Below are positions 1 through 64,000 of a stretch of DNA of 64,000 bases, one piece after another. Made by a program: the position numbers and the translations under genes. The stretch spans positions 1 to 64,000 of the forward strand of contig NZ_AP017470.1 of the NCBI RefSeq assembly GCF_016592575.1, read 5' to 3'. Origin of the DNA: Thermotomaculum hydrothermale. GTDB lineage: Bacteria; Acidobacteriota; Holophagae; Thermotomaculales; Thermotomaculaceae. The notes under the pieces were generated by a model. That model was not told the origin of the DNA. It saw nothing but the letters and a program-made list of their open reading frames with translations, and searched no databases. The first letter of the stretch is position 1. Each line of letters begins with the position of its first letter.

Positions 1-58
1 TTTTTTTTGTGGTGCTATTATTGATTAGCAAAAATGAATAAAGAATATATTAACAGAT

Positions 59-78
59 TGTGGAAAAATTGTGGAAAA
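59..78 (-). promoter_or_regulatory. Two DnaA boxes before dnaA
   Basis: The 9-mer TGTGGAAAA occurs twice, at 59-67 and 70-78. Its complement TTTTCCACA fits the general DnaA-box consensus TTWTNCACA exactly. The copies are 11 bp apart, about one helical turn, and sit over the dnaA start region. This fits DnaA autoregulation or the edge of an origin. The rest of a putative oriC lies outside the window. Confidence 0.55.
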
Positions 79-1393
79 TAATATGTGGGAATTGATTAAA
101 GACAAATTAAAAACCTATATTCCTGAGGAATCATTTAAAGAATGGTTTGAACATACAAAAGAGGTAGATTCATCAAACGGGGTAATCAAAGTGGTTGTTC
201 CTGATTCTGAGGTTGCTGATTTTATAAAAGAGTTTTATTGGGATTTTATACAAAAAGCAATGCTGGAAACTGGTGTAAACAAACCGATTGAATTTATCCC
301 ATCTAATAGTGCTTTAAATGGGGATAGTTTAAAGCAGCAGCACGGCATTAAAACGCCTAATGTGTCTAATAATTTGACAAAGCTATCTTTGAATAGCGAC
401 TATACCTTTGAAAACTTTGTTGTTGGGCCAAGCAATGAACTTGCATTTGCAACCTGCAAAGCAGTTGCAGAAAGCCCCGGAACCGTATACAATCCACTTT
501 ATATTTACGGAGGGACAGGATTAGGAAAAACACATTTGTTGCATGCTGTTGCCCACAGGTTTTGCGAACTTTATCCTGAGAAAAAAATTCTTTTAATTTC
601 AGCTGAAAGGTTTTTTTACGATTATGTTTCTGCTGTGAAATCAAATAAATTCCTTCCTTTCAGAGAAAAGTATAGAGAGGTTGATATACTCCTTGTTGAT
701 GATATTCAATACCTTGCAAATAAAGGTGGGACAAAAGAAGAGTTTTTCAGTACTTTCAATGAATTGTTTGACAATAAAAAACAAATTGTAATATCTTCAG
801 ATTCACTTCCTAACGATATATATCAGTTTCAGGAAAGGCTTGTTTCAAGGTTTAAATGGGGTATTGTTGCAGATATCCAGCCACCTGAATTAGAGACAAG
901 AATTGCTATTTTAACCAAAAAAGCAAAGATTTTTAATTTTGAGATTGACGATGAAGCGATTTACTTTATTGCAACCAAATTGAGAAAAAATGTAAGGGAA
1001 TTGGAAGGTGCGTTAAAGAAATGTGGACTAATAGCCAGGTTGAAAAATTCAAAAATAACTGTTGAAATAGCCAAAAATGCCTTAAAAGATGTTATAGATG
1101 ATAATGATGTTATAACCCCTGACAGAATTATGAAATTTGTTGCAGATTACTATAAAATACCTGCCGGAAAATTAAAGGAAAAAAACAATTCAAGAAATAT
1201 TGTTTTACCCAGACAAATTGCAATGTACCTTTGCAAACAGTTAACAAATCTATCTTTTCCGGAAATTGGAAAAGCATTTGGCAATAAGCATCACACAACT
1301 GTTATGTATGCCTGTAATCAGGTTGAAAATAAAATGGCCTCAGACCCTAAATTTAAAAGGCTTGTTGAGAGTTTTATACAGTCTTTAGATTAG
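71..1393 (+). CDS. dnaA: Chromosomal replication initiator DnaA
   Basis: ATP-dependent initiator that binds DnaA boxes and melts the origin. The 440-residue product has normal family length. An N-terminal WELIKDKL-type domain I is followed by the AAA+ core with Walker A GGTGLGKTH near residue 147 and Walker B LLVDDIQ near 205. The C-terminal domain IV carries the helix-turn-helix signature KHHTTVMYACNQ near 415. The listed start is GTG at 71; an ATG at 83 is equally plausible, since neither has a strong ribosome-binding site. It is the first gene in the window and is preceded by two DnaA boxes. Confidence 0.97.
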   Translation: MENNMWELIKDKLKTYIPEESFKEWFEHTKEVDSSNGVIKVVVPDSEVADFIKEFYWDFIQKAMLETGVNKPIEFIPSNSALNGDSLKQQHGIKTPNVSNNLTKLSLNSDYTFENFVVGPSNELAFATCKAVAESPGTVYNPLYIYGGTGLGKTHLLHAVAHRFCELYPEKKILLISAERFFYDYVSAVKSNKFLPFREKYREVDILLVDDIQYLANKGGTKEEFFSTFNELFDNKKQIVISSDSLPNDIYQFQERLVSRFKWGIVADIQPPELETRIAILTKKAKIFNFEIDDEAIYFIATKLRKNVRELEGALKKCGLIARLKNSKITVEIAKNALKDVIDDNDVITPDRIMKFVADYYKIPAGKLKEKNNSRNIVLPRQIAMYLCKQLTNLSFPEIGKAFGNKHHTTVMYACNQVENKMASDPKFKRLVESFIQSLD

Positions 1394-1512
1394 ATTTCTG
1401 GTATTTTTTTTAAGTTTCAATAATTTTCACCACAAACTTGCTTTTCCCTTTGTCTTTTAAAAAATTTATTTTTGTGTTAAAGTTTTGTTAAAGATATATT
1501 CTGGAGGATTGT

Positions 1513-2841
1513 ATGGCAAAAAAGAACTTTGTTCTGGATACAAATGTTTTGCTTCATGACCCTAAGGCGCTTGAGAAGTTTGAAGATAATGATATTTATC
1601 TCCCTATTGTTGTTATTGAAGAGATTGATAAGTTTAAGAAAAACATGAATGAATTAGGAAGAAACGCAAGGTATGTTGCAAGATTTCTTGACTCTTTAAG
1701 GGAAAAGGGACGGCTTGATGAGGGAGTGAAATTAGGGGAAGATTTGGGAACATTGAGGATTGTTTTTTCAAGGAAACAGGTTGATTTGTGGCCTCAAATT
1801 GGCAATCCTGCAGACAATGCAATTTTAAATGTGGCACTTGAATTGACGAAGGAGAAAGAGGCTATAGGGGAGACAGTAATTTTTGTTACTAAAGATGCAA
1901 ATTTAAGAATAAAGGCAGATGCAGTTGGGGTAAAATCTGAAGATTATAAAAATGACAGGGTTGAAATAGGGGAATTGTATTCAGGTGAGGTTGATTACTA
2001 TTGCAGTGGATCTTTAATTTCAAAAATTTATCAGGATGGGGTAATTGAGAGGCCTCAAGACCTTGAACTTTTACCCAATCAATTTGTAACATTGATAAAC
2101 TCAGAAAATCCTAAAAATACTGCTCTTGCCAGATATTACAAAACAGGTGAGTTTGGTAGCGATGTTTTGAAAAGAATTGATCCTGTTGACGATGTTTGGG
2201 GTATAAGCCCGAGGAATAAGCAGCAGACCTTTGCATTTGAATTATTGCTTGACCCTTCTATAAACTTAGTAACTCTTGTTGGTAAGGCAGGGACAGGAAA
2301 GACTCTTCTGGCAATTGCCTCTGGTTTAATGCAGGTTGCAGACGAAGATACTTATAAAAGGCTTTTGATTTCAAGGCCTGTTATTCCTATGGGAAAGGAT
2401 ATTGGTTTTCTTCCCGGGGATGTTGAAAGTAAAATGGGGCCATGGATGAAACCTCTTTATGACAATTTAGATTTTATAATTTCCAGAAACGAGGAATACT
2501 CTGTTCCGTCTTATAAAGAATTGGAGAATCAAAACATTCTCCAGGTTGAACCTTTAACCTACATTAGAGGTAGAAGTATCCCTGAGCAATTTATTATTAT
2601 TGACGAAGCTCAGAATTTAACCCCTCTGGAAGTTAAAACTATTATTACAAGGGCAGGAGAAGGGACAAAAATTGTGTTAACAGGTGATCCTTATCAAATA
2701 GATAACCCTTATGTTGATGCAAATACCAATGGACTTTCTTACCTTGTTGAGCACTTTAAAGGAGAGCCTATCTTTGGGCATATAACCTTAATAAAAGGGG
2801 AAAGGTCTTACCTTGCAGAAAGGGCTGCTGAATTACTTTAA
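1513..2841 (+). CDS. PIN domain and PhoH-type ATPase (YlaK-like)
   Basis: Two-domain protein of 442 residues. The N-terminal PIN nuclease domain begins FVLDTNVLLHD and carries further acidic residues (EEID near 37; NPADNAIL near 98). The C-terminal PhoH ATPase has Walker A GKAGTGKT near 258 and Walker B FIIIDEAQNLTP near 362. PIN-PhoH proteins are thought to be RNA helicase/ribonucleases, but the physiological substrate is unclear. A GGAGG ribosome-binding site precedes the ATG. It is followed 18 bp later by pgsA on the same strand. Confidence 0.9.
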   Translation: MAKKNFVLDTNVLLHDPKALEKFEDNDIYLPIVVIEEIDKFKKNMNELGRNARYVARFLDSLREKGRLDEGVKLGEDLGTLRIVFSRKQVDLWPQIGNPADNAILNVALELTKEKEAIGETVIFVTKDANLRIKADAVGVKSEDYKNDRVEIGELYSGEVDYYCSGSLISKIYQDGVIERPQDLELLPNQFVTLINSENPKNTALARYYKTGEFGSDVLKRIDPVDDVWGISPRNKQQTFAFELLLDPSINLVTLVGKAGTGKTLLAIASGLMQVADEDTYKRLLISRPVIPMGKDIGFLPGDVESKMGPWMKPLYDNLDFIISRNEEYSVPSYKELENQNILQVEPLTYIRGRSIPEQFIIIDEAQNLTPLEVKTIITRAGEGTKIVLTGDPYQIDNPYVDANTNGLSYLVEHFKGEPIFGHITLIKGERSYLAERAAELL

Positions 2842-2859
2842 TTTGACAGGAGGAGAGAA

Positions 2860-3435
2860 GTGGATAGGGAGACTCCTATAAATTACATAAAAGCATTTGG
2901 TATTGCCAATACCTTAACCCTTATCAGAATGTTTCTAATTCCAGTTTTTGTAATATCTTCTGTTTACGGTTACCACAAATTTGCTTTTTTTACCTTTGTT
3001 ATTGCAGGGATTACAGATTTTTTAGACGGATTTATTGCAAGGTATACGAAAAGTATAACTGATGTAGGGAAAATTTTAGACCCGATGGCTGACAAGGTTA
3101 TGCTTATTTCAATCTATGTTGTCCTTTCTTTAAAATCAATTGGGAATATAAATGTAATCCCTGTCTGGCTAACCCTTTTGATAATTTTCAGGGATGTTTT
3201 TATTGCTATTGGGGGGGTAATTGTTTTTTTTACAAAGGATGTTAATGCAATACTTCCTTCAATTTATGGGAAATTGTCAACAGTTTTTCAGATACTGGGA
3301 GCTTCAATTATCCTTTATTATAATGCATATGGAATAAGATTCAGGTATATGGATGAGCTTGTCTATGTTATAGGTTTTTTTACAATGCTTTCCGGGGTGA
3401 TGTACCTTGTAAAGGGGGTTAAAAGCGTTATATGA
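2860..3435 (+). CDS. pgsA: CDP-diacylglycerol-glycerol-3-phosphate 3-phosphatidyltransferase
   Basis: Makes phosphatidylglycerol phosphate from CDP-diacylglycerol and glycerol 3-phosphate in the inner membrane. The CDP-alcohol phosphotransferase signature is perfect: D-x2-DG-x2-AR-x8-G-x3-D-x3-D, from DFLDG near residue 50 to LDPMADK near 75. The 191-residue length and several hydrophobic helices are typical. The GTG start at 2860 has an AGGAGG site 7-8 bases upstream. PgsA is chosen over other CDP-alcohol transferases on length and general resemblance. Confidence 0.9.
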   Translation: MDRETPINYIKAFGIANTLTLIRMFLIPVFVISSVYGYHKFAFFTFVIAGITDFLDGFIARYTKSITDVGKILDPMADKVMLISIYVVLSLKSIGNINVIPVWLTLLIIFRDVFIAIGGVIVFFTKDVNAILPSIYGKLSTVFQILGASIILYYNAYGIRFRYMDELVYVIGFFTMLSGVMYLVKGVKSVI

Positions 3436-3439
3436 AAAA

Positions 3440-4477
3440 ATGGATGTTTTTTCTTTAGTAATTTTTATACTTTTACTTTTAATTTTCTCCCTTTCAGGGG
3501 TGCTGTCTTCGGTAATTATAGCATTCATAATAGCCTATGTTTTTGACCCTGTTATAGACTGGTTTGAGGCTCATAAGTTTAGCAGAACAGGGGGGATTGT
3601 TACCTTTTTTACACTGTTTTTAGGGGTAATTATACTGTTTTTTATCTTTGTAACACCTGTTTTTCAAAAAGAGTTGTCCTCTTTTACTGAAAAGATTCCA
3701 TCTTATATGCAATCTCTGCAAAAAACCACTATCCCTTTTGTTAAAGATTATCTTGAAAAGCATCCTGACCAGGTGGAATATGTTAAAGAGAAACTACAAA
3801 ATTTCGGTTTTCAATTATTAAAGCCTGTGGTTAACTTCTTTAAATCAGTGTTTTCTGGGGTAATTAACCTTATTTTAAAAATACTTGATTTATTGCTTAT
3901 TCCGGTTCTTGCATTTTATTTGCTCAAAGATATAGATAAGATTACGGAAGGGATAAAAAATTCTTTTCCTGAAAAGTACAGGGATACAATAATAGATATA
4001 TTTTCTGAAATTGACTATAAGATTAAAAATTTTTTAAAGGGGCAATTAATTGTAAGTGTTATTCTTGCAATAATCTATTCAATTGGTTTGTGGATTTTTA
4101 ATGTCCCCCTTGCATTTGTGATAGGTATTGTTGCTGGTTTAGCAAACATAATCCCATATTTGGGAATTGCAATAGGTTTAATTCCTGCACTAATATTAAG
4201 CTACCTGGATTCTCATTCATATGTAAATTTGCTTGGGGTAATTGGCACTTTTGCCGTTGCTCAGGCATTGGAAGGAACAATAATTTCGCCAAGGGTTGTG
4301 GGAGAAAAGGTTGGGCTTCATCCGGTAATGGTTATTGTTGCAATACTTTTAGGTGGCCATTTCTTTGGCTTTGTTGGGATTTTAGTTGCTGTCCCTGCAG
4401 CAAGTATTGTGCTTGTTATTTTTTCAAGGGCTTACAAATGGTATATTGAAAGCAACTATTTTAAGGGTGATGCTTAG
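3440..4477 (+). CDS. AI-2E family transporter-like membrane protein
   Basis: A 345-residue polytopic membrane protein of the AI-2E/PerM-type family. An N-terminal pair of helices is followed by an amphipathic region (about 70-140). The C-terminal helices contain the family-typical NIIPYLG segment near 238 and a glycine/proline-rich end near 300. Members have been linked to autoinducer export or ion antiport, so the substrate cannot be called. It starts 4 bases after pgsA with no clear ribosome-binding site, suggesting translational coupling. Its stop overlaps the comEC start. Confidence 0.82.
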   Translation: MDVFSLVIFILLLLIFSLSGVLSSVIIAFIIAYVFDPVIDWFEAHKFSRTGGIVTFFTLFLGVIILFFIFVTPVFQKELSSFTEKIPSYMQSLQKTTIPFVKDYLEKHPDQVEYVKEKLQNFGFQLLKPVVNFFKSVFSGVINLILKILDLLLIPVLAFYLLKDIDKITEGIKNSFPEKYRDTIIDIFSEIDYKIKNFLKGQLIVSVILAIIYSIGLWIFNVPLAFVIGIVAGLANIIPYLGIAIGLIPALILSYLDSHSYVNLLGVIGTFAVAQALEGTIISPRVVGEKVGLHPVMVIVAILLGGHFFGFVGILVAVPAASIVLVIFSRAYKWYIESNYFKGDA

Positions 4478-6464
4478 AGATTTTTCCTTTTACTTATTTT
4501 TGCTCTTGCTTCCCGTTCCTTTAATTTTTTTAAAAACACTTTTTGTTGTTGCTTATTTGCTAATTGTTTTTGTGCTTCTTTATCAATTTAAAAGAGAAAA
4601 GTTTTTTTTATTTTTTGCGTTTGTGTTGCTATTGTTTGCTTCTTCTTTCCAGAAATATCGATATTTCAAACAACTTGAAAATTTTAATGGAAAGGTTATT
4701 GAATGTAAGGGTTTTGTTTTAAAACAAAGAAATTCAGAATTTAATAGTGTGTTAGACATATTTATCCCTGTTTTAAAAACAAGAAAGGGGAATATAATCT
4801 CTTTTTTCAGGGTTTTTGAGGTGCAGACACCTCTTTTCTATAGTGATTTAAGGGGAAGCAGGGTAAAAATTACAGGAATTTTGAAAAAGCGAAAAATTTA
4901 TAAAAACACATTTTCTTCAAACTATTATTATCTTTTAGGTGAAAACAGGCTTTTTTATATAAAAGTCAAAGATAAAATTTTTTTAAAAATTCTATCAAAG
5001 GGGCAAATTCAAAAATTCAGAGATTTCTTATTCAGGGATATTTCAAATTACAGGACAAAAACATTTTTAAGTGCATTGGTTTTAGGAGAAAAATCAAGCA
5101 TTGATACTGGTTTTAAATATAAGGTTAAAAAACTTGGTATATATCATTTGTTTGTATTATCAGGTTTTCATTTTGGTTTGTTTTCGTTAATTTTCTGGAT
5201 TATCGTTTTCTTTCTCCCGTTAAGGAGAAGGTATAAAAAGGTTATTGTTCTTTTAACCCTGAGTTTTCTTCTTTTTATTGCATCTTTTTCATCCCCATCA
5301 TTAAGGGTTTACCTTATGCTTGTTGTTTATCTCGTTTTTGAATGGGATGGAATAAATATTAAGCCCCTTGATGCTGTGGGGTTAGCAGGAATAATTTTGC
5401 TTTTAATTAACCCATTTAATGTATTTAATGCCGGTTTTCTTATGAGTTTTTTAATTTCCGGTGGGATTGTAATCTCAGTCAGAGAAAAAAGCTTTTTTTA
5501 CTCATTTCTAATTATTCCCTTTGTTGCATTTTCTATAATGCTTCCTTTTTGTTTTTATTTTTTTAACTATATTCCCATTTTTTCTCCCATTTATAACCTT
5601 ATAATAATCCCTTTAATTGTTTTTCTATTCTGGATTTTTGTTTTAAATATTTTCCTCTCTGGTATGTTAGGTGGATTTGTTCAATGGTATGTTTTTAAGT
5701 TGACAGGTTTTCTAAATTTTTTGCCACCTTTTTCCTTTGAGGTTTTTCCCGGATTTATTGTTATTGTTTTATCAATTGTCTCTATTATTGTTTTTTTCTG
5801 GAAAAGGGATTTAAAGATTTTGTTTTTAAATTCTGCAATCTTGATTTTGATTTCTATTTTCATTCCTAAGCATTTGCAAAAAGATTCAATCTGTTTCTTT
5901 GATTCGGGAAAGCCTCATTGTTTTTTGATATTTGATAGGAGAGAAAGCATCCTTGTAAATACCGGAGATTCTAATTTTATTTCTATGTGTTTAAAAAAAG
6001 AGTTGGGCTTCAGGGGAATAAAAAAGCTTGAGTGGTTGATTTTAAACGACACAGGAATAAGAAGCATCGACAGGGTTGAGAAACTCTGTGAAAAAATAAA
6101 AATTGAAAAAATTGTTGTTCCTTCAAAAAATCTGAATTTTGTTATTCAGCAGAGGCTTAAATGGATTTCTTCTTTTTTTAACATAAAGTTGATTGTTGTT
6201 GGAAAAAGAGAGGTGTTAAAGCTTTCAAAAAACAAAGCACTGTCTTTCATAGAAAACGGCTTGGTTTTAAATATTAAAGATAAAAAAATAGCTTACTTTA
6301 AAGAAAATTCAGAAGCTAATGGATTTGATTACCTTTTAATTGAGAAAATCAAAACCATTAACAAAAAATCACAGAGGGGAGCAATTATTATAGGAAATGA
6401 TAATTATAAAAAAAGGATTTACTTTCTTGAAGAAAAGGGAAGTGCTTGTTTTTTTCTGAAATAA
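4470..6464 (+). CDS. comEC: ComEC/Rec2 competence-type DNA channel protein
   Basis: Inner-membrane channel protein for single-stranded DNA uptake. I place the start at ATG 4470 (664 residues), overlapping the previous stop, with AAGGG just upstream; the longer frame to 4386 runs inside the preceding gene. Residues about 1-60 are membrane helices, followed by a soluble DUF4131-like region. The Competence domain has the conserved LSGFHFGL segment near 230. The C-terminal third resembles the metallo-beta-lactamase-like domain (FFDSG, NTGDSNF) but lacks the HxHxDH metal motif. A terminator follows immediately. Confidence 0.88.
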   Translation: MLRDFSFYLFLLLLPVPLIFLKTLFVVAYLLIVFVLLYQFKREKFFLFFAFVLLLFASSFQKYRYFKQLENFNGKVIECKGFVLKQRNSEFNSVLDIFIPVLKTRKGNIISFFRVFEVQTPLFYSDLRGSRVKITGILKKRKIYKNTFSSNYYYLLGENRLFYIKVKDKIFLKILSKGQIQKFRDFLFRDISNYRTKTFLSALVLGEKSSIDTGFKYKVKKLGIYHLFVLSGFHFGLFSLIFWIIVFFLPLRRRYKKVIVLLTLSFLLFIASFSSPSLRVYLMLVVYLVFEWDGINIKPLDAVGLAGIILLLINPFNVFNAGFLMSFLISGGIVISVREKSFFYSFLIIPFVAFSIMLPFCFYFFNYIPIFSPIYNLIIIPLIVFLFWIFVLNIFLSGMLGGFVQWYVFKLTGFLNFLPPFSFEVFPGFIVIVLSIVSIIVFFWKRDLKILFLNSAILILISIFIPKHLQKDSICFFDSGKPHCFLIFDRRESILVNTGDSNFISMCLKKELGFRGIKKLEWLILNDTGIRSIDRVEKLCEKIKIEKIVVPSKNLNFVIQQRLKWISSFFNIKLIVVGKREVLKLSKNKALSFIENGLVLNIKDKKIAYFKENSEANGFDYLLIEKIKTINKKSQRGAIIIGNDNYKKRIYFLEEKGSACFFLK

Positions 6465-6466
6465 AA

Positions 6467-6487
6467 AAGGGGAGCTTTGCTCCCCTT
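6467..6487. terminator. Bidirectional terminator after comEC
   Basis: Perfect 9-bp stem AAGGGGAGC / GCTCCCCTT with a TTT loop, A-rich on the left and followed by GAAAAAATT on the right. It lies between the convergent comEC and DUF4870-like genes and can serve both. Confidence 0.75.
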
Positions 6488-6494
6488 GAAAAAA

Positions 6495-6944
6495 TTATTT
6501 GAAAATTTTTAGAGACCAGTCGTAAACATAGGGTATCTTGTACCACTCCCCTTTTGATGCCTTAATCATCATAATTATGTGGAAAACAAAAAGTGCAAGG
6601 AAGATTAACATTTCAGCTACTGCGACAATGCAACCTAAAATAGGAATCAACCCTATTATAAAAAATGCAATGCTTAAAACAATTTCAGCAATCAAAAGAG
6701 TAGTCCCCTGCTTTGCATGAAATTGAATAAACTCGTCTTCCTTCTCAACAAAAAGTGGAATAAGAGCAAATATTCCAAAATAACTTAAAATTGCCATTAA
6801 AACATTAACATCCCCTGTATTCTGAGGTTCCCCTCCCTGTGGTTCTGTTGGAGGCGGCGGCGGAGTTTGCTCAGGCTGAGGTGGAGGGGGAGGTGGAGTT
6901 TGGGAATTACCTTCCATTTCATTAAAGGTTAGTATAAGTTCCAT
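6495..6944 (-). CDS. DUF4870-like membrane protein with proline-rich N-terminus
   Basis: A 149-residue protein. Residues about 13-40 are very rich in proline and glutamine. A Tic20/DUF4870-like membrane domain follows with three to four helices and the characteristic FIQFHAKQG segment near residue 77. Family members are uncharacterised small membrane proteins. The ATG at 6944 has AAGGAGAG about 8 bases upstream, which favours it over the internal methionine at residue 10. It is transcribed alone, convergent with comEC. Confidence 0.8.
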   Translation of the reverse strand: MELILTFNEMEGNSQTPPPPPPQPEQTPPPPPTEPQGGEPQNTGDVNVLMAILSYFGIFALIPLFVEKEDEFIQFHAKQGTTLLIAEIVLSIAFFIIGLIPILGCIVAVAEMLIFLALFVFHIIMMIKASKGEWYKIPYVYDWSLKIFK

Positions 6945-7088
6945 AATTCTCTCCTTTTAAAGATTTTTGATAGAGTTTAACATCTAATCTTACCTATAAA
7001 TTTAAACTATTTTTTGCTTTAAATCAAATGATATTTAAGTTTAATCTGATATGAATAATTTTTTTTAATTTTTTATAAGAAAAAATAC

Positions 7089-7117
7089 TTGAATGAATGC
7101 TCATTCAGTTTTATAAT
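7089..7117 (+). promoter_or_regulatory. Promoter with FadR-like operator for the fadA-fadN operon
   Basis: A sigma-70-type promoter is visible: -35 TTGAAT at 7089-7094, 17-bp spacer, perfect -10 TATAAT at 7112-7117. The inverted repeat TGAATGA-ATGC-TCATTCA at 7090-7107 overlaps the -35 box and fills most of the spacer. It fits the Bacillus FadR (TetR family) consensus TGAATGAMTANTCATTCA at all but one defined base. The operon it precedes encodes beta-oxidation enzymes, so acyl-CoA-relieved repression is the obvious inference. No TetR gene lies in the window. Confidence 0.75.
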
Positions 7118-7150
7118 TTTAATTACCAGATTACTCGTAAGGAGGAAAAT

Positions 7151-8365
7151 ATGCGAGAAGTTGTAATTGTTGCCGCCAAAAGGACACCTATTGGGCGCGG
7201 CAAAAAAGGGACTCTGGCTAAAACAAGGCCGGATGATATGCTTGCTGTGGCATTAAAGGGCGTAATAAAACAGGTAAAGGAACAGAATCCAGATTTTAAT
7301 TTAAGTGAAATTGAGGATGTTTTAATTGGTTGTGCTTTTCCTGAAGCAGAACAGGGGATGAATGTTGCAAGGGTTGGTGCATTGCTTGCAGGTATTCCAC
7401 AGGAAGTGCCTGCTGCAACAATTAACAGGTTCTGCGGCTCTGCTATGACCTGTCTGCACGCTGCAACACACGCTATTATGTCAGGTGTGGGTGACATTTA
7501 TATTGTTGGTGGAACTGAGAGTATGACAAAGGTTCCTATGATTGGAAATAAATTCTCTCCAAACCCAAAGTTTGTTGAAGGGAATTATCCACAGGTTTAT
7601 GTCCCCATGGGCGAGACTGCTGAAAGGGTTGTTGACAGATATGGAGATAAATACGATTTATCCAGGGAAGCGCTTGATAGATTCTCATACAATTCTCACA
7701 TGAAGGCAATCAAGGCACAGGATGAGGGTAAGTTTGACGATGAAATAATAAAGGTTATTGTTAACAAGACAACCGGCGAAATTGAAGAGTATCAGGGTGA
7801 AGTTCCTGAAGGCTGGGTTTTAATGGATAGAGATGAATGCCCCAGAAGGGAAACATCAATGGAAGCACTTGCAAAGTTAAAACCTGTATTCAGGGTTAAC
7901 GGAAGGGTAACTGCTGGAAACTCTTCACCTATCAACGACGGCTCTTCTGCGATGATTTTAATGTCAAGGGAAAAGGCTGAGGAATTAGGCCTTAAAATTT
8001 TAGGCAAGGTAACAGGTACTGCTGTCAGGGCTTTAGAGCCTGAGGTAATGGGATTAGGCCCAATTTATTCAACAAGAAGGCTTTTAGAAAGAACAGGCTT
8101 AAAAGTTGATGACATAGATTTGTTTGAAATTAATGAAGCCTTTGCTACTCAATCAATTGTTTCAATCAAAGAGTTAGGTATAGACGAAAGCAAGGTTAAT
8201 GTTAACGGCGGGGCAATCGCAATAGGCCACCCATTGGGAATTTCTGGCACAAGGATTATTACAACCCTGCTCTATGAGATGATTAGGCAGGATAAGAAAA
8301 AGGGCGTTGCAACAATGTGTATTGGTGGTGGCCAGGGAATTGCAACTTTGATTGAAAGAGATTAA
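7151..8365 (+). CDS. fadA: Acetyl-CoA C-acyltransferase (thiolase) FadA
   Basis: Cleaves 3-ketoacyl-CoA to acetyl-CoA and a shortened acyl-CoA in the last beta-oxidation step. The 404-residue product begins MREVVIVAAKRTPIGR. The nucleophile is Cys95 in NRFCGSAMT. Also present are EINEAFA, the GHPLGISGTR histidine motif, and the C-terminal CIGGGQG cysteine motif. The start at 7151 has a strong GGAGG site; the open frame extends to 7097 but would run through the operator. It is followed 21 bp later by fadN. Confidence 0.95.
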   Translation: MREVVIVAAKRTPIGRGKKGTLAKTRPDDMLAVALKGVIKQVKEQNPDFNLSEIEDVLIGCAFPEAEQGMNVARVGALLAGIPQEVPAATINRFCGSAMTCLHAATHAIMSGVGDIYIVGGTESMTKVPMIGNKFSPNPKFVEGNYPQVYVPMGETAERVVDRYGDKYDLSREALDRFSYNSHMKAIKAQDEGKFDDEIIKVIVNKTTGEIEEYQGEVPEGWVLMDRDECPRRETSMEALAKLKPVFRVNGRVTAGNSSPINDGSSAMILMSREKAEELGLKILGKVTGTAVRALEPEVMGLGPIYSTRRLLERTGLKVDDIDLFEINEAFATQSIVSIKELGIDESKVNVNGGAIAIGHPLGISGTRIITTLLYEMIRQDKKKGVATMCIGGGQGIATLIERD

Positions 8366-8386
8366 AAAAGGTAAAGAGGTGATACT

Positions 8387-10747
8387 ATGAAAAAGAAAAT
8401 AAGAAAAGTCGGTGTAATCGGTTCCGGTGTTATGGGAAGTGGTATTGCTGCCCACTGTGCAAATGCCGGTATTCCGGTTGTTATGCTTGACATTGTTCCC
8501 AAAAATCTTGAAGAGGGGCAGTCAAGAAGCATAATTGCTGAAACTGCTAAAGAGAAGTTAAAGAAGCAAAAACCATCTCCAATATTTTCAAAGGCAGTGC
8601 TTGATTTAATTGAAACAGGTAACCTTGAAGATGACCTTGAAAAATTAAAAGACTGTGACTGGGTTGTTGAGGTTGTTGTTGAAAACCTTGAGATTAAGAA
8701 AGCATTGTTTAAAAACATTGCTCCATATTTAAAAGAAGACGCAATCCTTTCTTCAAACACATCAGGTATTCCTATTAAATTGATGAGTGAAGACTTTGAT
8801 GAAAGTTTAAAGAAAAGATTTCTTGTAACTCACTTTTTCAACCCTGTAAGGTATTTAAAACTCCTTGAGATTATCCCGGGAGAGTTGACAGACCCTGAAA
8901 TAGTTGAGTTTATGAAGGATTTTGGGGAAAATGTTTTAGGCAAAGGGGTTGTTTTAGGGAAAGATACCCCAAACTTTGTTGGAAACAGAATAGGCGTTTT
9001 CTCAATGATGAACGCTATCCAGTTAATGCAAGAAATGGGGTTGAAGATTGAGGAAGTTGACGCTGTTTTAGGCAAGGCTATGGCAAGGGCAGGTTCTGCT
9101 GTTTTCGGTACTGCTGATTTAGTTGGTATTGACACATTAAAGCATGTTGTTGTCAACTCATACAATGCCCTTAAAGATGATGAAATGAGGGATACCTTCA
9201 AGCTTCCTGAAGTTGTTGACAAAATGATTGAAAAAGGCTTGCTTGGAAGAAAGAGCAAGGCAGGTTTTTATACAAAGGACAAAAAGAAGGGCAAACTTGT
9301 TCTTGACCTTGAAACACTTGAATACAGGCCTGTTGAAAAGCCAGACTGGAAATCGGTAAAAAAGGCAAAAGAGATTTCCAACCCAGGGGAAAGGATTAAG
9401 GCTGTTGTAAACACAGATGATTTAGGTGGACAGTTTGCATGGAAAAACACGGCATACACCTTAATTTACTCTCTCAATAGACTTGGTGAAATCACTGATA
9501 CCATCTACAACATTGACAATGCTATTAAATGGGGATTCAACTGGGAATTAGGCCCATTTGAAATCTGGGATGCTATTGGTGTTAAAGAATCTGTTGAAAG
9601 AATGAAGGCTGACGGCTTTGATGTTCCTGAAAAAATCAATATTCTTCTTGAAAAGGGTGAAACATTCTACAAGGTAATTGACGGGGACAAATACTACTTT
9701 GATTTTGATAAAGCAGACTATGTAAAAATCCCTGTTAGATACAATGTAATTCTCCTTGAAAAGAACAAGAGCCTCGGCAATATTGTTGATGAAAATGAAT
9801 CTGCTTCAATTGTTGACCTTGGAGACGGGGTTATCTGCTGTGAATGGCACACCAAGATGAACGCTATTGACGACAAAATAATTGAAATGATGAATAAGGC
9901 CTGCGACCTTGTTGAAGCAGATAAGTATGAAGCCCTTGTTGTTGGTTCTCAGGCTCAGCACTTTGGTGCAGGCGCAAACATTTTTATGCTTTTACAGCTT
10001 GCAGAAGAAGGGCAGTGGTGGATGATTGAAGAGGTAACAAGGAAGTTCCAGGAAATGACAATGAGGCTCAAATACTGTGAAAAACCAACAGTTGTTGCAC
10101 CTTACGGTTTAACATTGGGTGGAGCTTGCGAAACCACGCTCCACGGTCACAGGGCTGTATTTAATGCAGAAACCTATATTGGTCTTGTTGAGGTAGGTGT
10201 TGGGTTGCTTCCTGCTGGCGGTGGAACAAAGGAAATGTTAATTAGAACAATTAATGATAACAGGGTAAATGTTGACCTGCTTACAGCAACTCAGAAAGTG
10301 TTCGAATTGATTGCAATGGCAAAGGTTGCAACAAGCGCTATGGAAGCAAAAGAATTTGGCTATATGAGGCCATGCGATTTAATGGTAATGAACGGCGACT
10401 CTGTAATTTACTATGCAAAACAGGCTGCTCTCTCTATGGTTAGAGAAGGATTTACTCCAAGAAGGGCAAAAGAAAAGGTTAAGGTTGCAGGTAAAACAGG
10501 TTACGCTGCAATGATGCTTGCTGTTCAGAATATGAAGGACGCTGGCTGGATTTCAGATTATGATGCATTTATTGCATCGAAGATTGCAAATGTTCTCTCA
10601 GGTGGACAGGTACCTGAAGGCACCTATGTTTCAGAAGACAGGTTGCTTGAACTTGAAAGGGAAGCATTTGTTGAACTTTGTGCGCAGCAGAAAACACAGG
10701 AAAGAATTGCGCACATGTTAAAAACAGGAAAACCATTGAGGAATTAA
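8387..10747 (+). CDS. fadN: 3-hydroxyacyl-CoA dehydrogenase / enoyl-CoA hydratase (FadN type)
   Basis: Bifunctional beta-oxidation enzyme of 786 residues. The N-terminal NAD-binding fold starts with VGVIGSGVMGSGIA near residue 8, followed by the 3HCDH domains (THFFNPVRYL near 145). The crotonase-like hydratase domain is C-terminal, with GLVEVGVGLLPAGGG near 604. This order and length match Bacillus FadN rather than enterobacterial FadB, in which the hydratase comes first. It forms an operon with the upstream thiolase and ends at a strong terminator. No acyl-CoA dehydrogenase lies nearby. Confidence 0.93.
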   Translation: MKKKIRKVGVIGSGVMGSGIAAHCANAGIPVVMLDIVPKNLEEGQSRSIIAETAKEKLKKQKPSPIFSKAVLDLIETGNLEDDLEKLKDCDWVVEVVVENLEIKKALFKNIAPYLKEDAILSSNTSGIPIKLMSEDFDESLKKRFLVTHFFNPVRYLKLLEIIPGELTDPEIVEFMKDFGENVLGKGVVLGKDTPNFVGNRIGVFSMMNAIQLMQEMGLKIEEVDAVLGKAMARAGSAVFGTADLVGIDTLKHVVVNSYNALKDDEMRDTFKLPEVVDKMIEKGLLGRKSKAGFYTKDKKKGKLVLDLETLEYRPVEKPDWKSVKKAKEISNPGERIKAVVNTDDLGGQFAWKNTAYTLIYSLNRLGEITDTIYNIDNAIKWGFNWELGPFEIWDAIGVKESVERMKADGFDVPEKINILLEKGETFYKVIDGDKYYFDFDKADYVKIPVRYNVILLEKNKSLGNIVDENESASIVDLGDGVICCEWHTKMNAIDDKIIEMMNKACDLVEADKYEALVVGSQAQHFGAGANIFMLLQLAEEGQWWMIEEVTRKFQEMTMRLKYCEKPTVVAPYGLTLGGACETTLHGHRAVFNAETYIGLVEVGVGLLPAGGGTKEMLIRTINDNRVNVDLLTATQKVFELIAMAKVATSAMEAKEFGYMRPCDLMVMNGDSVIYYAKQAALSMVREGFTPRRAKEKVKVAGKTGYAAMMLAVQNMKDAGWISDYDAFIASKIANVLSGGQVPEGTYVSEDRLLELEREAFVELCAQQKTQERIAHMLKTGKPLRN

Positions 10748-10776
10748 TCTCTCTCTCCAATCTCCTCTTACTCTAC

Positions 10777-10802
10777 GGGGCCGTAATGGCCCCATTTTTT
10801 TT
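10777..10802 (+). terminator. Rho-independent terminator after fadN
   Basis: GC stem GGGGCC (10777-10782) / GGCCCC (10788-10793) with a GTAAT loop, followed by A and eight T residues. It ends the fadA-fadN operon. Confidence 0.9.
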
Positions 10803-10912
10803 GAAATAAATTTTAGAATTATTGTGAATTAATATTTCCCTAAAAAATTTTAGTGCTATTTTTATCTGGATGTGAGCTATGTCCTTTTAACTATGTCTTT
10901 TTTGCATAAAAG

Positions 10913-11042
10913 TAGGGAGTGGGTTTTAATGATTGGCTTTTGTTTGATGTGCTTTGTATTGGTGAGCATAAGTTTGGTAAGCTTTTCAAAGATGGGATTG
11001 TAAATGGATTCCCACTCCCTAAGGGTTCATATAAATTTGAAC
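10913..11042. other. Intergenic inverted repeat region, possible structured RNA
   Basis: The 378-bp gap between fadN and the thioesterase holds no recognised gene. A perfect 11-bp inverted repeat, TAGGGAGTGGG (10913-10923) and CCCACTCCCTA (11011-11021), encloses 87 bp. A second small hairpin GTTCA/TGAAC follows at 11025-11042. A 24-codon hydrophobic frame (10929-11003) starts just inside the left arm. I recognise no known riboswitch or RNA family here. Confidence 0.35.
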
Positions 11043-11125
11043 TGCAATAATTATGCCATAAAAGTGTCTATAAAGATAGTGTTTTTTTGTTAATATATTT
11101 ATTGTTGTTTATGTGGAGGGTTTTT

Positions 11126-11533
11126 ATGTTTTCTTACAAACATAGAGTTAGATACTATGAAACAGATAAAATGGGGGTTGCCCATCATTCTTCTTTTGTT
11201 TATTGGTTTGAAAATGCAAGGGTTGAGTTTTTAAGGGATTTGGGAATAGATTACAAGGATATTGAGAATGCTGGTTATAACCTTGCAGTTGTTGAAATAA
11301 ATGGAAGATTTTTAAAGCCTGTTTTTTACGATGAGTTAATTTCAATTAAAGTGAAGGCTTCAAGGTTTGATGGGAAATATGCAAAATTTGATTATTATGT
11401 TTTTAATGAAAAATCTGAAACAGTTGTTAAGGGGTGTACGAAACACTTTGTTGTTGACAGGGAATTAAAAAGGGTAAAGTTACCTGATGTTTTTTTGAAT
11501 AAAATAAAAGAGAAATTACAAGAAAGGGAATAG
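11126..11533 (+). CDS. Acyl-CoA thioesterase, YbgC/4HBT hotdog family
   Basis: A 135-residue single hotdog-fold protein that would hydrolyse acyl-CoA thioesters. The 4-hydroxybenzoyl-CoA thioesterase signature is clear: YYETDKMGVAHHSSFVYWFE near residue 9, with the catalytic aspartate in ETD. Start ATG 11126 follows GGAGGG by about 7 bases; upstream methionines of the open frame lack this support. Substrate chain length is unknown. It may be co-transcribed with the TIM-barrel gene 13 bp downstream. Confidence 0.88.
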   Translation: MFSYKHRVRYYETDKMGVAHHSSFVYWFENARVEFLRDLGIDYKDIENAGYNLAVVEINGRFLKPVFYDELISIKVKASRFDGKYAKFDYYVFNEKSETVVKGCTKHFVVDRELKRVKLPDVFLNKIKEKLQERE

Positions 11534-11546
11534 AAAGGGAAATATT

Positions 11547-12368
11547 ATGTTGAAATTTGGAACAGCTGGATTACCGCACGGGGCTAAATCATACGAACAG
11601 GGATTTGAGATATTAAAAAAATTAGGGCTTGATTCAATGGAAGTGGAATTTGTCCATGGAGTAAGAATGAAAAAAGAAAGGGCGGAAAAAGTGGGGGAGC
11701 TGGCAAAGGATTTTGGTTTAACCTTAACCTGTCACGGCCCTTATTATATTAACCTTAATGCAAAAGAGGAAGAAAAAAGGGAAGCAAGCAAGCAGAGGGT
11801 TATAAATACAGTTCTCGCAGGGAAATACATGGAAGCTGTAAGTATTACCTTTCATGCAGGTTTTTATTTGAAGATGTCCCAGGAGACAGTTTACCAAAAC
11901 ATAAAAAAATCCCTTGAAGAGATAGTGGAAGATTTAAAGTATGAGGTGGATATTCCTCAAATAGCAATTGAAACAACAGGAAAACCCACTCAATTTGGAG
12001 ATTTAACAGAGATTTTAAGGTTGACAAAGGATGTTGAGGGAATTTTTATCTGTATTGACTTTGCCCACCTCCACGCAAGGAGTATAGGCAGATATAATTC
12101 GGCAAAAGAAACAGAATTTGTTATAAAAAAGGTAATTCAGTACTGTGGAGAGAAGGCTTTGAAACATATGCATTTTCACATTGCCGGAATTGAGTATGGT
12201 CAAAAAGGAGAGAAGTACCACGTTAACCTTAATGACTCTGATTTAAGGTATGAAGAGATATTAAGGGTTTTGAAAGACTATGATGTTGAAGGGGTTGTTA
12301 CATGTGAAAGCCCCAATCTTCAGGAAGACGCATGCCTTCTTAAAGAAACTTATTTGAGAATGTTGTAA
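11547..12368 (+). CDS. Endonuclease IV-like TIM-barrel protein (AP endonuclease family 2)
   Basis: A 273-residue xylose-isomerase-like TIM barrel. Candidate metal ligands are spaced as in Nfo: HGPYY near residue 63, FHAGF near 102, AIETTGK near 137, CIDFAHLHA near 172, HFHIAGIE near 212 and CESPNLQEDA near 256. The HIAGIEYGQKGEKYH and ESPNLQ motifs resemble the archaeal-type deoxyribonuclease IV branch rather than E. coli Nfo. Role: incision at abasic sites, by inference. A sugar-phosphate isomerase/epimerase role is the alternative. Confidence 0.75.
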   Translation: MLKFGTAGLPHGAKSYEQGFEILKKLGLDSMEVEFVHGVRMKKERAEKVGELAKDFGLTLTCHGPYYINLNAKEEEKREASKQRVINTVLAGKYMEAVSITFHAGFYLKMSQETVYQNIKKSLEEIVEDLKYEVDIPQIAIETTGKPTQFGDLTEILRLTKDVEGIFICIDFAHLHARSIGRYNSAKETEFVIKKVIQYCGEKALKHMHFHIAGIEYGQKGEKYHVNLNDSDLRYEEILRVLKDYDVEGVVTCESPNLQEDACLLKETYLRML

Positions 12369-12397
12369 ACATTTTTAAAACTTTTTCGTAAATTTGT

Positions 12398-12955
12398 ATG
12401 TGTGATGAGTTAAAGGTTATAGAAAGGGTATTAAACGGGGATGTAGATGCTTTTGGAATACTTGTTAAAAGGTATGAGAAGCAGATTGTAAATTATATTT
12501 ATCGAATGATAGGAGATTATCAGGATGCCCTTGAATTATCTCAGGAGGTTTTTTTGAAAGCTTATCTTGCTTTAAAGAGTTATAAAAGTGAATACTCTTT
12601 TTCAACCTGGCTATATAAGATTGCCAAAAATAGAACTATAGATTTTGTGAGAAAAAGAAAGTTAAATACAGTGTCAATTGAAGGACAGGGGAATGAAGAT
12701 AGTCTAAAACCTCAGTATGAGGATTCAGGATTGAAGCCAGATGAGGTTTTTGAAAAAAAGAGAAGGGCTAATCTTGTTGAGAAGGCGGTAAAACAGCTTC
12801 CTTTTGAGTATAGAGAGGTAATTATTATGTACCACATTGACGGATTAAAGTACGAAGAGATATCGGAGATACTGGATTTACCAATAGGAACGGTAAAAAA
12901 CAGGATTTTTAGAGCAAGGAAACTTTTAAAAGAGATTCTGGAAGGTGAAATATGA
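12398..12955 (+). CDS. ECF-family RNA polymerase sigma factor
   Basis: A 185-residue sigma-70-type factor with only regions 2 and 4. Region 2 includes SQEVFLKAY and the FSTWLYKIAKNRTIDFVRKR segment (about 65-88). Region 4 has LPFEYREVIIMYHIDGLKYEEIS and PIGTVKNRIFRARKLLK near the C-terminus. It overlaps by 4 bases the zinc-finger anti-sigma gene, the usual arrangement for a membrane-controlled extracytoplasmic regulator. The signal it senses is unknown. The start lacks a strong ribosome-binding site. Confidence 0.93.
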   Translation: MCDELKVIERVLNGDVDAFGILVKRYEKQIVNYIYRMIGDYQDALELSQEVFLKAYLALKSYKSEYSFSTWLYKIAKNRTIDFVRKRKLNTVSIEGQGNEDSLKPQYEDSGLKPDEVFEKKRRANLVEKAVKQLPFEYREVIIMYHIDGLKYEEISEILDLPIGTVKNRIFRARKLLKEILEGEI

Positions 12956-13464
12956 ATAAAGTATGCAGGTTGCTTGAAGATTATTTAAAAAACGATTTAA
13001 CCCCGGAAGAAAAAGATCTTTTTGATAAACATTTAAATGAGTGTGAAAATTGCCGCAGAGAGGTGGAGTTGCTCAGAGAAGTTGAAGGTTATTTAAACTC
13101 AATCCCAAAAGTAAAGGTGCCTGAAGATTTCTCAGAAAGGGTTATTGAAAAGGTCTACGAGCATAAAAGAAAAGTCGCCGGCTGGTATATGTATGCGGCA
13201 GTATTTTTTGTTTCTTTTATTTCTGCATTTTTAGCAATCAATGTTATTGGTATAAATAAGGCAATACAGAATGTTGTCTCTGTTGGAGAGAGTGTTTACA
13301 AGTTTGCAAAATCTGTTTTAACTGCAATTACAACACTTTCAGGCACTTTATACAGCGTTATGACTCCCGGGAAAATCAACAGTGTTGTTTTAACAATTGC
13401 TTTTGGAGTTATACTTTTAATTTTTCTTAAATCTATTAAACTTTTTTCAAGTGTGGAGAGATGA
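12952..13464 (+). CDS. Zinc-finger (zf-HC2) anti-sigma factor
   Basis: A 170-residue membrane protein. The N-terminal anti-sigma domain has the HxxxCxxC core of the zf-HC2/ZAS family (HLNECENC near residue 27). A helix near residues 77-99 and a second hydrophobic stretch near 145-160 suggest membrane anchoring. It is translationally coupled to the ECF sigma gene (ATGA overlap) and itself overlaps the next gene by 4 bases. It should bind and hold the sigma factor until a cell-envelope signal arrives. Confidence 0.87.
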   Translation: MNKVCRLLEDYLKNDLTPEEKDLFDKHLNECENCRREVELLREVEGYLNSIPKVKVPEDFSERVIEKVYEHKRKVAGWYMYAAVFFVSFISAFLAINVIGINKAIQNVVSVGESVYKFAKSVLTAITTLSGTLYSVMTPGKINSVVLTIAFGVILLIFLKSIKLFSSVER

Positions 13465-14279
13465 ATAAGAGAATCTTTTATCTGTTTGTTATTCTAATTT
13501 TATGTTTTTCCTTTAATTCTTTTGCGGGAGAAAGGACAAAACTCTTTGTTTTTCCGGCACATACAGTAAAGATTGAAAAACCTGTCAAAGGGGATATCCT
13601 TGTTGTAGGTAAAGACATAGAGATTTGCGCTAATGTTGATGGAAATGTCTCCGCTATTGGTGGGAATATACTTGTAAAAAGCAAGGTTTCTGGGAATTGT
13701 GTTTCAATAGGTGGTGGTATTCATATTTCAGGTGGAAAGGTAGAGGGAGATATAGTAAGCATTGGCGAGCTTTTTGGGAAAAACAGGTTCTATCTGTTGT
13801 TGCTTAATACATTTTTCTGGATAATTACAATAGGTTTTGGATTTTACTTTTACGGAGAAAATATTAAAGAAAACGCTTTTGAGTTTGCAGATGACTTTAT
13901 AAGGCTATTTTTCTTCGGTTTTTATTCACTTATAGCCTTAACTTTGCTATCGCTTATTTCTTTTGCCCTAATTAAGGTGGGTATAGGATTGATTTTGTTT
14001 CTTTTCGTTTTTGCTGGTTTTTTTGCCATTTATATCTTTTCAATTCTCACCATATTTTGCTTTTTCGGCGATGTTGTAGCAAAATTTATAAAGGTTAATT
14101 TGCCTGATACTGTGAAAATGCTATTAGGCCTTGCTATATATCAAATGTTAAAATTTGTTCCATTATTTGGTTTTCTATCATTTGTAGTTCTTTTAAGCGC
14201 TGCTTTTGGTGCAACTCTTTATTCTCGCTTCGGCACTTTTAAGTCATGGTTTGGGCTTCCCCGTTTCTGGGGGGAATAA
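13461..14279 (+). CDS. Bactofilin-like (polymer-forming) membrane protein
   Basis: A 272-residue protein. The signal peptide ends near residue 22 (SFAGE). A short beta-helical region (about 30-105) repeats V-x-G-x-(I/V) steps such as GDILVVGKDIEICANVDGNV, as in bactofilin-like polymer-forming domains. Four or five membrane helices follow. Third gene of the sigma/anti-sigma operon, overlapping the anti-sigma gene by 4 bases. It could be a sensor or an effector of envelope stress. The exact function is unknown. Confidence 0.7.
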   Translation: MNKRIFYLFVILILCFSFNSFAGERTKLFVFPAHTVKIEKPVKGDILVVGKDIEICANVDGNVSAIGGNILVKSKVSGNCVSIGGGIHISGGKVEGDIVSIGELFGKNRFYLLLLNTFFWIITIGFGFYFYGENIKENAFEFADDFIRLFFFGFYSLIALTLLSLISFALIKVGIGLILFLFVFAGFFAIYIFSILTIFCFFGDVVAKFIKVNLPDTVKMLLGLAIYQMLKFVPLFGFLSFVVLLSAAFGATLYSRFGTFKSWFGLPRFWGE

Positions 14280-14288
14280 TTTTTTAAG

Positions 14289-14316
14289 TTGACAATCCCT
14301 TTAAAATTTATATTTT
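14289..14316 (+). promoter_or_regulatory. Candidate promoter of the hrcA heat-shock operon
   Basis: TTGACA at 14289-14294 and TATTTT at 14311-14316 with 16-bp spacing, about 70 bp before hrcA. No CIRCE element (TTAGCACTC-N9-GAGTGCTAA) is present between 14280 and 14391. Confidence 0.35.
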
Positions 14317-14391
14317 TTTAATGTGGTTTTATTAGTTTACTATTTTTTTATAATTTTGATAAAATAAATTAAATTGAACTGAGGTAATGCA

Positions 14392-15420
14392 GTGTTGTCT
14401 GAAAGGGAAGCAAAAATATTAAACATAATAGTTGAGTATTACATAAAGAAAGGGGAGCCTGTAGGTTCATCTTTTTTGGCTTCTCATTATTCAGAAAAAG
14501 GTAAATTTTTATCTTCTGCAACAATCAGGAATATCTTTAAGAAAATGGAAGAAAAGGAATTGATTGAAAAAACACACCTTTCCTCAGGAAGAATTCCCAC
14601 AAAAAAGGGTTTAAAGGTTTATCTGGAAAATCTAATAAATGACTTTAAAAGCAAAGGGGATAAAATTGATAAAAGTTTTACCCAAAAAATCAATATTCTT
14701 GCCGGTAGAGATTTAATCTCCAACCTTGAAACCTATGCTGAAATACTTGAAAAGGAAACAGGTGTTGTTTCTCTTCTCCTTTTGCCGGATTTGTTTACCA
14801 CTAAAATTAAAAGAATTGATTTTGTACAGCTTTCTCCTGAAAAGATTCTTGCAATTATAGTTTCAGTTAATGATTTTTATAGAGAGACTATTCTTGAAAT
14901 GCCTTATCCAGTAAATTATCAGCAGCTTATTGCAGCTGCAAACTACATTAATATGAATTTTTCAGGACTTACCCTCTTTGAAATCAAAAAAAGGCTTTTA
15001 AATTCAATTGAATCTGGGCTAAATCAATTAAATAATGTGGCAAAGAATATTGTTAAGCTTGCATACGAGAATATTGACAGGATTTACGGAGAAGAGAATA
15101 GCATAATAATAAAGGGGCTTTCTAACATTCTTGACGAAAGGTATGTAAAAGAGGTGAGGGTTTTAAAATCTCTTATGGAAAATTTTGAAAAAAAGAAAGA
15201 TATTTATCATTTGATTACAAGTTGTATAAATAAAGAATTGGCTTTTAACCTTGATTTTCCTGCTGAAAATTTCAGTTTAATTGTATCTTCATACAGTGTT
15301 GTAGGAGGGGGCAAAGGGGCTTTTGGGCTTGTAGGGCCTTTGAGGATGAATTACAAAAGAAATATCTCAATAATGAGGCAGATAACCCATTCTATAATTG
15401 AACAGTTATTTGTAAAATAA
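14392..15420 (+). CDS. hrcA: Heat-inducible transcription repressor HrcA
   Basis: A 342-residue winged-helix repressor that normally binds CIRCE and controls dnaK and groE operons. The N-terminus SEREAKILNIIVEYYIKKGEPVGS and SSATIRNIFKKMEEKELIEK near residue 42, together with SSGRIPTKKGLKVYL near 63, are the family DNA-binding signatures. The C-terminus has GPLRMNYKR near 323. Start is GTG 14392 with GAGG 7 bases upstream. It heads hrcA-grpE-dnaK-dnaJ, yet no CIRCE is visible in its own upstream region. Confidence 0.95.
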   Translation: MLSEREAKILNIIVEYYIKKGEPVGSSFLASHYSEKGKFLSSATIRNIFKKMEEKELIEKTHLSSGRIPTKKGLKVYLENLINDFKSKGDKIDKSFTQKINILAGRDLISNLETYAEILEKETGVVSLLLLPDLFTTKIKRIDFVQLSPEKILAIIVSVNDFYRETILEMPYPVNYQQLIAAANYINMNFSGLTLFEIKKRLLNSIESGLNQLNNVAKNIVKLAYENIDRIYGEENSIIIKGLSNILDERYVKEVRVLKSLMENFEKKKDIYHLITSCINKELAFNLDFPAENFSLIVSSYSVVGGGKGAFGLVGPLRMNYKRNISIMRQITHSIIEQLFVK

Positions 15421-15440
15421 TAAAGATAAAGAGGTGGAGT

Positions 15441-16067
15441 ATGACTAAAGAGAAGGGAGAAAAAAGGAAAATGGGGGGAAAAAAGGTTGTTGAGGAAAAA
15501 GAAATTGAGGAAGTAAAAGATAATGAGAATCTGAAAAAACAGTTAGAGAATGCAAAAAATGAGATAAAAAGTTTAAAAGAGGAAAATGCTAAACTTAAAG
15601 AAGCGTATATTAGAAAGGTAGCAGATTTTGATAATTTAAAGAAAAGAACTCAAAAAGAGAAAGAGGATGCTATAAAATATGGAAATGCATCCCTGCTCTT
15701 ATCAATTTTAGATGTTGTTGACAATTTTGAAAGGGCTGTAGCTGTTGAGCCTGAAAAAAGTGATTTTCATTCTTTTTACGAGGGTGTAAGGCTTATCGAA
15801 AAACACCTTAAAGATATCTTGTTTTCTGCTGGGGTGGAAGAAATTAACCCTGAAAATCAGCCATTTGATCCTTTTTATCACGAAGCTATGATGAAGGAAA
15901 TGAGGGATGATGTCCCAGATGGCACTGTTACAGCTGTTTTTCAAAAGGGGTATAAATACAAAGATAGATTGTTAAGGCCTGCAAAGGTAAGAGTGGCTAT
16001 TAACCCGAAAGAGCATCAGGAAAAACAGGACAACCAGGCTAACGAGAAGAAAGAAAGTGAGGAATAA
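15441..16067 (+). CDS. grpE: Nucleotide exchange factor GrpE
   Basis: Releases ADP from DnaK. The 208-residue protein has a strongly charged, lysine/glutamate-rich coiled-coil N-terminus (to about 90) and the GrpE head domain, with RKVADFDNLKKRTQKE near residue 57 and NPENQPFDPFYHEAMM near 135. A GAGGTGG site precedes ATG 15441. It sits 20 bp after hrcA and 2 bp before dnaK, so co-expression is clear. Confidence 0.95.
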   Translation: MTKEKGEKRKMGGKKVVEEKEIEEVKDNENLKKQLENAKNEIKSLKEENAKLKEAYIRKVADFDNLKKRTQKEKEDAIKYGNASLLLSILDVVDNFERAVAVEPEKSDFHSFYEGVRLIEKHLKDILFSAGVEEINPENQPFDPFYHEAMMKEMRDDVPDGTVTAVFQKGYKYKDRLLRPAKVRVAINPKEHQEKQDNQANEKKESEE

Positions 16068-16069
16068 TT

Positions 16070-17878
16070 ATGGGAATTATCCTAGGAATTGATTTAGGTA
16101 CTACCAATAGTTGTTGCTGCTTTATTGAGAACAATACTCCGGTTCTGGTTCCTAACAAAGAGGGTTCAAGGGTAACCCCTTCAGTTGTTGCCTTTACAGA
16201 AAAAAAAGAAATATTTGTCGGGCATATAGCCAAAAGGCAGGCTATTACTAACCCTGAAAATACTGTTTACGGAATTAAGAGGCTAATAGGCAGGAAATAT
16301 GACTCCCCTGAGGTTCAGTCAATGCTTGATACCCTTCCCTACAAAGTTGTTCCTGCAGATAATGGAGATGCATGGGTTGAAATAAGGGGAGAAAAGTATT
16401 CTCCACAGGAGATTTCAGCCTTTATTTTAAAATCATTGAAAGAGAGTGCAGAAGAATATATTGGGCAGGAGGTAAAAGAAGCAATAATAACTGTCCCTGC
16501 TTACTTTAACGATGCCCAGAGGCAGGCAACCAAGGATGCGGGAAGGATTGCAGGGTTGGAGGTTTTGAGAATAATAAACGAACCTACCGCTGCTGCGTTA
16601 TCCTATAGAGACAACAATTTAAGAGGCAAGGTTGCAGTTTACGATTTAGGTGGTGGAACCTTTGATATCTCTATCTTAGATGTTTCTGAAGATGTTTATG
16701 AGGTTTTGTCAACAAGTGGCAATACATTTTTAGGTGGGGATGATTTTGATAAAAAGATAATGGACTGGATTATTGATTCTTTTAAAAAGAGTCAGGGGAT
16801 TGATTTAAGTGAAGACAAAATGGCTTTACAGAGGTTAAAAGAGGCTGCTGAAAAGGCAAAATGCGAGCTTTCTGTTTCGGAAGAAGTAGAAATAAACCTG
16901 CCTTTTATAGCAGCAGACGATACAGGTCCTAAACACTTTGTCTCCACTTTAAACAGAGAACAATTTAATGAAATGGTTAAAGACCTTGTTGAAAAAACCC
17001 TTGAACCCTGTGAAGAAGCGTTAAAGCTTGCAAACCTGAAAAAAGAAGATATAGACCATGTGATTCTTGTAGGTGGGCAGACAAGAACGCCTTTGATTAT
17101 TGAAACGGTAAGGGATTTTTTTGGGAAAGAACCAAGAAGGGATAACAACCCTGATGAAGTTGTTGCAATAGGTGCCGCTTTACAGGGAAGCATTATTTCT
17201 GGAGATGTTAAGGATATTGTACTGCTTGATATCACTCCTCTTTCTTTGGGTGTTGAAACAAAAGGTGGCTTGTTTGTTAAATTGATAGAGAGGGGTAGTA
17301 CAATTCCTACCAAAGCAAGCCAGATTTTTACAACTGTCACTCACAACCAGTCAAAAGTTGCCATCCATGTTTTGCAGGGGGAAAGTGAGCTTGCCAAAAA
17401 CAATATTTCGCTTGGGTACTTTGAACTTGTTGATATACCCCCGGCACCAAAAGGTGTTCCGAGAATTGAAGTTACATTTGAAATAGATGCAAATGGTATT
17501 GTTCATGTTAGTGCAATTGACCTGGATAGCGGTAAATCGCAGAGTATGGAGATTAGGCCATCAAGCGGTTTGTCAGAAAAACAAATTCAGGAGATAATAG
17601 AAAAAGCAGAGAAAAATAAGGAAGAAGAGGCGAGAATTAAAAGAGTTATTATGACAAAAAACTCAATTGAAAGTTTGCTTGCAAATATTGAAAAATCTTA
17701 TGCACAGTTTAAAGAGCAGATCCCTGATGATTTTAAGGAAAAGGTTAGAAATTCAATTTTAGAGGCAAAAAGTGCTTTAAAGGTGGATGATATTGAAGTT
17801 CTGGAAGATGTATTGGCGAATTTAAAGCAAATTTCAAATAAATTTACCAATTTTCTTCTTTACGGAAGTTTAAATTAA
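16070..17878 (+). CDS. dnaK: Molecular chaperone DnaK (Hsp70)
   Basis: ATP-dependent chaperone of 602 residues. The ATPase domain starts GIDLGTTNS, with VPAYFNDAQRQATKDAG near 143, the phosphate loop VYDLGGGTFD near 190 and the VGGQTRTP segment near 328. The substrate-binding domain includes DITPLSLGVET near 384. The C-terminal lid is shortened and lacks the glycine-rich tail ending in EEV seen in longer homologues. Central gene of the hrcA operon. Confidence 0.97.
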   Translation: MGIILGIDLGTTNSCCCFIENNTPVLVPNKEGSRVTPSVVAFTEKKEIFVGHIAKRQAITNPENTVYGIKRLIGRKYDSPEVQSMLDTLPYKVVPADNGDAWVEIRGEKYSPQEISAFILKSLKESAEEYIGQEVKEAIITVPAYFNDAQRQATKDAGRIAGLEVLRIINEPTAAALSYRDNNLRGKVAVYDLGGGTFDISILDVSEDVYEVLSTSGNTFLGGDDFDKKIMDWIIDSFKKSQGIDLSEDKMALQRLKEAAEKAKCELSVSEEVEINLPFIAADDTGPKHFVSTLNREQFNEMVKDLVEKTLEPCEEALKLANLKKEDIDHVILVGGQTRTPLIIETVRDFFGKEPRRDNNPDEVVAIGAALQGSIISGDVKDIVLLDITPLSLGVETKGGLFVKLIERGSTIPTKASQIFTTVTHNQSKVAIHVLQGESELAKNNISLGYFELVDIPPAPKGVPRIEVTFEIDANGIVHVSAIDLDSGKSQSMEIRPSSGLSEKQIQEIIEKAEKNKEEEARIKRVIMTKNSIESLLANIEKSYAQFKEQIPDDFKEKVRNSILEAKSALKVDDIEVLEDVLANLKQISNKFTNFLLYGSLN

Positions 17879-17902
17879 AAAAACAACCATGCGGGGAAAA
17901 AT

Positions 17903-18988
17903 ATGAAAGACTACTATGCAATATTAGGTGTGGATAGAGACGCATCATTTGAAGAAATAAAAAAGGCGTACAGAAAATTGGCGTTAAAATACCATCCGGA
18001 TAGAAACCCTTCCCCGGAAGCAGAAGAAAAATTTAAAGAAATATCAGAGGCTTATGCTGTTTTGTCAGACCCGGAAAAGAGAAGACGCTACGATTCTGGT
18101 GGGTTTGACTCTATGGATATTGATTTTGAAGATCTTTTTGGCGGATTTGGTAGCATTTTTGATGTGTTTTTTGGTGGCGGTTCAAAAAGAAATTACAGAG
18201 ATAGATATTCACCTCGTAGAGGGAATGATTTACAGTACACCCTCCAGATCACCTTAGAGGAAAGTTTTAAGGGGACAGTAAAGGAAATTGAGATTGAAAG
18301 GTATGATATTTGTGAGCATTGTCAGGGTAGAGGGCTTGACGCTAATTCAAAGGTAACAACCTGTCCAAATTGCGGGGGCAGAGGCTCGGTAGTTTATCAG
18401 CAGGGTTTTTTTACAATGAAGACAACCTGTTCAAGATGTAATGGAAGCGGAACAATAATTTCCAATCCTTGTAAATTTTGTGGTGGTAAGGGGAGGATTT
18501 TAAGAAGGAAAAGGGTAAAAATAAAGATTCCTGCAGGGGTTGACAATGGTGATACTTTGAGAATTCAAAGGGAAGGAGAAGCTGGGATAAATGGAGGAGA
18601 TTACGGAGACCTCTATGTTGTAATAAGTATTAAAGAGGATAGGATTTTTTCCAGAAAAGGACAGGATTTATTTTTAGAGATTCCCATAACCTTTTCTCAG
18701 GCTGCATTAGGAGATAAAATTAGAATAAAGTATTTCGGAGAAGAGGTGGAGATAAACATTCCACCTGGTATCCAGTCTGGCGATTTAATTGAAGTTAAAG
18801 GCAAAGGATTCCCTGAGGTTGGGAAGGATAAAAGGGGTTCTTTATTTGTAAAGGCAATTGTAAAAACTCCAAAAAAATTGTCTCAAGAAATGAAAAAATT
18901 GTTTGAACAGTTAAGTGAGCTTGAGAAGAAAGAGCAGCCCTCTTTGTGGGAAAAGTTAAAGAATGTATTTGTTAAAAAAAGTGTATGA
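17903..18988 (+). CDS. dnaJ: Chaperone DnaJ (Hsp40, type I)
   Basis: Co-chaperone that stimulates DnaK. The 361-residue protein has a J domain with [16 protein letters not shown] near residue 28 (HPD motif) and a G/F-rich stretch (about 70-95). Four CxxCxGxG-type zinc repeats follow ([32 protein letters not shown]; about 138-200), then the C-terminal substrate domains. It begins 24 bp after dnaK, and its stop overlaps the start of the NrdD-like gene by 4 bases. Confidence 0.97.
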
Positions 18989-20754
18989 ATAAATCAAAAT
19001 TTGATTCTTTTGAAGATAAAACAATATTTGTTAAGGGAAGCAATCAGGAGATAACCCCCTGGGATAGGACAAAAATAATAGCCATACTGATGGATGAAAG
19101 CGGGTTGCCTTTCAGTGTTGCCGAAAAGATTGCAGAGGATGTCCAGAAAATTGTTTTTTCCTCCAATTTAAAGACAGTTTCTTCCTCTTTGTTGAGAGAA
19201 TTGGTAAATTCCAAATTAATTGAATACGGTTATTCAAAAATTTTAAACAAAACAAGAAGATTGGGCTTGTCTACTTCTGATGTAAAGGAAGTAATTTCAA
19301 ATGCTATGCCTTATAAAACTTATGCTCCGGTTTCTCCCATGCTTTCTTCAAACTATATTGCAGAAACTGTAAAAAGGCAATTTTCGGCTTTCAATATTTT
19401 TCCGGAGAAAATTGTAAATTTGCATTATGAGGGAAAGATTCACATAAACGGGATAAATGGAATAGACAGGCTCTATTCTGTAGCTTTAGATGTTTCAAAA
19501 TTGTTGACTTTTAAGTATGCTGGGGATAATTTTTTTGTAAATAAGCCTAACAATGTGAAAGATTTTTTTGAGAACTTAATTAAAACCCTCCTGTTTTTAA
19601 ACAATTTTGTAAATTCTTCAATTTTTATTTTCGGAATTGAAAAAGTTTTTAAGTACTTTAAAGTTACAGAGGAAGGTGCTGATTTTTTTATAGATTTCCT
19701 TAAGCATGTTGAAAGCCTTTTTTTGTCTGATAAGCCTTTAAAAATATTTTTGAAGGATAAAAACCTGATGGTAAAAGCGGCGAGGTTTTACTCTCAAAAT
19801 TTCTGTTTAAAATCTGAGATTGCAACTAAAAAAGCAAGTTATGTGCCTTCAAGAAATATATCAATATCAGATAGTTTTGTTGATAACTCATATTTTGTAA
19901 TGGAAAATGTTACATTGAATTTACCTGGAATAGCTTTACAGGCGAAATTAAAATCAAAGGATTTTTTTAAAGAGTTAAAAACTTACCTTGAAAGTGCTTT
20001 TATTGTTTTTGGCAAAAAGGGGATTTTTATTGAAAAAATGCTGATGACCAAAGGTCAGAGTGTTTTAGACTTCTTAAAAAAACTTGGATTTAATCCTCTG
20101 GCTTCTTATAACACTATTTCAATTTGTGGTCTACAGGAGTGTATTTCTCTGTTAAAAGAAAAGCATAAATTTAATGGTGAAGATTTAACTTTTGCAAATG
20201 ATATTTTTGTTTTTTTGAAGGAGTCTATAGAGAATTTAAAAGAAAAATATAAATTCAATGTTTTGATTTCTGATTCTGACCAGACGGATACAGCTTATAG
20301 ATTTGCCAGACTTGATTTGAAATTTGAGCCTTATTATATAGGAAAGGTGGTAAAGGGGGATATTTCTTACGGGGGTATTTTTTATTCCCATAATGCTTCC
20401 TTTTTAAGCAATCCGTATTTTGATATTTATGAGGCTATTGATGTAGAAGAAAATTTAAAAAAATATTTTGATTTCCCTTTTAAAACAGTAGTAAAACTAC
20501 TTGATTTTGATAATGTTAAGATTTCGTTAAGGGATAGAGGGTACAGGTATTTGATGTTGACACAGGATTTTTCGGTTTGTTATCATTGTACTGTTATGAA
20601 AAGCGGAATTTACAAGTCATGTCCGGAATGTTTGAGCGATGAAGTTTTTAATTACTTTTACCTTTACTCAAACTATGCTCCCTTTTCAAAATTAAACAGG
20701 GGCCTCAGGGTGATGATGGATAATATTGTGTATTATGAGGAGTTTACTATCTAA
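18985..20754 (+). CDS. ATP-cone, NrdD-like protein with altered glycyl-radical site
   Basis: A 589-residue protein that starts with an ATP-cone (about 13-85; [25 protein letters not shown]) and continues with weak similarity to class III ribonucleotide reductase NrdD ([14 protein letters not shown], a late GL-E helix segment). The C-terminal zinc site is intact in pattern: C532-x2-C535 and C546-P-x-C549. The following segment [13 protein letters not shown] aligns with the NrdD loop x-GY-x-P-x5-N-x-G, but the radical glycine would be Asn563. If the alignment is right, it cannot be a normal glycyl-radical enzyme. It overlaps dnaJ by 4 bases and so belongs to the heat-shock operon. Function unknown. 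Confidence 0.6.
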
Positions 20755-20776
20755 AATTTTTTTAGGAGGTCACGTT

Positions 20777-22426
20777 ATGAAGTCTTTTAAGACATTGTTT
20801 GCCTTGATGCTTATTGTCCTGGGCAGCATTGGCGTATTTGCTCAGGTAAACACCAAGGCAACCGTAATGGGAAAGGTTGTTGACGACACAGGTGCAGCAT
20901 TGCCAGGTGTGTCAGTTTTATTAACCAATGTTGAAACAGGTTACAAAAGAACTGTTATAACCGATGAAAATGGAAGATTCCAGGCTCCCTACTTGCCTCT
21001 TGGTAAGTACAATGTAGAGGCATCACTTTCCGGATTTTCCAAGTATACTGCAAAGAATTTAACACTCTCTCTGGGAGATGTTGTTACTTTAAACATTACC
21101 TTAAAACCTGAAAAATTAGAGGAGACAATCACTGTTACAGCTGAAGCTCCCCTTATTGAAACAAACAAGGTTGATGTTGAATCTAAAATTAGTGACCAGT
21201 ATATTGAGTCATTACCTGTTAATGGTAGAGACTTTAAGGACTTTGTTTTGTTAACCCCAGGTGTTGTTGAAGCTGCTGGTGATAGAGTTGCTGGAGAAGG
21301 AACAAGGGGTATTATGAATAACCTGCAGATTGACGGTGCAGGTTATAACTCAACCTTCTTTGGTGAGCAGAGAGGTTCTACAAGAATTCCTTTTACTTTT
21401 TCTCAGGAAACAATTAAAGAATTCAATGTTATTCAGAATGGATACTCAGCTCAGTACGGTGATGCTGCAGGACTTATCATTAACGCAGTTACCAAGTCAG
21501 GTTCTAACGAATTAAAGGGTTCTGCATGGTGGTACAAGAGAAAGAATGAATGGATGAGCTCTTATGCACCTAACGAATACATAAAAGACCTTGATAAGAG
21601 ACAGGTTCCTGATTTTGACCTTGATCAGTTTGGTGTAACATTGTCAGGTCCTATTATTAAGGATAAACTCTTTTACTTTTTTGCATACGATGGGCAGAGA
21701 AAAGATTTAACAACATACAGAGAGTTTAATCCTGCTCCTGGTATTGATGAATTCAGGCAGATGTTCCCTGATATAGTTAAGGCAAATGAAGGATGGTGGC
21801 CAGGAACTGAGGATAACGATGTTTACTTCCTTAAATTGGACTGGAATATTAACGAAGACCATCACCTCTCTTTCCGTATAAACTATCAGGATTTTGAAGC
21901 GATTAACGGGACAAACAATTACAGAACAAGTGGTATTACAAATAACGGTATTGAGAAGGATAAATCACTCTCAATCGTTGCAGAGTTAACCTCTGTTTTA
22001 AACGAAAACATGTATAACGATTTGAGAGTTCAGTATGCAAGGGAAGAAAGGCCAAGATATGCAAACACAACCGATATGATGGAAGTTGTAATCGGTTACT
22101 ATGATGCAACATTTGGTCAGAACAACTTCTTGCCTAACGGTTTGGACGAAGATACAGTTGAAATAATGGGATGCTTGGAGACCACACAATTAAGGCTGGT
22201 TTCGATTATAGTCATTACAAATATGACGACTACTTCTTCAGATACCAGGGTGGTAGGATTTCTTTCTATGGCAATTACTATGACTTTATTGCATGGGCAG
22301 ACGATGACCCAGATACAAATCCAAGAAAATTCTATAAGTATACTCAGGCATTTTCAGATATTGATGGAAGAGTTGATTACAATGCTGATGAGTATGCTCT
22401 CTATCTTGAAGACCAGTGGCAGGTAA
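20777..22426 (+). CDS. TonB-dependent receptor, N-terminal part (frameshifted)
   Basis: The signal peptide (about residues 1-22, ending VFA-Q) is followed by a carboxypeptidase-regulatory-like domain (GKVVDDTGAALPGVSV to about 110). The plug domain includes the VTAEAPLIET-type segment, LPVNGRDF and GLIINAVTKSGSN, and the first beta-barrel strands follow. The strong AGGAGG site selects ATG 20777. The true reading ends near 22168; the remaining codons to 22426 are out of frame, and the barrel continues in the frame starting at 22171. The full receptor would have about 970 residues, normal for Oar-like outer-membrane receptors. The ligand is unknown. Confidence 0.85.
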   Translation: MKSFKTLFALMLIVLGSIGVFAQVNTKATVMGKVVDDTGAALPGVSVLLTNVETGYKRTVITDENGRFQAPYLPLGKYNVEASLSGFSKYTAKNLTLSLGDVVTLNITLKPEKLEETITVTAEAPLIETNKVDVESKISDQYIESLPVNGRDFKDFVLLTPGVVEAAGDRVAGEGTRGIMNNLQIDGAGYNSTFFGEQRGSTRIPFTFSQETIKEFNVIQNGYSAQYGDAAGLIINAVTKSGSNELKGSAWWYKRKNEWMSSYAPNEYIKDLDKRQVPDFDLDQFGVTLSGPIIKDKLFYFFAYDGQRKDLTTYREFNPAPGIDEFRQMFPDIVKANEGWWPGTEDNDVYFLKLDWNINEDHHLSFRINYQDFEAINGTNNYRTSGITNNGIEKDKSLSIVAELTSVLNENMYNDLRVQYAREERPRYANTTDMMEVVIGYYDATFGQNNFLPNGLDEDTVEIMGCLETTQLRLVSIIVITNMTTTSSDTRVVGFLSMAITMTLLHGQTMTQIQIQENSISILRHFQILMEELITMLMSMLSILKTSGR

Positions 22427-23691
22427 CTGATAAATTATTTATTACATACGGTTTGAGATGGGAAGCACAGTACTATGATGATATGATAAATCCTAACCCA
22501 GCATTAACAAATGTTGATTTACCTGATTACACAGGTTACACAGCTGGTGGATACAACCTCCAGCAGATACCAGATGATTCTGATAACATTGCCCCAAGAT
22601 TTGCTTTAACTTATGATATTAAAGGTGACGGAAGCCAGTTAATCAGGTTTGGTGCTGGGTACTTCTATTCAAGAACACCTTCCCTTTTAGTTGCAAATGC
22701 AATGCTTACAAATGGTATTAATGTTATTAGAATGGATTTTTATCCTGGGGATGAGCTCTTCCCACATGATTTAAGTGATAGGATTAATCCATCTGAATTA
22801 ACACCTGAAAACCAGAGAGCTCCTTCTGTATTTGTATTTGCTCCTGATTTTGAAAACCCTGTAACTTTTAAAACATCTTTAAGCTATGAAGCTAAACTTA
22901 ATGAGAACTGGAAGTTTGGTATTGATTTGAAATATACAAGAGGTTATCACTTTGAAAGAAAACTTGATGTAAACTTAGGAATTAAAGATGCTGACCATGA
23001 CGGTGTTCAGGATACTGACGATTGCGGAAGATTACTCTGGGATTCAAGGCACAGACCTAACAGAGACTTCAACCAGATAATTATGTTTAAATCTGATGCT
23101 GAATCAAAGGCATCTTCTATTACATTTAGAATTGAAAAAAGGTATGCTGACAGATGGTCAATGTTTGCTTCTTATACATTAACAAGTGCATACGATAACG
23201 ATACCAACGAAAGAAGTGTTTCATCCTCTTCTTCATTCCCAACAAACCCGGCTAACTTAAATGATGACTGGGGAAGAAGTGATTATTACCACAAGGGTAT
23301 GTTTAAACTCTCCTTCACTGTTGACATTGGCTGGGGAATCAAACTCTCTGGTTACCACAGATTCTACACTGGAAGACCATGGAGTGCATATGCAGGTTAC
23401 GATGCTAACGGTGATTACTACAGAAACGACAGAGCATGTGTTGACGGCGTTGTTGAAGCAAGAAACACAAGAAGACAGCCTAACTTTGCTCAGACAGACT
23501 TGAGGCTTGCAAAGGTATTCAAGGTATGGAGAGGACATACCTTAGAGTTCATGATTGACTGCTTCAATGTATTTGATAGAGCAAACAGATGGACAACAAA
23601 CTATGACATTAGAAGATCCTACTTTGGAACATTAAACCATTCTACTTACACACCAAGGACATTCCAGTTAGGTCTCAAATACAGGTTCTAA
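22171..23691 (+). CDS. TonB-dependent receptor, C-terminal barrel part (frameshifted)
   Basis: A 506-codon frame that carries the rest of the outer-membrane beta-barrel. It has many aromatic, alternating strands, motifs such as EDQWQVTDKLFITYGLRWE near residue 79, and a C-terminal strand ending QLGLKYRF, typical of barrel proteins. It has no signal peptide or ribosome-binding site. Adding one G to the GGG run at 22168-22170 would join it to the upstream part in one frame. It is best read as the second half of one gene. Confidence 0.82.
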   Translation: MLGDHTIKAGFDYSHYKYDDYFFRYQGGRISFYGNYYDFIAWADDDPDTNPRKFYKYTQAFSDIDGRVDYNADEYALYLEDQWQVTDKLFITYGLRWEAQYYDDMINPNPALTNVDLPDYTGYTAGGYNLQQIPDDSDNIAPRFALTYDIKGDGSQLIRFGAGYFYSRTPSLLVANAMLTNGINVIRMDFYPGDELFPHDLSDRINPSELTPENQRAPSVFVFAPDFENPVTFKTSLSYEAKLNENWKFGIDLKYTRGYHFERKLDVNLGIKDADHDGVQDTDDCGRLLWDSRHRPNRDFNQIIMFKSDAESKASSITFRIEKRYADRWSMFASYTLTSAYDNDTNERSVSSSSSFPTNPANLNDDWGRSDYYHKGMFKLSFTVDIGWGIKLSGYHRFYTGRPWSAYAGYDANGDYYRNDRACVDGVVEARNTRRQPNFAQTDLRLAKVFKVWRGHTLEFMIDCFNVFDRANRWTTNYDIRRSYFGTLNHSTYTPRTFQLGLKYRF

Positions 23692-23710
23692 ACTGTAATA
23701 GCGTTTAACA

Positions 23711-23739
23711 AGCCCCGGCGAAAGTCGGGGCTTTTTTTT
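23711..23739 (+). terminator. Terminator after the TonB receptor
   Basis: Stem AGCCCCGGC / GTCGGGGCT with a GAAA tetraloop and one G-T pair, followed by a run of T residues. Confidence 0.9.
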
Positions 23740-23750
23740 ATTAAAATTGT

Positions 23751-23778
23751 TTGAATTTTTGTTTAAATGTATTATGTT
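23751..23778 (+). promoter_or_regulatory. Candidate promoter for the phosphohexomutase gene
   Basis: TTGAAT at 23751-23756 and TATGTT at 23773-23778 with 16-bp spacing, about 33 bp before the start and directly after a terminator. Confidence 0.35.
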
Positions 23779-23810
23779 AAATTTATGGAATACTTTTGGG
23801 GAGTTGAGAA

Positions 23811-25217
23811 ATGGTAAACAGAGAGATTTTTAGAAAGTATGATATTAGAGGAGTTGTTGGTAAGGATTTAACAGATGAAACAGTAAAACTAATTGCTTTA
23901 GGCTTCGGCACTTTTTTAAAAAAGAAATTAAATAAAGAAAGGTTGACTGTTTTGTTGGGGGGAGATGCAAGGAAGTCAACCCCTGAATTTAAAGAGATAT
24001 TTAAGAATGCTTTAAACAGTTTAGGGATTAGTGTTCTTGATTGTGGGCAGGTACCAACTCCAATTGTTTATTTTGGTGCAAATATACTTGACGTTGACGG
24101 TGGTTGTCAGATTACCGCATCTCATAATCCACCTGAATACAATGGGTTCAAACCCTTAATAGGCAAAGATTCTCTTATGGCAGAGGAGATTCAGGAGATT
24201 TTAGAAATTATTGAAAAAGCTGAATACAAAAACTTTTTTGTGGAAAATTTTAACCCTGAAAACAAAACTGTTGATTTAGTCTCAGAGTATAAAAAATATT
24301 TTTCAGATAATTTCCCAGCAGATTTAGGAAAAGGATTGAAGGTTGTTTTAGATGCAGGTAATGGTATTGCAGGAATTGTGGCTCCAGATATTTTCAAATC
24401 TATTGGATGTGAAGTTATTGAACTTTACTGTGATGTTGATTCTACATTTCCAAATCACCATCCAGACCCAACAGTTGAAAAAAATATGCTTGATTTAATT
24501 GAGAAAGTAAAGACTGAAAATGCAGACCTTGGAATAGCATTTGACGGTGATGGGGATAGAATTGGAGTTGTTGATGATAGGGGAGAGATAATCTGGGGAG
24601 ATATGCTGTTAACAATTTTTGCCTTATCTATTTTAAAGGAGAAAAAGAAGGGTACTTTTATTGGTGAAGTAAAGTGTTCCCAGGTTTTCTATTCAGAGGT
24701 GGCAAAAGCAGGTGGAAAGGCAATAATGTACAAAACAGGCCATTCCCTTATAAAGAAAAAAATGAAAGAGGTAGGAGCTGTTTTAGCAGGGGAAATGAGC
24801 GGGCATATGTTTTTTGCAGATAGGTACTTTGGTTACGATGATGCTATATATGCTGGGGTAAGGCTTATTGAAATTTTAAAGAAGGAAGAAAGGAAACTTT
24901 CTGAAATCTATGCTGATTTGCCAAAAACAGTTTCTTCCCCTGAAATAAAGGTGGATTGTCCAGATAGCAAGAAATTTAAGGTTATAGAAAAAATTCAAAA
25001 AGCTCTCATTGAAAAGCAGGTTGAAATAGACGGGCTTGAGAATGTCATTACAGTTGACGGGGTTAGGATGGAGTTTTTAAATGGTTGGGGATTAATAAGG
25101 GCTTCAAATACCCAGCCTGTGCTTGTGTTAAGGTTTGAAGGATACACTGAACAGGATTTAAATGAAATAAAAGAGAAAACAATAGCCTTATTAAATACCT
25201 TTTTGCCCCAGGTTTAA
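23811..25217 (+). CDS. manB: Phosphomannomutase/phosphoglucomutase
   Basis: Interconverts hexose 6- and 1-phosphates for polysaccharide and LPS precursors. The 468-residue protein has normal length. FRKYDIRG lies at the N-terminus and the catalytic phosphoserine loop TASHNPPEYNG near residue 103. The metal loop DGDGDR is near 243, the sugar-binding GEMSGHMFF near 325, and the phosphate-binding RASNTQPVLVLRFEG near 433. The motifs fit the AlgC/ManB subgroup. It is convergent with the GT-C/TPR gene, only 2 bp separating the stops. Confidence 0.9.
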   Translation: MVNREIFRKYDIRGVVGKDLTDETVKLIALGFGTFLKKKLNKERLTVLLGGDARKSTPEFKEIFKNALNSLGISVLDCGQVPTPIVYFGANILDVDGGCQITASHNPPEYNGFKPLIGKDSLMAEEIQEILEIIEKAEYKNFFVENFNPENKTVDLVSEYKKYFSDNFPADLGKGLKVVLDAGNGIAGIVAPDIFKSIGCEVIELYCDVDSTFPNHHPDPTVEKNMLDLIEKVKTENADLGIAFDGDGDRIGVVDDRGEIIWGDMLLTIFALSILKEKKKGTFIGEVKCSQVFYSEVAKAGGKAIMYKTGHSLIKKKMKEVGAVLAGEMSGHMFFADRYFGYDDAIYAGVRLIEILKKEERKLSEIYADLPKTVSSPEIKVDCPDSKKFKVIEKIQKALIEKQVEIDGLENVITVDGVRMEFLNGWGLIRASNTQPVLVLRFEGYTEQDLNEIKEKTIALLNTFLPQV

Positions 25218-25219
25218 GT

Positions 25220-26344
25220 TTAAAAAATTGGCTCGGGGAGGTTATAATACTTCCCCTTTTGATATAATAATTTGTAAAATTCTGAAAAAAATTGAAATTT
25301 ATCCTGCATTTTTAAAATCTTTGTCATTTTTGCAAGGTAATATACTGTTAATGGTTGATAGTTATCAAGTTCATAAGCCTTTGCCATGTTTAAATATCCA
25401 TAATAATAGTTTCCGTTGTTAAATAGAAAAAGCCCAAAATCCCTTCTTATTTTTATTGAAGAAGGGTGTTTTTTCATTGCGTTAGAGTACCATTTTAATG
25501 CTTTCTTTTGGTTATTCTCTTTTTCGTATAGTTTTGCAATTTTCCACATAATAAGGTGAGGTTTATCTAAATCTTTTTTTGTTTCAAGTATCTTTTTTAA
25601 GTATTCTATTGCAGATTTAGTAGATTCTGTACCGGCTAAATAATCTGCATAAGAGGCGTAAACATTGTAAACATTAGGGGTTAAATCAAGGCATTTTTTT
25701 AGATAATTAATTGCCTCTTTCCCTTTTTTCTCTTTTAACTTCATTGAGTACATGTTGTATAAAGCCCTTACATTGTTTGGATACAGCCTTAAATCCTGTT
25801 TAAGGATGGTGGTGTAGTTTTTATACTGTGTATTTCTCATAAAGGTGTTTATTGTATTGATGGCAATTAAAAATATTATTAATGCTGGTATCAATTTTTT
25901 ATTTTCAAATTTTACAAATAAATACCCAATAATTGCGCTTATTGCAACCATCGGGAAGTACATTCTATGTTCATAAGCTATATCAAGAGGCCAGATTGAA
26001 TTTTCAATTGTCAGTGCTATCAGGAAAAAACCTGTAAAAAAAGAGAGGTATTTTCTCTTACAAACAAATGCAAAAATAGTCAGCAAAATAATTCCTGAAA
26101 TTGAAAGTAATGTTGTAAAAGGAGAAATAAGCGAATGGGAAAGAGGATAATTGTAATTTATTGCAAACCTTTTAAAGTATGGAAAGAATATGAGAGATAG
26201 ATAATGAAATATAACTCTCGGTTCTGTTAAAACCCTTTCCCACATTGTAAAGTCTTTTACTCTATAACCCTTTTCAATAGAAGCAAAGAGGTTAAAGCCG
26301 TATGGGGAAAATATTAAAATAGCAATAAGCAGGAAAAATGCCAA
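25220..26344 (-). CDS. GT-C-like/TPR membrane protein, C-terminal part (frameshifted)
   Basis: This frame holds the second half of a membrane protein like the two paralogues at 27019 and 28967. The remaining helices include the shared PLDIAYEHRMYFP motif. A TPR tail of about 180 residues follows (repeats around AIEYLKK, ALKWYSNAMKKHPSS). The apparent TTG start is not a real start: upstream codons in this frame (KEKKTIIYG) continue the paralogue alignment. The upstream half lies in another frame from 26353. One missing or extra base in the A-rich tract near 26355-26370 explains the split. Confidence 0.75.
   Translation of the reverse strand: MAFFLLIAILIFSPYGFNLFASIEKGYRVKDFTMWERVLTEPRVIFHYLSLIFFPYFKRFAINYNYPLSHSLISPFTTLLSISGIILLTIFAFVCKRKYLSFFTGFFLIALTIENSIWPLDIAYEHRMYFPMVAISAIIGYLFVKFENKKLIPALIIFLIAINTINTFMRNTQYKNYTTILKQDLRLYPNNVRALYNMYSMKLKEKKGKEAINYLKKCLDLTPNVYNVYASYADYLAGTESTKSAIEYLKKILETKKDLDKPHLIMWKIAKLYEKENNQKKALKWYSNAMKKHPSSIKIRRDFGLFLFNNGNYYYGYLNMAKAYELDNYQPLTVYYLAKMTKILKMQDKFQFFSEFYKLLYQKGKYYNLPEPIF
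25235..25260 (+). terminator. Terminator of manB inside the convergent gene
   Basis: Stem GGGGAGGT (25235-25242) / ACTTCCCC (25249-25256), 8 pairs with one G-T, followed by TTTT. It lies within the 3' end of the oppositely transcribed gene, so it also encodes part of that protein. Confidence 0.5.
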
Positions 26345-26352
26345 TCCATAAA

Positions 26353-26967
26353 TTATGGTTTTCTTTTCTTTTCCGTTTTCAATCCAGTAAAGAAAAAAAG
26401 AATAGGGAAAAGAAGCAAAGCGTTTTCTTTAAAACCAAGGGCAAGTATAATGCAAACAAAAGAATAGAAATATTTTTTGTTTAGATAAAGTAAAATAGAA
26501 AGAAGACTGAATAATGTCATTCCCAGTGCCATCCTTTGAACAATGTAAGACACGGCGGATGTTTGAATTGTTGTGGTTGCAAAAAAAAGTGCAGAAATTA
26601 AAGCAACTGTGTTGCTTTTTTCCTCTCCCTCAAAGTTTTCCCATATTTTTTTTATTACAAAAAATACAAGCAATGTATTTATTAGATGAAAAACAATGTT
26701 TATCAGGTGAAAATAGAAGGGGTTAATTCCACCAGAGTAATAATTTAATGCAAAAGAAAAGTGAGCAAGAGGCCTTATGCCACTCTTTGTGCAGGTTAAT
26801 ACCTGCATTATAGAAATAGGAGTTAAATCTTTTATTAGAATTCTGTAATTATAAACAATTACATTAAAATCATCAAAGATAAAGTCTCCTCCCATTGCAG
26901 GGATGTAAATTATCAGTGTTATTAAAAAGGTTAAAATTAACCCAATTAATGTTTTTCTATTTTTCAT
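26353..26967 (-). CDS. GT-C-like/TPR membrane protein, N-terminal part (frameshifted)
   Basis: About 204 residues. After the first helix comes the periplasmic acidic motif FIFDDFNVIVYN near residue 31, the kind of loop that carries catalytic or metal residues in GT-C glycosyltransferases. It is followed by GIRPLAHFSFALNYY, AVSYIVQRMALGM and the LGFKENALLL motif shared with the paralogues. Start ATG 26967 has an AGGAG site. It ends prematurely at TAA 26353, where the continuation lies in the -1 frame. Confidence 0.75.
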   Translation of the reverse strand: MKNRKTLIGLILTFLITLIIYIPAMGGDFIFDDFNVIVYNYRILIKDLTPISIMQVLTCTKSGIRPLAHFSFALNYYSGGINPFYFHLINIVFHLINTLLVFFVIKKIWENFEGEEKSNTVALISALFFATTTIQTSAVSYIVQRMALGMTLFSLLSILLYLNKKYFYSFVCIILALGFKENALLLFPILFFFTGLKTEKKRKP

Positions 26968-27018
26968 CAATAACTCCTTTAATTCAATTTTTTCTTTAAA
27001 TAGGATATAATAAATTCT

Positions 27019-28989
27019 ATGAAAAAAAAGTATTTTCTTTTTGCTTTTGTTTTATTAATTCTGGTTTTTTTCGGGTTCTGGGATGTTATACAAAACCCAC
27101 AGGTTTATTATGATGATATAAATAACATTTTTAATCTAACAATAGCCTCTAAAACCTTCAACCTGGAAACAATAAAAAAGGTTTTGATTTTTCATTTCGG
27201 TGGTTTTCGTCCTGTATCATATTTTTCCTTTTATTTGAATTACCTTTTCTGGGGAAGGGGAACTGAAAATTTATTCCCCTTTATAATTACAAATGTAATA
27301 ATTCATTTTTTTAACTCTCTGTTAGTATTTTTTGTTTCTATGAAACTAACAAAGGATAATTATAGAATTTCCTTTTTTGTATCAATTCTATGGGCACTTT
27401 CTCCTGTGAATTCTCTTGCTGTTGACTATATTGTTCAGAGAATGACAGAGTTGATGTTTTTTTTCGGTATGCTTTCCTTCTATTGCTTTTTAAAGTATCT
27501 GGAGAAAAGAAAAAAAGCGTTTTTACTATTAACAGCTGTTTTCTTTGTGTTGTCGGTTCTTTCCAAGGAAAATGGGGTCCTGTTTTTACCATTATTCTTT
27601 GTTTACCTGGTTTGGTTTGATTTTTTAAAAATTGATATAAAAAAGCTTTATCTTTTATTTATATTGTTATATGTTCTTTTTTTGGTTTTTGCGGCAAATT
27701 ATTTTTATCCTCAGGCTATTGTAAGAGGTTTTACCCCCTGGGAGAGATTTTTAACAGAGTCAAGGATTCTCCTTTTTTATTTAAAAACCTTGCTTTTGCC
27801 TCTTCCTTCGGATATTTTTTTATATGTTGATTTTTCTGTTTCAAGAAATCTTTTTCACCCATTTTCAACTTTTGTTTCATCTTTGCTTTTAATCTTGTTG
27901 TTTTTTGCTTCGCTTTATTTATATAAAAAAGATAGATTGATATCTTTTGGGATTTTAGGTTTCTTTATCTTCCATTCAATAGAGGCAAGTACAATTCCTC
28001 TTTACATTGCTTTTCTCCATAGAAATTATGCGCCTTCTTTTTTCCTGTACTTTGCAATGGTTTCCTTCTTTTTTAAATATGTAAGGAGAGATTTTTTTAG
28101 ATACACTGTTTTATTTAGCATTGCTTGTGTATTTGTTTTTGTTTTAAAAATCCATAATTCCTCTTATTCTTCTCCATTTTATTACCTTTCCCAGAATTAT
28201 AAATCGTTTCCCAACAATAAAGATTTGTGTGCGGCACTTGGAATCAGGTATTCAAAAACAGGGCAGTATAAAAAAGCACTCGATTTATATATTAAGTCTT
28301 TTAAGCCAGATAAATTAGAGAACAGGATTGAGCTTGTATTGGGGGCGTTTTTTAATATGGGTTGTTACCAATGTGTAATTAATATGAGAGGGTTGGTGAA
28401 AGGTGCAGTTATTTATCAGATTATAGGAAAGTCTTACAAAAAGATGAATAAATTCAACAAAGCAGAGCAGTATTTTAAGGAATCTTTAAAAATTGAGTTT
28501 AGCAAGAATACACTTTTTTCCTATCTTGATTTACTGGCTAAGCAGGGAAGGTTTAAAGATATTTTGGTTTTAATAAACAGGTATGAAAAAAAAATTGGGC
28601 AATTTGAGCTTACCTATATGTATAAAATAAACTCTTACATTGAATTGGGAGAATTTGAAAAAGCTAAGCCTCTTTTTGATAAATTAACCTCTAAAAAAGT
28701 TTATTTGTGGCTAAAGGGCAAATACTTTTTGAGGAAAGGAAAAATAAGTGAGGCAATTGAAACTTTAAATAAAATTGAAATAAAGGTTTTGTCTCCTCCA
28801 AATGTTTTTATTCAACTACAAAAAGTACTTTTGCTTTCTGATGCATATGAAAAAGCAGGTGAATATGATAAGGCATTAAATTTACTGAAGGACTATTCTA
28901 AAAAAGGCTTTTTCAAAGATATTATTGAGAAACAGATTGAAACCATAAAAAGGGATAGAGAGAAAAATGGAAAAGCTTTACCAGAATAG
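27019..28989 (+). CDS. GT-C-like multi-pass membrane protein with TPR tail
   Basis: A 656-residue protein with about ten membrane helices (to about 390) and then a long TPR-type domain. Shared landmarks of the three local paralogues are YYDDINNIFN near residue 34, GGFRPVSYFSFYLNYLFWG near 61, VDYIVQRMTELM near 135, SKENGVLFLP near 187 and LYIAFLHRNYAPS near 330. The architecture resembles TMTC/DUF1736 and PMT-like proteins, which transfer sugars from lipid carriers to exported proteins. The pilin genes next door make pilin glycosylation a reasonable inference. The last 23 bases overlap the next paralogue. Confidence 0.72.
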   Translation: MKKKYFLFAFVLLILVFFGFWDVIQNPQVYYDDINNIFNLTIASKTFNLETIKKVLIFHFGGFRPVSYFSFYLNYLFWGRGTENLFPFIITNVIIHFFNSLLVFFVSMKLTKDNYRISFFVSILWALSPVNSLAVDYIVQRMTELMFFFGMLSFYCFLKYLEKRKKAFLLLTAVFFVLSVLSKENGVLFLPLFFVYLVWFDFLKIDIKKLYLLFILLYVLFLVFAANYFYPQAIVRGFTPWERFLTESRILLFYLKTLLLPLPSDIFLYVDFSVSRNLFHPFSTFVSSLLLILLFFASLYLYKKDRLISFGILGFFIFHSIEASTIPLYIAFLHRNYAPSFFLYFAMVSFFFKYVRRDFFRYTVLFSIACVFVFVLKIHNSSYSSPFYYLSQNYKSFPNNKDLCAALGIRYSKTGQYKKALDLYIKSFKPDKLENRIELVLGAFFNMGCYQCVINMRGLVKGAVIYQIIGKSYKKMNKFNKAEQYFKESLKIEFSKNTLFSYLDLLAKQGRFKDILVLINRYEKKIGQFELTYMYKINSYIELGEFEKAKPLFDKLTSKKVYLWLKGKYFLRKGKISEAIETLNKIEIKVLSPPNVFIQLQKVLLLSDAYEKAGEYDKALNLLKDYSKKGFFKDIIEKQIETIKRDREKNGKALPE

Positions 28990-30553
28990 AAGAATAATTT
29001 TTGTTCTTTCAGCAATTTTGATTTTTGTATGTTATTTAAGTTTTTTGTTTGCCCCTTTTTACTTTGATGATTTTTACAATATAGTTCACAATCCTTACTT
29101 AAATTCTCCAATTTCTTCTTTAAAATGTAATTTAGGTGGTTCCCGTCCACTGGCATATCTGTGGTTTTACATGGATAAAACAATCTTTGGGTTAAATCCA
29201 TTTTATTTCAGAATGGAAAATATTATTGGACACTTACTAAATTTTATTCTTGTTTTTAATGTGATAAAAAAGCTTACTTCAAAATATGGCGATAAGGATT
29301 CTTTTCTGATCTCTTTTTTTACTGCTTTATTGTGGGGATTGCACCCCATAAATTCCCAGAGTGTTGCTTATATAGTGCAGAGGATGAACGAGGTTGCTGT
29401 TTTTTTTACATTAGCAGGTTTTTTATTTTACCTTGATTTTGTGAATAATAGAAAAATAAGAGACCTGTTTTTTGTTGTAATTTGCTTGATATTGGGTCTT
29501 GGATTTAAAGAAACTGCAATACTTTTAATTCCTCTGTGTCTTTTGCATTATTTTTTGTTTGTCGATAAAAAGAAAGCAATTTTTGGGCTTGTTTTATTTG
29601 TAATTATCTCTCTTTCCATTGTGCTTTTTCTTCCCCAATTTCAAAAAGTATTACCACTTGATTATTTAATAGGAAAACAGGTAAATGATAAGCATTTTAC
29701 GATATTTCAAAAATTTATAACCTCATTTAAAGTAATTATTGACTATATTATTGTTTTTGTTTTTCCTCTATTTAAAAACATCCATCTATATTATGATTTT
29801 GCAATTGAAAAGAATTTGTTTTCTGCAAAGGTTTTATTTCCGCTAATTTTTATTCTTTTATGCTTAGGTTTTGCTGTTTATCAGTATAAAAAAGATAAGT
29901 TAATGTCTTTTTCTATTTTTGCTTTTTTCTTCCTTCTCTTTCCTGAGAACTCATTCCTTCCATTAGATATTGCCTATCAACATAGAATGTATTTGCCATC
30001 TGTTTTTCTCTCTCTTATTGTTGTTGTTTTATTTTTCAAGTTTCTTAAAAAAGATAGATTTGTTCTTGTTTTAAGTTTCATGTTAATTTTTCTCGCCATT
30101 AATCTTGTTGTAAGGGGAGTTGTGTTTTCAATTCCTGAAAAGTTTTACAAAAACGAAATTAACCATGCCCCTGATAATGTAAAGATATACATTAATGCAG
30201 CAAAAAACTTAATTGAAGCAGGTGATTTAGAGGATGCATATTTTTACCTTAAAAGAGGGATAAAAAGATTTCCTGACAATGCATTACTGGCTACAAATAT
30301 GGGTCTTTACTATGCTAAAACAGGAGATTTAAGTAGAGCAATTTACTGGTATAAAAGGGCAGAAAGAAAGGATAATCCGTTTCTAAAAGAAGTTCACTGG
30401 AGTCTTGCTATCCTATTTTTGGAGAAGCACGATTTTAATAATGCTAAAAAATACATTAATATTTTGAAAAAGGAAAATTTTGCAAAGGAAAAGATAGAAT
30501 TTTTAGAAAATAAAGTTATAGAATTTTATTCTGCAGAAGCAACATCTGAGTAA
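28967..30553 (+). CDS. GT-C-like multi-pass membrane protein with short TPR tail
   Basis: Third paralogue, 528 residues. It has YFDDFYNIVHNPY near residue 29, GGSRPLAYLWFYMDK near 54, VAYIVQRMNEVAVFF near 136, LGLGFKETAILLIPL near 175 and PLDIAYQHRMYLPS near 333. About two TPR units (ANLIEAGDLEDAYFYLKRG region) form a shorter tail than in the neighbours. It starts inside the 3' end of the preceding gene, so it is translationally coupled. Its 3' end overlaps the convergent pilin gene by 28 bp. Role as for the paralogue; substrate unproven. Confidence 0.72.
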   Translation: MEKLYQNRRIIFVLSAILIFVCYLSFLFAPFYFDDFYNIVHNPYLNSPISSLKCNLGGSRPLAYLWFYMDKTIFGLNPFYFRMENIIGHLLNFILVFNVIKKLTSKYGDKDSFLISFFTALLWGLHPINSQSVAYIVQRMNEVAVFFTLAGFLFYLDFVNNRKIRDLFFVVICLILGLGFKETAILLIPLCLLHYFLFVDKKKAIFGLVLFVIISLSIVLFLPQFQKVLPLDYLIGKQVNDKHFTIFQKFITSFKVIIDYIIVFVFPLFKNIHLYYDFAIEKNLFSAKVLFPLIFILLCLGFAVYQYKKDKLMSFSIFAFFFLLFPENSFLPLDIAYQHRMYLPSVFLSLIVVVLFFKFLKKDRFVLVLSFMLIFLAINLVVRGVVFSIPEKFYKNEINHAPDNVKIYINAAKNLIEAGDLEDAYFYLKRGIKRFPDNALLATNMGLYYAKTGDLSRAIYWYKRAERKDNPFLKEVHWSLAILFLEKHDFNNAKKYINILKKENFAKEKIEFLENKVIEFYSAEATSE

Positions 30554-30990
30554 AGCAAGTTTCCTTTATCATCGTACGCCTTTATTGTTATTGATTTTCT
30601 TTTATTTGATGCTCTTAAATAGATAATTCCAGCCTTAAAAACATTTTTCTTACCCCATGGATTGTTTAACTTAAATTTGTACCAATTCCTTTTCACATGG
30701 TTTGCTACCCTGCTTGCGTTTGCCCTCCTTGGGAAAGGAACCCTGTCCCTTCTATCTATTTTTCCATCACCATTCCAGTCAATGGTTTTTGCAACCATTG
30801 AGGGGCTGGGAGCATAAACAGCTTCAAGCATATTTTCAAGCTCTAATTTTAATGCCTTAGCCTGGGCTACCACATTTGCCCTTTTTGCCCTCTCCTGCAC
30901 TCCTAAATATGCTGGAATTGCTATGGCGGCTAAAATTAAAATTACAGCAACAACAATCAAAAGTTCTATTAAGGTAAATCCTTTTCTCAT
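30526..30990 (-). CDS. Type IV pilin-like protein 3 with EF-hand loop
   Basis: About 154 residues. The class III signal MRKG-FTLIELLIVVAVILIL has the prepilin peptidase site between G and F and Glu5 of the mature pilin. The calcium-loop sequence DWNGDGKIDRRD lies near residue 71. The C-terminus has the shared GNLLYSDVASAE. ATG 30990 has GAGG 5 bases upstream; the longer GTG start at 30996 would overlap that site. The globular part is unusually basic compared with its two paralogues (many K and R). It probably follows pilin 2 in one transcript (10-bp gap). Confidence 0.9.
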   Translation of the reverse strand: MRKGFTLIELLIVVAVILILAAIAIPAYLGVQERAKRANVVAQAKALKLELENMLEAVYAPSPSMVAKTIDWNGDGKIDRRDRVPFPRRANASRVANHVKRNWYKFKLNNPWGKKNVFKAGIIYLRASNKRKSITIKAYDDKGNLLYSDVASAE

Positions 30991-31000
30991 TGTCACCTCT

Positions 31001-31453
31001 TTAATATGCCATAGCAGTTGCTGAGTATAGTAATATTCCTTCTTTTGAATATCCTTTAATTCTTATTTTTCTTGTTCCAGGTATAAGTTTAATAAGCCCA
31101 GCATCAAAAGCATTCCCGCTTCCATAGGGATTTTTAGGTTTAAACTGATAAGATGAAGAAGTTACTAAATTTATAATATCCTGGCTGGAAGTTCCAGATG
31201 GTGTTGTGTCATTATTATCTATTCTACCATCGCCATTCCAGTCTACTGTTCCTCTTACAAGTGGTGGAGATGGGGCATATACAGCTTTAAGCATGCTATC
31301 AAGTTCAGTACGCAATGCTTTGCAATCTTCGGTGATGGCAGCCCTCTGGCTTCTTGTTTGTACCCCAAGGTATCCGGGGATTACTATTATAGACAGAATT
31401 CCTATTATTGCTACTACAATTAATAATTCAATAAGGGTAAATCCTCTTTTCAT
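31001..31453 (-). CDS. Type IV pilin-like protein 2 with EF-hand loop
   Basis: A 150-residue pilin beginning MKRG-FTLIELLIVVAIIGIL. The AVYAPSPPLV segment near residue 58 is followed by the perfect EF-hand-type loop DWNGDGRIDNND. The C-terminal strand resembles its paralogues (GILLYSATAMAY). It lies between pilin 1 and pilin 3 on the same strand. A strong hairpin separates it from pilin 1, so expression is expected to be lower unless it has its own promoter. Confidence 0.9.
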   Translation of the reverse strand: MKRGFTLIELLIVVAIIGILSIIVIPGYLGVQTRSQRAAITEDCKALRTELDSMLKAVYAPSPPLVRGTVDWNGDGRIDNNDTTPSGTSSQDIINLVTSSSYQFKPKNPYGSGNAFDAGLIKLIPGTRKIRIKGYSKEGILLYSATAMAY

Positions 31454-31475
31454 TACACCCCCTTTCGCAATGTTG

Positions 31476-31507
31476 AAAAAAAAAGCCCCGAGTTACTCGG
31501 GGCTTTC
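31476..31507 (-). terminator. Terminator or attenuator between pilin 1 and pilin 2
   Basis: Perfect 11-bp stem AAAGCCCCGAG / CTCGGGGCTTT with a 3-base loop, at 31483-31507. On the minus strand it is followed by about nine T residues, so it should stop most transcription after pilin 1. Confidence 0.9.
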
Positions 31508-31523
31508 TGGTTAAACTAAATAA

Positions 31524-31982
31524 TTATTCAGCAGTAGCAACCTCTGAGTAGAGGAGGTTACCCTCTTCATCAAAAGCCTTAATGTTAATTGTTTTGTTAT
31601 TCGGCCCCGCTGTTAGTGTGATTCTTCCTGCAGTGAAAGCATCCTGAGGACCAAATGGATCTTTTGGTCTGTTTAGATATGAATCAGATTCAATCCAGGA
31701 AATAAGAGCATCTGCTGTTGTTCCAGGTGTACTATCAGAAGCATCAATCTGTCCATCACCGTTCCAGTCAACAGTTCCCTGAACCATTGCAGGTGATGGA
31801 GCATAAATTGCTTTTAACATCTGATCTAACTCTGTTTTCAATGCTTTTGCAGAGTCAACTACGGCTGCTCTTTTAGCCCTTTTCTGAACACCTAAGTATC
31901 CAGGGATAGCGATTGCAGCAAGAATACCGATAATTGCAACAACGATTAACAATTCAATAAGTGTAAAACCTTTTTTATTCAT
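31524..31982 (-). CDS. Type IV pilin-like protein 1 with EF-hand loop, probably the major pilin
   Basis: A 152-residue pilin with leader MNKKG-FTLIELLIVVAIIGIL. Residues 72-83 read DWNGDGQIDASD, matching every ligand position of a canonical 12-residue EF-hand loop (positions 1, 3, 5, 9, 12). It shares AIYAPSPAMVQGT before the loop and GNLLYSEVATAE at the end with the other two pilins. It has a strong ribosome-binding site, a sigma-54 promoter and its own terminator, which suggests high, regulated expression. Confidence 0.93.
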   Translation of the reverse strand: MNKKGFTLIELLIVVAIIGILAAIAIPGYLGVQKRAKRAAVVDSAKALKTELDQMLKAIYAPSPAMVQGTVDWNGDGQIDASDSTPGTTADALISWIESDSYLNRPKDPFGPQDAFTAGRITLTAGPNNKTINIKAFDEEGNLLYSEVATAE

Positions 31983-32017
31983 ATTTGCCTCCTAAAAAAT
32001 TTATGGCAACAATCATA

Positions 32018-32035
32018 TTGCAATTTATATGCCAA
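32018..32035 (-). promoter_or_regulatory. Sigma-54 promoter of pilin 1
   Basis: On the minus strand the sequence reads TTGGCATATAAATTGCAA. The -24 GG and -12 GC are exactly 10 bases apart, and it fits TTGGCAC-N5-TTGCW well. Transcription would start near 32008, about 26 bases before the pilin ATG. Sigma-54 control is common for major pilin genes. Confidence 0.75.
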
Positions 32036-32081
32036 AAGCAATCCAAATTATTTTAGGAAATTTAGGTGAAAATTTTTCAAA

Positions 32082-32122
32082 GTGACAAATATTGGGATAG
32101 GATATGTGACAAATTTTGTCAC
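32082..32122. promoter_or_regulatory. Palindromic activator or repressor site between pilin genes
   Basis: A 17-bp perfect palindrome GTGACAAATTTTGTCAC lies at 32106-32122. An extra half-site GTGACAAAT is at 32082-32090, 24 bp away in the same orientation. The palindrome lies about 100 bp upstream of the predicted sigma-54 start, a suitable place for an NtrC/PilR-type activator. It also lies just upstream of the plus-strand pilin promoter. Confidence 0.55.
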
Positions 32123-32135
32123 TTTGTTTGTAGAT

Positions 32136-32163
32136 TTGCAATTTATAGGTTTTGGATTATAAT
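32136..32163 (+). promoter_or_regulatory. Candidate sigma-70 promoter of the plus-strand pseudopilin
   Basis: TTGCAA at 32136-32141 and a perfect TATAAT at 32158-32163 with 16-bp spacing, about 30 bp before the start at 32193. Confidence 0.5.
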
Positions 32164-32192
32164 CTATTTAAAATAGTAGTGAGAGGTGATTT

Positions 32193-32579
32193 ATGAAAAG
32201 AAAAGGTTTTACACTTGTAGAATTATTGGTAGTTGTGGCAGTCATTGGTATTTTGGCTGCAATTGCTATTCCTGCTTACATGGGGGTTCAAACAAGAACA
32301 AGGAGAGAGGCAGCTGTAACTGATTTGCAAAATTTGGCTTCGGCAATGGAGTTATACTATCAGGAGCATAACAGGTATGCTCCGTCAGACGGCACAATTA
32401 CAGACTTGGAGGAGATAAAAGATTTGTACAGGGCTTTCAGACCTGGCACCAACCGTTTTACCTATACTGTAACAGTTTCAAATGGAGGCCAGGATTATTT
32501 AATCGAGGTTGCGGGAGATTTTGGCCAATATTCGAAGGTCACAATGGATCAGAATGGAACAGTGCAATGGCATGAATAA
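32193..32579 (+). CDS. Type IV pilin / GspG-like pseudopilin
   Basis: A 128-residue protein with leader MKRKG-FTLVELLVVVAVIGIL and the mature Glu5. The body resembles type II secretion major pseudopilin-like proteins: a helix RREAAVTDLQNLASAMELYY and then a short beta domain. It lacks the EF-hand loop and the conserved C-terminus of the three minus-strand pilins, so it is a different subfamily. It is divergent from pilin 1 and shares its control region. No assembly ATPase or secretin lies in the window. Confidence 0.87.
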   Translation: MKRKGFTLVELLVVVAVIGILAAIAIPAYMGVQTRTRREAAVTDLQNLASAMELYYQEHNRYAPSDGTITDLEEIKDLYRAFRPGTNRFTYTVTVSNGGQDYLIEVAGDFGQYSKVTMDQNGTVQWHE

Positions 32580-34376
32580 TTAGAACTTTTCCATTGAGTG
32601 TTTTACTCTTTCTTTGAAAATCCTTTTTAATTGAATATAACATGAGGGGCAGGAGGTAATAATTTCAAAATCCTGTTCCTTTTCTCTTTTTCTTGAAAGA
32701 ATTTTTTTTGAAATTAGGGGATGGCTTATCCAGAATGTTCCAGCACTTCCACAACATTTTTCTTCGTGCTCCCAATCTTCAATTTCAATGATTTTTAACA
32801 ATTCGGATTTTTCGTTAAAGTCTTTTAAATGCTTTAAGTGACAGGGCAGATGGTAGTAAGTTTTGATATTGTTTTCTTTTTTATTTTTATAAAGTTTGGA
32901 AACTTCCACACTCATTAACTTAATTTTCTCCCCAAACCTTTCTTTTAAAAAAGAAAAACCGGATGAGCAGGGTATATACACTGTTTCATAGTTTTTGAAA
33001 ATCTCTCCAAGGCTTTTAACCCTTCTTTCTGATTCATCTAATAGGCCTTTGTAAAAGTGAGGCATTCCGCAACAACCCTGTTCAACAATGTCAGCATTCA
33101 GAATTTTTGCATAAGATTTAATTTTTTTGTTTACCTTTTTAAACATCGGTGTTCTAAAAGCGCATCCGACAAAAATAAGGTTTTTGTTTTTCTTTTCACT
33201 TTCGTTTTTGCTTTCTTTCATCATTTTGAGAGGAATTTTCAAATAAACTGGTAAATTGTAATTTGATGAAAGTTTTGCAACTAATTTTGATATTGGTATT
33301 TCCATTGGGCATTCAGGCTCACATGAACCACATCTTAGACAAAATTCAGCAATTTTCCCTGCATCCTTTTTGTTTCCTGTAAATGCAGTGAGGAGGCTTC
33401 CTATCCCGCCGTGATATACCTTCCCGAATTTATGCCCCCCTATCTCTTTGTAAACAGGGCATATGTTTAAACAGGACGCGCACCTTATACACCTCGCAGC
33501 ATCTTTAAATTCTGAGTTTAAAAGTGCTTTCCTTCCATTATCTAACACTATTAAAAAAATTTCCTGGTGGGGGAGTGGTTTTTTTATAAAGTCAATGTAG
33601 CTTGTATAATACTGGCCTGTTGCACTTGAAGTTAATAATTTCTGAATATTTTCCATATTTTCAGCATTGTCGTAAATCCTGTCGTAACCTGTTACCACAA
33701 AAATTTTTTCAGGAAGCCTTGCGCTTAATGATATGTTTCCCTCATTGCTTACTGCAATAATGGTTGAGGGATTAGCAATTACAAAGTTTGCCCCTATTAT
33801 CCCTGTTGTTGCTTTTAAAAACTTTTCTCTTAAATGTTTTCTAACAAAGTCTGTTAATTCCTGAATATTTGAAGAGAGTTTTGTTTTAAATTTTTTATTT
33901 ATCATTTTTCTTACATCTTCAGCAGATAGGTGAAGGGCAGGGGCTGTGAAGTGAGAGGGTAATTCATTTCTCTGCTGAATAATCCATTCTCCAAGGTCTG
34001 TTTCAATTACTTCATGCCCTATTTTTTCTAAAAATTGCCTTAACTGAATCTCTTCGGTTGTAAGGGATTTTCCCTTTACAATTAATTCATTTTCTTTAAG
34101 CTTTGATTTAATAAAATCCCTTGCTTCTTTTCCATTTTCAGCAAAAAACACCTCTATTCCATTTTTTTCAAAGTTTTTCTTTGCTTCAAGCCAGAGTTTA
34201 TCTGCATTTCCAAGGCTTTTTTTTCTTTTTTCAACTGCAAGGGGGATTAAATCATTCAATTTTTTTTCATTAAAAAGCTTATGCTTTTTTTCAACCGTGT
34301 GATTTGTAGCTCTGTAAACATTTTCATTAAACAGGTTGAATAACCACAAAGTGACACTCCTTTGCTCCATGAACAC
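32580..34376 (-). CDS. LutB-LutA fusion: LUD, ferredoxin and CCG-domain oxidoreductase
   Basis: A 598-residue protein. Residues about 50-300 form the LUD domain of LutB (TGIIGANFVIANPSTI, STIIAVSNEG region). Two [4Fe-4S] motifs follow: CIRCASCLNICP and CLRCGSCEPECP (about 295-365). Two CCG domains like LutA come last (EQGCCGMPHF and EKCCGSAGTF). LutA and LutB are normally separate subunits of the L-lactate dehydrogenase LutABC. The longest start overlaps lutC by 50 bases; a TTG at 34349 with AAAGGAG upstream is an attractive alternative. The substrate is inferred as lactate or a related hydroxy acid. Confidence 0.82.
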   Translation of the reverse strand: MFMEQRSVTLWLFNLFNENVYRATNHTVEKKHKLFNEKKLNDLIPLAVEKRKKSLGNADKLWLEAKKNFEKNGIEVFFAENGKEARDFIKSKLKENELIVKGKSLTTEEIQLRQFLEKIGHEVIETDLGEWIIQQRNELPSHFTAPALHLSAEDVRKMINKKFKTKLSSNIQELTDFVRKHLREKFLKATTGIIGANFVIANPSTIIAVSNEGNISLSARLPEKIFVVTGYDRIYDNAENMENIQKLLTSSATGQYYTSYIDFIKKPLPHQEIFLIVLDNGRKALLNSEFKDAARCIRCASCLNICPVYKEIGGHKFGKVYHGGIGSLLTAFTGNKKDAGKIAEFCLRCGSCEPECPMEIPISKLVAKLSSNYNLPVYLKIPLKMMKESKNESEKKNKNLIFVGCAFRTPMFKKVNKKIKSYAKILNADIVEQGCCGMPHFYKGLLDESERRVKSLGEIFKNYETVYIPCSSGFSFLKERFGEKIKLMSVEVSKLYKNKKENNIKTYYHLPCHLKHLKDFNEKSELLKIIEIEDWEHEEKCCGSAGTFWISHPLISKKILSRKREKEQDFEIITSCPSCYIQLKRIFKERVKHSMEKF

Positions 34377-34680
34377 CTGAAATTAGTTTTTTTTCAATAT
34401 CTGCAGTTTTGCTTTCCGCACTTACAAATACTGCTTGAGAGAAATCAAATTCATTGATTGCTTTCTCATATCCATCCGCTATGTTTTCCCCGTAAATAAT
34501 TACGGTATTGTGGAGGAGTATTTTTTCAGCATCCTCTTTGTTTTCAATCCTTACAAATGCCCCTTCGTTTTTAACAATTAAGTCAGCTTCAATCAATGAA
34601 CAGTCTTCAAATTTTTGTTTAATTTCACTTATTTTATTTTCAAATTCATCACTTTTTGTAAAGTGCCAGTAGGTTGCCAT
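34327..34680 (-). CDS. Short LutC-like LUD-domain protein
   Basis: A 117-residue protein corresponding to the C-terminal part of LutC: IEADLIVKNEGAFVRI near residue 30 and the closing SAESKTADIEKKLISGVHG motif near 90. Typical LutC is around 200 residues or more, so the N-terminal helical part is missing. It overlaps the LutB-LutA frame and abuts the kinase gene upstream, so it belongs to the same minus-strand operon. Probably a subunit of the lactate-oxidising complex. Confidence 0.72.
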   Translation of the reverse strand: MATYWHFTKSDEFENKISEIKQKFEDCSLIEADLIVKNEGAFVRIENKEDAEKILLHNTVIIYGENIADGYEKAINEFDFSQAVFVSAESKTADIEKKLISGVHGAKECHFVVIQPV

Positions 34681-34943
34681 CAGTCTTTCCCCGGTAATTT
34701 AGGTTTGTTAAAAAACCATAGCATTCTAATCCATTGAAATCTTTTTATTTTTTTCTTTTCCTCTTCTGTAAGTTTTGATGGGCAAATAAACTGCTTCCAC
34801 TTTAGAATACTGCTTGTGTCTGCAAGTTTTAGAATAGGTTTTACAAGGTTAAAAAGACTAAAGCGGGTAAGCTTTACCATTGAAACAAGGTCTATGAGGT
34901 AAACCTTTTTATCTTTAATTATAATATTTCCCCTTTTTCTCAA
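34680..34943 (-). CDS. WaaP/Kdo-kinase-like protein, C-terminal part (frameshifted)
   Basis: This frame holds the catalytic loop of an LPS-kinase-like fold. Read upstream past the apparent TTG start, it gives LHSENIYHLDLRKRGNIII (HxDL, with N as metal ligand). VYLIDLVSMVKLTRF follows, with the metal aspartate. It continues the frame of the upstream piece at 34945 if one base is removed from an A8 tract near 34970. It is not a separate gene. Confidence 0.7.
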   Translation of the reverse strand: MRKRGNIIIKDKKVYLIDLVSMVKLTRFSLFNLVKPILKLADTSSILKWKQFICPSKLTEEEKKKIKRFQWIRMLWFFNKPKLPGKD

Positions 34944-34944
34944 A

Positions 34945-35325
34945 TCAAGGTGGTATATGTTTTCTGAATGGAGTTTTTTTTACGCACTTTTTTAGCTCCT
35001 CAACTGCAAAACAGTACTCCTCTTTTTTTTCAACTTCCCCGAATGTTTTCCCGTTAATAAATTCAATTGCAAGGGAGTGTTCATCAGGCATGCCGTATGT
35101 TTCAGGGAAAAAATCAAATAGTTTGTTTACGAGTAAATAGTTTTTATACTCCCTCTTTGCCATCCTTTTGCCGTATCTCTTGATTAATGGAGTTTTGTTT
35201 TTATAATCCTTAATTACAATTTGTTTTCCGTTTATTTTTACAATGTAAACGTCAGCCTGCTTTTTTTTACCTTTTAACAGGTATGTTTTTTCAAGTCTAT
35301 CTATAACTTCTCTATTTAACTCCAT
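34945..35325 (-). CDS. WaaP/Kdo-kinase-like protein, N-terminal part (frameshifted)
   Basis: A 126-codon frame carrying the N-lobe of a small kinase-like protein: QIVIKDYKNKTPLIKRYG with the ATP-binding lysine, a conserved KREYKNYLLV helix and the hinge-like LAIEFINGK. LPS heptose/Kdo kinases phosphorylate the core sugar in the cytoplasm. The last residues (TPFRKHIPP) are out of frame. The joined gene 34680-35325 would give about 213 residues, the normal size for this family. Confidence 0.7.
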   Translation of the reverse strand: MELNREVIDRLEKTYLLKGKKKQADVYIVKINGKQIVIKDYKNKTPLIKRYGKRMAKREYKNYLLVNKLFDFFPETYGMPDEHSLAIEFINGKTFGEVEKKEEYCFAVEELKKCVKKTPFRKHIPP

Positions 35326-35663
35326 TAAAGCCTCTTGAAAATCTCAAGTAAATTCTCTAATTCCTGTTTGATTTCTTTCAACTCATTTTTAAAATTAATG
35401 TGTGATTTAATTTCGTTTTTGTGCTCTTTCATGTCTCTTTTAATTCCCTCAATTGTTAGTCCGCTATCCCTTTTTTGTTTTATTACTTTAAGCAACTCAA
35501 TCTCTTTATCTGAGTAAACCCTTTGTCCTTTGTTGTTTTTAACAGGTTTTAATTGAGGAAACTCCTTTTCCCAGAACCTGATTGTTGATGCAGGCTCTCC
35601 TATTATTTTTGAAACTTCCCCTATTTTGTAAAACCTTTTTGCTGGAATTAAGAATTTTGCCAT
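35325..35663 (-). CDS. MerR-family transcriptional regulator
   Basis: A 112-residue protein with an N-terminal MerR helix-turn-helix (FYKIGEVSKIIGEPASTIRFWEKEF, near 11-35). The wing follows (NKGQRVYSDKEIELLKVIKQKRDSGLTIEGIKR), then a coiled-coil dimerisation helix from about 75. No C-terminal effector domain or metal-binding cysteines are present. It overlaps the kinase gene by one base and heads the minus-strand operon, so it may regulate it. The inducer is unknown. Confidence 0.87.
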   Translation of the reverse strand: MAKFLIPAKRFYKIGEVSKIIGEPASTIRFWEKEFPQLKPVKNNKGQRVYSDKEIELLKVIKQKRDSGLTIEGIKRDMKEHKNEIKSHINFKNELKEIKQELENLLEIFKRL

Positions 35664-35764
35664 ACACTCCTCAAGTATTAATTTTAATATAATCTATAAT
35701 TTTTTGATAGAAAAAAGGAAAACTATTATCTCCATTTTGATAAAATGGCAAAAGGAGAATTTTT

Positions 35765-37024
35765 ATGCCAGACTGGGAAATTAATTATAGTAAAAAAGAG
35801 ACTGGAGTAAAAAGGGTATTTAAAAATATGTTTTCCCTCTTTTTTTTGAGGGGGAGTTTGCACTTTCTTCATTTTATAACCTACCCATTTTTAATGAGGA
35901 TGTTAGGAGTAGAGAGGTTTGGCCTTGTTGTTTTTGGCCAGTCAATAATAATGTTTTTTTCAATAATCACAGATTTCGGGTTTAATTTAAGTGCAGTTAA
36001 AGAGGTTTCTATTAAAAGGGAAGACAGTAAAGAGGTAAATGAAATATTTGTTTCTGTTTTCTGGGTAAAATTATTACTTGCATTATTTTCTCTTTTCTTT
36101 TTACTATTGCTTGTAAACTATTTCCCTAAATTTAAGACAGAAAAACTGTTTTTTCTATTAATGTACGGTTATCTTGTTGGATATGTCCTATTTCCAATAT
36201 GGTTCTTTCAAGGTATGGAAGATATGAAATACATAACCTATTTCAACCTTTTAGGAAGGGTTGTTTACACAGTTTTATTATTTGTGTTTGTTAGAAAGCC
36301 TGAGCATTATATTTTAGTGCCACTTTTTTTGTCCTTTTCTATGATTTTAACAGGGGTTTCCTCTTTTATGCTGGCTTTAAAAAAGTATAGGCTAAAACTT
36401 TATTTTCCTCGTTTTTCTGTACTTGTAAATAACTGGAAAAAGAGTTTTCATTTCTTTCTTTCCAACCTGTTTATCTCAATGCTTAATTACAGCAATGTTA
36501 TATTTTTAGGGTTATTTTTAGGGAATGAGGCTGCAGGTTTGTACTCAATGGCTGAAAAGATTTATCAGGCATTAAGTTCTCTCTATGTGCCACTTAACGA
36601 TGCCCTGTATCCATATATGGCAAAATTCAAAAACTTCTCTTTCTTTAAAAAAGTTTTTAATTTTTCCTTTTTGTTGAACCTAATTTTTCTTTTTATAGTG
36701 GCTGTTTTTTCAAGGGAGATAATATTGATTATGTATGGAAAAGCATATGTTGAGTCAATAGCCGTATTAAGGATATTATCTTTAAGTGGAGCAATATGGC
36801 TGCCTTCATTATTGATAGGTTACCCCTTGCTGGGGGTAACAGGGAAAGAGAAACTTGTAAATAATTCAATAATTTTTGCATCAATTATACATATAGCATT
36901 GCTTTTAACAATCTCTAATTTTGCTACAGTAACCCTTGTAGCAATGCTTTTTGTTTTTACCCAGATTGTTATCCTCTCAATTAGGCTTTACGGGTTACAT
37001 CAAATCAGGGATAGTTTAAGTTGA
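35765..37024 (+). CDS. Polysaccharide flippase (Wzx/RfbX-like, MOP superfamily)
   Basis: A 419-residue protein with about twelve membrane helices. It moves lipid-linked O-antigen or exopolysaccharide units across the inner membrane. The N-terminal FFLRGSLHFLHFITYPFLMRMLG and VVFGQSIIMFFSIITDFGFNLSAVKEVS stretches (near 23-80) are typical of the Polysacc_synt family. A good AAGGAG site precedes ATG 35765. No glycosyltransferase cluster surrounds it, so the transported glycan is unknown; it might supply the pilin-modifying enzymes nearby, but that is speculation. Confidence 0.85.
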   Translation: MPDWEINYSKKETGVKRVFKNMFSLFFLRGSLHFLHFITYPFLMRMLGVERFGLVVFGQSIIMFFSIITDFGFNLSAVKEVSIKREDSKEVNEIFVSVFWVKLLLALFSLFFLLLLVNYFPKFKTEKLFFLLMYGYLVGYVLFPIWFFQGMEDMKYITYFNLLGRVVYTVLLFVFVRKPEHYILVPLFLSFSMILTGVSSFMLALKKYRLKLYFPRFSVLVNNWKKSFHFFLSNLFISMLNYSNVIFLGLFLGNEAAGLYSMAEKIYQALSSLYVPLNDALYPYMAKFKNFSFFKKVFNFSFLLNLIFLFIVAVFSREIILIMYGKAYVESIAVLRILSLSGAIWLPSLLIGYPLLGVTGKEKLVNNSIIFASIIHIALLLTISNFATVTLVAMLFVFTQIVILSIRLYGLHQIRDSLS

Positions 37025-37064
37025 AACACTGGGATTTTGCTGTAAAATCTATTAAGAGGTGGAT

Positions 37065-37880
37065 ATGGAGAGGTTGAAAGCAACTGAAAGTAGAGAAAAA
37101 AAGATTGTGAAAATAAAAAATACAAAGGTTGGTGGCGGGTATTTCCTCTTTTGTGCAGGCCCCTGTGCAGTTGAATCAAGAGAATTGATGAAGGAAATAG
37201 CCTCGTATTTAAAAAGCACGCCTGTTAATTTGATTAGAGGGGGTGCCTTTAAACCGAGGACTTCCCCTTACTCTTTTCAGGGATTGGGAGAAGAAGGGTT
37301 GAAGATACTAAAAGAGGTAAGCGAGGAATTGAATATCCCCTTTGTTACAGAGGTAACTGACACAAAGTATGTTGAAATAGTTGCAAAGTATGCTGATTGC
37401 TTTCAAATAGGCTCAAGGAATATGAGTTCTTTTGAACTTCTTAAAGAGGTGGGTAAAACAGGAAAGCCAGTGCTTCTTAAAAGAGGAATGTCAGCAACTG
37501 TGGATGAATTTTTAAATGCAGCGGAGTATATTTTAAATGAAGGAAATGACAACATTATCCTATGTGAAAGAGGGATTCGTTCGTTTGACTCTAACTTCAG
37601 GAATATACTTGACTTAAATGCTGTTGCCTATTTAAAGCAAAAGACATTTCTACCTGTTATAGTTGACCCAAGCCACGGTACAGGAAGGAGAGAGATTGTT
37701 GAAAAACTCTCTCTTGCAGCAATGGCAGCAGGTGCTGATGGATTGATTGTTGAAACACATCCATACCCAGAGGAAGCCCTGTCAGATGGTTTTCAGTCCT
37801 TAAATAGAAAGGAGTTTTTGTCTCTATCAGAAAAGGTTAAAAAGTTTGCCTCTATTTTCAACTATGAAATCCAATCTTAA
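37065..37880 (+). CDS. aroF: 3-deoxy-7-phosphoheptulonate (DAHP) synthase, type I-beta
   Basis: First enzyme of the shikimate pathway, condensing phosphoenolpyruvate and erythrose 4-phosphate. The 271-residue TIM barrel has GPCAVES near residue 33, [20 protein letters not shown] near 59, LLKRGMSA near 140, CERGIRSF near 168, DPSHGTGRR near 205 and [14 protein letters not shown] near 235. ATG 37065 sits 5 bases after GAGG and is preferred to the GTG at 37059. It lacks an N-terminal ACT-like or chorismate mutase domain, so feedback inhibition may be absent. Confidence 0.93.
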
Positions 37881-38511
37881 AATAGAAAAAATAAGGCAAA
37901 AACTTTTTAAATATTATGGCTCACTTAACTGGTGGCCTGCTGAAACCCCTTTTGAAGTTTGTGTTGGAGCAATTTTAACCCAGAATACTGCCTGGAAAAA
38001 TGTTGAGAAGGCAATTGAAAATTTAAAAAGAGAAAATCTTTTATCCTGTAAGGCATTGACTGAGGCTGAATTGCCTTTAATTGCCAGATTGATAAAACCT
38101 TCAGGCTACTTTAACCAGAAGGCAAAGAAATTGAAAGAATTTTGCTCATTTTTAAGTGAAAATTACAATTGTTCCCTTGGTGAGTTTTTCAATTCAGGTT
38201 CAGTTGAAGAATTAAGGGGAAAATTGCTTTCAATCTGGGGGATAGGGAAAGAGACGGCAGATTCAATTCTACTTTACGCAGGCAACAAGCCTATTTTTGT
38301 TGTTGATGCCTATACAAAGAGGATACTTTCCCGACATGGAATTTGTGAGGAAAATATAGATTACGAAAAATTAAGAATGTTAATTGAAAACTCAATTAAA
38401 AAGAGTGTGGAATACTACAACGAATTTCACGCAGCTTTAGTTTACATAGGTAAGGATTTTTGCAGTAAAAAAAAGCCTTTATGTGATAGATGCCCCCTTA
38501 AAGGTTTATAA
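37864..38511 (+). CDS. Endonuclease III-related DNA glycosylase (HhH-GPD)
   Basis: A base-excision glycosylase of about 215 residues. The fold starts with TPFEVCVGAILTQNTAWKNV near 32. The helix-hairpin-helix LLSIWGIGKETADSILLYAG near 123 contains the catalytic lysine, and VVDAYTKR near 147 supplies the aspartate. The C-terminal iron-sulfur motif is incomplete: C-x6-C-x2-C is followed by PLKGL and the stop, just before the expected fourth cysteine. It overlaps the end of aroF by 17 bp and lacks a ribosome-binding site, suggesting coupling. Confidence 0.85.
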   Translation: MKSNLKIEKIRQKLFKYYGSLNWWPAETPFEVCVGAILTQNTAWKNVEKAIENLKRENLLSCKALTEAELPLIARLIKPSGYFNQKAKKLKEFCSFLSENYNCSLGEFFNSGSVEELRGKLLSIWGIGKETADSILLYAGNKPIFVVDAYTKRILSRHGICEENIDYEKLRMLIENSIKKSVEYYNEFHAALVYIGKDFCSKKKPLCDRCPLKGL

Positions 38512-38575
38512 TTTTTGTTTTTTTTTGCCTTGTATTCTGTCATAATTATAGGGATAACAATGTTAGGAGTGTTTT

Positions 38576-39466
38576 ATGAAAAAGATTTTGCCTGCAATAA
38601 TACTGGTTTTTATTTTTTTGTTTTTAACAGCCTGTAATAAGGAAAAGAAATACTACGAAGGAAGTGGTAAGGTAATAGCCAACATTAATGGTTATAAATT
38701 AACTGAAGATAAGCTTGACCTTCTTTACAAAACCCTGCCGGAAAATATTAAACAGCAGTACAGGGGAGAAGAGGGAAAGAAAAAACTGATAGAGCAGTTA
38801 ACTGTTCAGAAACTTCTTGTTCAGGAAGCTAAAAGGTTAAATCTGGATAAAAATCCAGAATTCCTGGTTAAAAGGGAGATGGACGAAGATTCACTTATTA
38901 TGGAACAGTATTACAAATACCTTTTTGATAATTATAAGCCAGATGAAAAGGCATTAAAGGATTTTTACAACTCTCATCCAGAGATTTTTGCGCCTCAAGA
39001 AGAGTTTGAAGCGTACCACATACTTATCACCCCTCAGAAAGACCAGAAGGTTTTCAATACAAAGAAGTCAGATGCTAAAAATGAAAAAGAGGCACAGAAA
39101 AAAATAAAAATGATTCAAAGGTTGCTTAAAAAAGGTGTCCCCTTTGAAAAGGTTGCAAAAGAGTATTCAGAAGGGCCATCTGCACCAAGAGGTGGATACT
39201 TAGGCAAGTTTAATTTAGGCAGAATGATTCCAGAGTTTGAAAATGCTTTAAAGAAAATGAAGCCAGGTGAAATAAGCGAGCCTGTTAAAACAAGGTTTGG
39301 TTATCATATTATTTATCTAAAAAACAGGACAAAACCTGCGCCTAAGCCATTTGAACAGTTAAGTGAAAAGGAAAAGAACCAGGTTATGCAGCAGTTTTTC
39401 AGAAATCTACTTGAAAATAAAATAAAGGAGTTAAAAGCTCAGGCTCAAATTGTAGTACAAAAGTAA
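38576..39466 (+). CDS. Parvulin-type peptidyl-prolyl isomerase lipoprotein
   Basis: A 296-residue periplasmic foldase. The signal has lipobox LTAC (Cys20). A SurA-like N-domain (KLIEQLTVQKLLVQEAKRL near 68) precedes the rotamase domain at about 130-260, with EAYHILITP and GPSAPRGGYLGKFNLGRMIPEF, and FGYHIIYLKN near its end. It is the first of three related secreted proteins in a row and likely assists outer-membrane or secreted protein folding. Confidence 0.9.
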   Translation: MKKILPAIILVFIFLFLTACNKEKKYYEGSGKVIANINGYKLTEDKLDLLYKTLPENIKQQYRGEEGKKKLIEQLTVQKLLVQEAKRLNLDKNPEFLVKREMDEDSLIMEQYYKYLFDNYKPDEKALKDFYNSHPEIFAPQEEFEAYHILITPQKDQKVFNTKKSDAKNEKEAQKKIKMIQRLLKKGVPFEKVAKEYSEGPSAPRGGYLGKFNLGRMIPEFENALKKMKPGEISEPVKTRFGYHIIYLKNRTKPAPKPFEQLSEKEKNQVMQQFFRNLLENKIKELKAQAQIVVQK

Positions 39467-39469
39467 TCT

Positions 39470-40426
39470 ATGAAAAGGTTTTTAGTTGGATTAACTTTGA
39501 CAATTTTAATAATTTCAGGGGTTTCCTGTGGGAAGAAAAGCAGGAAGCCCCCTGTCCCTGAAAATGTAATAGCCACAATTGACAAATACTATGTTTTCAG
39601 GGATGAGTTTCTATTGTATTTAAACCTGAATTATAAACCAATCCTTGAAAAGAAAGACAGCTTTATACTTTCAAGGATACTTGATGATTATCTTAAAAGA
39701 AGAATGATTTATCTTTATTTAAAAGAAAAAAACATGCTTCCTTCAAATGATGCAATTGTTGAGTATATGAAATTTCACGGTTTTGACAGGATTTATAAAA
39801 AACTTGATTTAAAGAATAAAAGGTACTTTGTTTTTTTTATGATTTTAAATTTAAACGAAGAGATAATGAAAAATCATATTCTTAAAGATTATGTTCATGT
39901 TGACGAAAAAGAAATCAAAGATTATTACGAAAATAGAACAGAAGAATTTATAAAAAAGAAAACATACTGTTTTACAAGGTTTCACAGTTCATACAAAGAT
40001 TTAATGGTGGAAGCAAGAAGGTGGATAGTAAGAAAACACAGGGATGAAACCTTTATCAGATTAAGATACAGGGATATAGAGGTTGAAGAAAATTGCTTCG
40101 AAGAAGACAATATACCGGAAGATTTTTTAAAAATTTTGAAAAAAATGAGACCTAACAGGGTGTCAAAGGTTATAAAGTTGAAAATTGGAGAAAAGGAAGA
40201 TTACAATATTTTATGGCTTAAAAAGGTAATACCTGCAAGAAAACTAAAGTTTGAAGAGGTAAAAGATATGATTTACAATAAAATTGCTATGGAAAAATAC
40301 TCAAAGAAGGAAGAGGAAATCTATTCTGAGATTAACAAAAAATTTAAAGTGATTGTTTATCCAGAAAATATTCTTGTTTTTAAATACAACGGGGTTTTCC
40401 CCGTATTCAATTCGGAGGGAAAATGA
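39470..40426 (+). CDS. SurA-like lipoprotein without a clear isomerase domain
   Basis: A 318-residue lipoprotein with lipobox ISGVSC (Cys20). The N-terminal half has the SurA/trigger-type helical pattern (VIATIDKYYVFRDEFLLYL near 33, KDYVHVDEKEIKDYYENR near 138). The region corresponding to the parvulin domain is strongly diverged and lacks the usual GG-LG-F motif. A chaperone-only role fits SurA biology, where isomerase activity is dispensable. It starts 3 bp after the previous gene and overlaps the next by 4 bases. Confidence 0.7.
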   Translation: MKRFLVGLTLTILIISGVSCGKKSRKPPVPENVIATIDKYYVFRDEFLLYLNLNYKPILEKKDSFILSRILDDYLKRRMIYLYLKEKNMLPSNDAIVEYMKFHGFDRIYKKLDLKNKRYFVFFMILNLNEEIMKNHILKDYVHVDEKEIKDYYENRTEEFIKKKTYCFTRFHSSYKDLMVEARRWIVRKHRDETFIRLRYRDIEVEENCFEEDNIPEDFLKILKKMRPNRVSKVIKLKIGEKEDYNILWLKKVIPARKLKFEEVKDMIYNKIAMEKYSKKEEEIYSEINKKFKVIVYPENILVFKYNGVFPVFNSEGK

Positions 40427-41388
40427 AAAAAATAGCCTTACTTTTATGCTTTGCAATAATTTTTGGAGCACAGGCTAAAATAATAGACAAAATTGCTATT
40501 ATAGTTAACAACAGGGCGGTAACATATCACGAGCTTGAAAAACTCTATCAGATAAGGTCTTCTGAACTTTACAGAAAATATGCTGGCAAAGAGCTTGCTG
40601 AAAAACTTGAGGCTTTGAAGAAGCAGGTAATTAAAGATAAAACAGATGAACTGCTTCTCCTTGAAAAGGCTTCTCAGGAAGGGATTACCATCAGTGATGA
40701 AATGATGGATAATTTTATTAAAGGATTGATGAAGCAGAACAATATTGAAAATGAGGAGCAGTTTAACAATATCCTTATGCAGCAGATGGGAATGACTTTA
40801 AAGCAGTTTAAAGAAACACAGAAAACTCAGTACATAGCAAGGACAGTTATACAGCAATTTGTCATAAATAAAATAGTTATTGATGAGGCAGAAATTAGAG
40901 CATATTATGACGAACATATTGACGATTATAAAACTCCCTTTACATATTCAATTCAGGAGATAGTCCTGTACTATGATTCAACTACAAAATTATTTGTTGA
41001 AAACAGGGCAAAATCAATTGTTGAAGAGTTAAAATCAGGGAAGCTTGATTTCTCAACTGCAGTGTCTCTTTACTCTGAAGCCAGTTCTAAAGAGTTAAAT
41101 GGAGAATTGAAAAACCTGAAATTAGGGGATTTGAACAAAAAACTTGAAGAGGCGGCTTTGAAATTAAAAGTTGGTGAAGTTGCTATGGTGGAGCTTCCTG
41201 ATTCAATTCACATAGTTAAACTTATTGAAAGAAACGAGCCTAAACCTCTTCCTTTTGAAAAAGTAAGGGATAAAATTGAAGACAAGTTGAGACAGCCTTT
41301 AATTCAGGATAGAATTGACAAGTTTATGGAAGAGTTAAGAAGCATATATTATGTAAGGATTGATGTTAAACCGGAAGAATTAAAATGA
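40423..41388 (+). CDS. SurA-like periplasmic chaperone
   Basis: A 321-residue protein with a cleavable signal peptide (AQA-K near residue 19). The SurA N-terminus IIDKIAIIVNNRAVTYHELEK is clear, followed by a long helical domain. A diverged parvulin domain follows (FTYSIQEIVLYYDS near 175; KLKVGEVAMVELPDSIHIVKLIE near 247). It likely escorts outer-membrane proteins. The GGAGGG site and ATGA overlap show tight coupling with the preceding gene; its own stop overlaps the S4 gene start. Confidence 0.8.
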   Translation: MKKIALLLCFAIIFGAQAKIIDKIAIIVNNRAVTYHELEKLYQIRSSELYRKYAGKELAEKLEALKKQVIKDKTDELLLLEKASQEGITISDEMMDNFIKGLMKQNNIENEEQFNNILMQQMGMTLKQFKETQKTQYIARTVIQQFVINKIVIDEAEIRAYYDEHIDDYKTPFTYSIQEIVLYYDSTTKLFVENRAKSIVEELKSGKLDFSTAVSLYSEASSKELNGELKNLKLGDLNKKLEEAALKLKVGEVAMVELPDSIHIVKLIERNEPKPLPFEKVRDKIEDKLRQPLIQDRIDKFMEELRSIYYVRIDVKPEELK

Positions 41389-41648
41389 GGTTAGACCTTT
41401 TTTTAAAAAAGGTTTTAATAATAAAAAGAAGAACACTATCTCAGGAGTTAATAAAATCTGGGAGGGTTTTTGTAAATGGAAGTATTGCAAAGCCGGGTAA
41501 AGATATAAAAGAAGGTGATATTATTATATTCCCGTTGAGGAAAAAGAAATTAACCATAAAGGTTAAACAAATACCAAAAGGCAATGTAAAAAAAGGTGAT
41601 GAATTAAACTATTACGAAGTTTTGAAAGAGGAGAATATAGATGAATGA
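41385..41648 (+). CDS. S4-domain RNA-binding protein (Hsp15/RqcP-like)
   Basis: An 87-residue protein that is essentially one S4 domain: MRLDLFLKKVLIIKRRTLSQ and SGRVFVNGSIAKPGKDIKEGD. Small S4 proteins such as Hsp15 and RqcP bind stalled 50S subunits carrying peptidyl-tRNA. It is coupled by overlaps on both sides between surA-like and yhaM genes. The choice between Hsp15 and RqcP cannot be made from this sequence. Confidence 0.83.
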   Translation: MRLDLFLKKVLIIKRRTLSQELIKSGRVFVNGSIAKPGKDIKEGDIIIFPLRKKKLTIKVKQIPKGNVKKGDELNYYEVLKEENIDE

Positions 41649-42603
41649 ACATATTTTTGTTAAAGATTTAAAGCCTGATTCAAGGGTTGAGGATATTTAT
41701 TTGCTTAAACTGATAGGTTTAAGGGACAAAAAAAATGGGGGGCAGTACCTTCTCCTTAAACTCTCCGATATGAGCGGCGAGATAATGGGTATGATGTGGG
41801 ATAAGATTGATGGAGTGATTGATAAAGTTAAGCCTGGAGATTTTGTAAAGGTAAGATTCAGGGTGCAGGTTTACAACAACAATTTGCAGGCAATTGTTTC
41901 AAAGATTGACAAGGTTGACGAAGGAGAGATAGACAACGCTGAGATATTTTTCCCATCTTCAGAAATCCCTGCTGAAACTTTGTATGAAAAGATTATTAAA
42001 TTTGTTAACGAAAAAATTGATAATAATTTTATAAAAGAACTTGTATTCAGAGTATACAAAGACCCTGAAATAAAGCCCATGCTTTTAAAAGCCCCTGCTG
42101 CAAAATCCCTACATCATGCATACAGAGGTGGATACCTTGAGCATGTTTTAGGATTGCTCAGGCTTGCTGAGAAAGTTTGCGAAGTTTACCCTTTTATAAA
42201 CAGAGATATAGTTTATGCAGGCCTTTTGTTCCACGACATTGGAAAATTGTGGGAATTGTCCTATGAAAGAGAATTTAATTACACAACAAAGGGCAGGCTT
42301 TTAGGGCATATTGCAATTGAATATGAATTTGTTACTGACAAAATAAAAGAGATTCCGGATTTTCCTGAAGATTATAAATTGCACCTGCAACACATACTCT
42401 TATCCCACCACGGAGAGCTTGAATACGGATCTCCTAAGAGGCCTAAAACTCCAGAGGCTTTATTAGTTGCAACAATAGACAATTTAGACGCAAAAATGAA
42501 TGCAATGAAAAACGCAATTGATGCAGATGCCCAATCAGACCACCCGGATTGGACTCCATACCTTCCTATGTTTGAAAGGGTAATATTCAAGAAAAGGCCG
42601 TAA
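41641..42603 (+). CDS. yhaM: 3'-5' exoribonuclease YhaM-like (OB-fold plus HD domain)
   Basis: A 320-residue protein. An N-terminal OB-fold (to about 95; YLLLKLSDMSGEIMGMMWDK) is followed by an HD hydrolase domain. HD ligands are HHAYRGGYLEHVLGLL near 158 and LLFHDIGKLWEL near 196, with HILLSHHGELEYGSPKRPKTPEAL near 250. Length and order match YhaM, a metal-dependent 3'-5' exonuclease acting on RNA and DNA. It overlaps the S4 gene by 8 bp, suggesting a common RNA-related transcript. Confidence 0.88.
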   Translation: MNEHIFVKDLKPDSRVEDIYLLKLIGLRDKKNGGQYLLLKLSDMSGEIMGMMWDKIDGVIDKVKPGDFVKVRFRVQVYNNNLQAIVSKIDKVDEGEIDNAEIFFPSSEIPAETLYEKIIKFVNEKIDNNFIKELVFRVYKDPEIKPMLLKAPAAKSLHHAYRGGYLEHVLGLLRLAEKVCEVYPFINRDIVYAGLLFHDIGKLWELSYEREFNYTTKGRLLGHIAIEYEFVTDKIKEIPDFPEDYKLHLQHILLSHHGELEYGSPKRPKTPEALLVATIDNLDAKMNAMKNAIDADAQSDHPDWTPYLPMFERVIFKKRP

Positions 42604-42684
42604 TTTTTTTAAAATTAATTTAGCTGGTTGGTTTAAGGTTTTAAGGTATATCTTTATTAAAGCTGTTTTTATTTTTTTATTTTC

Positions 42685-42745
42685 TTGACATGTGTCAAAA
42701 ACAGAGTTAATTAAAATTGACATTGAAATTGTTTGATTCTATCTT
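42685..42745 (+). promoter_or_regulatory. Promoter region of the beta-helix gene
   Basis: Two perfect TTGACA boxes occur, at 42685-42690 and 42717-42722. The second has TATCTT 17 bp downstream (42740-42745), which would give an almost leaderless message. The first is the left arm of a small inverted repeat TTGACA-TG-TGTCAA (42685-42698), a possible operator. Confidence 0.4.
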
Positions 42746-42754
42746 CTGAATAGG

Positions 42755-44020
42755 ATGAAAGGTTTTATAAAATTTTTTTTAGTTTTAACAATGTTTTTCC
42801 CGATTTGTACATATTTAACCCCTTTTTCTCCTCAATACAAAGGAAATATATTAATTGTTTCGCCAGATGGAGACGATGTCAACGGTGACGGAAGTGTTGA
42901 TAATCCCTTTAAAACACTGGATACAGCATTATTCTATGCAAAGCAGGGAGACACAGTATATTTGAGAGGTGGAGTTTACCCCATTGAGGTAAATATTGAT
43001 GTTTCCGGCAACAGCCGTAATCCAATAACCATATCTTCATACCCCGGTGAGCATGCTATTTTTGACGGCACTATTGATGAAAATTCCGATTCAAACCCAC
43101 CGAAATTCAGAATAACAGGTGACTATTTAATTGTTGAAAACATAGAGGTGAGAAACGGCGGTTCTGACGGTGTGCTATTAACAGAAGGTGCTTCCCACAA
43201 TATCCTTAAAAATATTAAAGTGCACCATTGCTATTTTGCCGGGATTGAGATTGAGAATGGGGCAGGTTATAACCTTGTTCTCAACTGTGACTCATATATG
43301 AATTGTGATTACAGGGAAACTCACGGAGAGCATGCAGACGGTTTTGGGGTAAAGTTTAATGTTGGTAGGGGGAATGTTTTGAAAGGATGCAGGGCATGGA
43401 ACAACTCTGACGATGGTTTTGATATGTGGGAGGCAAACAACAAGGTAACAATTGAATACTGTATTGCTTGGGGAAACGGTTTTGACAGCTGGGGTATAGG
43501 AGGTGATTTTGCAGGAGACGGAAACGGTTTTAAACTTGGGCCTGGCGGCCATTTAATTCACCACTGTATTGCATTTTTAAACGCTTCAAGGGGATTTGAT
43601 TTCAACGATGCGGAAGAAAGCCTCTATGTTTACAACAATTCTTCATACAAAAATCCGGTAGGTTTTAACTTTCCAGATGGAAAGCATGTTTTAAAGAATA
43701 ATCTTTCTTTCAGGGACGGGAGAAACACAGTTGGAATGGAATGTGTGCAAGAGAGAAATTCATGGCAATACGATTCTGTTTCTGAATCAGCATTTGTTTC
43801 ACTTGATTATTCAGTTGTTATCGGAGAAAGAAAAGCAGATGGGAGTATTCCTCAAAATAATTTTTTTAAGCCTTCCCTTTATTCGCCTTACATTGATAAA
43901 GGAGTTGATGTAGGCCTTTTATATTACGGTAATGCACCTGAAATAGGGGCTGTTGAAATAAGGATATTCAGAATTATCATCCCTAAAGACCCTTTAACAA
44001 CACCCGCCTTATTGTTTTAA
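42755..44020 (+). CDS. Secreted parallel beta-helix protein, PL9 pectate-lyase-like
   Basis: A 421-residue exported protein with an N-terminal hydrophobic signal. Right-handed beta-helix coils begin with NPFKTLDTALFYAKQGDTVYLRGGVYP near residue 51. The PL9 calcium site pattern is present as EHADGFGVKF near 193 and NSDDGFDMWE near 217, and the likely catalytic lysine lies in GNGFKLGPGG near 252. These match the Pel9A-type active site. It would cleave polygalacturonate by beta-elimination, or a related uronic-acid polymer. It is transcribed alone. Confidence 0.78.
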   Translation: MKGFIKFFLVLTMFFPICTYLTPFSPQYKGNILIVSPDGDDVNGDGSVDNPFKTLDTALFYAKQGDTVYLRGGVYPIEVNIDVSGNSRNPITISSYPGEHAIFDGTIDENSDSNPPKFRITGDYLIVENIEVRNGGSDGVLLTEGASHNILKNIKVHHCYFAGIEIENGAGYNLVLNCDSYMNCDYRETHGEHADGFGVKFNVGRGNVLKGCRAWNNSDDGFDMWEANNKVTIEYCIAWGNGFDSWGIGGDFAGDGNGFKLGPGGHLIHHCIAFLNASRGFDFNDAEESLYVYNNSSYKNPVGFNFPDGKHVLKNNLSFRDGRNTVGMECVQERNSWQYDSVSESAFVSLDYSVVIGERKADGSIPQNNFFKPSLYSPYIDKGVDVGLLYYGNAPEIGAVEIRIFRIIIPKDPLTTPALLF

Positions 44021-44067
44021 ATTGTTTTAATACTGCAAGGGTTAAAATAACAATTTTTTGTTTTCTA

Positions 44068-44096
44068 TTGACTAATTAATGGATAATCAATAAAAT
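44068..44096 (+). promoter_or_regulatory. Promoter of the cutA gene cluster
   Basis: TTGACT at 44068-44073 and TAAAAT at 44091-44096 with ideal 17-bp spacing, 20 bp before the cutA start. Each box matches the consensus at five of six positions. Confidence 0.6.
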
Positions 44097-44115
44097 AATC
44101 TGGACGGAGGGGTTT

Positions 44116-44445
44116 ATGGCGGGGAAAAAGAGAAAGTATATTATGGTTATGACAACAGTTGGTTCAGAAGAGCAGGCTGTTGTTATTGCAGATGCTCTGG
44201 TTAACAAAAAAGTTGCCGCATGTGTAAACATTATCCCCTCAATTCGTTCCATTTACAGGTTTAAAGGTAAGGTCTGGGACGATGAAGAGTATCTGTTGAT
44301 TATAAAGTCAACAGAGAACAATTACAGCGAGATAGAAAAAACAATCACCGAACTTCACAATTATGAAATCCCCGAGATTTTGTCCTTCCCGATGGAAAAG
44401 GGAAGCAGAAACTTTCTAAACTGGATTGAGGAATCAGTCCTTTGA
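44116..44445 (+). CDS. cutA: Divalent-cation tolerance protein CutA
   Basis: A 109-residue trimeric, PII-like fold protein. MVMTTVGSEEQAVVIADALV near residue 10, VAACVNIIPSIRSIYRFKGKV near 33 and the YEIPEILSFP motif near 83 are diagnostic. CutA is implicated in metal tolerance, but its biochemical role is poorly defined. A GGAGG site precedes ATG 44116. Its stop overlaps the following TTG start by 4 bases. Confidence 0.92.
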   Translation: MAGKKRKYIMVMTTVGSEEQAVVIADALVNKKVAACVNIIPSIRSIYRFKGKVWDDEEYLLIIKSTENNYSEIEKTITELHNYEIPEILSFPMEKGSRNFLNWIEESVL

Positions 44446-45056
44446 TACAACTCTATGTTATCCGCCACGCACAGACACAATTCAATAAAGAACACATTTT
44501 TCAGGGTGTTACAGATAACGGTTTAAGCAGTGATGGTTTAAAGCAGGCAAAATATATAGCAGATTATTTTGATAATATTGAAATAGATGAAATATATTCA
44601 AGCCCATTAAATAGAGTTATCCAGACAGCTACACCACTTGCAGAAAAAAAGAAAAGAGAGATTAAAATTCTTGACAAATTCTACGAAGTGGATTGCGGAA
44701 AATGGGAAGGCAAAAACTGGTATTATCTTGTTGAAAATGAAGGAGAAAGTTTAAGAAAATGGTTGCTTGACGCAGACTTTAAAGCCCCTGAAGGGGAATC
44801 ACTCCTTGATGTTTACAATAGAATTGAAAAGCAACTTTTTGAAGTAATTTCAATGCCTGAAAGAGACAGAAATATAGTTTTATTTGGCCACGGTGGGGTA
44901 AACAGGGCAATTATCTGCCACCTTTTAGGAATTTCTATAAATAGAGCTTTCAGGTTTGAGCAGTCAAACGCCTGCATTAACCTTTTTGAGATAAGCGAAA
45001 AATTTCCGCCCAGATTGATTATGCTAAACTACACAGGGCATCTTAAGGAGGATTGA
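44442..45056 (+). CDS. Histidine phosphatase family protein
   Basis: A 204-residue phosphoglycerate-mutase-like phosphatase. The catalytic motif is VIRHAQTQFN at residues 5-14 (RHA variant of RHG), followed by SSPLNRVIQTA near 50. The second histidine lies in LFGHGGVNR near 149. The acidic residue region CGKWEG is typical. The substrate could be a phosphosugar or alpha-ribazole phosphate; no cobalamin genes are nearby. It starts at TTG 44442 coupled to cutA, and its stop overlaps the argS start. Confidence 0.87.
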   Translation: MIQLYVIRHAQTQFNKEHIFQGVTDNGLSSDGLKQAKYIADYFDNIEIDEIYSSPLNRVIQTATPLAEKKKREIKILDKFYEVDCGKWEGKNWYYLVENEGESLRKWLLDADFKAPEGESLLDVYNRIEKQLFEVISMPERDRNIVLFGHGGVNRAIICHLLGISINRAFRFEQSNACINLFEISEKFPPRLIMLNYTGHLKED

Positions 45057-46774
45057 TGATTGAATTGAAAGAAAAAATAGCAGATTCTATTGTTTATTTT
45101 CTCAAAGATAACGGTATTGATTTTAAAAGGCAGGATATATTAGTACAGTTTAAAAAGCCTGAGAAATTGGATTTTGGGGATATAGCATTTCCTGTTTTCA
45201 GGTTTGCAAAAGATTTCAGAAAACCACCTGTTGAAATTGCGGGGATGGTTAAGGATTTTTTTGAATCAAACCCCCTTGATGAAATTGAAAAGATTGAAGT
45301 AATAAATGGCTATGTAAACTTTCACATATCTCCCGAATGGATGTTTAATCAACTTGTTTCAAACCTTAATTCAAAGGGTGATAATTTTTATAAGCAGGAT
45401 GTTTTAAAAGATAAAACCTTTGTTGTTGAGTTTTCCTCACCAAATATAGCCAAACCTTTCAGTATAGGACATTTAAGAAGCACGGTTATAGGTAATTTCT
45501 TAAGAAATCTTTTGAAAGCATTGGGAGCAAATGTAATAGGGATAAACCATATTGGAGACTGGGGCACTCAATTCGGTAAGCTAATTGTTGCATTTAGACT
45601 CTGGGGAAACGAAGAAGAACTTGAAAAAGATCCTGTAAAGTATATGCTTAACCTTTATGTAAGGTTTCATAAAGAGGCAGAAGAAAACCCTGAACTTGAA
45701 GACAAAGCGAGAGAGGCTTTTTTAAGGCTTGAAAAGGGGGAAGAGGAAGAGAGAAACTTATGGGAAAAATTCAGAAGCCTTTCTTTGAAAGAGTTTGAAA
45801 AAACATACAAGAGGTTAAATGTTCACTTTGATAAGGTATTAGGTGAGGCTTTTTATTCTGACAAAATAGACAGGGTTATTAAAATACTTGAAGAGAAAAA
45901 ACTTCTTGAAGAAAGCGAAAATGCTTTAGTTGTAAAACTTGATGACTATAATATGCCGCCGTGTTTAATTAAAAAGTCTGACGGTGCAACCCTTTACGCA
46001 ACGAGGGATATAGCAGCGGCAATTTATAGAAAAGAGACTTTCAACTTTGACAAAATGCTGTATGTTGTTGGCTCTGAGCAAAAACTTCATTTCAGGCAAT
46101 TTATAAAGGTGCTTGAACTTGCCGGGTTTGAGTGGGCTAAGAATATGGAGCACATAGACTTTGGGTTATACAGGTTTAAAGATGGGAAGATGTCAACCAG
46201 AAAGGGCAAGGTTGTCCTTCTTGAAGAGGTGTTAGACGAGGCTGTAAAAAGAATAAGAGACATAATGGAAGAGAAAAACCCTGATTTAACAAAAGAAGAA
46301 AGGGAAAATGTTGCCGAAGTTTTAGGCACAGGAGCAATAATATTTAACGATTTGAAAAATGACAGAATAAAAGATGTTCAATTCTCCTGGGATGAGGTTT
46401 TAAACTTTGAAGGTGAGTCAGGGCCCTACATTGCATACTCATATGTCAGGTGCAATGGTATTTTAAGGAATGCAGAATCTGTCAAGGAAAGCGAAAATTA
46501 TAAAGCAACCCATGATAGTGAAATCTCATTGATAAAAAAACTTTTTGAGTTCAAAGAAATAATGCTTATAGCCTACAACAACAGAAAAAGCCATTTTATC
46601 GCAAATTATCTCCTTGATTTAACAAAATCGTTTACAACCTTTTATCACAATTGCAGGGTTATTGGTGAGAGTGACGATATTTCTTCTTTCAGAAAAATGC
46701 TTGTAAAATTAACTATGAGCACATTAAAAGCGGGGGCAGAGATATTGGGAATGAGGCTTCCTGACAGGATGTAA
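45056..46774 (+). CDS. argS: Arginyl-tRNA synthetase
   Basis: Class I synthetase of about 572 residues that charges tRNA-Arg. The N-terminal additional domain includes KLDFGDIAFPVF near 37. The HIGH motif appears as KPFSIGHLRST near 133, and the KMSKS loop as DGKMSTRKGKVVLLEE near 377. The C-terminal anticodon-binding domain has FNDLKNDR and SYVRCNGI and ends near GMRLPDRM. ATG 45056 follows AAGGAGG by 5 bases and is preferred to the TTG three bases earlier. Confidence 0.96.
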   Translation: MIELKEKIADSIVYFLKDNGIDFKRQDILVQFKKPEKLDFGDIAFPVFRFAKDFRKPPVEIAGMVKDFFESNPLDEIEKIEVINGYVNFHISPEWMFNQLVSNLNSKGDNFYKQDVLKDKTFVVEFSSPNIAKPFSIGHLRSTVIGNFLRNLLKALGANVIGINHIGDWGTQFGKLIVAFRLWGNEEELEKDPVKYMLNLYVRFHKEAEENPELEDKAREAFLRLEKGEEEERNLWEKFRSLSLKEFEKTYKRLNVHFDKVLGEAFYSDKIDRVIKILEEKKLLEESENALVVKLDDYNMPPCLIKKSDGATLYATRDIAAAIYRKETFNFDKMLYVVGSEQKLHFRQFIKVLELAGFEWAKNMEHIDFGLYRFKDGKMSTRKGKVVLLEEVLDEAVKRIRDIMEEKNPDLTKEERENVAEVLGTGAIIFNDLKNDRIKDVQFSWDEVLNFEGESGPYIAYSYVRCNGILRNAESVKESENYKATHDSEISLIKKLFEFKEIMLIAYNNRKSHFIANYLLDLTKSFTTFYHNCRVIGESDDISSFRKMLVKLTMSTLKAGAEILGMRLPDRM

Positions 46775-46775
46775 T

Positions 46776-47678
46776 ATGGATTTTGGCGTTTTGTTTAACC
46801 CCTTCTCAGGCGGGGGAAAGGCAAGAAATTTTAGAGAATACTTAAAGCAAAAATTACTAAAAACCGATAAAAAATTTATATGGATTGAGACAAAAAAGGC
46901 AGGAGACGGGACAAAGATTACAGAGTTTTTCCTTAACAGGGGTATAAAAAAAATTCTTGTTTGTGGTGGAGACGGGACAATAAATGAATCTGTGTCAGCC
47001 CTTGCCGAAAATAAAAATGACGCCCACATATTTATTTTGCCTCTTGGAATAGGAAACGATTTTGTCCGCTCTATAAAGTTAAATTTTACGCCTGAAAAAC
47101 TTTTAGATATATTTCTTGAAGAAAAATATGCCATAAAAAGTGTGGATTGTGGAAAAATTAACGGCAATTTTTTCGTCAATAATTGCGGGATAGGATTTGA
47201 CGGTGCTGTAACAAAACTTGCTGAGAAGTTAAGAGGGACAAAAGACCCTTATACAAAGGCAGCATTGAGAAAAATACTTTTTTACAAAGGGTTCAAGGCA
47301 AAGGTGAGGATTGACGGGAAATTAAAGGCAAACGGAAATTTACTCCTTTTGGTAATTTCAAACGGTGAATATTATGGAAGAGGGATAAAGATAACCCCGG
47401 GGGCAAGCATTGATGACGGTTATTTTAATATTTTGATTGTTGAGAATGTCGGTGTTATGAAAAGGTTGCCTCTATTTTACTCGGTAAAAAAAGAGAATCA
47501 CATAAAAAGAGAAGAGTTCAAGTTTTTCAAAGGAAAAGAGATAGAGGTTGATTTTTTTGATAAAAGTGTTGATTGCCACACAGATGGTTTGTATTTGAAC
47601 CTGTCAGATGTTTCAAGAATTTCAATGCTCCATAAAAAGGTAAAAATAGCATATTCTCTGAAAGGAGATAAAAAGTGA
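46776..47678 (+). CDS. Diacylglycerol kinase-family lipid kinase (YegS/DgkB-like)
   Basis: A 300-residue NAD-kinase-fold lipid kinase. NPFSGGGKARNF near residue 8, the nucleotide-binding CGGDGTINESVSALAE near 65 and LPLGIGNDFVRSI near 90 are the family signature. NNCGIGFDGAV near 133 follows. The substrate could be diacylglycerol or another membrane lipid. It lies one base after argS and overlaps the S55 gene by 4 bases. Confidence 0.88.
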   Translation: MDFGVLFNPFSGGGKARNFREYLKQKLLKTDKKFIWIETKKAGDGTKITEFFLNRGIKKILVCGGDGTINESVSALAENKNDAHIFILPLGIGNDFVRSIKLNFTPEKLLDIFLEEKYAIKSVDCGKINGNFFVNNCGIGFDGAVTKLAEKLRGTKDPYTKAALRKILFYKGFKAKVRIDGKLKANGNLLLLVISNGEYYGRGIKITPGASIDDGYFNILIVENVGVMKRLPLFYSVKKENHIKREEFKFFKGKEIEVDFFDKSVDCHTDGLYLNLSDVSRISMLHKKVKIAYSLKGDKK

Positions 47679-49357
47679 AAAAAGTAATTGTTTTTTTTAT
47701 GATTTTAGCTTCAATTTCGGTATTTTCTCAGGATTTCATATATTCAAGACAGTTAAAGCCTGGTATGAAGGGATACGGTTTAACCGTGTTCCAGGGTGAT
47801 AAGATTGAGAAATTCAAAGTTGATATTTTAGGTGTTTTAAAGAATATGGTGCCCGGTGAAAACAGGGTTTTAATAAGGTGTGAAGGGGATTTTGTAAACA
47901 AGGCAGGTATTATTGCGGGAATGAGCGGAAGCCCTGTTTTTATAGATGGCAAACTTGCAGGTGCGGTCTCCTTTGGCTGGGAATTTGGCAAAGAGCCTAT
48001 AGGGGGGCTAACCCCTATTGAAGATATGCTTGATGTAATAAATACATACTCAAGCGGAGAAGTTCAGGAAATAATGTTTGATAAAAAGCCAAACATTGAG
48101 GATATAATCAATCCAAAGCCTGAAAACTTTATGCCTGAAAGGTTGAAAAAGTTTTTTGCAAACAATGACTTTGTCGCTACTGGTTTTGAATCCCTTCCCT
48201 TTGCTTCATCAGGGACAGGGGGTATTGACTACTCTTATGAGAAAAAACCAGAAGAGGGAGGCCCCATTGCTGTTGCCTTAACAAGGGGGGATTTAAACCT
48301 CTATGCAATAGGAACAATTACATATGTAAAAAATAACTATATACTTGCTTTTGGGCATCCTATGTTTGGGTTAGGGCATGTTTCAATTCCTATTCACTCT
48401 GCGAAGATACTTGCAATTTACCCATCCTATAAATCCTCAAACAAGATTGGAATTATTGGCAAAGAAATAGGCACGCTTGTTGAAGACAGAAGTGCTGCAA
48501 TTTTAGGGATTAAAGGCAAAAAAGCCTATATGATTCCCATAAATGTTAAGTTAAACTTAAAAAACAAAACAAAGGAATACTCTATTGAGGTTGCTGAAGA
48601 GCCTTTATTAACCCCTTTTCTTGTAAATCTTGTTTTTTCAAGCGTTTTGCAGAATGCAACCAAAAATGTGGGCTTTTCAACCTTTAATTTAAGGGGGAAA
48701 ATAAAGGTTGAAGGTTATCCCGATATAATTCTCAATTCATTGATTACCGGGGCAAATTACCAGACAACTGTGTATCAAATTGCCTCTCTTGTTAGCGCAG
48801 TTATTCAAAACCCCTATGTTAAGGCAAGGATAGAGGGCATTTCAGTTGACTTAAACTTTGTTGAAGACATAAGGTTTGCTCAAATAATGAAGGTAAAATC
48901 ATCAACAACAAAGGTTAAAAGAGGCAAATCTGTCCATTTACAGGTCTATTTAAAGCCTTTTCAAAAAGACTTAATGATAAAAAATGTAATTATAAAAGTC
49001 CCCAAAACTGTTAAACCTGGCAAATACTATATTGAGCTTGGTGACGGGTTCACAATAATGAAAAGGCAGTCAAAGGTGCTTGCAAGAAGGATTGAAACAC
49101 TTGACGGATTTATCAGGCTTGTAAACAGGTTTTTAAGGAATAACAAGGTTTATGTGTCTCTGGCAGGTAATACAAACGCAGTCTTTATGGGAGAGAGTGT
49201 CCAGCCTGATTTACCGGGCTCTATTGTTGATACTATAAAAACACAATCAACATACATTCCTAAAACAAACAAGTGGAAGCAATACTACTCTGTTGACATA
49301 CTGACTCTGCCCTATGTTGTTAAGGGATACTTTTTGATTCCAATTGAAATAGAGTAA
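47675..49357 (+). CDS. SpoIVB-type (S55) peptidase domain protein
   Basis: A 560-residue exported protein with signal peptide ending near residue 18 (VFS-Q). The S55 domain follows directly: LKPGMKGYGLTVFQGDKIEKF near 27 and the nucleophile motif GIIAGMSGSPVFIDGKLAGA near 83, with Ser in GSP. ILAFGHPMFGLGHVSIPIHS near 223 is the conserved second motif. The C-terminal 200 residues form an unclassified beta-rich domain. In Bacillus this peptidase signals in sporulation, but nothing here suggests sporulation. GTG start overlaps the kinase stop. Confidence 0.82.
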   Translation: MKKVIVFFMILASISVFSQDFIYSRQLKPGMKGYGLTVFQGDKIEKFKVDILGVLKNMVPGENRVLIRCEGDFVNKAGIIAGMSGSPVFIDGKLAGAVSFGWEFGKEPIGGLTPIEDMLDVINTYSSGEVQEIMFDKKPNIEDIINPKPENFMPERLKKFFANNDFVATGFESLPFASSGTGGIDYSYEKKPEEGGPIAVALTRGDLNLYAIGTITYVKNNYILAFGHPMFGLGHVSIPIHSAKILAIYPSYKSSNKIGIIGKEIGTLVEDRSAAILGIKGKKAYMIPINVKLNLKNKTKEYSIEVAEEPLLTPFLVNLVFSSVLQNATKNVGFSTFNLRGKIKVEGYPDIILNSLITGANYQTTVYQIASLVSAVIQNPYVKARIEGISVDLNFVEDIRFAQIMKVKSSTTKVKRGKSVHLQVYLKPFQKDLMIKNVIIKVPKTVKPGKYYIELGDGFTIMKRQSKVLARRIETLDGFIRLVNRFLRNNKVYVSLAGNTNAVFMGESVQPDLPGSIVDTIKTQSTYIPKTNKWKQYYSVDILTLPYVVKGYFLIPIEIE

Positions 49358-49414
49358 AGAATATTGTTTTAAAAAAATCTGAATTTTTAATTTTTTTTTA
49401 AATTTAAGCAAATA

Positions 49415-49492
49415 TGCTAAAATTACTCTGTTAGTCGGACGGGTGTTTTGAACTACTTATAAAGCCCCGGGAAAATATCCCGGGGCTTTTGG
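49415..49492 (+). ncRNA. Candidate small RNA or long 3' leader ending in a terminator
   Basis: An extended -10 promoter TGCTAAAAT lies at 49415-49423, without a good -35 box. A transcript starting near 49430 would run about 60 bases into a strong terminator. No ORF is present. It may instead simply be the 3' end of the upstream mRNA. The remaining 241-bp gap has no other feature. Confidence 0.25.
49461..49490 (+). terminator. Terminator after the S55 gene
   Basis: Perfect 12-bp stem AAAGCCCCGGGA / TCCCGGGGCTTT with a 5-base loop, followed by T, GG and six T residues. A and T tracts on both sides allow some activity in either direction. Confidence 0.88.
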
Positions 49493-49598
49493 TTTTTTAA
49501 GAGTAACTCATATTCCATGTGAAATTATTAAATGCTAAAAATCAATCACTTATGACTAATTTTTCCCATTAACTACAAAGCAATTGTTACAACAAATT

Positions 49599-49991
49599 TT
49601 ACATTTCATCTAATTCTGCAAGTTCTTCTTCCATTTTAGGCTCATATTTTTTCATTATAACTCTTGCAAGACCAAGATTTCCCTTCTTTGTTATAGCTAC
49701 GCCAAGAAAATGTTTATTTCCTAACTTCCTGACCAGAAAGTAAAATTTATCTGTAGTTACAAGTATATCTTCTACTTCGCCAACAACTTCAGGACCACCT
49801 AAAAGATCTAATGCTACATCATTTTGTTTTAAAACTTCTGCGTAAGCAGCAGATGATACTGAAACATCAAAACTGGGGTCAACAGAATATGAAGCTAAAG
49901 CTAATCCTGTTTCCATATTTACTACAGATGCACCAACCATTTCAGCAATTTCTTTTGCCGCACTTTCCAATAATTTTTCTAATTCACCCAT
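49599..49991 (-). CDS. Roadblock/LC7-domain protein
   Basis: A 130-residue protein with the roadblock/longin-like fold: MVGASVVNMETGLALASYS near residue 18, a central helix VSSAAYAEVLKQ near 48 and the strand pair DILVTTDKFYFLVRKL near 76. Such proteins usually regulate small Ras-like GTPases (MglB type) and cell polarity. ATG 49991 follows AGGAGGGG and is preferred over the longer frame to 50084. It stands alone without an MglA-type GTPase gene nearby. Confidence 0.75.
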   Translation of the reverse strand: MGELEKLLESAAKEIAEMVGASVVNMETGLALASYSVDPSFDVSVSSAAYAEVLKQNDVALDLLGGPEVVGEVEDILVTTDKFYFLVRKLGNKHFLGVAITKKGNLGLARVIMKKYEPKMEEELAELDEM

Positions 49992-50808
49992 TTTTCCCCT
50001 CCTGTTCAAAGTTTTTTTAATTTTAAAATATGTATTATAGTAATTACCAGAAAAAGTCGGTAAGACTTTCCTGATAAAAAACAAATACCCCCAATTCAGG
50101 GTGAATTATATATTATTCTTAATACAAAAAAAAATCAATAGAAAATAATTCTTAAAACACAAAAAATCGAAAAAAATTTTTGCAAAATAAATAAAAATAA
50201 TAAAAATTTTTTACAAAGTAAATAAAAATAATTGCTCTACGAAAAAATGCTCTTTTATGATGATGTTATTTTCTCTTTTTCGAAAAAAATAAGAAACTTT
50301 GTATGAAAAAGTCATGGAATGAGATTTAAAAAAAAATTAAATACAATATGGGAAAAAATCAAAGAGAAATTGAAAAAACAATGAATGAATTTGTAGAAAA
50401 ATGGGGCAAAATATATAGGAGTTTCTATAAGTTGCGAGACGATGCGAACAATTGCATTTTTTGTTTTTTTCAAAGAAGATAAGGAGCTACTTTTCTACAA
50501 CAACTGGATGGAAAGGAGTTTCAAGGAATTGAAAGGGGGATTAAAGGGCTATGTTTATTTCTAAAAATTATGCTAAAAAGTTTTATATCTTTATTTTAAT
50601 AAAAATACGAAAGGTACAACACAGGAAACTAAGTTATTCAGAGAAAACTAAATTATTCATGGATGGCAACAGAAAACTTAAGGAATCTTAATTAAACCAA
50701 CAGGAAATTTTGATATAAAAAACTTTTCTACCTAGCAAATAGTGATTAACATAAAAAATTTTACATTATCTAAGATAACATTATGTTATTAAAAAAGTTG
50801 GAATTTTT
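49992..50808. other. Long AT-rich intergenic gap
   Basis: An 817-bp stretch of very high AT content with many A and T tracts. Apart from the decayed transposase piece at 50348-50564 I see no gene, RNA or clear terminator. The low G+C and the IS remnant suggest an old insertion region under weak selection. Confidence 0.6.
50348..50564 (+). pseudogene. Decayed IS256-type transposase C-terminal fragment
   Basis: Translation from 50348 gives NEFVEKWGKIYRSFYKLRDD and then NNCIFCFF. After a frameshift near 50465 it reads LLFYNNWMERSFKELKGGLK to a stop at 50562. This matches the end of mutator/IS256-like transposases: a kW-x-k-Y-P region, a hydrophobic FF segment, then yTTN-x-iEr-x-n-x-e-x-rrr. Both frameshift and absence of the catalytic core mark it as a remnant. 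The original element ends are not recognisable. Confidence 0.55.
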
Positions 50809-51792
50809 TTAATTAAACCTTTTAGAAATTATCTGCAAAGAATCCATTGTTTCTTTCCATGCTAATAGTTCAGATTTTATAAAGTAAATACTTCCCTTTG
50901 CAGATTCAAAGCGGTATGGGATTGAGAGCCTTTCAAGGTTTTCAAGTGCTTCAGGCGGAATGCTAACGATTTCCATAGCCTCTTTTAAACTTATAACATC
51001 AAAAACAGAGCAGTTTTTTTTCCTGAAATTAAACCTTTTTGTAACAATTTCAACGGTAATCTTTTTGTTAAAGTGATACGCCTTTTGAAGGTACATTAAG
51101 AAATTTTCCTCTCCCTGCTGATACAGGCACTGTGCCTTGCCGATTAAAGCATACGGATTTGACGGGTTTAATTTCAAAGCAAGTGAAAATAGCCTCTCTC
51201 CTGTCTCAAAATCGTTAAAGTAAACGGCTATATTGCCTAATTTAATCAGGGTTTTTTCATTAAACCCCCTGATTTTAAAGGGATAGATTAAAAAAGGCTT
51301 AACCTCTTCAAAGTCTTTGTTTTCTATGCAGAAGTCTATAAAATCCTCAATTAAACTTAAATCCATATAGAGTTTTAGCATTTTTTTGTAAAAGAGTTTA
51401 GTAAAACTCTTCTTTTCCATTTCTTTTACTGCTTTAAGCATATTTTTATAAACAATGTCCCTTGTGTCGTAAGGCTTTCCTAAGGTTGAGAGTTTTCTGG
51501 ACTTAAATTTACATTCAGTCAGGGAGATTATTTCCCTTGAATTGATTGTTATATCGTTTACAGCATTCTGGCAATCTCTAAAAATCATTATAAGAGAGTC
51601 CCTCAACTCTTCGTCTATTTCGTCAATATTTATGCTTTTTTTCAGGTTTTGAACCATGGTGGAGGGAAAGGTTATATCAAGGTTTACCATTTGAAGGGGG
51701 ACTTTGTAGTTGATGAAAATGTTGAGAGAAACAACAGCATTTTCTCTGTCAATTGACTCAACATCAACAAGGTATAAAAGGCTATCCCTCAA
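50809..51792 (-). CDS. TPR protein with C-terminal excisionase-like helix-turn-helix
   Basis: A 327-residue protein I do not recognise as a whole. The N-terminal 100 residues are beta-rich (LVDVESIDRENAVVSLNIFI). The middle is helical with one clear TPR (ERLFSLALKLNPSNPYALIG near 209). The last 60 residues resemble a MerR/excisionase-type DNA-binding domain (ISLKEAMEIVSIPPEALENL and an IYFIKSELLAWKE end). It starts at TTG 51792 inside the 3' end of mnmA with GGAGGG upstream, so it is coupled to mnmA. Function unknown. Confidence 0.6.
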   Translation of the reverse strand: MRDSLLYLVDVESIDRENAVVSLNIFINYKVPLQMVNLDITFPSTMVQNLKKSINIDEIDEELRDSLIMIFRDCQNAVNDITINSREIISLTECKFKSRKLSTLGKPYDTRDIVYKNMLKAVKEMEKKSFTKLFYKKMLKLYMDLSLIEDFIDFCIENKDFEEVKPFLIYPFKIRGFNEKTLIKLGNIAVYFNDFETGERLFSLALKLNPSNPYALIGKAQCLYQQGEENFLMYLQKAYHFNKKITVEIVTKRFNFRKKNCSVFDVISLKEAMEIVSIPPEALENLERLSIPYRFESAKGSIYFIKSELLAWKETMDSLQIISKRFN

Positions 51793-52825
51793 TTATCCCT
51801 CCTCCAACAACCATATCGTTATCTGAAAAACATACAAGCAATTGCCCTGGCGCAACCCCTCTTACGGGGTTTTCAAACTCAAACATATACTCATTTTCTC
51901 TTATATTTTCAACATTTGCAAGGATTTGCGGTTTTTGATTGTATCTTATTGAAGCGGAAAGTTTGCCCTTAAACTCTCCTATAAGGTTGAAATTTCTCAC
52001 TTTTACCCTTGTTTTTTTAAGGTATTCTTTCTCTCCAACAAAAACAGTGTTTGTTTTAAAGTCAAGTTTAACAACATAAAGCGGATTTTTCCAGGAAATC
52101 CCCAACCCCTTTCTCTGTCCAATTGTGTAATATGCAAGCCCTTTATGATAGCCTAAAATTGCCCCGTTTATATGTTTAATCATACCCGCTTTTAAAGGTA
52201 TTTTCCCAGCTGCAAACTCTCCAGGTTTTTTACCCCCAGTAAAGCATAACTCCTGGCTTTCCTTTTTCTCTGCAACATTTAATCCCCTTTCCCTTGCAAT
52301 CTCTCTTACCTTTTCCTTTGTCAATTCTCCAAGGGGGAAGTAAAGTTTTTCAATATGATGCTTTTTTACCATTGATAAAAAGTATGTCTGGTCTTTATCC
52401 CTGTCTAACCCCCTGTAAAGAAAGCCGTCTTTTTGCCTTGCGTAATGCCCTGTGGCTAAATAGTCAAACCCGTTTTCAATTGCATAGTCAACTAAAAAGC
52501 CTATCTTTAAAAACCTGTTGCACCACCCACAGGGGTTTGGGGTAATTCCAAGGTAGTATAAATCTAGGAAAGGCTGAACTATCTTTCTTTCAAACTCTTT
52601 TTCCATGTGTATAACGCGGTGTTTAATTCCAAGTGAATTGCATAATTCCCTTGCATCTTCAACATCGTTGCTTGAACAGCATATCTTTAAATTACACCTT
52701 GCTGTTTCAATATCTGAGTGAAAAACAAGGGTAACCCCTTCAACTAAAAAGCCTTTATCTTTTAAAAGGTGGGCTGAAACCCCTGAATCAACCCCCCCAC
52801 TCATTGCAAGAAGTACTTTTTTCAT
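51782..52825 (-). CDS. mnmA: tRNA-specific 2-thiouridylase MnmA
   Basis: Inserts sulfur at U34 of tRNA-Lys, -Glu and -Gln. The 347-residue protein has the PP-loop AMSGGVDSGV near residue 7. The catalytic cysteines are in NPCGWCNRF near 97 and QELCFTGG near 188. The IGQRKGLGI segment near 226 and the C-terminal beta-barrel PVRGVAPGQLLV near 321 are typical. The N-terminal KICCSSNDVEDA is a recognised variant insertion. It is upstream of the TPR gene on the same strand. Confidence 0.93.
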   Translation of the reverse strand: MKKVLLAMSGGVDSGVSAHLLKDKGFLVEGVTLVFHSDIETARCNLKICCSSNDVEDARELCNSLGIKHRVIHMEKEFERKIVQPFLDLYYLGITPNPCGWCNRFLKIGFLVDYAIENGFDYLATGHYARQKDGFLYRGLDRDKDQTYFLSMVKKHHIEKLYFPLGELTKEKVREIARERGLNVAEKKESQELCFTGGKKPGEFAAGKIPLKAGMIKHINGAILGYHKGLAYYTIGQRKGLGISWKNPLYVVKLDFKTNTVFVGEKEYLKKTRVKVRNFNLIGEFKGKLSASIRYNQKPQILANVENIRENEYMFEFENPVRGVAPGQLLVCFSDNDMVVGGGIIEG

Positions 52826-52930
52826 ATAAAACCCCTTCTATTTACCGAATAATTTTAGCATAGAAAAAAATATGCTTTCTTAAATCTTTGATTTTTAAAA
52901 TAGGTTATAATTATAAAAAAAGGGGGTTAA

Positions 52931-53140
52931 ATGCATCCATTAAAACTTGTTTTAGTTGGGTTATCTTTGTTGCTTTTTTATCACGCCTTTAACGGAGTTA
53001 AAAAAGGCACAATTTATGTAAAGGGTGGTTATGTGAACCGTTACGAAAGTCCTTTCTGGTTCTGGGTAAATGTAATTTCTGTTGTAATTGTTGGCATCGT
53101 TCTTTTAGTCTATAGTTTTATAGCAAAAGTCCAGGGTTAA
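52931..53140 (+). CDS. Small two-helix membrane protein
   Basis: 69 residues with hydrophobic segments at about 5-20 and 43-64 and a short polar loop between them containing YVNRYESPFWFW. A purine-rich AAAAAAGGGGG site precedes ATG 52931, and a TATAAT box is at 52906-52911. It is convergent with mazG. I do not recognise a family. Confidence 0.6.
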   Translation: MHPLKLVLVGLSLLLFYHAFNGVKKGTIYVKGGYVNRYESPFWFWVNVISVVIVGIVLLVYSFIAKVQG

Positions 53141-53141
53141 C

Positions 53142-53900
53142 CTATTCTTTTTCCTTTGCTTCCTGCCAGAGTTTTTCCATTTCCTCTAAAGATGAATTGT
53201 AAATATCGGTATTTTTTTCAATATGATTAAATCTCTTCATAAACTTTTTGTTTGTCTCCCTTAATGCGTCTTCAGGGTCTATTTCGTATTTTCTTGAAAT
53301 TTGAGCAATTGTGAAAAGTATATCCCCTATCTCCTCTTTGATTTTTTTTCTATCCCCGCTTTCCCTTGCCTTTTCAAACTCCTTCCATTCCTCTTTGAAT
53401 TTTTCTATAACTTCATCAGGTGTTTTCCAATCAAATCCTATCCTTGATGTTTTAACACCAATTTGAAAGGCTACCTGAAGCGCTGGGAGATTTTTTGCAA
53501 TTCCTGAAAGAAAGCCTTTTTCCTTCTTCTTTTCCCTTTCCTTTGCCTTTATCTTCTCCCAGTTTTCAAGCACCTCTTCAGTTGAATTTACTTTATCATT
53601 CCCAAAAACATGGGGGTGCCTTCTAATCATTTTCTCGTTTATTGTTTTTATAACATCCTCTATGTTAAATTTCCCGCATTCTTCAGTAATCCTTGATTGG
53701 AAAACTATCTGCAAGAGTAAATCCCCCAATTCTTCTTTCAATTTTGAGTAATCCTTTTCGTCAATTGCATCAACTGTTTCGTATGCTTCTTCAATTAGAA
53801 AGGATTTTAAGGTTTCAAGTGTCTGTTTTCTATCCCATGGGCATCCGTTTTCGCTTCTAAGTTTTGCCATTATCTCCACAAGCCTGTCAAACTCTTTCAT
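53142..53900 (-). CDS. mazG: Nucleoside triphosphate pyrophosphohydrolase MazG
   Basis: Hydrolyses (d)NTPs to monophosphates and pyrophosphate, house-cleaning the pool. The 252-residue protein contains two MazG domains. The first has the CPWDRKQTLETLKSFLIEE start near 20 and the EExxE...ExxD metal motif (KLKEELGDLLLQIVF near 54). The second repeats it (KIKEEIGDILFTIAQIS near 188). It starts 9 bp after lpd on the same strand. Confidence 0.93.
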   Translation of the reverse strand: MKEFDRLVEIMAKLRSENGCPWDRKQTLETLKSFLIEEAYETVDAIDEKDYSKLKEELGDLLLQIVFQSRITEECGKFNIEDVIKTINEKMIRRHPHVFGNDKVNSTEEVLENWEKIKAKEREKKKEKGFLSGIAKNLPALQVAFQIGVKTSRIGFDWKTPDEVIEKFKEEWKEFEKARESGDRKKIKEEIGDILFTIAQISRKYEIDPEDALRETNKKFMKRFNHIEKNTDIYNSSLEEMEKLWQEAKEKE

Positions 53901-53909
53901 TTTCTCTCC

Positions 53910-55277
53910 TTAAATGTGGATTGAGTATCCTGCGGCAATGTGAAATGCCTCCATTAAACTTTCTGAAACTGTTGGATGCGGGTGTATTACCCTGCTTAAC
54001 TCTTCAACATTCATTCCCTTTGAAATTGCAACTGCACACTCTGAAATCAACTCTGAAGCGTTTGCCCCAACAATGTGAACACCTAACAACTTTTCATTAT
54101 TTTTCTGATAAACAACCTTAACAAAACCGTTTTTAACCCCTTCTATGTATGCCTTTCCGTTTGCTGTAAATGGAAATTTTGCCTCTTCAGCATCAATCCC
54201 TTTTTCTTTTGCATCATCTAAACTCATTCCAACAAAAGCCGCCTCAGGGTAAGAGTAAACAACTCCTGGGCAGGATAGGTATATGTTTTTATTGTCTTCA
54301 ATCTTAAGTATGTGGTTTACAGCCTTAATCCCTTCCCTTGATGCAAGGTGGGCAAGCCTTGGAGTGTCAATTACATCGCCAATTGCATAAATTGCTTTTA
54401 CATCTGTTTCAAGGTTTTCATTAACCCTTATATGCCCTTTTTCAAGAACAATGTCTGTGTTGTGAAGGTTTAACCCTGAAGTATTAGGCTTCCTTCCAAC
54501 AGCAAGGAGTACCTTTTCAACTTCAATGCTTTCTCTTTCCCCGTTTAGTTCATATTCAACAACCCCGTTTTTTGCTGACAATACCTTTGCATCTGTTAAA
54601 ACCCTTACCTTTTGTTTTTTCAATTCTGATTTTAATATTTCTGCAGTCTCGCTATCCATTCCGGGGATTAGTTGAGGCATTAACTCTAAAACTGTAACTT
54701 TTACACCAAATGCAGAGAGTATGCTTGCAAATTCAACCCCTATAACACCTCCGCCAATGATTGCTATTGATTCAGGCAATTTGTCAAATGAAAGGGCTTC
54801 AGTTGATGAAATTACAAAATCCCCGTCAAAGGTTATGTGTGGGAGTTCAGCAGGCTTTGACCCTGTTGCTATAATGCAGTTTTCAAACTCTATTTCTTCT
54901 CCGTTTACCTCAATTGTTGTATTGTCTTTAAATGACGCTGTTCCTTTTATTACTTCAATGTTGTTGTTTTTCATTAACAGTTCAACACCTTTGGTGAGCT
55001 TTGTAACTATCCTGTCTTTTCTCTTTGATGCTTTTTGGAAATCAAAGGAAAAATCTTTAACCTCTATCCCCAACTCCTTCATAAACTTAATCTTTCTCAA
55101 ATACTTTGCAGTTTCAATGTAAGCCTTTGTGGGAATACAGCCTATGTTTAAACATGTTCCCCCTAACCTATCTCCCTTTTCAACTATTGCTGTTTTTAAT
55201 CCGTTTTTTGCTGCGTAAATTGCAGCCACATAGCCGCCAGGCCCTGCCCCAATTATTACAATATCGTAATTTGCCAT
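53910..55277 (-). CDS. lpdA: Dihydrolipoyl dehydrogenase
   Basis: FAD enzyme of about 455 residues that reoxidises lipoamide with NAD. The FAD-binding DIVIIGAGPGGYVAAIYAA is at the N-terminus, and the redox disulfide GGTCLNIGCIPTK is near 38. The NAD-binding IAIIGGGVIGVEFASI is near 172, the second FAD motif AIYAIGDVI near 300, and the catalytic His-Glu HPHPTVSESLMEA near 435. ATG 55277 follows AAGGAG; the longer frame to 55334 lacks such support. No E1 or E2 genes of a dehydrogenase complex and no glycine-cleavage genes are adjacent. Confidence 0.95.
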   Translation of the reverse strand: MANYDIVIIGAGPGGYVAAIYAAKNGLKTAIVEKGDRLGGTCLNIGCIPTKAYIETAKYLRKIKFMKELGIEVKDFSFDFQKASKRKDRIVTKLTKGVELLMKNNNIEVIKGTASFKDNTTIEVNGEEIEFENCIIATGSKPAELPHITFDGDFVISSTEALSFDKLPESIAIIGGGVIGVEFASILSAFGVKVTVLELMPQLIPGMDSETAEILKSELKKQKVRVLTDAKVLSAKNGVVEYELNGERESIEVEKVLLAVGRKPNTSGLNLHNTDIVLEKGHIRVNENLETDVKAIYAIGDVIDTPRLAHLASREGIKAVNHILKIEDNKNIYLSCPGVVYSYPEAAFVGMSLDDAKEKGIDAEEAKFPFTANGKAYIEGVKNGFVKVVYQKNNEKLLGVHIVGANASELISECAVAISKGMNVEELSRVIHPHPTVSESLMEAFHIAAGYSIHI

Positions 55278-55410
55278 AAAAAACTCCTTAGAATTAAATT
55301 CATTTCCCTTAAAATATACTTTAATTTTTTCCATAAAAAAACTTAAATTTAACTTTTTTGGTTTAAAATAACCATATATCTAATATAATTGCAAATAGAG
55401 GAGGAGGATT

Positions 55411-55680
55411 ATGCCTAACCCATTAAAGAAGGCATCAAGAAATGCGCCAGGCAAATATTATGTTGATAGAACTTTATGCACAATGTGTCAGGTGTGCGTG
55501 TCAATGGGAGAGGGTTACTTTGAAATAGACTGGGACGAAGAAACAGCCTATGTTACAAGCCAGCCTGACGGAAAGTTTGGAGAAATGGCAGTCAGGGAGG
55601 CAATGCTTTCCTGTCCCGAAAATGCAATTGGAGACGATGGAGACAAGGTTGAACAAAAGAGGAGGGAATTAGATGAATAG
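55411..55680 (+). CDS. Single-cluster ferredoxin
   Basis: An 89-residue electron carrier with C-x2-C-x2-C (LCTMCQVCVSMG near residue 23) and the remote SCPENAI cysteine near 69. This suits one [4Fe-4S] cluster of the Fer4 single-cluster type. The C-terminus is acidic and charged. An AGGAGGAGG site precedes the ATG and a TATAAT-like box lies about 30 bp upstream. It overlaps the next gene by 8 bp. Confidence 0.88.
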   Translation: MPNPLKKASRNAPGKYYVDRTLCTMCQVCVSMGEGYFEIDWDEETAYVTSQPDGKFGEMAVREAMLSCPENAIGDDGDKVEQKRRELDE

Positions 55681-55885
55681 TTTAATTTTTCATGTGCTTC
55701 AAATGACATTCTTTGTTTTTATTATCTTTTTTGGTTTTAACTTTATGTATGAAGGGTTTGGTTCTTCAAGTTATTTCCCTGAAGAATTGAGGATTGACAA
55801 AGAAACAGCAAAAAAGATTGGTATTTTCTTTTCTATTTTAGGTGCTGTTTTGGTTGTTTTAAAGCTTATTTTTCTTTCAATGTGA
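55673..55885 (+). CDS. Small two-helix membrane protein downstream of ferredoxin
   Basis: 70 residues with hydrophobic helices at about 4-25 and 47-69. The amphipathic linker carries FGSSSYFPEELRIDKETAKK. The gene is tightly overlapped with ferredoxin and with yraN, so it is very probably expressed. I do not recognise a characterised family. Confidence 0.65.
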   Translation: MNSLIFHVLQMTFFVFIIFFGFNFMYEGFGSSSYFPEELRIDKETAKKIGIFFSILGAVLVVLKLIFLSM

Positions 55886-56220
55886 GATTAAAGGGTTTTC
55901 TCTGGGAAAAAGTTTCAGCAGTTTACCTTTTTTTAAAAGGGTTTAAAATATTAGAGTTTAATTATAGAACAAGGTTTGGCGAGATAGATATAGTTTGCAG
56001 GGATAAAGATTCTATTGTATTTGTTGAGGTAAAGTATAGAAAGTCAGAAAAATTTGGCAGGGCGGAGGAATTTGTTACAGAATCTAAGAGGAAGAAAATT
56101 ATAATGGCTGCAAAGCAGTATGTAGTTGAGAAAAACATAGACACAAATATAAGGTTTGATGTTGTGGCAATAAATGGATTTAAAATAAATCACATAAAAA
56201 ATGCTTTTGAAGGAGAATAA
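55882..56220 (+). CDS. yraN: YraN-family (UPF0102) nuclease-like protein
   Basis: A 112-residue protein with a restriction-endonuclease-like core: NYRTRFGEIDIVCRDKDSIV near residue 26 and VFVEVKYRKSEKFG near 46, giving the E-x-D...E-x-K type active site. RKKIIMAAKQYV follows. The in vivo role is unknown; a link to DNA uptake or Holliday processing has been suggested for relatives. GTG 55882 overlaps the preceding stop. Confidence 0.87.
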   Translation: MRLKGFLWEKVSAVYLFLKGFKILEFNYRTRFGEIDIVCRDKDSIVFVEVKYRKSEKFGRAEEFVTESKRKKIIMAAKQYVVEKNIDTNIRFDVVAINGFKINHIKNAFEGE

Positions 56221-56222
56221 CT

Positions 56223-57794
56223 ATGAAATTTGTTAAAAATGCAGTTGGCAGACTTATTCCAGAAGAGATAAACGGTAAAAAGGCTATCCCTTTTATGGGA
56301 AGGGGGAAGCACAAACCTTCTGGCAGAAAGGTTGGGCCTCCAATTCCCTCTGCTGCCGATTACAAGGCGGGGGACAAGCTTGTTGAATCAATTGATAAGG
56401 TTTTAGATAAACTTCCGTTAAGGGATGGTATGACAATTTCCTTTCACCACCATTTGAGAAACGGCGATGTTCTTGTAAACATGGTTGTGGATAAGATTGC
56501 TGAAAGGGGAATAAAGGATATTACCCTTGCCCCAAGCGCACTTTTTCCCGTACACGAGCCTTTAATAAGACACATTAAAAGTGGAGTAATAGCAAATATT
56601 GAAGGCTCAATGAACGGCCCTATAGGTAAACTGTGTACAGCAGGAGGATTTAAGAAGACTGCAATTTTAAGAAGCCATGGGGGAAGGTACAGGGCAATTC
56701 AGGATGGGGATTTACACATTGATGTTGCATTTATTGCTGCACCAACAGCCGACGCTCACGGAAATGCAAACGGTTTGTACGGCCCATCTGCCTGCGGGCC
56801 TTTAGGATTTGCCCTTGCAGATTCCCTTTATGCAGACAATGTTGTTGTGGTTACCGACAACCTTGTTGATTTTCCATGCTATCCATGGGCTATTCAGGGT
56901 GGCAATGTTGATTATGTCGTAAAGATTGATTCATTAGGTGACCCCTCAAAGATTGTTTCAGGCACAACAAAGATTACCACTGTCCCCGATAGGTTAAAGA
57001 TTGCAAGCTGGGCTGCCCAACTTGTAAGGGATGCAGGCCTTTTAGACGAGCCAAATTTTTCCTTCCAGGCTGGTGCAGGGGGCATGTCTCTTGCATTTGT
57101 GAAGTATTTAGGGGAACACATGAGGGAGAAAAACTGCGTTGCCGCATTTGCAAGGGGCGGTTCAACAGGGCTTCTTGTTGAACTTTTGAAAGAGGGGCTT
57201 GTAAAGTTTATACTTGACGGCCAGTCATTTGATTTAGAGGGGGTAAAATCCCTTGCAGAAAATCCAAACCACATTGATACAAACCCGTTTGTTTCATACT
57301 GCTATCACACAAAAGGGTGTTTTGCTTCAATGGTCAAGGTTGCTGTTTTAGGTGCAACTGAAATTGACCTAAACTTTAATGTAAATGTAAACACCCATTC
57401 AGACGGATGGTTGCTTCACGGAATAGGCGGTTTTCAGGATACAACAGACTCATATATGACTATAATCACCGCACCACTTGTAAGAAAGACAAACCCAATT
57501 GTTGTTGACTCTGTTTACACTGTAACAGCACCTGGAGAGGCAATTGATGTTTTAGTTACAGAGTATGGAATTGCTATAAATCCCAACAGGCAGGATTTAA
57601 TTGACAGGCTTAAAAATTCAACCCTTCCCATTGTCCCAATTGAACAGTTAAGAGAGAAGGCACTTGAAATTGTTGGAGGCAAAGTGCCGCCAAAACCTGA
57701 AACAACAGACAGGGTTGTTGCCGCTATTGAATGGAGAGACGGCACAGTAATTGATGTTGTAAGGCAACTTGTTGTTGATGGGGATGAAGTATGA
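56223..57794 (+). CDS. Citrate lyase alpha subunit-like CoA-transferase (CitF family)
   Basis: A 523-residue protein of CitF length and pattern: ISFHHHLRNGD near residue 76, SALFPVHEPLIRHI near 106, GGRYRAIQDGDLHIDVAFIAAP near 155, and GEAIDVLVTEYGIAINP near 440. CitF swaps acetyl for citrate on the acyl-carrier subunit. The partners CitD and CitE and the prosthetic-group genes are absent from the window, so it may act as a stand-alone CoA-transferase. It overlaps ychF by 4 bases. Confidence 0.82.
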   Translation: MKFVKNAVGRLIPEEINGKKAIPFMGRGKHKPSGRKVGPPIPSAADYKAGDKLVESIDKVLDKLPLRDGMTISFHHHLRNGDVLVNMVVDKIAERGIKDITLAPSALFPVHEPLIRHIKSGVIANIEGSMNGPIGKLCTAGGFKKTAILRSHGGRYRAIQDGDLHIDVAFIAAPTADAHGNANGLYGPSACGPLGFALADSLYADNVVVVTDNLVDFPCYPWAIQGGNVDYVVKIDSLGDPSKIVSGTTKITTVPDRLKIASWAAQLVRDAGLLDEPNFSFQAGAGGMSLAFVKYLGEHMREKNCVAAFARGGSTGLLVELLKEGLVKFILDGQSFDLEGVKSLAENPNHIDTNPFVSYCYHTKGCFASMVKVAVLGATEIDLNFNVNVNTHSDGWLLHGIGGFQDTTDSYMTIITAPLVRKTNPIVVDSVYTVTAPGEAIDVLVTEYGIAINPNRQDLIDRLKNSTLPIVPIEQLREKALEIVGGKVPPKPETTDRVVAAIEWRDGTVIDVVRQLVVDGDEV

Positions 57795-58864
57795 AAATAG
57801 GTTTAATAGGATTAAAGCAAAGTGGTAAAACAACAATCTTCAACGCATTAACAGGACAGGAAGCGGAAACAGGGTTTGGTGCAAACAAATTGCAGGTAAA
57901 TATGGGCAATGTAAAGGTGCCTGATTCAAGGCTTGATACCTTAACTGAAATTTTTAATCCAAAGAGAAAGGTAAACGCAACTGTTGAATATGTTGATGTG
58001 GCAGGGGTTGAGGGAGAGGGCTCAATTGACCCTGCCCTTGTAAACCAGATTAAGGTGACAGATGCCCTTCTTGTTGTGGTAAGGGCTTTTCACGATGATG
58101 GTGTTTTCCACCCATTTAACACTGTTGACCCTATGAGGGATTTGCAGAATTTAATGGAAGAATTTATCATTTCAGACCAGGTAATTGTTGAAAATAGGCT
58201 GAAAAAGCTTGAAAAATCAGTTAAAAGTAAGAAAGACCCAAATGAGGTTAAGGAATACGAGGCTCTTTTAAAGATAAAAGATGCACTTGAAAACCTTACC
58301 CCTTTAAGGGAGATTGACATTGACCCTGTTGAGATGAAGATGTTAAGGGGTTTTCAGTTTTTAACCTTAAAGCCTGTTTTAGTTGTCTTTAATACCGATG
58401 AGGGTGACAATGGGGAAGAATACCTTGAAAAATTTAAAGAAGAGTATGGAGATAAAAAGGGAGTGAAGGCTGTTGCAATTAGCGGAAAGATTGAGGAAGA
58501 GATTTCAAGGCTTGAAGACGAAGACAAAGAGATGTTTATGGAAGAGTATGGAATTAAGACACTTGCAAGGGATTTGATAATAAGGGAATCCTATTCACTT
58601 TTAGGTTTAATCTCCTTCTTTACAGTTGGGGAAGACGAGTGCCGTGCCTGGACAATTAAAGACGGCACAAATGCCCAGAAGGCAGCGGGGGCAATACATT
58701 CTGATATTGAGAGGGGATTTATCAGGGCTGAGGTTGTTCATTACAACGATTTTATTCAGGAAAAGAGTCTTGTAAAGTGCAAAGAGAAGGGTTTATTAAG
58801 GCTTGAGGGAAAGGATTACATAGTTAAAGACGGGGATATAATTAACTTCAGGTTTAATGTGTAA
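57791..58864 (+). CDS. ychF: Redox-regulated ATPase YchF/OLA1-like
   Basis: A 357-residue Obg-family P-loop protein. It has G1 GLKQSGKTTIFNALTG near residue 7, the G3-like DVAGVEGEGS near 69, NTDE in place of the GTP-specific NKxD near 203 (consistent with ATP use), and a C-terminal TGS domain (ISFFTVGEDECRAWTIKDG near 278; IVKDGDIINFRF at the end). YchF binds ribosomes and is linked to stress responses. It is coupled to citF and followed 2 bp later by the ACBP gene. Confidence 0.92.
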   Translation: MKIGLIGLKQSGKTTIFNALTGQEAETGFGANKLQVNMGNVKVPDSRLDTLTEIFNPKRKVNATVEYVDVAGVEGEGSIDPALVNQIKVTDALLVVVRAFHDDGVFHPFNTVDPMRDLQNLMEEFIISDQVIVENRLKKLEKSVKSKKDPNEVKEYEALLKIKDALENLTPLREIDIDPVEMKMLRGFQFLTLKPVLVVFNTDEGDNGEEYLEKFKEEYGDKKGVKAVAISGKIEEEISRLEDEDKEMFMEEYGIKTLARDLIIRESYSLLGLISFFTVGEDECRAWTIKDGTNAQKAAGAIHSDIERGFIRAEVVHYNDFIQEKSLVKCKEKGLLRLEGKDYIVKDGDIINFRFNV

Positions 58865-58866
58865 AA

Positions 58867-59142
58867 ATGGAAGAATTGAAAAAACAATTTGAGGAAGCAA
58901 AGAAAAAGGTTTTTAACCTGAAACAAAAACCTGATAATGACACTTTGCTAAAACTTTATGCCCTTTATAAACAGGCGACAGAAGGTGACATTAGTGGAGA
59001 AAAACCATCAATCTGGGCAATGAAAGAGTATGCAAAGTTTGAAGCCTGGGAAAAATTAAAGGGTATCTCTAAAAAAGAGGCAATGCAGAAGTATATCTCA
59101 CTTGTTGAAGAGACGATTAAAAAATTCGGGGGAAAACCTTAA
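58867..59142 (+). CDS. Acyl-CoA-binding protein (ACBP)
   Basis: A 91-residue four-helix protein with all ACBP hallmarks: KLYALYKQATEGDISGEKPS near residue 29, then KFEAWEKLKGISKKEAMQKYI near 56 and a final VEETIKKFGG. The family binds long-chain acyl-CoA esters in the cytosol and is common in eukaryotes but patchy in bacteria. It follows ychF by 2 bp. The host also encodes the beta-oxidation operon at 7 kb, so acyl-CoA handling is coherent. Its stop overlaps the convergent DUF498 stop. Confidence 0.9.
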   Translation: MEELKKQFEEAKKKVFNLKQKPDNDTLLKLYALYKQATEGDISGEKPSIWAMKEYAKFEAWEKLKGISKKEAMQKYISLVEETIKKFGGKP

Positions 59143-59492
59143 CAGGTCAGGTGAATTAGAAAATTTGTTTTTGAAATATCAAAGCTTTCAAAGAGTTCTT
59201 TTAGTTGCTCTGTCTTTACTATTTTAATCTCAACTTTCCTCTTTTCTGCCTCTTTTAAAACATCTTTCGCTATTGGAAGGGCGCCGTAAAACCCCTTTGC
59301 AATAACAAGTGTTTGACAATCCCAGGGGATATTTTCCTCAATTGTTAAAGGGGTATGGCCATAATTTTTTTTGTACTTCCTTGAAGCATTTTTGTTCCTT
59401 ATTTTAATTTCCCCTTTTTCAATTACAATGTCTTCATTAAATTTTTTCCCGTCAATTACAATACTTCCAAAAGACAGGCTTTTAATCTTCAT
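59139..59492 (-). CDS. Mth938-like (DUF498) domain protein
   Basis: A 117-residue Mth938/NDUFAF3-type fold: FGSIVIDGKKFNEDIVI near residue 8, HTPLTIEENIPWDCQTLVIAKGFYGALP near 46, and a C-terminal helix before NFLIHLTC. Mitochondrial relatives help assemble complex I; bacterial roles are unclear. It forms a minus-strand pair with the DUF554 gene upstream and is convergent with the ACBP gene, the two sharing the 4-base TTAA. Confidence 0.82.
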   Translation of the reverse strand: MKIKSLSFGSIVIDGKKFNEDIVIEKGEIKIRNKNASRKYKKNYGHTPLTIEENIPWDCQTLVIAKGFYGALPIAKDVLKEAEKRKVEIKIVKTEQLKELFESFDISKTNFLIHLTC

Positions 59493-59507
59493 AACTATCC
59501 CCTCACT

Positions 59508-60182
59508 TTAAAAAAAGTATGCAAAAATAACTGCGTAAACAAGTGCTGGAAGCATATTTAAAACCTTAATCTTTTTTATTTCAAGAAGGTTTATCCCCAG
59601 CCCTAAAAGTAAAAGCCCGCCTACAGCGGTTAATTCATTGATAATTGGGGTGGTTAAAATGTGTTGCAGGTATGAGGCAAATAAAGTTAACCCCCCCTGA
59701 TAAATTAAAAGCGGTATTGCGGAAAACATTACCCCTATCCCCAAACTTGATGCAAGGGCAATTGAAGAAAACCCGTCAAGTGTTGATTTTGCTAAAAGCA
59801 AATCTGGAGAGCTTCCAAGCCCCTCCTGAATGCACCCTAAAATTGACATTGAGCCCATACAAAAAAGTAAAAAAGAAGTTATTAGCCCTTCTGTAAACTT
59901 TTCATTCTTTGATTTAATCCTTTTCTTTAACAATTCTGCAAGCCTTTCAGTTCTTTCTTCAATTTTTAGCAATTCCCCGGTAATTGAGCCTAAAATTATT
60001 GAAAACACCATAATTAAAAGGTTTTGAGTTTTTAACCCCATTTGTATTCCTATAAAAAGGGTAAGAAGCCCTATTCCCTGAAAAACTATTTTTACAATTC
60101 TATCAGGTAATTTTGAGTGAATAATAAGCCCAATTGATGACCCTATAATTACTGCAAAAAAGTTAACTATTGTCCCTATCAT
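59508..60182 (-). CDS. DUF554 family membrane protein
   Basis: A 224-residue protein with about seven membrane helices. The start IGTIVNFFAVIIGSSIGLIIH, the central GSITGELLKIEERTERLAELLK near 80 and FCMGSMSILGCIQEGLGS near 110 are characteristic of DUF554 (YdfK-like). The function is unknown. The ATG at 60182 has AAGGAAGGGG upstream. It precedes the Mth938-like gene in a two-gene transcript. Confidence 0.87.
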   Translation of the reverse strand: MIGTIVNFFAVIIGSSIGLIIHSKLPDRIVKIVFQGIGLLTLFIGIQMGLKTQNLLIMVFSIILGSITGELLKIEERTERLAELLKKRIKSKNEKFTEGLITSFLLFCMGSMSILGCIQEGLGSSPDLLLAKSTLDGFSSIALASSLGIGVMFSAIPLLIYQGGLTLFASYLQHILTTPIINELTAVGGLLLLGLGINLLEIKKIKVLNMLPALVYAVIFAYFF

Positions 60183-60314
60183 AACCCCTTCCTTTCAATG
60201 ATTTGTAATTTTATCAAAAACATCTTTTTTGCCAAAGCAGAACATAAATTTATTGATAAACAAGCGTTTAAAATATAAAATTGAACCACTTAAATTAATT
60301 TTAAGGAGTTGAAT

Positions 60315-60863
60315 ATGTTTAAGCTTGCAACTGTAATGCTACTTGTTTTTAATCTAACCTTAGGTACAAATTTGCCTGTGGTGAAATTAAGCGGAGACAA
60401 TGGTGCTCTTGTAAACGGGAAGCCTTTTTCAACAGAGATTATGAAGGGTAAAATGTGGCTTTTTTTCTATGTTGACCCTGATGTTAGAAAAAAGAACGAC
60501 GACTTTGTAAACAAAATAAAGGCTCAGCATTTTCCTAAGGATAAATTAGGCTCAATAGTGGTAATAAATATGGCTGCAACCTGGCTTCCAAACTTTGCTT
60601 TAAACAAGATTTTAAGGAATAAGCAGAAGGAATTTCCAGACACAATTTATGTAAAAGACTTTAAAAAGGTTTTTGTGAAAAAGTGGGGATTGAAGGATAA
60701 CGAGTACGATGTTTTACTTTTTGATAGAGATGGAAAACTTATCTATTACAAATTCGGGAAGATAAACGATACTGAAACTCAAAAGGTAATCAATTTAATA
60801 AAAAAGAATCTGGAAGAAAAGCCGGTGGAGCAAGAAAATACTTCTCAAAATAAAGAAAAATAA
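60315..60863 (+). CDS. YtfJ-like exported thioredoxin-fold protein
   Basis: About 182 residues with an N-terminal hydrophobic signal. The body resembles E. coli YtfJ: GKMWLFFYVDPDVRKKNDDF, AQHFPKDKLGSIVVINM, and the KKWGLKDNEYDVLLFDRDGKL segment. It has no CxxC motif, so it is not a redox thioredoxin. It probably resides in the periplasm; function unknown. ATG 60315 follows AAGGAG by 6 bases and is preferred to TTG 60309. Confidence 0.75.
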   Translation: MFKLATVMLLVFNLTLGTNLPVVKLSGDNGALVNGKPFSTEIMKGKMWLFFYVDPDVRKKNDDFVNKIKAQHFPKDKLGSIVVINMAATWLPNFALNKILRNKQKEFPDTIYVKDFKKVFVKKWGLKDNEYDVLLFDRDGKLIYYKFGKINDTETQKVINLIKKNLEEKPVEQENTSQNKEK

Positions 60864-60886
60864 TTTTAAAATAAAAAAAATTTTAA

Positions 60887-60915
60887 TTGACAATCTTTAC
60901 TTTTTTGTATAGATT
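60887..60915 (+). promoter_or_regulatory. Rubredoxin promoter
   Basis: A perfect TTGACA at 60887-60892 with TAGATT at 60910-60915 (17-bp spacing) or TATAGA at 60908-60913 (15 bp). It lies about 30 bp before the rubredoxin start. Confidence 0.5.
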
Positions 60916-60944
60916 AAAATGGTAAAAGATTTTTGGAGGTAATT

Positions 60945-61112
60945 ATGAAAAAGTATATCTGTGAAGTATGCGGTTATATCTATGACCCGGCAGTTGGAGA
61001 CCCTGACAGCGGTATTGAACCTGGAACACCCTTTGAAGAAATCCCCGATGATTGGGTTTGCCCCCTCTGTGGAGTTGGCAAAGAGGATTTTATCCCTTAC
61101 GAAGAAGACTAA
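60945..61112 (+). CDS. Rubredoxin
   Basis: A 55-residue iron protein that transfers electrons, often in oxygen or superoxide reduction by anaerobes. The iron site is complete: [14 protein letters not shown] (Cys6, Cys9) and [13 protein letters not shown] (Cys39, Cys42), with the usual aromatic core. A GGAGG site precedes ATG 60945. It has its own promoter and terminator. Partner genes such as rubrerythrin or desulfoferrodoxin are not in the window. Confidence 0.95.
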
Positions 61113-61135
61113 TTGAATTTATCTATAACTTTGAT

Positions 61136-61162
61136 AAGCCCCCTAATTCAGGGGGCTTTTTA
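61136..61162 (+). terminator. Terminator after rubredoxin
   Basis: Perfect 9-bp stem AAGCCCCCT / AGGGGGCTT (61136-61158) with an AATTC loop, followed by TTTATTTT. Confidence 0.9.
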
Positions 61163-61262
61163 TTTTGGGGGTTCTTGGTGTTGGGTATCAGGGTATTGTA
61201 TCTCGTCCTGAAAAAAGAGGAGACAATCTATTTAATAAATTTTGGATTTTAAATTTTGTTGC

Positions 61263-61278
61263 TATAAACAAAGTCAAG
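61263..61278 (+). repeat. Left inverted repeat of the IS element
   Basis: TATAAACAAAGTCAAG, exact reverse complement of the right repeat. Probable recombinase binding site near the left end. Confidence 0.85.
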
Positions 61279-61284
61279 CCCCCG

Positions 61285-61359
61285 GGGCCTATTCTTCGAG
61301 GTCTATGCCTCACTATTTCTTTCACGAGGTCTGTGCCTCACTTTTGATAAAATAGGCCC
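61285..61359 (+). other. Structured left end and leader of the transposase gene
   Basis: GGGCCTATT (61285-61293) pairs perfectly with AATAGGCCC (61351-61359). Inside lie two direct repeats, CGAGGTCTATGCCTCACT (61297-61314) and CGAGGTCTGTGCCTCACT (61325-61342), 28 bp apart. Each can fold as GAGG-6-CCTC. The whole forms a three-way-junction-like leader 30 bp before the transposase ATG. It could limit read-through expression or bind the recombinase. Confidence 0.6.
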
Positions 61360-61389
61360 TAAGAAACCCTTACAGAAAGGAGGCTTGAC

Positions 61390-62508
61390 ATGAAACATTG
61401 TACCTCAAAAAAACCGAAATTATACTGCGGAATTGACCTGCACACTAAAAAAAGTTACATCTACATTATAAACGAGCAGGGAACAAAGGTTAAAAGCAAA
61501 GAAATTGACACTGAAGAGCAAACATTTATTACCTTTTTTGAAAGCCTAATTGAAGAAAACGAAATCTATTCGGCAATTGAAATCAGTTCATTAACCTTTC
61601 AATACTGCAACATACTCAAAGCCATAGGAATATCTGTATATGTGGTAAACACCTTAAAAAACGCCTACATCTCAAAGTCAATGAAAAAAACAGACAAAGA
61701 AGATGCAAAACGGCTTGCAATAAGCTTATGGAAAGAAATCCTTCCAGAACCGGTATATATCCCGTCGGAAAAAGAACATAGTTTACGCAAACTCATATCC
61801 CACCGTGCTGACCTTGTAAAAAGCAGAACAAGGCTAATAAACAGAATAAGGCAAAGATTAAGGGAAAAAGAAATAAAAATACCTTTAAGAACACTCAATA
61901 AAACAAAAAAGATTGAGCCTGTTCTAAAAAGCATATCATCTGAAACACAACCTATACTCCACTTTGAAATATCCCACATGTTTGAACAATTCAAACTACT
62001 TGAAAAGCAAATAGAACAAACGGAACAATTAATACACTCTCAAATAAACAAAGATGCCGACTTTAAAGAAATGTACAATCTGCTATTAACCGTCCCCGGA
62101 ATGGGGAAAATAACTTCTGCCGCATTTATCTCAAGGGTAGGAAAAAACATAGAAAGATTTAAAAATGTACGCAAACTCATATCCTACTTCGGCCAATGCC
62201 CTAAAATAAGAGAAAGCGGAGGCAAAACAATAGGCAATCAGGGAATAACCAAACAGGGAAACGGAATGCTCAGGGGATACCTCTCACAGGTGGCAATAGC
62301 TGCTTTAAGATCAAAAAGTTATAACTCCATACCGCTAAAAAAATGGTATGAAAACATAAAAAGAAGAAAAGGCTGGAAAAAAGCAAGAGTGGCATTATCA
62401 AGAAAAATAGCGGCAATATGCTACGGGGTACTTATACACAAAAGGCCGTATAACCCAATGCTTGTAACGGGAGAAAACAAATGTGAGAAACCATTGATAA
62501 CAACTTAA
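61390..62508 (+). CDS. IS110/IS1111-family DEDD transposase (recombinase)
   Basis: A 372-residue RNA-guided-type recombinase. The N-terminal RuvC-like DEDD domain shows Asp16 in GIDLHTK, Glu64 in SAIEISS, and Asp102/Asp105 in KTDKEDAKRLA. A coiled-coil middle (about 130-225) follows. The C-terminal Tnp_20 domain has LLTVPGMGKITSAAFISRVG near 232 and the candidate serine nucleophile Ser276 in RESGGK. All catalytic residues are present and the frame is intact, so the element may be active. AAAGGAGG precedes the ATG. Confidence 0.95.
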   Translation: MKHCTSKKPKLYCGIDLHTKKSYIYIINEQGTKVKSKEIDTEEQTFITFFESLIEENEIYSAIEISSLTFQYCNILKAIGISVYVVNTLKNAYISKSMKKTDKEDAKRLAISLWKEILPEPVYIPSEKEHSLRKLISHRADLVKSRTRLINRIRQRLREKEIKIPLRTLNKTKKIEPVLKSISSETQPILHFEISHMFEQFKLLEKQIEQTEQLIHSQINKDADFKEMYNLLLTVPGMGKITSAAFISRVGKNIERFKNVRKLISYFGQCPKIRESGGKTIGNQGITKQGNGMLRGYLSQVAIAALRSKSYNSIPLKKWYENIKRRKGWKKARVALSRKIAAICYGVLIHKRPYNPMLVTGENKCEKPLITT

Positions 62509-62755
62509 AGCAGGGAGCGGTTCGCCTTTCAATCAGGCGATTCCATTTAAGCCGGGACACCCTGTCAGAATTCATGTGCATATAAGCACTAAATTTTGTT
62601 TAGGAACCGGCTTATGGAAAGCAAAGTGAGGCAATGACCTCGGATAAATGAATGAAGAATCCCTGATAATGCTAAAAAGCAAAGGTGAACCGATAGATAT
62701 ATAACCTTTAACCTGAATTCAAGAAAGGAGGTGAAACAAAAAAATTATTTCCCCA
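62509..62755 (+). ncRNA. Candidate bridge RNA of the IS element (right end)
   Basis: A 247-nt non-coding stretch between transposase and right repeat. Hairpins visible: TCGCCT/AGGCGA (62522-62540, 7-base loop); an open arm AAGCCGG (62549-62555) / CCGGCTT (62607-62613) containing GACA-CCC-TGTC and GTGC-6-GCAC; and GAGG-6-CCTC at 62628-62641. IS1111-group elements are reported to encode their bridge RNA in this position. Exact RNA ends cannot be set from sequence alone. Confidence 0.6.
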
Positions 62756-62771
62756 CTTGACTTTGTTTATA
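62756..62771 (-). repeat. Right inverted repeat of the IS element
   Basis: CTTGACTTTGTTTATA, exact reverse complement of the left repeat at 61263-61278. Confidence 0.85.
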
Positions 62772-62973
62772 AATGAATTTTAGATTGAGGAAAGATTTTT
62801 TTAATTAAATGATTTTTACCTTAATCCATAATTCAGCATCCAGAATCCAAAATTCATAATTTTTAATATTTATCCTGTCCTGAACCATGAACCTAAAACC
62901 TTAACTTCTCTCTTTTTTGAAACATTTTTTATTTTTAAAAGTATATTTAGTTAAAATAAATGCGAGGGTGTCT
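62772..62973. other. Intergenic region between IS and ABC operon
   Basis: AT-rich and without a gene. At 62823-62861 it contains an irregular tandem of ATCC/ATTC-like units (ATCCATAATTC, ATCCAGAATCC, AAAATTC), like the degenerate repeats found in some intergenic regions. No clear promoter was identified; a possible ribosome-binding site GAGGGTG precedes the ABC gene. Confidence 0.4.
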
Positions 62974-63888
62974 ATGCTTGAAGTAAAGGAATTAAAGAAA
63001 TCTTATGGAAGTGTTCAGGCTTTGAAAGGGGTATCTTTCAAGGTTAATAAAGAGGTAATATTTGGTTTATTGGGACCAAATGGTGCAGGGAAAACAACCA
63101 CTTTTAAAATTATATCCACCCTTTTAAACCCTGATAGCGGAGAGGTTTACTGGAATGGAATGGGTATCTTTGAGAATAAGAAAAAATGGAAGAAGATAAT
63201 GGGTTATGTCCCTCAGGAGCTTGCACTTTACGATGAGTTGACTGGCCTTGAAAATATGATTTTAATGGCTGAACTATATGGGTTAAAGGGGAAGGATGCA
63301 AAAGATAGAAGTTTATTTTTGCTTGAAAAGATAGGCTTAAAAGAGAAGATGAATTTTAAGGCAAAAACTTATTCAGGCGGTATGAAGAGGAGATTGAATT
63401 TAATTATGGGAATTGTTCATAACCCTGAGATTATTCTTCTTGACGAGCCAACCGCTGGAATTGATGTTCAGACAAAGATAAAAATCTATGAGTTTATTAG
63501 AGAACTTGTAAATGAAGGAAAAACCATTCTCTATACCACACACATGCTAAAAGAGGCAGAGGAATTGTTTGATGTTGTTGGGATAATTGATGAAGGCAAT
63601 TTAAAGGCTATAGGGAAGGTTGACGATTTAATTTCAAAGTATGCACCAAATGTTATACTTGAATTAAGGTTGAGGGGCGATGATAAATCCCTTTCAGAGA
63701 TAGAGGGTTTGGGGGAATTTGATTCTGAAAAAAATTTGTTAAAACTTGAAATTCCCTCTCAAAAGGATATAGCAAAGGTTGTTGAAAATCTCAATTCAAA
63801 GAGGATTGTAATTGAGAGTATGGTGATTAAAGGCGCTTCCCTTGAAACAGTTTTTCTTAAGCTAACAGGCAAGGAGTTAAGGGATTGA
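62974..63888 (+). CDS. ABC transporter ATP-binding protein
   Basis: A 304-residue ATPase subunit of an ABC-2 type exporter. Walker A GPNGAGKTTT near residue 37, Q-loop GYVPQELALYDELTG, signature YSGGMKRR near 134, Walker B IILLDEPTAGID near 154, and the H-loop TTHMLKEAEEL. The C-terminal 80 residues form the DrrA/NatA-like extension. ATG 62974 follows GAGGGTG; the frame open to 62917 lacks support. It overlaps the permease start by 4 bases. The substrate is unknown. Confidence 0.93.
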   Translation: MLEVKELKKSYGSVQALKGVSFKVNKEVIFGLLGPNGAGKTTTFKIISTLLNPDSGEVYWNGMGIFENKKKWKKIMGYVPQELALYDELTGLENMILMAELYGLKGKDAKDRSLFLLEKIGLKEKMNFKAKTYSGGMKRRLNLIMGIVHNPEIILLDEPTAGIDVQTKIKIYEFIRELVNEGKTILYTTHMLKEAEELFDVVGIIDEGNLKAIGKVDDLISKYAPNVILELRLRGDDKSLSEIEGLGEFDSEKNLLKLEIPSQKDIAKVVENLNSKRIVIESMVIKGASLETVFLKLTGKELRD

Positions 63889-64000
63889 GGGGATTTTTCA
63901 GGTTTCTGTTTTACGATTATAAATCTAAATGGGGAAACCTTATTACAATAGTTATTTTTATTGCATTGCCTATAGTTATGTCTCTTTTAATGACAGTTGT
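63885..64000 (+). CDS. ABC-2 type permease, N-terminal fragment (cut by window end)
   Basis: The frame opens at TTG 63885 with AAGGAG 8 bases upstream and overlaps the ATPase stop. The visible residues include FRFLFYDYKSKWGNL followed by a hydrophobic helix ITIVIFIALPIVMSLLM, as at the start of ABC-2 permeases. It continues past the window. Confidence 0.75.
   Translation, partial: MRGFFRFLFYDYKSKWGNLITIVIFIALPIVMSLLMTV

Follow-up and report, generated by a model that had tools for sequence, protein, structure and literature searches.

Directly behind dnaJ in the heat-shock operon of Thermotomaculum hydrothermale lies a gene whose product, here called P0001, resembles NrdD, the class III ribonucleotide reductase (RNR). 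RNR is essential and its families are annotated automatically, and pseudoenzymes among them can mislead annotation. Can P0001 still act as a reductase, and, if it cannot, what has kept its gene in place? We analysed the gene in a window of 64,000 nucleotides (the whole stretch of DNA, positions 1 to 64,000 of contig NZ_AP017470.1) together with related proteins from other genomes. We conclude with high confidence that P0001 is a retained pseudoenzyme belonging to an NrdD-derived clade of Acidobacteriota.

Gene order and overlap with dnaJ

P0001 is the 589-residue product of an ORF with an ATG start at 18985-20754 on the forward strand, where all the window genes described here lie. It is preceded by a gene that we take to be hrcA from its family (14392-15420), grpE (15441-16067), dnaK (16070-17878) and dnaJ (17903-18988), and is followed by a TonB-dependent-receptor-like outer-membrane gene with its own RBS (20777-23691). 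The host family, referred to as f1, comprises two genera, the genus of the window (g1) and a sister genus (g2), and the order hrcA-grpE-dnaK-dnaJ-P0001 orthologue-TonB receptor was found in f1 genomes wherever the context was fetched. The TGA stop of dnaJ overlaps the start of the P0001 gene by four bases, ATGA at 18985-18988, exactly as an earlier note on this DNA had described, and this overlap is kept in 7/7 f1 genomes checked, the window included, across the two genera. From the overlap we infer that P0001 would be co-transcribed with dnaJ. No CIRCE operator, the HrcA site, was found within the window at up to 3 mismatches from the consensus. The TonB-dependent-receptor-like gene reads as two overlapping frames in the window copy and as one long frame in relatives, and the break is either a frameshift or a sequencing error.

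Profile matches and catalytic residues

The Pfam NRDD profile (PF13597) matched P0001 above its cut-off (E=1.3e-25), mostly in the C-terminal half, while the NCBIfam NrdD equivalog TIGR02487, whose cut-off is 326 bits, gave 81.5 bits (54-221 bits in relatives). The N-terminal domain (residues 15-87, 19027-19245) is ATP-cone-like: its Pfam score of 21.9 bits lies below the curated gathering score of 25.8, so the ATP-cone that had been described as kept is weakly supported by the sequence. The alignment places the domain at this position, its KRDG-type hairpin is not conserved, and the score reaches 29.0 bits in one relative. The C-terminal zinc site, also described as kept, was recovered as a putative zinc-binding CxxC...CxxC arrangement of C532, C535, C546 and C549 (20578-20631), all four of which are present in 27/27 Acidobacteriota pseudoenzymes.

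When we aligned the C-terminus with active NrdDs, the radical-glycine position fell on Ser562 or Asn563 (20668-20673), depending on a one-residue indel. Neither is glycine, and an RVxGY-type loop with a C-terminal radical glycine was sought in P0001 and not found. The replacement of the radical glycine claimed in the earlier note therefore stands, while its assignment to Asn563 is one of two alternatives. The corresponding loops of same-class relatives read QSGYAPVSTFCRGK, QSAFSPVQYWCRGK and HSSFSPVSSWCLGK (QSAFSPV and HSSFSPV types), indicating that the loop of P0001 is homologous to the radical loop and that the residue there drifts. Across the clade this position varies among S, D, H, N, Y, Q, L, E and G. 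Members of g2 show (G/E)GYE, a GY dipeptide without the remaining fingerprint, and a glycine at or beside the old radical position is kept in these and in three members of another family (f3).

The losses extend to the active site. In a 50-protein alignment, 21/21 active NrdDs have the reductant cysteine and the thiyl-radical cysteine, and 0/29 pseudoenzyme rows have either (7 rows from f1, 20 from other Acidobacteriota and 2 from Planctomycetota). In the former active-site loop of P0001 (residues 161-165, 19465-19479), Ser165 occupies the position of the reductant cysteine of active NrdDs (Cys79 in T4). The same loop carries a clade-specific D161-R162, and residue 161 is Asp in 26/27 pseudoenzymes and not in active NrdDs. 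The lost thiyl-radical cysteine can be placed approximately at residues 295-296 (19867-19872); the register of this finger loop is uncertain, and the sole nearby cysteine, C274, is not conserved. Among f1 orthologues the only conserved cysteines are the four zinc ligands and C381, which is invariant there, yet aligned with neither catalytic cysteine. Neither the TPAE motif nor the GG substrate loop survives in P0001, and together with the two missing catalytic cysteines this takes the loss, as judged from the alignment, beyond what the earlier note described. There is no nrdG beside the P0001 gene, and the NrdG2 of the genome adjoins the canonical NrdD.

Predicted structure

A phmmer search of the PDB with P0001 gave no true match, only chance-level matches to CcpA, so that the fold had to rest on a model. 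The AlphaFold2 model, built on an alignment with proteins from related loci, reached a pLDDT of 80.9 and a pTM of 0.77. Its best PDB matches were class III RNRs (Foldseek E 2e-19), and VIA-align superposed it on a class III RNR with Z 28.2 over 488 residues at an rmsd of 3.1, while other glycyl radical enzymes scored far lower (Z about 17). The comparison of the model confirms an NrdD fold for P0001, and an outcome without such a fold did not arise. With this predicted fold, and with the radical glycine and both catalytic cysteines absent, the proposal of an NrdD-type pseudoenzyme is borne out.

A clade of NrdD-derived proteins across Acidobacteriota

A scan of genome contigs with the single P0001 sequence found no relative, and an HMM built from the f1 proteins retrieved relatives of about 700 residues in other Acidobacteriota families, with the same losses in their C-termini and cysteine loops. 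The clade is present in at least eight families. In 20/20 sampled genomes outside f1 (94-100% complete), the pseudoenzyme is the only PF13597 gene, leaving no catalytic NrdD in any of them; class I/II RNR is present in 20/20, and NrdG2 above the cut-off was found in none of the 20, appearing only in f1. The clade is thus not dependent on class III RNR. Since its members pass the Pfam NRDD cut-off, Acidobacteriota without a class III enzyme can be miscredited with anaerobic dNTP synthesis. A replacement of NrdR by the P0001 family was considered and rejected, as all 24 genomes tested have an NrdR of their own.

A tree that left out f3 and three long rows separated 22 pseudoenzymes from the active NrdDs by a branch with 100/99 support, which 100% of the bootstrap trees contained; adding f3 gave the same division (SH-aLRT 100). 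The f1 members lie on long branches and their place inside the clade is unsure, and P0001 groups with members that lack both cysteines and bear D-R(-P) in the former cysteine loop. Two Planctomycetota NrdD-like proteins (L075:7686-9632 and L082:6843-8606), each the only PF13597 gene found in its genome, lack both catalytic cysteines and the zinc/glycyl C-terminus; these group with other NrdDs on the tree, and an independent loss is therefore likely. Another NrdD, from a Clostridia MAG (L074:2212-6216), has a 1335-aa frame with an apparent intein inserted at the reductant-cysteine loop.

Outside f1 the relatives stand in varied contexts, away from the hrcA/dnaK/dnaJ chaperone genes, and no conserved neighbours were found there beyond those of close relatives. 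The search for homologues and their context thus returned relatives throughout the phylum and adjacency to dnaJ in f1 only. A link to DnaK/DnaJ, which had been suggested from the operon, holds as gene coupling within f1 and fails as a general rule. Since the coupling is limited to f1, it is not the general role of the clade, and since the neighbours differ elsewhere, they indicate no partner. PADLOC gave no match, so nothing points to a role in a known defence system.

Conservation in the host family and its canonical class III system

The P0001 gene is present in all nine f1 genomes, one copy being truncated where its contig stops and another containing runs of N, and the frame is open in every complete copy of the family. 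For three pairs within g2 we obtained dN of about 0.08-0.12 and dS of about 1.0-1.7, giving dN/dS of about 0.06-0.09, while saturated dS made the ratio not computable within g1. Judged by these substitution rates, the P0001 family is under purifying selection in g2. Within g1, identity was 52-63% for P0001 vs 72-92% for dnaK/dnaJ.

Canonical NrdD is encoded by a separate gene in all nine f1 genomes, and NrdG2 above the cut-off lies beside it in 4/4 f1 genomes tested. When a second, intact system was looked for in the host genome, nrdD and nrdG were found outside the window at G000:C1:101576-104568, where the glycyl-radical loop has an ORF of its own. This split of canonical NrdD occurs in all five g1 genomes (L001:1054-3363, corresponding to G000:C1:101576-103885, and L046, L047, L048 and L049). 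Behind its zinc site the main ORF has a heptad-like tail and then terminates. An ORF of about 65 residues begins directly beyond the stop codon (in genome G002 the frame differs); it has a heptad-like head and RVMGYHRPVSEFN(K/R)GKKSEF, and nrdG comes next. The g2 genomes encode NrdD as one chain. From this arrangement, g1 NrdD is possibly a two-part class III RNR. YfiD is a separate glycyl-radical 'spare part' of PFL (PMC8683613), which the split resembles, but the g1 radical loop is apparently present only on the separate piece. We found no literature report of such a split in NrdD. A PF02867-type RNR is present in 7/9 f1 genomes. In the host copy, of class II type (G000:C1:895309-897453), a gap separates the two matched stretches of a 1174-aa frame, and this layout recurs in the other f1 genomes that have that RNR.

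Alternative roles

We considered whether P0001 could heterodimerise with canonical NrdD and modulate class III dNTP synthesis, its place in the heat-shock operon tying this to stress. NrdD is a homodimer by nature, the two proteins are found together in all nine f1 genomes, and the model of P0001 retains the NrdD fold. However, the pseudoenzyme persists in 20/20 other genomes that have neither canonical NrdD nor NrdG2 above the cut-off, so that a partnership with NrdD cannot be the general role of the clade, and the two types sit on distant branches of the tree; we regard this possibility as unlikely. A co-factor, adaptor or client-selective partner of DnaJ/DnaK, held at a fixed ratio by translational coupling, would fit the ATGA overlap conserved across two genera and the conserved order from hrcA to the TonB receptor. 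Relatives in other families, however, lie away from chaperone genes, and profile searches found no chaperone-related domain in P0001, which makes a chaperone role quite improbable.

Two further explanations are very hard to sustain. One is that P0001 is an unusual radical enzyme using Ser562 as its radical residue, in the manner of aminoacyl radical enzymes. Ser562 is indeed one of the two candidates at the glycine position, and PFL-type enzymes are known to form radicals on residues other than glycine (PMC11528403), but the catalytic cysteines are absent, the residue varies across the clade, and NrdG2 above the cut-off is missing from 20 genomes; we give this reading almost no weight. The other is that the gene is decaying and functionless, which the faster evolution of P0001 than of the adjacent dnaK/dnaJ within g1 could suggest. 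Against it stand the open frames, the dN/dS of about 0.06-0.09 in g2, the zinc cysteines in 27/27 pseudoenzymes and the presence throughout the phylum, and we hold decay to be extremely improbable.

Proposed function of the clade

We favour the reading that P0001 is a retained pseudoenzyme whose role is binding rather than catalysis, and consider this combined claim probable. The clade descends from the class III RNR NrdD and has given up its radical chemistry, having lost the radical-relay cysteine, the reductant cysteine and nearly always the radical glycine, and in P0001 also the GG substrate-phosphate loop. The ten-stranded barrel, the zinc ribbon and, in most members, the ATP-cone-like N-terminal domain are kept. 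The clade is maintained by selection, and in most hosts it is uncoupled from the class III system. Its role may be that of a non-catalytic, ligand-binding regulator or scaffold, most likely a nucleotide-responsive one, in which the clade-specific D-R(-P) motif of the old active site may bind a new ligand and a partner would dock on the zinc ribbon or the barrel surface. In f1 this partner may have a part in proteostasis; alternatively, the gene may simply draw on the dnaKJ transcript for its supply.

That P0001 specifically is a nucleotide-responsive regulator is a tentative suggestion, to which we give well under an even chance. Nucleotide sensing is plausible, as descent from NrdD makes a nucleotide the obvious candidate ligand, but the sub-threshold score of the ATP-cone and its unconserved hairpin count against it. 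A wider reading, in which an RNR-derived family spread across the phylum gave up catalysis, gained a ligand site in the former active-site barrel and became a nucleotide-responsive regulator, and in which one lineage was translationally coupled to the DnaK/DnaJ operon and so ties nucleotide pools to folding, is doubtful.

Comparison with known systems

We found no literature on NrdD pseudoenzymes beyond one table entry for Chloracidobacterium. There, three species have an 'NrdD-like paralog (Class III)' tabulated as 'Present (no NrdG)' (PMC12816986, 2026); in the available part of that paper the paralogue is confined to the table, and neither the loss of catalytic residues nor the spread across the phylum is described. 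Two of our genomes (G149 and G210), inferred to be Chloracidobacterium, carry the clade pseudoenzyme without NrdG2 above the cut-off. The tabulated paralogue probably belongs to the same clade as P0001, and the entry agrees independently with our genomes that have the pseudoenzyme only.

Aminoacyl radical enzymes, in which Ala, Ser or Thr replaces the glycine, are catalytic PFL-type enzymes with activases (PMC11528403). They have in common with P0001 that a glycyl-radical-family protein bears a non-glycine residue, whereas in the clade of P0001 this residue varies freely and the catalytic cysteines are gone. The NrdR repressor joins a cone domain to a zinc ribbon, a combination that P0001 resembles with its cone-like domain and zinc ribbon, but NrdR has no barrel. 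Class III NrdDs of known structure (T4, Thermotoga maritima, Prevotella copri and Streptococcus thermophilus) share with it the barrel of about 480 residues and the zinc ribbon, and the cone-like N-terminal domain of P0001 has counterparts in many NrdDs. P0001 lacks the radical glycine, the catalytic cysteine pair, TPAE and the GG loop, and most hosts of the clade lack NrdG2 above the cut-off. The betaherpesvirus R1 homologues (M45/UL45) have the fold of the RNR large subunit, have lost catalysis and have taken on a new role; these are viral proteins of the class I fold that act on host signalling, and we claim no close sequence relation between them and P0001. A selected, non-catalytic protein with an RNR fold, in genomes without a class III enzyme, suggests that the NrdD scaffold has been reused.
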